Positions 1 through 32,427 of a stretch of 32,427 bases of DNA are shown here, piece after piece. The stretch is taken from NCBI GenBank assembly GCA_001512865.1, contig LFSY01000121.1:14343-46769 (forward strand). Direction: 5' to 3'. Source of the DNA: Rikenellaceae bacterium DTU002 (GTDB taxonomy: Bacteria > Bacteroidota > Bacteroidia > Bacteroidales > UBA932). Numbering within the stretch: the first letter of the stretch is position 1; each line of letters begins with the position of its first letter. Both the position numbers and the translations under genes were made by a program. Below the pieces are notes generated by a model that saw only the letters and a program-made list of their open reading frames with translations, was not told the DNA's origin and did no database searches.

Positions 1-969
1 GTTTTTTCCAAGGAAGAAGCGGTAGGTTATGGTTCCTTCTTTGGGATCATCCGGGTTGGTATCCCGGTAATCGGCCGACACTTCCAGATAAGAGCAGGTA
101 ACATTGGTATAGACATCTTCCGGTGTGTGACCGGCCGGGGTTTTCAATGTCTGATCAGCAGTATATACCCCGGGAGGTTGTCGGTTTTCATAAAGGAACA
201 AGGCCGGATTGGCCGTCGTGTGCCCGGGAAGATCAATGGACGCTCCGGTAGGATCTGCCACCAGATCTCCTGTATCCATGGAACCCGCCGCTCCCCGGAT
301 CATATTGTCTCCCAGGCGCATCGTGGCCGGAACGTTTTTCAGGACTATGCGCGAAGGTGTAACGGTGACATATTGGTTCAGAGGGGAAACGGCATCGTTC
401 CTGTCAAAGGCAACGGTAACCATAGCCGTCAGTCTTTTCAGATACACGTCAAATTGTTTGTCACTGGCAATATAAACGGGATTTTCACTGCCTGCCTCAT
501 CCGGTGACAACCATCCGAACATGTGGTTTTGGGGCAAACCTTCCGGAGAGGCCTGGAACGTGATGTTCTTCAGATCTGTTATGGTAGGGGCTTCTTCACG
601 CATGTCATAGGGTACATTGGCCACCACGTATACATATCGCATTCCTTCCTGGGGATTCATCACATATATTCCGTTTGCCGGCGGGTTCGGGAAATACCCT
701 GAGGATGTTTCGTCCAGATTCCCGTATACATCATAAAACAGGAAATTGACCTGCGTTTTGTTATTGTAGGCCGTTTGTGCAGATTTTGTACCGTAATCCA
801 CCACTTTGTTGGCCGGAAGATGTACCTTGAAAAAGACTTCTGAATCTGGCTTCGTAACAGGGGGTTCCGGCACGGGTTCTTCCTTCCTGCAGGAAAGTAA
901 TGCCAGTGCCAGTATCGCAGGCAGCAGCCACCCGATGCGTATGAACGTTCTGTTACGGATCTTTTTCAT
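1..969 (-). CDS. Fimbrillin/DUF4906-like surface lipoprotein (partial, C-terminus outside the window)
   Basis: Open minus-strand frame from ATG at 969..967 to the window edge, absent from the ORF track because it has no stop. Reads MKKIRNRTFIRIGWLLPAILALALLSCRKEEPVPEPP (lipobox) ... TCSYLEVSADYRDTNPDDPKEGTITYRFFLGKN, resembling the Mfa/DUF4906 'Y.vyLG.N' motif. Confidence 0.75.
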   Translation of the reverse strand, partial: MKKIRNRTFIRIGWLLPAILALALLSCRKEEPVPEPPVTKPDSEVFFKVHLPANKVVDYGTKSAQTAYNNKTQVNFLFYDVYGNLDETSSGYFPNPPANGIYVMNPQEGMRYVYVVANVPYDMREEAPTITDLKNITFQASPEGLPQNHMFGWLSPDEAGSENPVYIASDKQFDVYLKRLTAMVTVAFDRNDAVSPLNQYVTVTPSRIVLKNVPATMRLGDNMIRGAAGSMDTGDLVADPTGASIDLPGHTTANPALFLYENRQPPGVYTADQTLKTPAGHTPEDVYTNVTCSYLEVSADYRDTNPDDPKEGTITYRFFLGKN

Positions 970-973
970 AGTA

Positions 974-1855
974 TTAATGCAATAAAGCCTCCAGTTCTTC
1001 GGTTTCCCAATTACTGACCTGAATGGTAATATCCATTCCTGTGATCACGATCTCCAGGGGAAGTGTCACATCTCCAACCGTATCCGGGTCTATACCTGCC
1101 TGTCGCATGAGCTGTCCCATGTTTACCCGTTCCAGTGTATTGCCTTCGTTATCATGCAACCCCAGGAATATCCCATCCGGATCATTCCCGCGAAAAATAT
1201 TGAATCTGCTGATAAAAATCCCGGAACTGTCGTAATATGTACCCGCCGGATAATAGGACTGCGGGGGTCCCGACGCTTTCTGCTGCAGGGTATACAACGG
1301 AAACAACCCTTCCAGTACGATCGAGACAGGAGGCTCAGAGGCTTTCGTTGTCAAAAGATGCAGCCCACGTACCAGGATCTTAAAAGCAAGGTGAATTGAG
1401 GAAAAATTTACTGTATCCTGCAATATTTCAAAGGGTGGGACCACAATGTCTTTTCTTCCCAGGTACAGGCTGTCGTTTGTTGTTATGGGGTTTCCCGCAA
1501 GGTATGCGGGATGTGCCAGGCGGAGGCCCTCCAGGGTCCCGGGAGCATCCAGCACCGTATTTTCAAATGCATTGCCTACGGCCACAAGTCCATACCTGCC
1601 CGGTGCAAGGTTAAGTCCTGTGCCGCATGTTCCACATGCATCCAGGCTCACGACCTTTTGCTGAACAAGCCTGTTGTCCTGACCAAACACCAACAAGTGT
1701 ACCTGTTCAATATGTTCAGAGGTTTGGCACACAGTGCCTTCAGGACAGTAGTGGAATATAATGCGCACATTGTCACACTCTTCCGGTGGTTCAAAAATAC
1801 ATCCGGCCAGAAAAGGTGCCAATAAAAATACGAGCTGTATGCTCCTTCGGAACAT
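974..1855 (-). CDS. FimB/Mfa2-like fimbrial anchor lipoprotein
   Basis: Lipobox LVFLLAPFLAGC; 'IEQVHLLVFGQDNRLVQQ' and 'LAPGRYGLVAVGN' are typical of Mfa2/FimB family; located between fimbrillin-like genes. Confidence 0.7.
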   Translation of the reverse strand: MFRRSIQLVFLLAPFLAGCIFEPPEECDNVRIIFHYCPEGTVCQTSEHIEQVHLLVFGQDNRLVQQKVVSLDACGTCGTGLNLAPGRYGLVAVGNAFENTVLDAPGTLEGLRLAHPAYLAGNPITTNDSLYLGRKDIVVPPFEILQDTVNFSSIHLAFKILVRGLHLLTTKASEPPVSIVLEGLFPLYTLQQKASGPPQSYYPAGTYYDSSGIFISRFNIFRGNDPDGIFLGLHDNEGNTLERVNMGQLMRQAGIDPDTVGDVTLPLEIVITGMDITIQVSNWETEELEALLH

Positions 1856-1860
1856 ATCTG

Positions 1861-2946
1861 CTACTGGTAAACAGGATCCAGGTTCACTTCCGACCAGTTA
1901 CCTACGGTAATGCTTACGTCAAAGGTGACATTCTCCCCAACGGGATCTTCCGAGCCGCGGCCCACGACAATGTTTACATTGTAGAGTTTCCCCGACTGCC
2001 AGTTGGAGAATGTGCTTCCCGCACCATCCTTAAACCCTATCACGCGGACAAAACGTAATTTCATCAGATTGTCATTCGCATTCTTGGCTTTATACCTGAC
2101 CACGATCTCGGGAGGGGTCAAGGGAAAGAACTGATAGGCGAACACTTTGCTGGTAACCAGTCCCGAAGCACTGTAATCGTACATGTTTGGATAATACTCA
2201 GCGGCGAACTTCGGCTGATCAATAGTATAAGAATCTTCCAGCGATCCCTGGGCATTGAGCCCGCCACCCACATTGCCGAAAGTACTGGTTTCGTAAAAAT
2301 TCCTGATATATACCCCTTCAAATGTCACTTCTTTGATGGCTGTGTTGTCATAAGCCAGGGTAATCTGAAAACGGGACACCAGCGGGTTTAGCGTAACAGC
2401 GGCGGATAATCTGGTCACATTTCCATCCTGGGCTGAACTGATGGCAGCTTCTCCGTACAAGACCAGTTCGGTGGGATCGTTGTCGTATTGGATGTCGTTG
2501 ACAAGGGATATTACATCATTATACGTTTCCACAGCTTTAAGAACGTCATCCATATCCCCGGTGAAATTGGCTGATTTGGGATTACCTACGATCTGCACCT
2601 TCGAAGCCAGCTTGTATATATTATTGAGCCTGTAACCTGCTTTCAGGGCGGCAATGTCCAGCAGGGGATTGGCTGCATCAGGCGTGGTTGCCACGGGAAT
2701 AATATGCTTCATGGACCCGTCGGGTGCAGAAATGAAAATATACACTTTCAGAGGGGTGGCAAATTTGGATCCGTCGGTAATAGCCGTATCTGCGATGGCT
2801 TTGGTTGTTGGGGCAAAATTGCTTTCATCCAGCCTTATGTAAAGGCTCTGTGAGTAATCCTCCTGGTTTTCGGGAGGCAGTTCGTTCTTCTGGCAGGAGG
2901 CGATCATCAGGATCGCGGCAAGGCCTGCAAATACAATTTTCTTCAT
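1861..2946 (-). CDS. Fimbrillin (Mfa1-like) family lipoprotein
   Basis: MKKIVFAGLAAILMIASCQKNE lipoprotein signal; 'VKVYIFISAPDGSMKHI'-type and 'FQWQ/NWQSGKLYNVNIVVG' fimbrillin-like segments; 'VTVGNWSEVNLDPVYQ' C-terminus. Confidence 0.7.
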   Translation of the reverse strand: MKKIVFAGLAAILMIASCQKNELPPENQEDYSQSLYIRLDESNFAPTTKAIADTAITDGSKFATPLKVYIFISAPDGSMKHIIPVATTPDAANPLLDIAALKAGYRLNNIYKLASKVQIVGNPKSANFTGDMDDVLKAVETYNDVISLVNDIQYDNDPTELVLYGEAAISSAQDGNVTRLSAAVTLNPLVSRFQITLAYDNTAIKEVTFEGVYIRNFYETSTFGNVGGGLNAQGSLEDSYTIDQPKFAAEYYPNMYDYSASGLVTSKVFAYQFFPLTPPEIVVRYKAKNANDNLMKLRFVRVIGFKDGAGSTFSNWQSGKLYNVNIVVGRGSEDPVGENVTFDVSITVGNWSEVNLDPVYQ

Positions 2947-2959
2947 GATTGATGGGTTT

Positions 2960-2994
2960 GTTTGTTGTTTGTTGTTTGTTGTTTGTTGTTTGTC
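2960..2994. repeat. Tandem heptanucleotide repeat (GTTTGTT)x4 + GTTTGTC
   Basis: Read directly: gtttgtt gtttgtt gtttgtt gtttgtt gtttgtc at 2960-2994, 14-48 nt upstream of the minus-strand start at 2946. Confidence 0.95.
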
Positions 2995-3135
2995 TATTGT
3001 TTCTGATTGATGTTGTATTCATGATCATTTGATAAAGAATACCAGCGTGAACCCTGCCTTCGTGGGGCCAATGTAGTGTCTGGTACCGCGTCCCAGAGAG
3101 GGTCCGCAGGGATGCGTGGCGATGGTCTTGTAAAC

Positions 3136-3792
3136 ATGAAAAACAGAATACTTTTTGCCTTTGTGATTGGGACATTAATCACACATTCCTGTTCCGGGAT
3201 ACTGGGAAGCGGGAAAGCCGTTGAGGAAACGCGGACTGTTTCGGGTATATATAAGGGTATCAGCGTCGAAAGGGCCATCCGGGTGCATCTGTCAGACAAT
3301 GTGTCCGACATCCATGTCAGGGCAGATGAACTGTTTATGCCTTTTCTGGATATCTATATCAACGAACAGGATATCCTTGTCATTAAGTATTCCAAAAACA
3401 TGATCGGATATTCTTCCGTCACTACCGAGGTAACCGTTCCCTGCCACCCCCTTCTGACAACATTCGAAGCTTCCGGGGCATCCAGGATTGACGCTACATG
3501 CGATCTGGCCCTGAACACTGCATCGTTTGAAGCCAGCGGGGCTTCGTTATTCAGTTTCACGGGCAGTGCCGTTGATTGTGAGATCATCCTGAGCGGGGCT
3601 TCCCGTTTTGAAGGATTTGATTTTACGGCAGTCGTCCTGGATTGCGAACTGTCAGGAGCCAGCCGCCTGGACATAACCTGCACCGGATCCATGAAAGTAG
3701 AAGCCTCGGGTGCCAGCAAGGTAAATTACAAAGGAGATTGCATCATCACGTCCATTGATACTTCAGGAGGGTCCGAAGTTAACAAGAAATAA
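3136..3792 (+). CDS. Head GIN (DUF2807-like) domain lipoprotein
   Basis: MKNRILFAFVIGTLITHSCSG lipoprotein signal; 'RTVSGIYKGISVERAIRVHLSD' start and repeated 'SGAS' strands (EASGASRID, EASGASLFS, LSGASRFEG, LSGASRLDI, EASGASKVNY) typical of GIN beta-helix. Confidence 0.85.
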   Translation: MKNRILFAFVIGTLITHSCSGILGSGKAVEETRTVSGIYKGISVERAIRVHLSDNVSDIHVRADELFMPFLDIYINEQDILVIKYSKNMIGYSSVTTEVTVPCHPLLTTFEASGASRIDATCDLALNTASFEASGASLFSFTGSAVDCEIILSGASRFEGFDFTAVVLDCELSGASRLDITCTGSMKVEASGASKVNYKGDCIITSIDTSGGSEVNKK

Positions 3793-3878
3793 CCTGCCTG
3801 TTTGTCTTTTATGGCAAGGTTACGAAAATACCGACAGATTTCTTTTCCTGCGGATAGATCTCTGTCTAAGTAAATGTG

Positions 3879-3886
3879 TATTTTTG
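3879..3886 (+). promoter_or_regulatory. Putative Bacteroidetes -7 element TATTTTTG
   Basis: Exact TAnnTTTG match 22 nt upstream of ATG 3908; no clear -33 TTTG seen. Confidence 0.45.
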
Positions 3887-3907
3887 CATCCAATCATTCT
3901 GGACCAT

Positions 3908-4207
3908 ATGACTTCGGATACACGCGGCCTGTATAAGAACAATACCCTGGAAACCACAAAGGAGTTCCGCTGCAACACTTGCGGCGATGTTTTCAGGATT
4001 CGGGAAGGGACTTCGGCACTGGGAATTAATTATTATTGTTCTGTCTGCGGAAGAAATTATTTCCGCCGACACACCGACCCCAAGACCATAGGCTATTTCC
4101 TGTGCGAATGCGGTGGTGCATTGCACAATTATCTTACGTTTGCAGTCTGTCCCAAATGTGGAAGCCAGGACGTAAGTGCCCCGGTCCGGGAAGAAATCGG
4201 GAAATAA
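3908..4207 (+). CDS. Small zinc-ribbon protein (four CxxC-type knuckles)
   Basis: In-frame ATG at 3908; MTSDTRGLYKNNTLETTKEFRCNTCGDVF...YYCSVCGRNYF...FLCECGG...AVCPKCGSQD. Confidence 0.65.
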   Translation: MTSDTRGLYKNNTLETTKEFRCNTCGDVFRIREGTSALGINYYCSVCGRNYFRRHTDPKTIGYFLCECGGALHNYLTFAVCPKCGSQDVSAPVREEIGK

Positions 4208-4209
4208 TC

Positions 4210-4740
4210 CTAATGATGGTGGTCGTGTTCGGCCTCCATCCCTTCTTCATATGTTTTGTGAATGGTTCCGAAAGGATGTTCCGGCGGGGTATAGATCGAA
4301 TATATTTTCAAAGGTTCATCCCCTGTATTGATCACATTGTGCCATTTGCCGGCAGGAATAAAAATGGCAAAATCGTCTTCCACATCTTCCCGAAAGTTCA
4401 GATTTTCTTCTTCATCTCCCATGACAACAATGCCCCTGCCCGATTCTATCCGTAAAAACTGATCTGTTCCCGGATGCTTTTCCAGTCCGATTTCTTCCCC
4501 CGGGGCCAGGCTCATCAGCGTCATCTGCATGTGTGTCCCGGTCCACAAAGCCTGACGGTACAGCTCATTCTGCAGGGTGTGGGCTTCTATGTCAAATACA
4601 AACGGGTCCGGACCATAATCGCGGAACACGACTACAGGGGCCTCTTCGGCAACCGGGACAACATTTTGTTTAACAGGACAGTTACAGGAAATCATCAACA
4701 GCAGCAGGGCCGTCGATGCAAATGTTACGACAGTTTTCAT
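4210..4740 (-). CDS. Cupin-domain lipoprotein
   Basis: Lipobox LLLMISC; cupin motifs 'PGEEIGLEKHPGTDQFLRIESGRG' and 'FAIFIPAGKWHNVINTGDEPLKIYSIYTPPEHP'; His-rich tail EHDHHH. Confidence 0.85.
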   Translation of the reverse strand: MKTVVTFASTALLLLMISCNCPVKQNVVPVAEEAPVVVFRDYGPDPFVFDIEAHTLQNELYRQALWTGTHMQMTLMSLAPGEEIGLEKHPGTDQFLRIESGRGIVVMGDEEENLNFREDVEDDFAIFIPAGKWHNVINTGDEPLKIYSIYTPPEHPFGTIHKTYEEGMEAEHDHHH

Positions 4741-4792
4741 ATTGAAAAAGTTAAGGGTTAGTATCCAATCTGTTAAAGTTAATAATTTTTTC

Positions 4793-4800
4793 TATTTTTG
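4793..4800 (+). promoter_or_regulatory. Putative -7 element TATTTTTG
   Basis: Exact TAnnTTTG, 26 nt upstream of ATG 4826. Confidence 0.5.
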
Positions 4801-4825
4801 GGTAAGCTCAACGACTATAAATATC

Positions 4826-5239
4826 ATGAAAATTCTACTTGTTGCGTTTTTTGTGCTTTCGGGGATCGTCACAATTCCCGGAGCCGATGATCCGGTAATT
4901 CCTTACAGGACAGGGTCAAAGTTATTTTTTGTAAACCGTGTCGAAAATTTCGTGGAAGGAACAAAAGAGGTTGGTGAAAAGTATTCCGCGGCTGACTGGA
5001 TAGAGTCTCATAAATATTTAGGCAAACTGATCAAAGAATATTCGGACTATTACCCTTCCCTGAGTCAGGAAAGAAAGAGCCGCGTTAACAAAGCTTTGGG
5101 AAAATACATCGGAATGACCATGAAAGCCGGGATCCATGTATCGATTGACGTTTTAAAGGAAATCTACCACAGGGCACCTGCAGTCCTGGAGGGGATTTAC
5201 GAGGGGACCGGGTTGAAAGACTTCCTGAACCCCCAATAG
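4826..5239 (+). CDS. Secreted/periplasmic helical protein of unknown function (DUF6565-like at most)
   Basis: In-frame MKILLVAFFVLSGIVTIPGA signal peptide; helical 'SAADWIESHKYLGKLIKEYSDYYPSLSQERKSRVNKALGKYIGM' segment. Confidence 0.6.
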   Translation: MKILLVAFFVLSGIVTIPGADDPVIPYRTGSKLFFVNRVENFVEGTKEVGEKYSAADWIESHKYLGKLIKEYSDYYPSLSQERKSRVNKALGKYIGMTMKAGIHVSIDVLKEIYHRAPAVLEGIYEGTGLKDFLNPQ

Positions 5240-5246
5240 GCATCCC

Positions 5247-5825
5247 ATGGACAGGAAGCAGATCTATACGGTTCCCAACCTTTTGAGTTTTTACAGGTTG
5301 CTGGCCTTTCCGCTCATCCTGTGGTTTATTATCTCGGGAAAAGAGCGTCTTTTTGCAATCTTCCTGATCATTAACCTGGTGACAGACTTCCTGGATGGCT
5401 TGATAGCCAGGGTTTTCAATCAGGAAACAGCACTGGGAGCCAAACTCGATTCTTTTGCCGATGATCTCACTTACGTTCTTGCCTTTACCGGCCTTTTTGT
5501 TTTCAGGGGAGACGTTTTAAGGCCCCATCTGATCAGTTTTGTGATCTTTATAGGATTTCTTGTCGGCTCTGTGGTCCTGGCGCTCATAAAATTCAGGACT
5601 ACTCCCAGTTTTCATCTGTATTCCACAAAGATAGGCGGATACATCCAGGCCGCTTTTTTCATATGCCTGTTTACCATCGGATTTATTCCTGCAGTATACT
5701 ACATAATGATCTTGTGGGGGATTCTGTCTGCCGTTGAACACATGATCATCCAGCTGATCATTCCCGAAATGCGTTCCAATGTCAGGGGGCTGTACTGGGT
5801 ACTTAAAGAAAAAAAGAAATCATGA
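5247..5825 (+). CDS. CDP-alcohol phosphatidyltransferase family protein
   Basis: Complete signature D(x)2DG(x)2AR(x)8G(x)3D(x)3D: DFLDGLIARVFNQETALGAKLDSFAD; multiple TM helices. Confidence 0.92.
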   Translation: MDRKQIYTVPNLLSFYRLLAFPLILWFIISGKERLFAIFLIINLVTDFLDGLIARVFNQETALGAKLDSFADDLTYVLAFTGLFVFRGDVLRPHLISFVIFIGFLVGSVVLALIKFRTTPSFHLYSTKIGGYIQAAFFICLFTIGFIPAVYYIMILWGILSAVEHMIIQLIIPEMRSNVRGLYWVLKEKKKS

Positions 5826-6619
5826 TCTTCCATTCCGCATTTGAATATGTCTATCTGTGGCTGCCCCTTATCGGGTTCATTGTGGGATTCCTGGGATCCC
5901 TGACAGGCGGTGGCGGCGGATTCATTTTCATCCCCTTGCTGACCATCCTTTTCAAGGTGCCTCCCCAGATCGCCATAGCCAGTTCCCTGGCGGCCACACT
6001 GCCTATCTGCCTTGCCGGGGCATACGGTCACTACAGAAAGAAGAACCTGGACTTTCGCATAGGACTGATCTTTGCCGGGGCCGGGATTTTCGGGGCACTG
6101 CTTGGGGCCAATATCGCCAATGTGATGACAGCCCGTCAGCTGCGAGTCAGTTTTGGGATCTATTCCATCCTGATCGCTATCAGTATGTATTTGGGCCAGC
6201 GCAAGGACAACAAAGCGATTGCAAACGGAGACAGTCCGCGGGAATTTTCAAAAGCCGGTAAATATTCCAGAAGTACTGTGTACGGCTTTCTCTCGGGTAT
6301 AATAACAGCCACATTCGGCACCAGCGGATCCGCACCCATCCTGGCCGGCCTGATGAGCATTCGCATGCCGTTGAAACTTGTCCTGGGAACTTCATTACTG
6401 GTTGTCTTCGTTAATACCTGTTCGGCCCTCGGAGCTCATTTCCTGGTGGGTAAAATTGACCTGACCCTGGTATATTTCCTTGCCTCCGGATCTGTCATAG
6501 GAGCCTTGCTCGGCCCCAGGCTTCTGGCCAACATTAAGGTTGACAGGGCCGAGGGACAGGTGCGTTTCTGGTATGCCCTGGGCATGGTCGTCTCTGGTGT
6601 CCTGATGATCGTTATTTAA
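5822..6619 (+). CDS. Sulfite exporter TauE/SafE family membrane protein
   Basis: 'FIVGFLGSLTGGGGGFIFIPLLTILFKVPPQIAIASSLAAT' and second half 'GIITATFGTSGSAPILAGLMSIRMPLKLVLGTSLLVVF'; starts in an ATGA overlap with the preceding gene. Confidence 0.9.
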   Translation: MIFHSAFEYVYLWLPLIGFIVGFLGSLTGGGGGFIFIPLLTILFKVPPQIAIASSLAATLPICLAGAYGHYRKKNLDFRIGLIFAGAGIFGALLGANIANVMTARQLRVSFGIYSILIAISMYLGQRKDNKAIANGDSPREFSKAGKYSRSTVYGFLSGIITATFGTSGSAPILAGLMSIRMPLKLVLGTSLLVVFVNTCSALGAHFLVGKIDLTLVYFLASGSVIGALLGPRLLANIKVDRAEGQVRFWYALGMVVSGVLMIVI

Positions 6620-6630
6620 ATTTTACGGTT

Positions 6631-7362
6631 ATGATCCGTACACTATATATGATCATTCTGGCATACTTCCTGACAGGAGGCATTGCTTTTTATGTCATTG
6701 GGAAGAAAAAAACCCGGGAAGAGGCCAGGCACAACCGCATTAAATTCTTCGCATATTTTGTTATCATCAACGGTGTCTTTCTGAGTATCGTCATTCAGCC
6801 TGTTGTTTTCAGGATCCTTGCGGGTATCATCGTGGTCACGGGGTTTTATGAATTGGTGACACTTTTTCGCAACTCCGGTTACCTGAAAAAAAGATTTTTC
6901 CTTTTATCCCTTTGTTCCTACTGCCTGTTGTCGGCGGGATTTATCTGTTTCAGCAATCTGGAAAGGAACTGGATACTTTTTACGTTCATCATTCTTTCTG
7001 TATTTGACAGTTTCAGTCAGATTGCCGGACAGCTTTTCGGAAGACACAAGATCGCTTCCAAAACCAGTCCCAATAAAACCCTGGAAGGACTTGTGGGAGG
7101 GATCGTGATGTCTCTGGTCACTTCTTTTCTTATCAGGGATCTTGTAGGCTTCGGCATAAGAACTGTCCTGTTGCTCACTGCCGGAGTGATCGTATGGGCC
7201 TTTCTGGGTGATCTGGCCGCATCCTTTTATAAAAGGCGATACAACGTAAAAGATTTTTCCCGCCTGATTCCCGGGCACGGAGGGATCCTGGACCGTTTTG
7301 ACAGCCTGATCGCCTGCGGCGCCTGGATGTTTTTTGTTGCCTGTCTGATCAACGTAACCTGA
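6631..7362 (+). CDS. Phosphatidate cytidylyltransferase (CdsA-like)
   Basis: C-terminal CDS signature 'SFYKRRYNVKDFSRLIPGHGGILDRFDS'; polytopic; 'DSFSQIAGQLFGRHKIASKTSPNKTLEGLVGG'. Confidence 0.92.
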   Translation: MIRTLYMIILAYFLTGGIAFYVIGKKKTREEARHNRIKFFAYFVIINGVFLSIVIQPVVFRILAGIIVVTGFYELVTLFRNSGYLKKRFFLLSLCSYCLLSAGFICFSNLERNWILFTFIILSVFDSFSQIAGQLFGRHKIASKTSPNKTLEGLVGGIVMSLVTSFLIRDLVGFGIRTVLLLTAGVIVWAFLGDLAASFYKRRYNVKDFSRLIPGHGGILDRFDSLIACGAWMFFVACLINVT

Positions 7363-7470
7363 GCCCGGTATACACCCACGCTCTTTATTTATACCGATTG
7401 CTGCAGCTCCGGGCGCATGCAAATCGCGTTTTCATTTTGCAGAGTAAAAAGAAATGGATATTTTTATTTT

Positions 7471-8439
7471 ATGAAAAAGTATTCCCTGACGGCAGTCCCC
7501 GTGTTACTGCCATTTATTCTTCTCATTTCAGGGTGCAGCATCCCTGTGCTTCCTGAGCTCGAAACAGCTGCGGTATCCCAAACGGGCACCACGTCACTTA
7601 CCTGTGGCGGCACGGTTCTCACCGACGGGGGTGCGCCTGTGTTGGCCCGTGGAGTCTGCTGGAGTACCGCTACCGGTCCTTCCGTTGACCTGCCCACCAA
7701 AACAAACAACGGTTCCGGGACAGGATCCTTTACCAGTTCAGTTACGGGTCTTGCCCCCAACACCACCTACTATATCAGGGCCTATGCCTCCAACGAGGCA
7801 GGCACTGCTTACGGAAACCAGATCACTGCCACCACCCTGCCCGCCAATGCATCGCTCACCACCTCACAGGCAAGCCAGATCACTTCCTTTGGAGCCATTA
7901 GCGGAGGAAACATTGCCGATGACGGAGGCTCTGCCGTCACGCTGCGCGGCGTCTGCTGGAGCACAGCTACCGGACCCACTGCAGATCTGCCCTCCCGGAC
8001 ACAGGACGGCACGGGAAAAGGAGCCTTTGTCAGTACCCTGACAGGCCTGTCTTCCAGGACCACTTATTATGTAAGGGCTTATGCCACCAACGCTGCCGGG
8101 ACCGCATACGGACAACAGATCATGGTGGAGACGCCGGCCAGCGTTTCGCTATCGGCAACCACCCTGACTGTCCTGGCTGCTGAAAGCCAGAACAATGACA
8201 TTGTGATCAACTCTTACGGTCCCTGGACGGCCCAGGTAACAGGGAACACTCCCTGGATCACCCTTATCTCAATAACGGGAGAGGCGGGATCTTCCACATT
8301 CTTTTTCGCGATGGCTGAAAACGACACGAGGGCTGACCGCACGGGGATCATCAGGATCACATGCCAGGACATGTCTGCCGATATCACCGTGAACCAGCTT
8401 CGTGCAGGAGGCTATATGGACGACGGAGATCTCTTTTAA
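7471..8439 (+). CDS. Lipoprotein with two Fn3-like repeats and a C-terminal BACON domain
   Basis: MKKYSLTAVPVLLPFILLISGC lipobox; two copies of 'RGVCWSTATGP..DLP.(K/R)T..G.G.G.F.S..TGL...TTYY(I/V)RAYA.N.AGTAYG.QI'; then 'LTVLAAESQNNDIVINSYGPWTAQVTGNTPWITL...RTGIIRITCQDMSADITVNQ' (BACON). Confidence 0.85.
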   Translation: MKKYSLTAVPVLLPFILLISGCSIPVLPELETAAVSQTGTTSLTCGGTVLTDGGAPVLARGVCWSTATGPSVDLPTKTNNGSGTGSFTSSVTGLAPNTTYYIRAYASNEAGTAYGNQITATTLPANASLTTSQASQITSFGAISGGNIADDGGSAVTLRGVCWSTATGPTADLPSRTQDGTGKGAFVSTLTGLSSRTTYYVRAYATNAAGTAYGQQIMVETPASVSLSATTLTVLAAESQNNDIVINSYGPWTAQVTGNTPWITLISITGEAGSSTFFFAMAENDTRADRTGIIRITCQDMSADITVNQLRAGGYMDDGDLF

Positions 8440-8450
8440 TGAAGCATGCC

Positions 8451-9659
8451 ATGAAAAAGACCCTAATATGCATACTTGCGCTCCTCCTGGCAGGAGGATG
8501 CCGGCAGGAAGAAGAAAAGCAACAGGCACCATTGGAAAAGGAGACTGCAGCGCTGGCCGGTATCCTGCCATCCGGGGATCCTGCCACGCGTACCACCTTA
8601 CATGAAGACGGGTTGCTCACCACGTGGGAATCCGGGGATGCCATAGGCGTTTTCGGTAACAATGCGTCCAATGTGCGTTATACCCTCTCCTCAGGGGCAG
8701 GAACACCCTTTGGGTTGTTCAGGGGCGCGGATTCCGGATCTCCCGTCTATGCCTACTATCCTTTTACGGAGAAAGCCGGAGATTCCTATAATGCCATTAA
8801 GGGAACACTGGCCCCCGAAACAGTACAGAACGGGGAAGAGACACCCATTGGGGCTTCTGACTGGAAAGTCAGTTCCCTGATCCTGGGAAACGCAACGGAC
8901 GGGTACCGGATCCATTTCCGGGAAATCATGGCATTGCTTTCCTTTACCATAGATGCAACCGGGACCGGGCTGGAAGGAGAAACCCTCAGATCGGTGTCCT
9001 TATCCGCTGAAGGACGGAAACTGGCGGGAAACTTTACGATTGATCTCTCAAAAGCCGATGCCACTCCCCTTTTCGATGCCCAGGCATCTTCCGGGGTGGT
9101 GTTGAAAATGGAACACCGCCCGGTGCTTGCAGGCGGGAAACCTCTTGTCTGTCACATGTTCGTCAATGCCGACGTGCCCGGGGGAACGCCCCTGGAGATC
9201 GTATTGGAGACCAACCGGTCTGTGTCTACAACCAGGGTAACTGCTGCAAAACCAATGAAAGCCGGACACCGTTATCACATCCCGCTTATCCTGGAGGAGA
9301 TCTCCGATAAAACGACAGTCACGGACATTGCCCTCAAATACGACTACCAAACATTCGGGATCTACCAGAAAGGAGACACGCTCCTCTCATACAGGGCTTT
9401 CAACGATCAGTGGAGCAGACTGGATTACCCCGATCATTATACATTCCGTATACAGAATAACGAACAGAAATTTGTAGTATCCGTGGAAGGCATTCCCCAG
9501 AATCCGCAAACAGGTGTTTTCTATAACATCAGTGTCTCGGTGTATGGAACGGACAGGATCGCTGCGGGCACCAGAAATGTTTGTGCAGTCAGGCTTCAGG
9601 ACCATCTGCTGGTATTGTACGACTACGAAAACGAAATTAGTTATGTTGTTTACAATTAA
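8451..9659 (+). CDS. Fimbrillin-family (Mfa-like) lipoprotein
   Basis: MKKTLICILALLLAGGC lipobox; 'TRTTLHEDGLLTTWESGDAIGVFGNNASN' and 'PVYAYYPFTEKAGD' typical of fimbrillin-like proteins. Alternative ATG at 8439 overlapping the previous stop. Confidence 0.8.
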   Translation: MKKTLICILALLLAGGCRQEEEKQQAPLEKETAALAGILPSGDPATRTTLHEDGLLTTWESGDAIGVFGNNASNVRYTLSSGAGTPFGLFRGADSGSPVYAYYPFTEKAGDSYNAIKGTLAPETVQNGEETPIGASDWKVSSLILGNATDGYRIHFREIMALLSFTIDATGTGLEGETLRSVSLSAEGRKLAGNFTIDLSKADATPLFDAQASSGVVLKMEHRPVLAGGKPLVCHMFVNADVPGGTPLEIVLETNRSVSTTRVTAAKPMKAGHRYHIPLILEEISDKTTVTDIALKYDYQTFGIYQKGDTLLSYRAFNDQWSRLDYPDHYTFRIQNNEQKFVVSVEGIPQNPQTGVFYNISVSVYGTDRIAAGTRNVCAVRLQDHLLVLYDYENEISYVVYN

Positions 9660-9665
9660 TGTGCT

Positions 9666-12404
9666 ATGAAAAGAATACTACCTGCAAAATTCCTGTTCCT
9701 GTTCCTGTTTGCCTGCTGTTTTCATAGTGCTTACGCAGTAAAGGCATACCCCGATCCCATACAGGTTATACAGCCCGACGGAACGACCCTTACCATCCGC
9801 AAACACGGGGATGAATTCCTCAACTGGACCACCTGTGGCGACCGGCTGGTCAAACAAAAACCTGACGGTTTTTATTACCTGGCGGAATTCCTTTCCGACG
9901 GAAACGTTCAGGCTACCGATATACGTGTAGATCCCGGATTGATCCGGCAAAGCACCACGCAGGTCTTTCCCCCGGCCGCAGCCATCCACAGGGCGCGGAT
10001 CTTACGGGAAGAGTTTTCCCGTATATTTGCCGCCCGCTCAGACGTTGCCCGGCTGCGACCCGACATTTTTCCCGCCGTAAAAGGCGCATCTGCGTCCATT
10101 GCCCTGGGACAGAAAAAATTCCTGGTCATCCTGGCACAGTTCAGCGATCTGGAGTTTGTCTCGGCAACTGCACAGGAAGATTTTTTCAACCTGCTGAACC
10201 AGGAAGGATACGCTGCCAACGGCGGGACAGGCTCTGTCAGGGAATATTTCCGCCAAAATGCTTCGGGAGCTTTTGACCCCGTGTTTGATGTTGTCGGACC
10301 GGTGACGCTCTCCCGCCCGGTTTCATATTACGGGGCGAATAACGATGAGGGAAAGAATATGTACGAGCGATCCAGAGAAATGGTGGCAGAAGCCGTAAGA
10401 TCTGCAGATTATTATCTGGGAACCGATTTCTCGCCCTACGACAATGACGGGGACGGTTATATTGACAATGTTTTTGTGTATTTTGCCGGACATAACGAGG
10501 CTGAAGGAGGCGGAGATCATACCATATGGCCGCATGCCTGGTCTACCTATGATCAGAGTACAACCGTAGACGGTGTCACAACGGGATCCTACGCGTGTAC
10601 CTCTGAATTGCGGGGTGCCTCGGGCACGGCGATGGCCGGCATCGGGACCTATTGCCATGAATTCGGGCATGTTCTGGGGTTACCCGATTTTTACGACACC
10701 GATGGTAAAGAAAACGGCGAAGCCAGGGGTTTGGGCAGATTTTCACTTATGTCGGGAGGCAATTACAACAACGCGGGAAGAACCCCGCCTTACCTTACGA
10801 CCGTTGAAAGGATCCTTCTGGAGTGGAGGGCCGATGAAATTGAGGAAATCACGACATCGGGAGATTATCGCCTGGACCCTGTATCGGGGAACAGTGCCTA
10901 TGGTGTGGCCACGGCCAATCCCGGAGAATTTTTTCTTTTTGAATACAGAAAAAAAGAGGGATGGGACAATTCGCTGCCCAATTCCGGGTTACTCATTTAT
11001 CATATAGACATGTCCGAAAACCTGGTGGGCGGGACATCTGCGGCTGACAGATGGCGTTTCTGGGACGGCATCAACACATACGCATCCCACCAGTGCTATG
11101 ACCTGGTGGAAGCGGTATATCCCGAATCGGCCATTCAGTTTGACAACCAGATCCCATTCCCCGGATCAGCCAAGAACACCTCTTTTACGGAAACTTCTTC
11201 CCCGGCTGCGAAAGATCATGCGGGAAAACCCATTGGTGTAAACCTCACAGGTATTTCCAACGAAACTGCCTATGCCGCTTTTACCGTCACCATGAGCAAT
11301 GCCCTGGTGATCACGGGGACGGTTGCAGATGTTGAAGGTAATCCGCTGGAAGGGGTAACGGTGTCGCTCACATATGAAGAAACCCCGCAAAACACCTTCG
11401 AAAAATCATCCATTACAGGGTCCGGGCCACTGGTCGCACGCTTCCGTAAGACGGGGACAGACAATCCTGCCGCCACCGCAACTACAGGTCAGGATGGCAA
11501 ATATAGCTTCAGCACAGAAAGCCGCCAGGGTCTGTATACGGTCATGGCCTCCAAAGAAGGCTACCATCCTGCCTTCAGGGAGGTGGATGCTTCCCGGACC
11601 GGAACAGTCACAGAAGACATCACCCTGACACCCGTTGAGGAACCCGGTAACGGAATCCTGAAAAAACACGGTCCCTGGGAAGGACACGGGGTCGGATACG
11701 GATCCCCGGGAGGCACCATTTTCGGGGCGGTGGGATTTTCGGCCCAGGAAATGGCCCCGTTCGCAGGCAGTGTGGTAAGCACCCTTTCTTTCCTGGTCGA
11801 TGGATCAAGTGCCGATGAAGTGGGCGTCTTCATCTGTTATGACAACGAATGCGCCTTTTCAGGAGTACTGAGTAATCCTTCTTTTGGGGTCATGATGCAG
11901 GTCGACCTCTCTCCGTTCCTGATCGTTCTTCCTGCCGGCAGGGATGTCAAATTCGGTTATTACGTGAACGGCAGTGATTACGGCTGGCCCCTGGCTACCG
12001 ATCCGGGACCCATGGCACCTATGGGAGGTTATGCAGGCAGTTCCCTGGAAGAGCTCACCACCGACTGGAAGGAAAAACACGGGATAGACATGAACATTCA
12101 AATTTCGGCAACCGTAACGGCACAGGACAACATGCTCTTTTCATTGGGCTATTATATGATCCGATATGAGCAAAAAGAGTACTTACCCGGAGACACCTTT
12201 ACATTGCAGCTGAACGATTCCGCCAGTGTCCAGGGTGTTGAAAAACCTTTGGGCGTGCAATGGTTTTTCAATGACCTCCCACATGCTGCAGGTGATGTTA
12301 TCACACTAACTGCCGGAGACCATACTGCAAAGGCAGTACTGACATTTAACGGTTATACACAAACCATAGTACAGGAAATCCATGTTGATCCCGCGCAGCA
12401 ATGA
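9666..12404 (+). CDS. M6 family metalloprotease (immune inhibitor A-like) with carboxypeptidase-regulatory-like domain
   Basis: Signal peptide; 'GTYCHEFGHVLGLPDFYDTDG' (HExxH...P.FYD) and 'YDNDGDGYIDNVFVYFAGHNEAEGGGDHTIWPHAW'; 'ITGTVADVEGNPLEGVTVSL...GKYSFSTESRQGLYTVMASKEGYHP' CarboxypepD_reg-like. Confidence 0.92.
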   Translation: MKRILPAKFLFLFLFACCFHSAYAVKAYPDPIQVIQPDGTTLTIRKHGDEFLNWTTCGDRLVKQKPDGFYYLAEFLSDGNVQATDIRVDPGLIRQSTTQVFPPAAAIHRARILREEFSRIFAARSDVARLRPDIFPAVKGASASIALGQKKFLVILAQFSDLEFVSATAQEDFFNLLNQEGYAANGGTGSVREYFRQNASGAFDPVFDVVGPVTLSRPVSYYGANNDEGKNMYERSREMVAEAVRSADYYLGTDFSPYDNDGDGYIDNVFVYFAGHNEAEGGGDHTIWPHAWSTYDQSTTVDGVTTGSYACTSELRGASGTAMAGIGTYCHEFGHVLGLPDFYDTDGKENGEARGLGRFSLMSGGNYNNAGRTPPYLTTVERILLEWRADEIEEITTSGDYRLDPVSGNSAYGVATANPGEFFLFEYRKKEGWDNSLPNSGLLIYHIDMSENLVGGTSAADRWRFWDGINTYASHQCYDLVEAVYPESAIQFDNQIPFPGSAKNTSFTETSSPAAKDHAGKPIGVNLTGISNETAYAAFTVTMSNALVITGTVADVEGNPLEGVTVSLTYEETPQNTFEKSSITGSGPLVARFRKTGTDNPAATATTGQDGKYSFSTESRQGLYTVMASKEGYHPAFREVDASRTGTVTEDITLTPVEEPGNGILKKHGPWEGHGVGYGSPGGTIFGAVGFSAQEMAPFAGSVVSTLSFLVDGSSADEVGVFICYDNECAFSGVLSNPSFGVMMQVDLSPFLIVLPAGRDVKFGYYVNGSDYGWPLATDPGPMAPMGGYAGSSLEELTTDWKEKHGIDMNIQISATVTAQDNMLFSLGYYMIRYEQKEYLPGDTFTLQLNDSASVQGVEKPLGVQWFFNDLPHAAGDVITLTAGDHTAKAVLTFNGYTQTIVQEIHVDPAQQ

Positions 12405-13693
12405 GCTTCCCCGGACTATTGAAAAAATGGCTGCTGGACTGGCTGCTCGATCCTGATGACAAGCTGACTTTCAGAAAATACGAAGGGCAAAAGATCGATT
12501 GGGAGGGTGTTGACAACCTGTACATCCATATCCCCTTTTGCAGAAACAAGTGTCCTTATTGTCCCTATTACAAAGAAATATTCCAGGATCAGAAAGCCTG
12601 GTTCTTTGGAGAATCCCTGTTGCATGAAATTGACCTGCATGCCCCCTGGCTACAGGGCCGGGCCATGCAGTCTCTGTACATAGGGGGAGGAACGCCCACA
12701 TTAATGACAGATCTGCTGACCAGGGCCATTGGGAGGCTTCGCGAACTGTGTTCCGTTGAAAAGATTGCTATTGAAACCTCTCCTTCAGATATCAGCAACG
12801 AAGTCCTGGTTTCGCTGCATAATATGGGTTGTAATATGATCAGCCTGGGAGTACAGGATTTTCAGCAGAAGTATCTTACTTTCCTGGGCCGGGATTATAC
12901 AACAGAAAAGACGCTTGATGTCATTGATAAAATCGGTCTTTCGTATTACGACACCTTTAACCTTGACCTGATCTTTGCCTATCCCGGACAAACCCTCAAA
13001 GAGCTTGATCTTACCCTGCGGATGGCAATGGACACGCCTGCGCACCAATTGACTTTTTATCCCCTCTTTACTTTTCCCTACAGCACCGTCGGCCGTTTCA
13101 TAAACCTGAAGCAGGTCAAAATGCCGGACAGCGAGATCCGGAGACGTATGTATTATCATATATACGATACGTTACTGGCTAACGGATACGAGCAGGTATC
13201 GGTCTGGGGATTCCTGAAAGGGGGAAAAGGAAAATATTCTTCCGTAACACGGGAACAGTACCTGGGACTGGGCCCCTCTGCAGGCACCTATACTGGAAAG
13301 CAGTTCCTCTTCAACACATTCAATATGGAAAAATACATCTCGGGACCTGTCCAGGATCAGTTACCCTATGAGTATATCATGGATGTTACCCCCCATATGG
13401 AACGTCTTTTCTGGGTTTACTGGCGCCTCTATGAAACAGTAATCCCCCGGGAGGTATACAGGCAGCGGTTCGATCGTGATTTCACGGAGGATTTCAAATC
13501 CCTGCTGTACGGTGCAGAGATGATGAAATATATGGTCGTAAAGGATCCTCACCTGTTGCTTACCAAAAAGGGGATACACCGGATCCACCTGCTACAGAAT
13601 CATTTTGCCCTGGATTTCATCAATCGTATTTGGACTGCGTGTACACAGGATCCCTCTCCGGACAAGGTGCCTTTGTCTGCCTGGCATAACTGA
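12401..13693 (+). CDS. Radical SAM enzyme of the coproporphyrinogen III oxidase-like (HemN/HemW) family
   Basis: 'LYIHIPFCRNKCPYCPYY' CxxxCxxC; 'LYIGGGTPTLM'; 'MISLGVQDFQQKYLTFLGRDYT'; 'FNLDLIFAYPGQTLKELD'; ATGA overlap with preceding stop. Confidence 0.88.
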   Translation: MSFPGLLKKWLLDWLLDPDDKLTFRKYEGQKIDWEGVDNLYIHIPFCRNKCPYCPYYKEIFQDQKAWFFGESLLHEIDLHAPWLQGRAMQSLYIGGGTPTLMTDLLTRAIGRLRELCSVEKIAIETSPSDISNEVLVSLHNMGCNMISLGVQDFQQKYLTFLGRDYTTEKTLDVIDKIGLSYYDTFNLDLIFAYPGQTLKELDLTLRMAMDTPAHQLTFYPLFTFPYSTVGRFINLKQVKMPDSEIRRRMYYHIYDTLLANGYEQVSVWGFLKGGKGKYSSVTREQYLGLGPSAGTYTGKQFLFNTFNMEKYISGPVQDQLPYEYIMDVTPHMERLFWVYWRLYETVIPREVYRQRFDRDFTEDFKSLLYGAEMMKYMVVKDPHLLLTKKGIHRIHLLQNHFALDFINRIWTACTQDPSPDKVPLSAWHN

Positions 13694-14505
13694 TGCTGAA
13701 AGATTTTTTTTATTTTTACCATCCAATGAAGGATTTTACAAAAAAATACGGTCCCTGGGCATTGGTGGCAGGGGCATCGGAGGGACTTGGAGAAGCTTTT
13801 GCCGTTGAAGCCGCACGCAGGGGGCTAAACGTCCTGATAGCAGCCAGGCGGCTGGATAAATTGCAGGATCTGGCTGCTTCCCTGGAAGGCCGGTTTGGCG
13901 TGGAAGTAAAATACCGCCAGGCCGATCTAGCCGATCCTGCCCAGATCAGGGCTCTTTTTCTGCATCAGGAGCTCACCTTCGGTCTTGTGATCTACAATGC
14001 GGCATACGCACCCATCGGCTGGTTTACCGACCTGGCACCGGAAAACCTGGAAAAGATCGTTGCCGTGAACGCACAAGGGCCGTTGCTTGTGGCAAAACTC
14101 GCCTCGGACCGGATGAAAGAACTCAAAAAGGGAGGGATCGTGCTGATGTCTTCGCTGGCCGGGACACAGGGAAGTCCCAAAATTGCCACCTACGCCGCCA
14201 CCAAGGCATTTAACATGATTCTGGCGGAAGGTCTTTGGAAAGAACTCAAACCTCTCGGCATAGATGTGCTGGCATCGTGTGCCGGGGCTATCCTGACTCC
14301 GGGTTACGGGAACACCAAACATCAGAAACCGGCTCCGGGCTCCATGACTCCGCAACAGGTCGCCTCCTTCACCCTGGACCGCCTGGGACGTGGACCTGTA
14401 GTAGTTCCCGGAACGACCAACAAACTGGCAAGGCTCTTGATGGGTCGCCTGCTCCCCCGGCGCCTGGCCATAGCCCTTATGCATCAACAAACCAAAAATT
14501 TATAG
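13693..14505 (+). CDS. Short-chain dehydrogenase/reductase (SDR)
   Basis: 'WALVAGASEGLGEAFAVEAARRGLNVLIAARR' TGxxxGxG-like motif, 'YNAAYA', 'LMSSLAG', 'YAATK'; TGATG overlap with previous stop (start could alternatively be ATG 13726). Confidence 0.92.
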   Translation: MLKDFFYFYHPMKDFTKKYGPWALVAGASEGLGEAFAVEAARRGLNVLIAARRLDKLQDLAASLEGRFGVEVKYRQADLADPAQIRALFLHQELTFGLVIYNAAYAPIGWFTDLAPENLEKIVAVNAQGPLLVAKLASDRMKELKKGGIVLMSSLAGTQGSPKIATYAATKAFNMILAEGLWKELKPLGIDVLASCAGAILTPGYGNTKHQKPAPGSMTPQQVASFTLDRLGRGPVVVPGTTNKLARLLMGRLLPRRLAIALMHQQTKNL

Positions 14506-14507
14506 AG

Positions 14508-15584
14508 ATGATCAAAATTATCGGTTTTTTCACCCCCTGGTTTCTTTATGCCATCATTACATTGCTGCATTATTTTCTTCCCGCACGCCGGATGGAAGGA
14601 TATGTAAGGGATGCCCGTACCGGGAAACTGCTACGTTACCGGTTGAACGGCCGCCTTGTACTTATCGTCTGCATTGTCTTGTGGTTTGTCCTGGGCTACC
14701 TGGGATGGGTTCCCTACAACTGGCTGTATACGGTACGCTGGTACAGCGTGGCCGGGGCCTGTACCTTCGGTCTGATTTATTCATTGCTGTCGGTATTGCC
14801 TTTTGAGCCTACGGGCAGGGGACTGCCGGCGGACCTGTTCCTGGGACGCCTGGAGAATCCGCAATACATCAAAAGCCGGATAGATGCCAAAATGTGGCTC
14901 TATATGATCGGGGCCATCATGCTTCAATTGAACGTCCTGGCTTTTGTGGCACACCGTGTGATGGTTTTTGGCGATGTCCCCCGGGGCATATGGCTCTGTG
15001 CCGTCATGCTCTCCTATTTTGTTTGGGACTATATGACCTTCGAAAAGGTACACCTGTACACCTACGACCTCTTTGCCGAAAGGCTGGGTTTCAAGCTGGG
15101 TTTCGGATGCCTTACCTTTTACCCTTATTTCTATCCCATTGCCCTGTGGACCGCCGTGGAGCTTCCCGATCCCGGGACGTCGCTTTGGCTGCTGGTGCTG
15201 TTCGCCATCGTATTTTTCGCCGGATGGAGCCTGGCCCGGGGTGCCAACATGCAGAAATATTTTTTCAAAACCGAGCCGGAAAGGGTCTTTCTGGGGATCA
15301 GTCCAAAAACCATCAGCGACGGCAACCATACCTTACTGGTAAACGGATTCTGGGGTCTGAGCCGCCACATCAACTACCTGGGAGAAGTTCTTATGGGCAT
15401 AGGTATTGCCCTGAGTGTGGGCTACCCGGGCATATTCTGGGTGTGGCTGTACCCGCTCTATTACATCCTGCTTCTTGGAACACGGCAAATGGACGACGAC
15501 AAACGCTGCCGGGCAAAATACGGGAATTTGTGGGATGATTACAAAAAAGAAGTCAGGTACCGGATCATTCCCGGTCTTTATTAA
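14508..15584 (+). CDS. ERG4/ERG24 (sterol C14/C24 reductase-like) family membrane protein
   Basis: Polytopic; 'DLFLGRLENPQYIKSRIDAKMWLYM', 'NMQKYFFKTEPERVF', 'LLVNGFWGLSRHINYLGEVLMGIGIAL', 'RCRAKYGNLWDDYKKEVRYRIIPGLY' match the conserved C-terminal half of the sterol reductase family. Confidence 0.82.
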   Translation: MIKIIGFFTPWFLYAIITLLHYFLPARRMEGYVRDARTGKLLRYRLNGRLVLIVCIVLWFVLGYLGWVPYNWLYTVRWYSVAGACTFGLIYSLLSVLPFEPTGRGLPADLFLGRLENPQYIKSRIDAKMWLYMIGAIMLQLNVLAFVAHRVMVFGDVPRGIWLCAVMLSYFVWDYMTFEKVHLYTYDLFAERLGFKLGFGCLTFYPYFYPIALWTAVELPDPGTSLWLLVLFAIVFFAGWSLARGANMQKYFFKTEPERVFLGISPKTISDGNHTLLVNGFWGLSRHINYLGEVLMGIGIALSVGYPGIFWVWLYPLYYILLLGTRQMDDDKRCRAKYGNLWDDYKKEVRYRIIPGLY

Positions 15585-15611
15585 CGTTCAATCTTTTCAA
15601 ATATTTGTATT

Positions 15612-16118
15612 ATGGAAAACAGAACCGTTTTATTTGGCGGCAAGCCCGTCACACTGGCCGGAAAGGAGATCCGGACCGGTGACAAGGCTCCCGATTTCAC
15701 GGCAGTGAACTCCGGATTGAAAGATGTGAGACTTTCAGATTACGCGGGAAAGATTGTCATTATTGCCGTCTACCCATCCATTGATACCGGCGTCTGCCAG
15801 GCACAAAACCGTCGTTTCAATGCTGAAGCGACAAAAATGGAAGATATTGTGGTATTATCTGTTTCATGTGACCTGCCCTTTGCCCAAAGACGTTTTTGCG
15901 CCGCCGAAGGGCTGGACAAGGTGATCACCCTGTCGGACCACCGCCACGTGGACTTCGGGACCAAATACGGCTTTTTAATGGAAGAACTGCGTCTTTTGGC
16001 CAGAGGTACCGTAGTCGTTGACAAGGAAGGCTTTGTCCGTTACGTGGAATACGTACCCGAAATCACGCAGGAACCCCTGTACGAAGCCGCACTGGAAGTG
16101 GTGAAACAATTGCAATAA
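15612..16118 (+). CDS. tpx: Thiol peroxidase (atypical 2-Cys peroxiredoxin)
   Basis: 'LFGGKPVTLAGKEIRTGDKAPDF', peroxidatic 'SIDTGVCQAQNRRFN', resolving 'RFCAAEGL', 'RGTVVVDKEGFVRYVEYVPEITQEPLYEAAL'. Confidence 0.95.
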   Translation: MENRTVLFGGKPVTLAGKEIRTGDKAPDFTAVNSGLKDVRLSDYAGKIVIIAVYPSIDTGVCQAQNRRFNAEATKMEDIVVLSVSCDLPFAQRRFCAAEGLDKVITLSDHRHVDFGTKYGFLMEELRLLARGTVVVDKEGFVRYVEYVPEITQEPLYEAALEVVKQLQ

Positions 16119-16122
16119 GACT

Positions 16123-17523
16123 ATGAAACCATCAGCCAGATCCCCGGCTGTGGCCGGCAGGTTTTACGCTGCCACCCCGGGAAAATTGCAAAAGGAACTG
16201 GAACAATTGTTCCAACAGGCAAAGCCTCCGCAATGTGATAACGTAAGGGCCATTATCAGTCCGCATGCCGGATATATTTTTTCCGGAAGCGTGGCGGCTT
16301 CTGCCTTCAACCAGGTAGATGCCGGTAAAAAGTACGAAAGGATCTTTGTTATTGGGTCTTCACACCAGGTCAGGCTCAAAGGGGCCGCAGTGTATACCGT
16401 CGGGGATTACCGGACCCCTTTGGGAGATATAAACGTCGATACGCGATTTGCCGAACAGCTGGTATGTGCCTGTCCCGATCTTTTTGTCCCGGACAGCGAC
16501 GCCCACAACGTTGAACACAGCCTGGAAGTACAATTGCCTTTTTTACAACACGTTCTGGGAACGGATCTCACGATCGTTCCTATAGTTATCGGCACTTCAG
16601 AGGCCCTTACCTGCAAAAAGATCGCTAAAGCGCTTGCCCCGTACTTTACACCGGAAAACCTTTTTGTCATAAGTACGGACTTTTCGCATTATCCCCAGTA
16701 TGCAGATGCCGTCCAAGTGGACACGGTGACCAAGAACGCCATCCTGTCAAACGATCCGGAAATATTGCTTAAGACCCTGCAAGGCAATGCCGGCGGGCAC
16801 ATTCCGGGTCTTTCCACGAGTCTTTGCGGGTGGACCTCGGTACTTACGCTGCTGTACATGACCTCAGGAAAAGAGGCCCTGAAGTACATTGCCATTGATT
16901 ATAAGAACTCTGGTGATGCCGTGGAATTCAATGACAAAGAGCAGGTTGTCGGCTATTGGGCCATTGCCGTGTGCGATACGGAATTCCAGTTTTCCGGCAG
17001 GGAAAGATCCCTCCTGAGGGAATTGGCACGACGATCGGTGGAATCTGTTGTACTTACAAAAAAGCGCCTGCTCCTGCATCCCGGGGAATTCCCCCCGGCA
17101 CTTCACCAACACTGCGGGGCTTTTGTTACCCTGCGTCAAAATCAAAAACTGAGGGGTTGCATTGGCCGGATGGAAGCTGATGTTCCCCTTTTTGAACTGG
17201 TCAGCGATATGGCCGCTGCGGCTGCTCTTTACGATGACAGATTCCCCCCTGTGGACAAAAATGATCTGAAGGACCTGGATATGGAAATTACCGTCCTGTC
17301 TCCTCTAACCCTGATACGGGACATCCATCAGATTGAACTTGGAAAACATGGCATCCTGGTAAAAAGCGGCGGACGTTCGGGGGTGTTTCTTCCCCAGGTG
17401 GCCACCGAAACCGGATGGAGCCTGGAAGAATTCCTTGGCCATTGCTCCCGGGACAAAGCAGGCCTGGGATGGGAAGGCTGGAAATCAGCACGCATCTATA
17501 CTTTTACCGGACAGGTTTTTTAA
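16123..17523 (+). CDS. Fused AmmeMemoRadiSam proteins B and A (MEMO1-like + AMMECR1 domains)
   Basis: N-terminus 'RSPAVAGRFYAATPGKLQKELEQLF', 'ISPHAGYIFSGSVAASAF', 'NVEHSLEVQLPFLQ', 'VISTDFSHYPQYADA' (MEMO); C-terminus 'FVTLRQNQKLRGCIGRMEADVPLFELVSDMAAAAALYDDRFPPV...GVFLPQVATETGWSLEEFLGHCSRDKAGL' (AMMECR1). Confidence 0.95.
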   Translation: MKPSARSPAVAGRFYAATPGKLQKELEQLFQQAKPPQCDNVRAIISPHAGYIFSGSVAASAFNQVDAGKKYERIFVIGSSHQVRLKGAAVYTVGDYRTPLGDINVDTRFAEQLVCACPDLFVPDSDAHNVEHSLEVQLPFLQHVLGTDLTIVPIVIGTSEALTCKKIAKALAPYFTPENLFVISTDFSHYPQYADAVQVDTVTKNAILSNDPEILLKTLQGNAGGHIPGLSTSLCGWTSVLTLLYMTSGKEALKYIAIDYKNSGDAVEFNDKEQVVGYWAIAVCDTEFQFSGRERSLLRELARRSVESVVLTKKRLLLHPGEFPPALHQHCGAFVTLRQNQKLRGCIGRMEADVPLFELVSDMAAAAALYDDRFPPVDKNDLKDLDMEITVLSPLTLIRDIHQIELGKHGILVKSGGRSGVFLPQVATETGWSLEEFLGHCSRDKAGLGWEGWKSARIYTFTGQVF

Positions 17524-18539
17524 AGACCCCACACACCCGGGATCTCTGCGCCGCAACTGGCGCAGGTTCCGTTGAGCAGATTCTTTGCCGTAACGGCATA
17601 ATGCGATCGTTCCACCACCACCCTTCCGCATGCGGGACAATGGGTGTTGCCGTCGGGATCTCCCGGGACATTGCCCGTGTAAACGAAATGCAATCCGATC
17701 TTCATGGCTGTCTGTCTGGCCCGCGTAAGATGTTCAACTGGTGTGGGAGGCAGGTCCTGCAATTTAAAACAGGGAAAGAAACGGCTTATGTGCAGCGGAG
17801 CCGTCTCAAAGCCGTTGTTAATCAGCCAACGGCACATAGACACAAAATAAGAGGCGTCATCTGTCATGTCCGGAATGACCAGGTGGGTAATCTCGGTCCA
17901 GACCCCTGCCTGCCGTAAGGCAAGCAACGTGTCGAGTACCGGTTGCAGCTTTCCCCCGGCCACACGCCTGTAAAGGCTTTCGTCAAAAGTCTTTAGATCA
18001 ATATTGGCTGCATCCAGATACGGCAACAGGGCCGCCAGGGGTTCAGGGTCGATATACCCGTTGGACACCATAACGGTCTTCAGTCCATTTGCATGTGCAA
18101 GCACTGCAATATCATACATATACTCGTAGAAAACCGTGGGTTCGGTATATGTAAAAGCGATGGAAGGTATACCGTTCCGGAGGGCCGTACCGACTACCTG
18201 CCCGGGAGACATTTCATAATGTTCCGCTGAAGAGGGAGATACCTGTGAAATGGTCCGGTTCTGACAATTGAGGCAATGAAAATTACATCCGGCCGTGGCA
18301 ATGGAGAGTATATCCGTCCCCGGTAAAAAATGATATACGGGCTTCTTTTCCACAGGATCCACCGCAACGGAACAGGGATTGCCGTAAGCCACGGTGTACA
18401 ACACCCCCTCCCGGTTGGTCCTTGTACGGCACAATCCGCTCATTCCCTTCCTGACCAGACAGTGGTGCGGACACAGAAGACATGTGACGGAACCGTCTGC
18501 TGCCGCAACCCAGAATTTTCCCTGTATATTGTGCAACAT
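17520..18539 (-). CDS. amrS: AmmeMemoRadiSam system radical SAM enzyme
   Basis: 'CLLCPHHCLVRKGMSGLCRTR', 'GCNFHCLNCQNRTISQ' radical SAM cluster, 'YTEPTVFYEYMYDIA', 'NIDLKTFDESLYRRVAGG', C-terminal 'HCPACGRVVVERSHYAV' and 'CASCGAEIPGVW'. Confidence 0.94.
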   Translation of the reverse strand: MLHNIQGKFWVAAADGSVTCLLCPHHCLVRKGMSGLCRTRTNREGVLYTVAYGNPCSVAVDPVEKKPVYHFLPGTDILSIATAGCNFHCLNCQNRTISQVSPSSAEHYEMSPGQVVGTALRNGIPSIAFTYTEPTVFYEYMYDIAVLAHANGLKTVMVSNGYIDPEPLAALLPYLDAANIDLKTFDESLYRRVAGGKLQPVLDTLLALRQAGVWTEITHLVIPDMTDDASYFVSMCRWLINNGFETAPLHISRFFPCFKLQDLPPTPVEHLTRARQTAMKIGLHFVYTGNVPGDPDGNTHCPACGRVVVERSHYAVTAKNLLNGTCASCGAEIPGVWGL

Positions 18540-18551
18540 AATGCTGTAAAT

Positions 18552-21500
18552 TTACAAGATAGTGAAATTGCGGGACTTGAAATAAGGCAGGTCCAGCACC
18601 CGGGCAGCACTCCGGAAATGTATCCCGGTCGGGGATTCCTGTCGTATTCCCCGTACAAACAAATAGATCACACCGCCAAAATCACGTCCGGCCTCAAATC
18701 CCGGTACCTTCTTTTCCAGGTAACGCAGAGCGGCCCTGAAGTATATACTGTACTGCAGGTCGTAACGGCTCTCTGTGATCGCATGGTCCAGTGCCTTTGG
18801 AGCATAATCCTCCAGGCGGTCTCCCAGAAAATTACTTTTCCAGTCCAGGATGTAAAACTTCCCCCCATAGCGGAAAAACAAGTCCACCACTCCCGTCATC
18901 AGACCTCCGTGCTGCTGTTCATAGAAGAAAGCCATCTCTGAGACACGATCCCGCCTCGCGATCTTTGACAGTACCAGGTCGCCATGTATCCGGACATTGA
19001 GCACATGGGCGATCATGGCCAACAGATGCTCAGCGTCCGCTTCCCCGAATAACGAGGGGTAGGTCTTCCTGACTCTTTCCACTGATTCTGCCCAGAGCGA
19101 AGGATCGTCAAAAGCGATTTCCTCGAAAAGGGAGTGGATCATAAGACCGGTTTTTGCCCCTTTTGGAAGCCTTTCAAAAATAAATGAATCATAAGCCGAG
19201 GTTTCCGCCGGTGCGGGATCCGGGCTTGATGCCGCAACCGAATTTCCCGGATGTGAGAGATTTTCCTGCACCGGAACATAAGGCATATCCCGCGTCAGGG
19301 AACTGTAACTTTGAACACTCCAGGCTCCCTGCATAGCCGGAATATGGTCCGGGGAACGGTTGAAAAACCGGTCAACGGGAGCAGACACCTCCTCATTCCG
19401 AAGTATGGTGTTTATCGTATCCTCTTCGTATTCAGATGTGTGTATTGTGCCCGATGTGTCTTCGCTGACCGCATCCAGGAAGGGTTTGAGTGATGACGAT
19501 CCGTTTGTGCCGCACACATAACACTTGTACACGGCCCGTGTCAGGGCCACATAGATCATGCGTCGGTTTTCCTGCTCAACCTGCTCATTAGCGATTTGCT
19601 CAAATGCAGCCGTTCTGTCAACGGCCATCACATACCGGCCATCTGGCCCTGAAGTGCGAAATTCAAGAAACCCGTCTTTTTTTCGCCTTGTCATACTCAA
19701 GAAAGGCGCAAACACGATCCCGTACGACAAGCCCTTACATTTGTGAATGGTCGTGATCTGCACTGCATTTTCATCGCTTTCAACGCGCTGCTGGTATTCA
19801 TCGGCCGTGGAATCGCTCCCCGATATTTTTCGTGCGAACCAGGAGATCAGCTCCCGGGCCGACAAAGCGGACTGCACCTCGGCCCGATGCAACAATTCCA
19901 TAGTGTGCAGGTAATTGGTAATGGCCCGCTGGCCCATCATATTGTCCTCAGCAGTACAAAAATATCGTACCCGGTATATTTTCAAGAAAGCAGACAGCGC
20001 ATTATAAATGCCCGATGAATTCCATTTTTCGTATAAATGCCTGAACCTTTCCAGCTCCTTTTCCTCATCCATGTGCAACACATCCGGGGTATCAAACCCA
20101 AAATATCTGTTCAGCAAAGCCCTTCCCAAAGTCGTTCTGTCAGGAGACAGGATCGCCAGCAGGACATAATGGATCTGACGGGCTTCTTCGGAAGAAAGCA
20201 CTTTGGCATCGTCAATGGTCACAGCCGGGACATTTATCCGGGCCAGCATCGCTTTCATTTCTTTTCCCTGTTTGTTGGTCCTGACGATCACACCTATGTC
20301 GGAAGGCCTCACCCGCCGGTAACCCGATTGTCCTTCCGGCACCCGGTACTGTTTGTCAGAAAGGATCTTTACTATCCGCCTGCAAACAAAATCCTTGATC
20401 TCTTCCTGGTTCCTGCATAAAGATACACTCAGGGGAACTGCCGGCCCATCGCCCTGTTTCAAAGCCCTGCGATCAGTGCCGGGAGCGACTGCAAAGTAGG
20501 TGATCCCCTCGTCCAGGAAAGCGTTGTCCAGGGCAAAAAACGTGTTAAGCGCACCTACCAGGCCGGGTGTGGAACGGAAATTACGGTTCATGGTATAAAC
20601 GGCATCCACCTGATCCCTTGCCGTTTTGTATGTATTCAGATCTGCTTTGCGCCAGCGGTAAATGGATTGCTTGGGATCCCCGATATAAAAAACGGCATGA
20701 CCTGTTGTTGAGGCGGTTTTCCCGCCAGAAAAAACCGTTCTGAATATCTGGTACTGTTCCCTGTCGGTGTCCTGAAATTCATCTATGAATATGGCCTTGT
20801 ATTTTTCCCTGAGCAACTCGTTGACCGCTCCTTGTTGCACCGCGTTCCATACACTGTGGATCATATCGTCAAACCCCACAACATTCTTTCTTCCCTTGAC
20901 CTCTTGCATACGGTCCACGGCAATCTGTTGCAGCTTGAATAACAGTTTTTCCAACAGAACGTTCCTGTATCGGGACAGCTCCTCCTGCCGTTGTGCGTAT
21001 ACCCGGTACTGACCGTACAATTCCGGAAAACAGGACGCAACATATTGTGTGTTGATCTTTTTTTCAAACGCCTTAATAAACTCGGCGGAAGAGGCGCTTT
21101 CCTCCACCATCCGTCTGGCATGTTTGTTGGTGCCGGCCAGATCAGACAGTCGGGGAAACTGGGCCTCGGCCATACGGCAAAACGATTCCCGGGCCCGGCT
21201 GACCCCGAGCAGCAAAACACCGGGTTCCGGCAACGGGGAGTCCTTCTCCGGGCCAATGCGGTCTTCCTCGGGGGATCCGGAAATGAGTGTTTTTCCCTCC
21301 AGCACTTTGGCCATGAATACGGACAAAATATCTTTGGAAAATTGTATGCCGTTCTTGTCGTTGAACAACAATTCAAGCGTATTTTGGTCGAGGACCGAGA
21401 TTTCCTCCCTCCAGAATTGGTTGCATGTACGCTCGATAAGCAATGTCTGGTCTGTGATTACCTCCGGATCGAACGCCTGCCCTGATTCAAAGGCAAACTC

Positions 21501-21902
21501 CTGCAAAACTTCCCGGCAAAACCCATGGATGGTCATGATCTGCGTTTCATCGAGGTTCCTGACCGCCCGGCATAACAGATCTTTGACCGGTTCCCGGCCT
21601 CCGGCCTTTTCAACAGCCCTGAGCACCACCTCTTGAATGTTTTCATCCCCGTGAGCCTCCTCCCCACAGGCAAAACTATAAGCCTTACGTAAAAACAACC
21701 GTATACGCACTTCCAGCTCGGCAACGGCCGCATTGGTAAAGGTTACCATCAGGATCTGCTGTACGGGCAGTTCCTGCTCCAGTATCAGCCTGAGAACCAG
21801 TATGGCGACCGAGTAGGTTTTCCCTGTCCCGGCGCTGGCCTCGATCAGGTTGCTTCCCTTCAGGGGCACCGTCAATACATTGAATGGTTTCATTACTGCC
21901 AT
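18552..21902 (-). CDS. recB: Exodeoxyribonuclease V beta subunit (RecB-like helicase-nuclease)
   Basis: Walker A 'LIEASAGTGKTYSVAILVLRL', 'FIDEFQDTDREQYQIF', 'FYIGDPKQSIYRWRKAD', 'TTIHKCKGLSYGIVFAPF', nuclease 'GVVDLFFRYGGKFYILDWKSN'. Confidence 0.95.
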   Translation of the reverse strand: MAVMKPFNVLTVPLKGSNLIEASAGTGKTYSVAILVLRLILEQELPVQQILMVTFTNAAVAELEVRIRLFLRKAYSFACGEEAHGDENIQEVVLRAVEKAGGREPVKDLLCRAVRNLDETQIMTIHGFCREVLQEFAFESGQAFDPEVITDQTLLIERTCNQFWREEISVLDQNTLELLFNDKNGIQFSKDILSVFMAKVLEGKTLISGSPEEDRIGPEKDSPLPEPGVLLLGVSRARESFCRMAEAQFPRLSDLAGTNKHARRMVEESASSAEFIKAFEKKINTQYVASCFPELYGQYRVYAQRQEELSRYRNVLLEKLLFKLQQIAVDRMQEVKGRKNVVGFDDMIHSVWNAVQQGAVNELLREKYKAIFIDEFQDTDREQYQIFRTVFSGGKTASTTGHAVFYIGDPKQSIYRWRKADLNTYKTARDQVDAVYTMNRNFRSTPGLVGALNTFFALDNAFLDEGITYFAVAPGTDRRALKQGDGPAVPLSVSLCRNQEEIKDFVCRRIVKILSDKQYRVPEGQSGYRRVRPSDIGVIVRTNKQGKEMKAMLARINVPAVTIDDAKVLSSEEARQIHYVLLAILSPDRTTLGRALLNRYFGFDTPDVLHMDEEKELERFRHLYEKWNSSGIYNALSAFLKIYRVRYFCTAEDNMMGQRAITNYLHTMELLHRAEVQSALSARELISWFARKISGSDSTADEYQQRVESDENAVQITTIHKCKGLSYGIVFAPFLSMTRRKKDGFLEFRTSGPDGRYVMAVDRTAAFEQIANEQVEQENRRMIYVALTRAVYKCYVCGTNGSSSLKPFLDAVSEDTSGTIHTSEYEEDTINTILRNEEVSAPVDRFFNRSPDHIPAMQGAWSVQSYSSLTRDMPYVPVQENLSHPGNSVAASSPDPAPAETSAYDSFIFERLPKGAKTGLMIHSLFEEIAFDDPSLWAESVERVRKTYPSLFGEADAEHLLAMIAHVLNVRIHGDLVLSKIARRDRVSEMAFFYEQQHGGLMTGVVDLFFRYGGKFYILDWKSNFLGDRLEDYAPKALDHAITESRYDLQYSIYFRAALRYLEKKVPGFEAGRDFGGVIYLFVRGIRQESPTGIHFRSAARVLDLPYFKSRNFTIL

Positions 21903-24900
21903 GGTCTGACAATCAATTCTGCTATTTCTTCCAGGATATTCTCGGTATCTTCAAGCCGTCCCCGGTCAAAAACCCCTTCTTCCAGAGCCCGGGCAATATA
22001 CCTGTCCGGGGAATGTTCGTAACCGCCTCCGGCCTCTTCAGATATCTTGTGTAACACATGGGACATTCTTTCAGGACTGTCCTCCCGGTCCATAAACGTA
22101 TCCAGGGCCCCAAGGGTAACAGGCAATCTTTCGCTGCTGCCCCTACGGTACAAACCCAGTAACCGCTCCAGCCGTTGCATGGCCTGGTCTTTGTCCACGG
22201 CCGGCAGGCTGTGCTCTTTTCCTGAAAGGTCCAGAAATACAGCTGGCCCACGAAAACCGCATGCACACAAAACAAGGTGTTTGATGCATGTTCTCACTTT
22301 GGCTTTGAGGCTGTTCCGTGAAACTGAAAAATCACAAAGCGTGCCCTCATAAATAAGCTCAATGCGCCCCCTAAGTGTCATCCCTGCGATAGAGACCTCT
22401 ACCGGCTGCACTTCGGGGATCTTCCCGGAGACCCTTTTCCTCCATGCCTTTTTGATATCTTCGGTCTCTGTCTGCGCTTCTTTAATTTCCAATTCCTTGA
22501 TTCCGGCAAGGGGGAGGTTGCCTTCCTTCAGAGATCGGTCCTTCCATTGTTCTGTCAATTCCTTCTCCTTCAGGGGATCTGTCTGTACAAGGAAATTTTT
22601 CAACTCCCAACGCTGTAAGTGATCCATCGTAAAAATCTCGCTTTCGGGTAAAGGGGGTCCCGGATCTTCATACCGGATCCCGAGTACTCTCTGGTAATAC
22701 CAGGCTACCGGGTGTAAGAAAAACCGGCACAGCTCCTCTACCTGCACCACATCCTGCACGACCTGCGGCTGGTCTTTTCTGCACACCTGTCGGTCCTCTG
22801 TTGCCGGGTTCATGCCGTCTGACAACAGGTAGGTGAACAAACGCCGGTCTGCCCCGTTATAACGGGCACTGAAACCATGCAGGGGATGCCCCCTCTGTAC
22901 CCCCTGACGGATAGATTTGCGCAGGTCAGCTGGTGTGAGAGACTCCATATAATCCATCAGCTCATCCAGTACTATGGAGGGAGGCAGCGAGGCGTTGCTT
23001 TTTACATCTTTTCCTATATAGCTGATATACAGATACTCTCTTGAAGCAACCAGGCTTTCTAAAAATGCCAGCTTGTCATTTTCCTTCTTGCTTCTGTCTC
23101 CAGTGAGAGGTTCCTTTTTCATGAGATCAAAACTCAAGGCTTTGTCTTTTCGCGGAAAAACACCTCCGGTCATACCCAGCATGGCGATCACACGCCTGGG
23201 TATCCCCCGGCCGGGTATGACGGGAAGAAACGTAACACACCCGGAAATATACGTTCCCGGGGACTCCCGGAAGCACAGCAGTTCCGTCGCCAGTTGCAGG
23301 AACACACGGAAAGGCAGCATTTCATCTCCATACCCCCTTTCCAATGAACGCATACCCTTGTAGATCCTGTCCAGTTCCGGTTCATCCCTGTCCGAATAAG
23401 CCACCGAGCGCTCAGTCACTTCTTCCAAAAGAAAGGTCTTCCACTGTGATATGGTGCGCTCCTGTGTCTTGATCCGGGCATAGGAGCCAAGATCATCCAA
23501 AAAAGCTTTCAGGCGCAACAGATCGTAAGCCACCGAAGTTTCGGCCTGGGACCAGGGATAGAGTGTGTAATCTCCCCGGGAAGAAGGGATGGGCTCCTGC
23601 GTCAGGAGCGCGAATCCCATCATGACCTTCTCAAAACCATATTGCCAGCTTACAAAACGTGTCTGGTCCCGGAGATCGTTTTCCAGACCGTAACGGATAT
23701 TGAGTGCCTGAACTGCCTCCCTAAGATATTGGATATCTACTATTCCGTATTTTTTACAGATACGCTTTTTTTCCAGCAGGCTCATCACTTCTTCAGACGG
23801 GAATCCGTCAAGTGCATCGAAAGACAACAGGGCCTGCAGGGCACTAGCAATGGTGTCTTCTGCCGGCACGGTTTCCCCTCCAATATAAAAAGGGATGTGA
23901 TAGGGGGCATTGCCGAACACAGCCCTGATATACGGGCCGTAGGTGTCAATGTCGGGGACCAGGACCAACACATCTCCCGGGGCCAGGCCGGCGCCGGCAT
24001 CCATCAATCCCGCAAGGTAGTTGTAAAAAACCTCCACTTCACGCACAGGCGTATAGCATGCATTGATTACCAGGGTCCCGTCCTCCAGGTCTTTAGCGGT
24101 GAGGGTGCCCGGAACCGGAAAAGCGTCCTGACGGATGGTGTTCCGTATCGTCCCCAGCAGGGATTCCCCGCAAAGCGGCCCCCACAATTCCTCCACCTTT
24201 GCTCCTGCGGGAAGCATGGCCGCCATCTCGGCAAATTTCATTCCCAGGGCAGCGCTCAAAGGATTGGTGAAATGACCTGTACGATGAAAACCGGGAGAGG
24301 GGAAGACCAGGTAATAACAGACATCGACCACGCGTGACAAACGCTCAAAAACTGCGTTGTGGAAGCTGGTAAATATGGATATCGCAAAAAGCGAGAGGTG
24401 TGGGACACATTCCCTGATACATTCCCGCCTGTTTGGATCGTCGAGCATCTCGAGCAACGTTGCCTGCATGATGTGCTTGGGGCAGAACCAGGGATATTTT
24501 TTACGTAACGAACACCAGAGCCACTGTTGCCATGCGGCGTGTTCTCCGGCCGGGGGAAAGTTCCCGTCCTGCTCCCAGGCCAGGACCATCGAGGTTCGGT
24601 AGACCTGATACTGATCAAAGAGGTCAGCAATTTTCCCGGCCAGTTGAATGCGTTTCAGACGGGAAGCAGGCTCCTCCGGAGCGTAATAACCGGCAATGTG
24701 GGGAAACCCTGTTTTGAACTCTTCTGTTCCCAGCAATTCATAAATGGCCGGGCGCAGATAGATGGCGCCGGGTCTTTTTCCGGTAAGCGCCGTGTAGAGT
24801 TCTTCCAGGAAATCATCCTGCTTCAGAAAACGGTAATTGGCAAATATCCCGTTGAGACGGGTCAGTCCGGCCGAAAGCCAGCTTTCCATCCCTGCCGTTT

Positions 24901-25030
24901 GCGTGATCAGTTGTTCGGTTTGAAACAGAGCTGCTCCCTGTCTGCCGGAAGCCTGCGGTTGTCCTATGTTTTCTGCCAGTTTTTGACAAAGGATCTCCAG
25001 TTGATCGGATAGATAGACCACGGCTGCCAT
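21893..25030 (-). CDS. recC: Exodeoxyribonuclease V gamma subunit
   Basis: 'QTEQLITQTAGMESWLSAGLTRLNGIFANYRF', 'LSLFAISIFTSFHNAVFERLSRVVDVCYYLVFPSP', 'DVLVLVPDIDTYGPYIRAVFG', 'RVIAMLGMTGGVFPRKD'; immediately upstream of recB. Confidence 0.93.
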   Translation of the reverse strand: MAAVVYLSDQLEILCQKLAENIGQPQASGRQGAALFQTEQLITQTAGMESWLSAGLTRLNGIFANYRFLKQDDFLEELYTALTGKRPGAIYLRPAIYELLGTEEFKTGFPHIAGYYAPEEPASRLKRIQLAGKIADLFDQYQVYRTSMVLAWEQDGNFPPAGEHAAWQQWLWCSLRKKYPWFCPKHIMQATLLEMLDDPNRRECIRECVPHLSLFAISIFTSFHNAVFERLSRVVDVCYYLVFPSPGFHRTGHFTNPLSAALGMKFAEMAAMLPAGAKVEELWGPLCGESLLGTIRNTIRQDAFPVPGTLTAKDLEDGTLVINACYTPVREVEVFYNYLAGLMDAGAGLAPGDVLVLVPDIDTYGPYIRAVFGNAPYHIPFYIGGETVPAEDTIASALQALLSFDALDGFPSEEVMSLLEKKRICKKYGIVDIQYLREAVQALNIRYGLENDLRDQTRFVSWQYGFEKVMMGFALLTQEPIPSSRGDYTLYPWSQAETSVAYDLLRLKAFLDDLGSYARIKTQERTISQWKTFLLEEVTERSVAYSDRDEPELDRIYKGMRSLERGYGDEMLPFRVFLQLATELLCFRESPGTYISGCVTFLPVIPGRGIPRRVIAMLGMTGGVFPRKDKALSFDLMKKEPLTGDRSKKENDKLAFLESLVASREYLYISYIGKDVKSNASLPPSIVLDELMDYMESLTPADLRKSIRQGVQRGHPLHGFSARYNGADRRLFTYLLSDGMNPATEDRQVCRKDQPQVVQDVVQVEELCRFFLHPVAWYYQRVLGIRYEDPGPPLPESEIFTMDHLQRWELKNFLVQTDPLKEKELTEQWKDRSLKEGNLPLAGIKELEIKEAQTETEDIKKAWRKRVSGKIPEVQPVEVSIAGMTLRGRIELIYEGTLCDFSVSRNSLKAKVRTCIKHLVLCACGFRGPAVFLDLSGKEHSLPAVDKDQAMQRLERLLGLYRRGSSERLPVTLGALDTFMDREDSPERMSHVLHKISEEAGGGYEHSPDRYIARALEEGVFDRGRLEDTENILEEIAELIVRPWQ

Positions 25031-25033
25031 ACG

Positions 25034-26641
25034 CTACACTTTTAACCGGCTGTTCAGGCCCGATACCCTGGTGATTCTTTTGCTCACCGTTGCTTCCAGT
25101 ACATCCCGGGGAGCCTGGATCAGCACATGGCTTCTGGCCCTGGTCACGGCCGTATAAAGCAATTCCCGGGTAAGGTTCTTCACCTGGCTGCTGTCTGGGA
25201 GCAGGACAAGTACGTGATCAAATTCAGAACCCTGGCTCTTGTTGACTGTCATCGCAAACACTGTCTCGTAATGCGTCAGGTATCCCGGCAGGATACGCAG
25301 GGGGAGTCCTGCCGGTCCGGGAAACCAGGCATAGAGTCTGTTTTCGGGATCTGACGGATCGCGCCGTATGATCCCCACATCTCCGTTGAAGACCTTCAAC
25401 GCGTACATATTAGCGGTCACCATCACCGGCTGGTTGTGATAAAAACCGGCGGAAGGTTCAAAGCCTATCCCCAGGGACCTGAGGTATGCCGCAACACGCC
25501 GGTTGGTGTGACAGACTCCTTGTTCACCTTCACGTACGGCACACAGAATGCGGATCTTATTGAGCTTATCCAGCGCCATGACAATATCGGGCTCCTGAAT
25601 ATATTCCCGGTACATTTCGGCATATTGCCTGAACAGGGCCGGATCGTATTGCGTATCGATGGATAGGGCCTCGTCGGAATCACGTATGGTACGGGCTATG
25701 CAGTCCGCATCACCCTCCATTACCGAACGGCTGAAAAGTCCAATACCTTTATGGGGGTCAAACCGCCAGCTTTTTGTCAGACGGATCACATACGGGTCAA
25801 GCAGGGTGCCGGCATCTTCTGCTTTACAGAGATCCCCGAAGACACTTCCGGCTTCTACCGAAGCGAGCTGATCCCTGTCTCCCAGCAAAATGATGCGTTT
25901 GTCCGGGTTCACTGCATCCAGCAATTTTGCCATCAGGGCTCCGTCTATCATAGAAGATTCATCGATCACGATCACATCGTTTTCTAACGGATTGTCCGCA
26001 TTGTGACGGAAGAAAACACTGCCTCTGACCGGCCCCAGCAAGCGGTGAATGGTCATGGCCTCGGGCAGATGAGGTATCTCCTGCCGTAGCCCGGCCATGG
26101 ATTCGCTGATCCTGGCAGCGGCTTTGCCCGTAGGAGCAGCCAGGGCAACTTTCAGTCCGGGCTGCATGGCATATAAAACCCTTAGGACTTTACTTACCAG
26201 GGTAGTTTTACCCGTTCCCGGACCCCCGGTAATGATGCAGAAGTTTTCCGTCAGGGCAGGCAGAAACGGCGTGGCATTCCCTCCAAACAGTGCATCGGCA
26301 AAAGACCTGTAAGGCTGCAGTTCACCAAGTCTTGTCTCCCGGAGCGCAGATCCGGACCGGATCAGCAGGCGGATCTTCCGGGCTATGATCGTTTCGTAAT
26401 GAAAATATCTCTGAAAATAGACGTTCCCGTGGAAAAAAATAAAAGGCTTCAGTTCCGTGGGATCATGTGTCAGAAAAGGCCCCGGGTCCAGGATTCCTTC
26501 CGGAAGTTTTTCTTCCGGATCCTCCGGATCGAGGCTACACGGGTCCAGGCACATATGTCCCTCTTCCAGCCGTTTAAACACCAAATAGGCCAAAACCCCC
26601 AGTCCGGGCTGAAGACTGTCATAATAATCGGCAAATATCAC
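25034..26641 (-). CDS. recD: Exodeoxyribonuclease V alpha subunit
   Basis: '[49 protein letters not shown]', '[23 protein letters not shown]', '[22 protein letters not shown]', '[21 protein letters not shown]', '[11 protein letters not shown]'. Confidence 0.95.
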
Positions 26642-27054
26642 TCTCCGATGATCTTGACCAGTATCCGCTTTTTCCGTTTGCCGTCAAACTCGCCGTAAAA
26701 GATCTGTTCCCAGGTACCGAAATCAAGGCGTCCCTGGGTTACGGCTATTACCACTTCCCTTCCCATCACCTGGCGTTTGAGGTGGGCATCGGCATTATTC
26801 TCCACCCCGTTATGCCGGTATTGGGAATAAGGTTGTTCGGGAGCAAGTCGCTCCAGCCATTTTTCAAAGTCATGATGAAGACCCGATTCATCATCGTTAA
26901 TGAAAACGCTCGAGGTAATGTGCATCGAATTGCACAACAGTATTCCCTCCTGGATACCGCTCTCTTCCAAACACTTAAGCACCTGGGGAGTGATATTGAC
27001 AAAAGCGCGGCGGGTGGGTGTTTCTACATAAAATTCCCGTCTGTATGTTTTCAT
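26638..27054 (-). CDS. yjbQ: YjbQ family protein (secondary thiamine-phosphate synthase-like, UPF0047)
   Basis: Start chosen at MKTYRREF (27054). '[36 protein letters not shown]', '[52 protein letters not shown]'. Confidence 0.92.
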
Positions 27055-27136
27055 ATGGATAAAATTTCTACTTTTTAAAGATACAAAAAAAGGGGGGATG
27101 TGCGTATATTTAAACTTTTTCAATCTTTAACCGTTT

Positions 27137-27814
27137 ATGATTCTTCAGAGACGTATGACAGACAACCAGTTCAAGACACACCTGATAGTGGGTGTCATCC
27201 TGACCGTTACGCTTAAACTCATCCTGTACTCAGTCGCCTCTTTAACCATTCCCGATTACCTTCCCTGGGGATACCTCTCCAGGATTCTGCTCTGGATATG
27301 GATGTTTCTTTTATGGCTCTATGTCCGTTATATGGAAAAACAGCCGTTCCTCTGCCTGAAAGAAAAAAAACACACGGTCTTTTTTTACCTGCTGTCGGCT
27401 GTGATCTTGACCGCTGTCATACTGGGGCTCAATCTTTTCCCCGAGATTTTTACGCGGATGAAGATGCCTCTGGCCGATATGCACATTCAGGCCGAGATGA
27501 TGGCCTACCAGCACGAACGTCCTTTCCTGCTGATTCTCACAGCCATTACCGCCGGAATAGTGGAAGAACTGATCTTTCGCGGATATATGCTTCCACGTCT
27601 CGACACCCTGCTGAATAACCAATGGGCGGCCATCATAATCGTGTCCGTATTGTATGCTGCCCTTTATTATACATACGGGACATGGCTCAACATCCTGATC
27701 CCGTTCCTGGGCAGTATTGTGTTCGGGTTTTTCTACCTTAAATACCGCTCGCTTACAGTGGTTGTCCTGGCACGTATTTGCGCACTGCTCATCCTGGGAG
27801 CGATTCGTTTCTGA
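27137..27814 (+). CDS. CPBP family intramembrane glutamic endopeptidase
   Basis: 'GIVEELIFRGYMLPRLDTLLNNQWAAIIIVSVLYAALYYTYG...LGSIVFGFFYLKYRSLTVVVLAR'; EExxxR motif; multiple TM helices. Confidence 0.88.
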   Translation: MILQRRMTDNQFKTHLIVGVILTVTLKLILYSVASLTIPDYLPWGYLSRILLWIWMFLLWLYVRYMEKQPFLCLKEKKHTVFFYLLSAVILTAVILGLNLFPEIFTRMKMPLADMHIQAEMMAYQHERPFLLILTAITAGIVEELIFRGYMLPRLDTLLNNQWAAIIIVSVLYAALYYTYGTWLNILIPFLGSIVFGFFYLKYRSLTVVVLARICALLILGAIRF

Positions 27815-28241
27815 GCATTCCGTTGTGTATTACTATCTCGGTGGTCATTTCCATGACCTGGCGATACACGTGCATGACCCCGCAATAACTTGTTTCTGAA
27901 AGCTCTACGGCACGTCTGAGCTTATCTTCAGGCAAATCTTTGCCCGTGAACTCGTATACTACACGGATCTTGTTATAATGACGGGGATGCTCGTCTGTAA
28001 GGGATCCTTCCACCCGTACCTGGAAACCTTCCGGCTGAACACGCATTTTCTTTAGTATGGAGATCACGTCCATTGCCGTACAGCCGGCCAGTGCCGCCAG
28101 CATAAAAGGTTTGGGTCGCGGACCTTTATCTTCACCCCCAAAGGAAGAGTCGGTATCCATGAGAACCTTATGGCCGCTGATCCCGGCCTCAAACAACATG
28201 TTTCCCAGCCATCCTGCTGTAACTGTTTCTAAATGTCCCAT
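27789..28241 (-). CDS. OsmC-family protein
   Basis: 'DSSFGGEDKGPRPKPFMLAALAGCTAMDVISILKKMRVQPEGFQVRVEGSLTDEHPRHYNKIRVVYEFTGKDL...SETSYCGVMHVYRQ'. Confidence 0.92.
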   Translation of the reverse strand: MGHLETVTAGWLGNMLFEAGISGHKVLMDTDSSFGGEDKGPRPKPFMLAALAGCTAMDVISILKKMRVQPEGFQVRVEGSLTDEHPRHYNKIRVVYEFTGKDLPEDKLRRAVELSETSYCGVMHVYRQVMEMTTEIVIHNGMLRNESLPG

Positions 28242-28261
28242 TTTAATTCAGTGTTTTTTTA

Positions 28262-28269
28262 CAAAGATA
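28262..28269 (-). promoter_or_regulatory. Putative -7 element TATCTTTG for the OsmC gene
   Basis: Minus strand reads TATCTTTG (plus CAAAGATA 28262-28269), 20 nt upstream of start 28241. Confidence 0.5.
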
Positions 28270-28290
28270 AAAATTTGTATATTTCGGCTT

Positions 28291-29133
28291 ATGAACCCAG
28301 TGCCCTCAAATAGCTTTTGCGTTGTGACCGGTGCTGCACACGGCCTTGGGAGGGCATTTGCACTGGAGCTGGCAAAAAGACACCTGAATACACTGCTGGT
28401 GGATCTGCCGGAAAACGGGCTAAAGGATCTCTGTGCTCAATTAAGCGGTGAGTATGGTATCTCCTCACGTTGTTTTGAATGCGATCTGACCAGGAAAGAA
28501 GAGGTCATTGCACTGGCCGGGCTTATCAATGAACAGTACAGTGTGTTTATGCTTATCAATAACGCGGGTACGGGAGGGAGCGTTAAATTTGAAGAGGCCC
28601 CTGTGGATTACCTGGACAAGATCATCCAGTTGAACGTTATGGCAACAACGGTGCTGACACACCAGCTGATACCAAATCTGCTGAAACAGGAAAGGGCATA
28701 TATCCTGAACGTATCCAGCATGGCAGCCTTCAGTCCCATTGGATACAAAACGGTTTATCCTGCCTCCAAAGTATTCGTGCACTATTTTTCAAGGAGCCTG
28801 TACCAGGAATATAAAAACACCAATCTGTTTGTGAGTGTGGTCAATCCGGGTCCTATGAAAACAAATCCGGACGTAACCCGCCGGATTGAAAAACAGGGAT
28901 TTTTCGGTCGTTGGGGCAGCATGGTCCCGGAAAAGGTTGCAGAGATCTCTATCAGACAACTGTTCAGGCATGACTCGCTGATCATGCTGAGTCTTGCCAA
29001 TGGGATCAACTGGCTGATCCTCAAACTTGTTCCCATATACATCAGGTTGCCGTTGCTAAGTCTCGCCGTGAAAAGAGAACTTGAGAACCTGCCTCCCTCC
29101 TTTTCTGAGCACACAAATAAGAAACCGGCATGA
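28291..29133 (+). CDS. Short-chain dehydrogenase/reductase (SDR)
   Basis: In-frame ATG 28291; 'FCVVTGAAHGLGRAFALELAKRHLNTLLVDLPENGL', 'LINNAGTGG', 'ILNVSSMAAF', 'YPASK'. Confidence 0.92.
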   Translation: MNPVPSNSFCVVTGAAHGLGRAFALELAKRHLNTLLVDLPENGLKDLCAQLSGEYGISSRCFECDLTRKEEVIALAGLINEQYSVFMLINNAGTGGSVKFEEAPVDYLDKIIQLNVMATTVLTHQLIPNLLKQERAYILNVSSMAAFSPIGYKTVYPASKVFVHYFSRSLYQEYKNTNLFVSVVNPGPMKTNPDVTRRIEKQGFFGRWGSMVPEKVAEISIRQLFRHDSLIMLSLANGINWLILKLVPIYIRLPLLSLAVKRELENLPPSFSEHTNKKPA

Positions 29134-30116
29134 AAACGGCATTGGTTACAGGAGCTAACGGATTGCTGGGAACCAGCGTGGTACTGGAATTGCTCGGCCG
29201 TGAATACCATGTGAAAGCCCTTGTACGGGACAAAAAAAAATTTATTGAATATACCCACCCCAATCTGGAACTGGTAACCGGTGATCTGAGAGACCGGAAT
29301 TCCATTCAGCGGGCAGCAATGGATTGCCATTATCTGGTACATACGGCTGCCGATACTTCACAAAAACATCTGAAGCTTTCAGATTACGATCCGGTGAACA
29401 CCCTGGGCACAAAAAACATTCTGGACGTTTGCCGGGAACATAAGATAAAACGGCTGGTATATATTGGAACAGCCAACACCTTTGGGTACGGGACCCGGGA
29501 TAATCCGGGGAATGAAAACGCTCCGGCCAAAGCCCCTTTTACACGATGCCTTTACGCACTCAGCAAGATGAAAGTGCAGGAAATGGTCGATAAAGAAGCT
29601 GCTGACGGCCTGGATGTGGTAACGGTAAGTCCCACTTTCATCATAGGCCCTTACGATCAGAAACCCGGATCGGGCCGGATTATTTGCATGGCTCTGAATA
29701 GAGGCATTGTCTTCTACCCGCCCGGTGGTAAAAATTTCGTTCACGCCGGTGATGTGGCCCGGGGTGTGGCAAACGCTCTTGAAAGCGGAACGGCCGGTGA
29801 AAAATACCTGATGGCTAATGAAAACCTTACCTACCGGGAATTTTTCCGGATCGTATCCCGCCTGACAGGAAATCATCCGGTTATGATCCCGCTGCCGCGC
29901 CTGTTGCTCATTGCCCTGGGACTGGCCGGTGAACTGATAAGGTTGCTGGGCATTTCCACGGAACTTACACTGAACAACATGAAGATCCTTTGTGTTCGGA
30001 ATTATTATACCAATCAGAAAGTCCTGTCCCGGTTCAACATGTCATTTCTCACCACCGAAGAGGCGGTGCGCGATGCATTGAAAACGGGACCTTTCCGTGC
30101 CACGCTTAAATATTAA
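29130..30116 (+). CDS. NAD-dependent epimerase/dehydratase family protein (dihydroflavonol reductase/HpnA/3beta-HSD-like extended SDR)
   Basis: 'MKTALVTGANGLLGTSVVLELLGREYHVKALVRD', 'LVHTAADTS', 'VNTLGTKNILDVCREHKIKRLVYIGT', 'YALSK', 'VTVSPTFIIGPYD'; ATGA overlap with previous gene. Confidence 0.92.
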   Translation: MKTALVTGANGLLGTSVVLELLGREYHVKALVRDKKKFIEYTHPNLELVTGDLRDRNSIQRAAMDCHYLVHTAADTSQKHLKLSDYDPVNTLGTKNILDVCREHKIKRLVYIGTANTFGYGTRDNPGNENAPAKAPFTRCLYALSKMKVQEMVDKEAADGLDVVTVSPTFIIGPYDQKPGSGRIICMALNRGIVFYPPGGKNFVHAGDVARGVANALESGTAGEKYLMANENLTYREFFRIVSRLTGNHPVMIPLPRLLLIALGLAGELIRLLGISTELTLNNMKILCVRNYYTNQKVLSRFNMSFLTTEEAVRDALKTGPFRATLKY

Positions 30117-30142
30117 TCATAACATTTTTAAAAAGTAAAGCT

Positions 30143-30553
30143 ATGGAATGTTTTATTGAAAATCTGGAATCTTGTGATTTCACGGCCGGCAATTTCCTGT
30201 TCTTTTTGCCTTTTCTTATCATGTGGATCACCTTCTGTATTTATATGTCTGTAATACAGATCGTTGCCATCTGGCATGTATTCACCAAAGCCGGAAAACC
30301 GGGGTGGGCGTGTCTCATACCCGTTTATGACTACCTGGTAGGTTTAAAGATCATTGGAAAACCCTGGTGGTGGATCATCCTTCTGTTTATCCCCTTTGTA
30401 AACTTCATTTTCCTTATATGGGGACTCAATCTGCTGGCCAAAAGTTTTGGCAAAGGGGTCGATTTTACTATTGGGTTGATCTTGCTTCCGTGGATATTTT
30501 TCCCCATACTGGGATTCGGCAAATCTGAATACAAAGGGCCGGCCGGTAAATGA
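30143..30553 (+). CDS. DUF5684-like membrane protein
   Basis: 'IVAIWHVFTKAGKPGWACLIPVYDYLVGLKIIGKPWWWIILLFIPFVNFIFLIWGLNLLAKSFGKG'. Confidence 0.8.
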   Translation: MECFIENLESCDFTAGNFLFFLPFLIMWITFCIYMSVIQIVAIWHVFTKAGKPGWACLIPVYDYLVGLKIIGKPWWWIILLFIPFVNFIFLIWGLNLLAKSFGKGVDFTIGLILLPWIFFPILGFGKSEYKGPAGK

Positions 30554-30622
30554 GAAAAAACCTCAAACGTACCCTCCTTAGCCATGTTTTTTTTATCTTG
30601 CAGTTACAAAACACATTGATCT

Positions 30623-31117
30623 ATGAAAGTAACCTTCGAGACCATGTCCTTTGAGCATAAAAATGCCGTAATGGACATTTTTAATTATTACGTGGACAAC
30701 AGCCTTGCAGCTTATCCGGATGACGTTCTCCCGTATGATTATTACGAAAAATTCCTGGATATGACCAAATGCTATCCTGCATACGTGATCAAGGAAAAAG
30801 ATCAGATCGTCGGATTTTGCCTGCTCCATGCCTACAACCCTTTTCCCACATTCAAGGAATGTGCCGAAATTTCCTATTTCATTTCCCCGGAACATACGGG
30901 AAAGGGCATTGGCAGCATGGCTCTTAAAAGACTTGAGGAGGATGCTCTGAGAGTAGGCATTAAGACCATTCTGGCCAACATATCCTCTGTGAACACCCGC
31001 AGTATAGATTTTCACAAAAAAAACGGATTTGTGGAATGTGGCAGGTTCCAGAAGATTATTACCAAGAAAGGGACTCCGTTTGACATTGTCTGGATGCAGA
31101 AAACACTGGAATGTTAA
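30623..31117 (+). CDS. GNAT family N-acetyltransferase (phosphinothricin acetyltransferase-like)
   Basis: 'AEISYFISPEHTGKGIGSMALKRLEEDALRVGIKTILANISSVNTRSIDFHKKNGFVECGRF' acetyl-CoA binding motif A and B. Confidence 0.93.
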   Translation: MKVTFETMSFEHKNAVMDIFNYYVDNSLAAYPDDVLPYDYYEKFLDMTKCYPAYVIKEKDQIVGFCLLHAYNPFPTFKECAEISYFISPEHTGKGIGSMALKRLEEDALRVGIKTILANISSVNTRSIDFHKKNGFVECGRFQKIITKKGTPFDIVWMQKTLEC

Positions 31118-31845
31118 CCGGCAGCTTCCAGTTTTGTATGGTCGTCTTTTTTTAATTCCACGAGCTTTTGGCCGGAGGCTGTGTTGAGTATTTCCATATA
31201 GGGATTGAAGCTGCAATTCAATGCCTTCAGCTTTGGATTGCCGCTTATGTCCAGACTTTTTAATTTGTTCTGGGTACAACTCAGCGTTGTCAGCTCGGGG
31301 TTACCCCCAAGATAAGGGGTCTCCAGATTGTTTCTCCAGCACCAGAGAAATTCCAGTTTGCTACACCGGCTGATATCCAGTTCAACCAGCCTGTTCATGG
31401 CACAGAGCAAATATTCCAGTTTTTCGTTGGATCGCAGATCGAGGGTTTCCAAATGGTTCTTGCCGCATATCAGGTGTACCAGCTCCCTGTTCCCGCTCAG
31501 GTCAAGGGACGTCAACCGGTTGGACCTGCAGGACAGGCGTTCCAGCTTCCTGTTGGCGCTCAGATCGAGCGATGTCAGTTGGTTCTGGTTGCACTCCAGA
31601 ATACGAAGCGATGTGAAATACGCTATCCCCTCCAGGGATTCAATACCCCGGTGATTGCAGACCATGATCTGAACACTGTCTGCTTCAGCATAATTTATTT
31701 TCCTGTCATTGTCTGTATCAAAATGTTCCAGACAATACTGATTGAAAGCGGGGTCGGGGATCTGGACATAACCGTTTTTATCACAAGAAGTTACGCACAT
31801 CCATACCACCATAACGGCGACCATAAAAGAGCTTCTGGCACTCAT
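31114..31845 (-). CDS. Leucine-rich repeat lipoprotein with EF-hand/dockerin-like acidic loop
   Basis: Start chosen at MSARSSF (31845), lipobox-like 'VWMCVTSC'; 'DTDNDRKINYAEAD'; about 8 repeats of 'L..L.C..N.L..LDLS.N..' type. Confidence 0.87.
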   Translation of the reverse strand: MSARSSFMVAVMVVWMCVTSCDKNGYVQIPDPAFNQYCLEHFDTDNDRKINYAEADSVQIMVCNHRGIESLEGIAYFTSLRILECNQNQLTSLDLSANRKLERLSCRSNRLTSLDLSGNRELVHLICGKNHLETLDLRSNEKLEYLLCAMNRLVELDISRCSKLEFLWCWRNNLETPYLGGNPELTTLSCTQNKLKSLDISGNPKLKALNCSFNPYMEILNTASGQKLVELKKDDHTKLEAAG

Positions 31846-31889
31846 GATATAACAAGTAATTAACAATGAACAGTTTAACAACAGGATGG

Positions 31890-31920
31890 CAAAATTAAAA
31901 CTTTATATGGAACAGACAAA
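31890..31920 (-). promoter_or_regulatory. Putative Bacteroidetes promoter TTTG-N19-TAATTTTG for the LRR lipoprotein gene
   Basis: Minus strand: TTTG (plus CAAA 31917-31920), 19 nt, TAATTTTG (plus CAAAATTA 31890-31897), upstream of start 31845. Confidence 0.6.
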
Positions 31921-31973
31921 AAAATGTTCCTCAACTAAATGTGCATTATTTGTTGATAATCTTTTGAGTGAAA

Positions 31974-32005
31974 TTTGCCTCATTAAAAAAACAAACGTAT
32001 CTTTG
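31974..32005 (+). promoter_or_regulatory. Putative orphan plus-strand promoter TTTG-N20-TATCTTTG
   Basis: TTTG 31974-31977 and TATCTTTG 31998-32005, both exact consensus; no convincing plus-strand gene follows. Confidence 0.55.
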
Positions 32006-32023
32006 CAGCTCATAATGAATATT

Positions 32024-32056
32024 GAAGCCGTTCGAGTACCCATACTGAACGGCTTC
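32024..32056. other. Strong inverted repeat/hairpin GAAGCCGTTC-g-AGTA-ccca-TACT-GAACGGCTTC
   Basis: Perfect 10-bp arms 32024-32033 / 32047-32056, inner 4-bp arms 32035-32038 / 32043-32046, single bulged G at 32034, 4-nt loop. Confidence 0.9.
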
Positions 32057-32080
32057 TTCGATTTACGGCTTTGCCCGTTG

Positions 32081-32427
32081 TTATTCAAGAAGAATAAACA
32101 TCCGCTCAAAATTCAGGACCATTTTGTCAAATTGTCCTATCAGGTCCTGACCAATGTTCCCGTAAACGGTTTCAGACTCTTTGATCTTATCCCTGACTAG
32201 GTGAACTTTTGTCAGTTCCACTTTTTTCCCAGAAATTTCAAACGACGTATCTATCACGTATCCATCCAGCTCAATTAGTCCCCCGGCCCCTCCAAATTTA
32301 ATTTTTTCCGGGGTGTGATCACGTTCTATCCTGTCCCTGTGCTCCATGTAATAAGCAGCATAGAGCATTGTGTTGTCGGCGCCGGTATCGAACGTAAACG
32401 GTTTTCCATCCAGACATATCATGGGCG
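32081..32427 (-). CDS. Retropepsin-like aspartic protease (partial, N-terminus outside the window)
   Basis: 'CLDGKPFTFDTGADNTMLYAAYY' DTGA motif, 'KIKFGGAGGLIELDGYVIDTSFEISGKKVELTKVHLVRD', 'GNIGQDLIGQFDKMVLNFERMFILLE'. Frame is open to the window end. Confidence 0.8.
   Translation of the reverse strand, partial: PMICLDGKPFTFDTGADNTMLYAAYYMEHRDRIERDHTPEKIKFGGAGGLIELDGYVIDTSFEISGKKVELTKVHLVRDKIKESETVYGNIGQDLIGQFDKMVLNFERMFILLE

Follow-up and report, generated by a model that had tools for sequence, protein, structure and literature searches.

A Two-Gene Cassette of an SDR and a Divergent ERG4/ERG24-Fold Reductase That May Act on Exogenous Sterol-Like Lipids

An SDR and a membrane reductase of the ERG4/ERG24 fold, encoded side by side in the window (the whole 32,427-nucleotide stretch of Rikenellaceae bacterium DTU002 DNA that was analyzed), almost certainly constitute one functional unit, and the two genes make up a cassette that is horizontally spread and easily lost (Table 1). 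We lean toward a reading in which the SDR and the reductase, the latter saturating a C=C bond at the expense of NADPH, act consecutively on a sterol-like lipid of external origin, perhaps by way of a ketone that activates the double bond.

Table 1. Positions of the cassette genes and of the adjoining features in the window
Feature	Position	Strand	Remarks
Radical SAM (rSAM) ORF, HemN/HemW-like	12401-13693	+	430 aa; adjoins the cassette, judged to lie outside it
SDR ORF as first read	13693-14505	+	270 aa
SDR, classical (alcohol/ketone oxidoreductase), cassette gene 1	13726-14505	+	Likely start ATG 13726, from relatives
Reductase, membrane C=C reductase of ERG4/ERG24 fold (probable activity), divergent clade, cassette gene 2	14508-15584	+	358 aa; PF01222, 4quv
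SDR stop/reductase start junction	14503-14510	+	2-nt gap in the window; mostly 4-nt overlap in relatives
Thiol peroxidase (Tpx), flanking the cassette site on the right, outside the cassette	15612-16118	+	NCBIfam NF001808, over cut-off

An earlier note on this DNA had described three consecutive genes, for an rSAM protein, an SDR and a reductase, as a translationally coupled operon. The ORFs lie where the note had placed them, the junctions read as it had reported (an ATGA shared by the M6 stop and the rSAM start at 12401-12404, a shared TGATG at 13691-13695 between rSAM and SDR, and the gap before the reductase, whose ATG sits within a longer TTG-started frame), the reductase motifs NMQKYFF, GFWGLSRHINYLGE and KYG..W..Y...VRYRIIPGLY are present, and Pfam returns the same families (Radical_SAM PF04055; adh_short PF00106, E = 3e-34, 118 bits; ERG4_ERG24 PF01222). 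Because the SDRs of relatives begin at the position of Met12 of the first-read SDR (e.g., L016 477, L018 1610 and L020 881 align from residue 12), the real SDR start is probably the downstream ATG in Table 1, ∼32 nt after rSAM, and the TGATG "coupling" is thus probably accidental. It is the junction between SDR and reductase that is conserved; the two genes overlap there by 4 nt in at least 19 relatives.

The pairing of a membrane reductase with a ketone/alcohol SDR, also pointed out in the note, turned out to be deeply conserved: an SDR or SDR remnant adjoins the reductase in 51 of 54 evaluable relatives, either upstream, mostly with an ATGA overlap, or, in one Bacteroidota clade, downstream and convergent, and the SDR and reductase trees have their main groups in common. 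The cassette is accessory, because in a 150-genome sample of the family the reductase is found in only 6 genomes. An SDR with at least 40% identity is present in 5 of these 6 carriers and in 0 of the 144 other genomes (one 31% paralogue was found besides), giving a Fisher p of 1e-8 to 6e-8 with kinship ignored. Clustering of 707 neighbor ORFs yielded no third gene recurring beside the pair, and Pfam and NCBIfam scans of the flanking proteins found no third conserved gene; AmmeMemoRadiSam genes near the window pair, seemingly common with a Treponema locus (L043), occur there in no other lineage. In a few relatives (L021, L029, L035, L015, L069 and G078), the reductase is accompanied by a remnant SDR or by none, and it may be functional alone in relatives that lack a full SDR. 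Among the relatives, which include a termite Treponema, Formosa maritima retains just an SDR remnant and Bizionia arctica has no SDR, in contrast to the culturable carrier Lutimonas halocynthiae.

The first cassette protein has the motifs of a classical SDR (the Gly motif AGASEGLG, NAA, SSLAG and YAATK, i.e., S-YxxxK), with equivalents in relatives, and an ARR that follows the second strand points to NADP(H) as its probable cofactor. Its nearest PDB chain in a sequence search is 5fyd/5gt9, which we take to be the Collinsella 7beta-hydroxysteroid dehydrogenase; yet the corresponding NCBIfam model (NF050024) is only its second match, with 102 bits where the curated cut-off is 300, and its top match, mycolate_SDR, reaches 122 bits against 380, so that we reject both equivalog assignments.

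That the second cassette protein belongs to the ERG4/ERG24 family is borne out by profile, sequence and fold. It scores 150 bits against PF01222 (cut-off 27), the alignment covering profile positions 75-432 (i.e., without the N-terminal part of the profile), and a PDB sequence search matched two delta-14 sterol reductases only (4quv, E = 6e-33). Foldseek with an AF2 model (pLDDT 88.4) likewise singled out 4quv (E = 2e-15, TM 0.79/0.74, 27% identity over the fold alignment) as the one PDB fold to match significantly, the next different match having an E of 0.25. DUF1295 lies just over its cut-off (23.7 versus 20.4 bits) for a C-terminal stretch only, and ICMT stays below (14.4 versus 24 bits); the PF01222 score and the 4quv fold speak against ICMT, DUF1295 or NnrU as the best assignment. 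We consider it very likely that the protein is a C=C reductase.

Within this family, the window-type reductases form a clade of their own (support 97/93, and 100/100 with two intermediate sequences added), which a long and supported branch sets apart from C14-like and DHCR7-like reductases and which lies outside the known functional subfamily clades (C14, C24, delta-7) in a tree that has no eukaryotic C24 (ERG4) references. The closest structural reference is MaSR1, the delta-14 sterol reductase of Methylotuvimicrobium alcaliphilum (PDB 4QUV; ERG24/LBR/TM7SF2 group), with which the window protein has in common the fold, the Pfam family and seven NADPH-site residues (K319, W352, H357, N359, R395, D399 and Y407 in MaSR1), all invariant in the 53 clade members; N359 and R395 are needed for NADPH binding in LBR (PMC4951196). 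Unlike MaSR1, it lacks the N-terminal 75 profile positions, is paired with an SDR and resides in a host in which no triterpene cyclase was detected.

The most telling difference concerns Tyr241, which together with Asp363 is the predicted catalytic pair of MaSR1 (PMC12489058). This position, occupied by Phe171 in the window, is Phe in 53/53 clade members and Tyr in 17/17 other members. The proposed sterol C14/C24-type reductase stands as far as family and fold are concerned, but its identity as a standard C14/C24 enzyme is doubtful, judging from this clade-wide loss of the predicted catalytic Tyr. It should be noted that the catalytic role of Tyr241 stems from modelling and docking. The acid partner at 363 is retained as Glu, a change without diagnostic value because Glu is also found in most other members. 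His182, Tyr186, Lys196, Cys201, Tyr205 and Glu293 are invariant in the clade, and at four of these positions (His182, Tyr186, Lys196 and Tyr205) most other members differ. The reductases are under strong purifying selection (dN/dS ∼0.07). A Phe at the catalytic Tyr position could also signal a different reaction or a non-sterol substrate.

We detected no triterpene cyclase in the bacterium's own genome, and none was detectable in 46 of 50 carriers; synthesis of sterols or hopanoids de novo can thus be set aside as the substrate source, and a sterol substrate would be taken up. Neither a sterol gene nor a transporter recurs beside the pair. A sterol- or steroid-like substrate appears reasonably probable, and we infer that the two enzymes act consecutively on one lipid. 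This lipid would be a polycyclic isoprenoid soluble in membranes, with a sterol or steroid from the surroundings as the likeliest case. The SDR would interconvert hydroxyl and ketone, most likely at C-3, and the membrane enzyme would transfer hydride from NADPH, bound on the cytosolic side, onto a C=C bond of the lipid. Since the clade lacks the Tyr to which protonation of an isolated double bond is ascribed, the bond might be activated by conjugation to the SDR-made ketone, a route that we put forward tentatively, or else be protonated by His182, Tyr186, Lys196, Cys201, Tyr205 or Glu293. Reduction of the saturated ketone back to the alcohol would be the last step, for a net saturation of the stenol-to-stanol type, by which anaerobes might get rid of electrons, or render eukaryotic lipids harmless or make use of them.

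By analogy, the pair may work like IsmA and SpiR of the anaerobe Eubacterium coprostanoligenes, with which gut cholesterol reduction proceeds through a hydroxysteroid dehydrogenase step and then the saturation of a C=C bond; the available portion of that report describes no ERG4/ERG24-fold enzyme in the gut system and gives NAD(H) as the cofactor of SpiR (PMC13079761), and the sterol role of the window SDR is putative. The bacterial 8,14-sterol reductase (8,14-Bsr) also reduces a sterol C=C bond but has an unrelated fold, of the NTF2 superfamily (PMC13277303).

The substrate could also be one of the bacterium's own non-sterol lipids (a carotenoid, a polyprenol, the side chain of a quinone or a beta-keto lipid), an alternative to which we give a minor share of the probability. 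The top NCBIfam match of the SDR, below cut-off as it is, points in this direction, as do the spread of the carriers over several phyla without common sterol genes and the lack of any sterol gene nearby. However, core quinone or lipid synthesis would hardly be the task of an accessory cassette, a sister genome lacks the pair although the site is otherwise intact, and all characterized ERG4/ERG24 members act, to our knowledge, on sterols. It is unlikely, too, that the protein is an ordinary sterol C14, C24 or delta-7 reductase that came from eukaryotes or from bacteria making sterols and works as an orphan on host or dietary sterols, with the SDR as a helping 3-keto-sterol reductase. Family and fold would agree with this, and there are precedents in bacteria that make no sterols, namely Coxiella Stmp1 (CBU1206) and the DHCR7-like reductases of Legionella drancourtii and relatives (PMC8787468, PMC2667531), one such orphan being active in yeast (PMC8787468). 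Against it stand the long branch to the C14-like and DHCR7-like enzymes, the Phe where all 17 other members have Tyr, and the missing N-terminal part of the profile; moreover, where the DHCR7-like set has Tyr313, Arg319 and His359, the window clade has Arg, Lys and Asn. We regard as very improbable a protein that lost catalysis with its Tyr and now serves as a sensor or carrier, binding sterols or sterol-like lipids: the loss of the predicted proton donor throughout the clade is what such a protein would have in its favor, but the invariant NADPH site and the strong purifying selection argue against it, and the linkage to an oxidoreductase would be left unexplained.

The three-gene pathway of the earlier note, with the rSAM protein as a partner in the reduction of a lipid, sterol, bile acid, tetrapyrrole or quinone, is largely refuted and retains next to no probability. 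The rSAM gene adjoins the pair on the same strand in three genomes of one genus, and it is found beside the pair at no locus outside this genus, so that the conserved unit is the pair, not the trio. In a genome of the same genus (G072), M6, rSAM and Tpx follow one another in unchanged order, with Tpx a short gap behind rSAM and both SDR and reductase absent (i.e., an empty site), and in another (L014), SDR and reductase are both damaged and rSAM is intact. These two loci rule out the three-gene operon and identify rSAM as genomic backbone outside the cassette; the gap left by the likely SDR start points the same way. The rSAM protein itself has the CX3CX2C motif, gives no HemN_C Pfam match and stays below the curated NCBIfam cut-offs for HemN, HemW and HutW (best 167 versus 355 bits; HemW 148 versus 205 bits). 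The tetrapyrrole and quinone readings depended on rSAM and on a core role and find no support, the cassette being accessory.

Our preferred reading, consecutive action of the SDR and the reductase on an exogenous sterol-like lipid, can be extended to a bolder and rather unlikely proposal: the pair would be an enzyme system for a microbial process known for long, in which sterols are turned into stanols in anoxic sediments, in peat, in digesters and in the guts of insects. The SDR would make and later remove a 3-ketone, and an ERG-fold reductase devoid of the proton-donating Tyr would saturate the ketone-activated double bond. Conversion of sterols to stanols in the environment runs via stanones (PMC5217961), and our literature search for the enzymes of stanol formation in sediments returned biomarker papers only. 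Were this proposal true, the ERG4/ERG24 fold would gain a new chemistry. Should the pair reduce sterols, genes could be named for the saturation of sterols in environments beyond the gut, the products of which, stanols, are in use as fecal and sediment markers, and a eukaryote-type sterol reductase fold would be seen to work without its supposed acid Tyr. If the substrate is another lipid, the pair would broaden a family so far known to us from sterol chemistry only. Conservation of the pair, a single diagnostic residue and an empty site render the question amenable to testing.

The arrangement described in the earlier note, with a radical SAM gene (rSAM), an SDR gene and an ERG4/ERG24-type membrane reductase gene in succession, is borne out by the open reading frames and Pfam searches. 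The reductase scores 150 bits against the ERG4_ERG24 profile (PF01222; cut-off 27); for the other families that the note had named, DUF1295 reaches 23.7 bits over a C-terminal stretch and ICMT stays under its cut-off. A PDB sequence search with the reductase returned two delta-14 sterol reductases (4quv, 9l5r), and an AlphaFold model built from 45 window-clade sequences (mean pLDDT 88.4, pTM 0.89) has 4quv as its sole significant Foldseek match (E 2e-15, TM 0.79; next E 0.25).

Features of the window and of loci of relatives or reference proteins
Feature	Location	Strand	Pfam or remark
Surface-type genes (fn3/BACON protein, fimbrillin-like protein, M6 protease)	window 7417-12404		precede rSAM; order kept within genus
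M6 protease	window 9666-12404	same as the next four	
rSAM	window 12401-13693	same	Radical_SAM
SDR	window 13693 or, more likely, 13726-14505	same	adh_short
Membrane reductase	window 14508-15584	same	ERG4_ERG24, 150 bits
Thiol peroxidase (Tpx)	window 15612-16118	same	
AmmeMemoRadiSam system	window 16123-18539		Memo/AMMECR1 fusion protein and a radical SAM gene convergent with it; conserved in genus
Decaying cassette, same genus	L014:7205-8966		
SDR remnant	L015:3480-3726		precedes intact reductase gene
SDR remnant	L069:7792-7995		precedes intact reductase gene
AmmeMemoRadiSam-kind radical SAM gene, Treponema	L043:6169-7074		immediately before SDR; single case so far
Gene cluster, plasmid p2 of the cyanobacterium Planktothrix agardhii	L145, NZ_LR882940.1, ~36556-48294		unannotated C14-like ERG24 homologue, P450, three Rieske proteins, FAD-dependent oxidoreductase, SDR, emopamil-binding-family protein; looks like a sterol-synthesis gene cluster

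The window-type reductases are a distinct subfamily of ERG4/ERG24. Their intact members score ~127-167 bits against PF01222, versus ~210-412 for other full-length members, and in a tree whose reference members come from Bacteroidota and Gammaproteobacteria genomes and one Planktothrix plasmid, without a eukaryotic ERG4-type C24(28) reductase, the window clade is set apart (support 97/93) from the groups that we ourselves label C14-like and DHCR7-like by residue pattern and similarity to MaSR1, the delta-14 sterol reductase of Methylotuvimicrobium alcaliphilum. MaSR1 entered the alignment as residues 75-427 from the PDB search, with which its genome locus (L133, 99% identical) agrees. With two intermediate Bacteroidota proteins, the window clade forms a group (100/100) whose branch is 1.76 changes per site long. 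These two, L097 and L098 of genomes G446 and G470, lie between C14 types and the window clade. They retain the catalytic Tyr, carry Gly for Asn359 at the NADPH site and have no adjoining SDR; each genome also holds a C14-like copy.

All window-clade proteins (53/53) keep the residues surrounding the NADPH site, MaSR1 N359 and R395 among them; the relatives were chosen by similarity to the window protein, and invariance holds within that clade. Mutating the equivalents of N359 and R395 in LBR lowers NADPH binding (PMC4951196). In C14 reductases, Tyr241 and Asp363 are the pair predicted to act in catalysis, the role of Tyr coming from modelling and docking (PMC12489058). The window clade, like most other members, has Glu at 363, and position 241, which is not part of the peptide patterns that retrieved the relatives, is Phe in all 53 window-clade proteins and Tyr in 15/15 references and both intermediates. 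Nearby in sequence, His182, Tyr186, Lys196 and Tyr205 (window numbering) are clade-invariant and Cys201 nearly so. dN/dS is ~0.07 between the window and L013, a pair whose synonymous sites are nearly saturated; for more closely related pairs it is 0.07-0.12. The unchanged NADPH-site residues, the low dN/dS and the Phe at 241 thus point to a reductase that is maintained, by all signs binds nucleotide, and has relocated its acid or needs none now.

Scanning 84,980 genomes yielded 58 reductase relatives in records named Bacteroidota, Spirochaetota, Bacillota, Actinomycetota, Acidobacteriota, Pseudomonadota and Myxococcota, many of them MAGs, so that individual taxon labels may be wrong. Once four loci cut at a contig end are excluded, the reductase is adjoined in 51/54 loci by an SDR, whole or as a remnant, from a single family: upstream on the same strand in 28 (damaged L014 counted), where a 4-nt overlap of the two genes is usual; as an upstream remnant in two (L015, L069), indicating that the SDR can go first; and downstream and convergent in 21, with 1-2 ORFs intervening in two of these (L045, L054). 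No SDR lies beside the reductase in the other three (L021, L029, L035). The convergent arrangement is limited to one Bacteroidota clade on the reductase tree, and the SDR tree, made by a quick method, shows the same split into two sets with the same inner groups. Among 150 sampled genomes of the window's family, six hold the reductase and five of these the SDR, a 31% SDR paralogue occurring in one other genome (Fisher 1e-8 to 6e-8, without kinship correction). Clustering of neighbour ORFs around the reductase loci gave no third partner gene, the flanking genes being unrelated. These data support a conserved, mobile two-gene cassette of an SDR and an ERG-fold reductase that has lost the predicted catalytic Tyr.

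The radical SAM gene is a backbone gene outside this cassette. G072, a genome of the same genus, has the same order (CTP-transferase-family protein, fn3/BACON protein, fimbrillin-like protein, M6, rSAM, Tpx), lacks SDR and reductase, and leaves only ~100 nt between rSAM and Tpx. At L014 the SDR has a broken reading frame and ~29 residues are missing in frame from the reductase, while the adjacent rSAM and M6 genes read through intact; the damage could partly be assembly error but is confined to the two cassette genes. True rSAM orthologues (60-69%) occur, within the sampled family, in the window's genus only, and rSAM is absent from all reductase loci outside that genus. It reaches none of the HemN, HemW and HutW equivalog cut-offs. 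The three-gene pathway proposed earlier is therefore unsupported.

As to substrate, a lipid of the bacterium's own is possible, and an endogenous sterol or hopanoid is unlikely, since no squalene-hopene or oxidosqualene cyclase was found in its own genome (84% complete) or in 46/50 carriers. The SDR has all the motifs of a classical SDR, and the PDB chain closest to it is a 7beta-HSDH. Sterol-to-stanol conversion in the environment is microbial and proceeds via stanones (PMC5217961), and the gut route begins with a hydroxysteroid dehydrogenase and also requires a C=C reductase (PMC13079761). The SDR-reductase pair matches these two kinds of activity, and we infer a sterol-type substrate class. 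The SDR would make a ketone that polarises a conjugated double bond, which the membrane enzyme would then reduce; such ketone activation could explain why the Tyr is dispensable.
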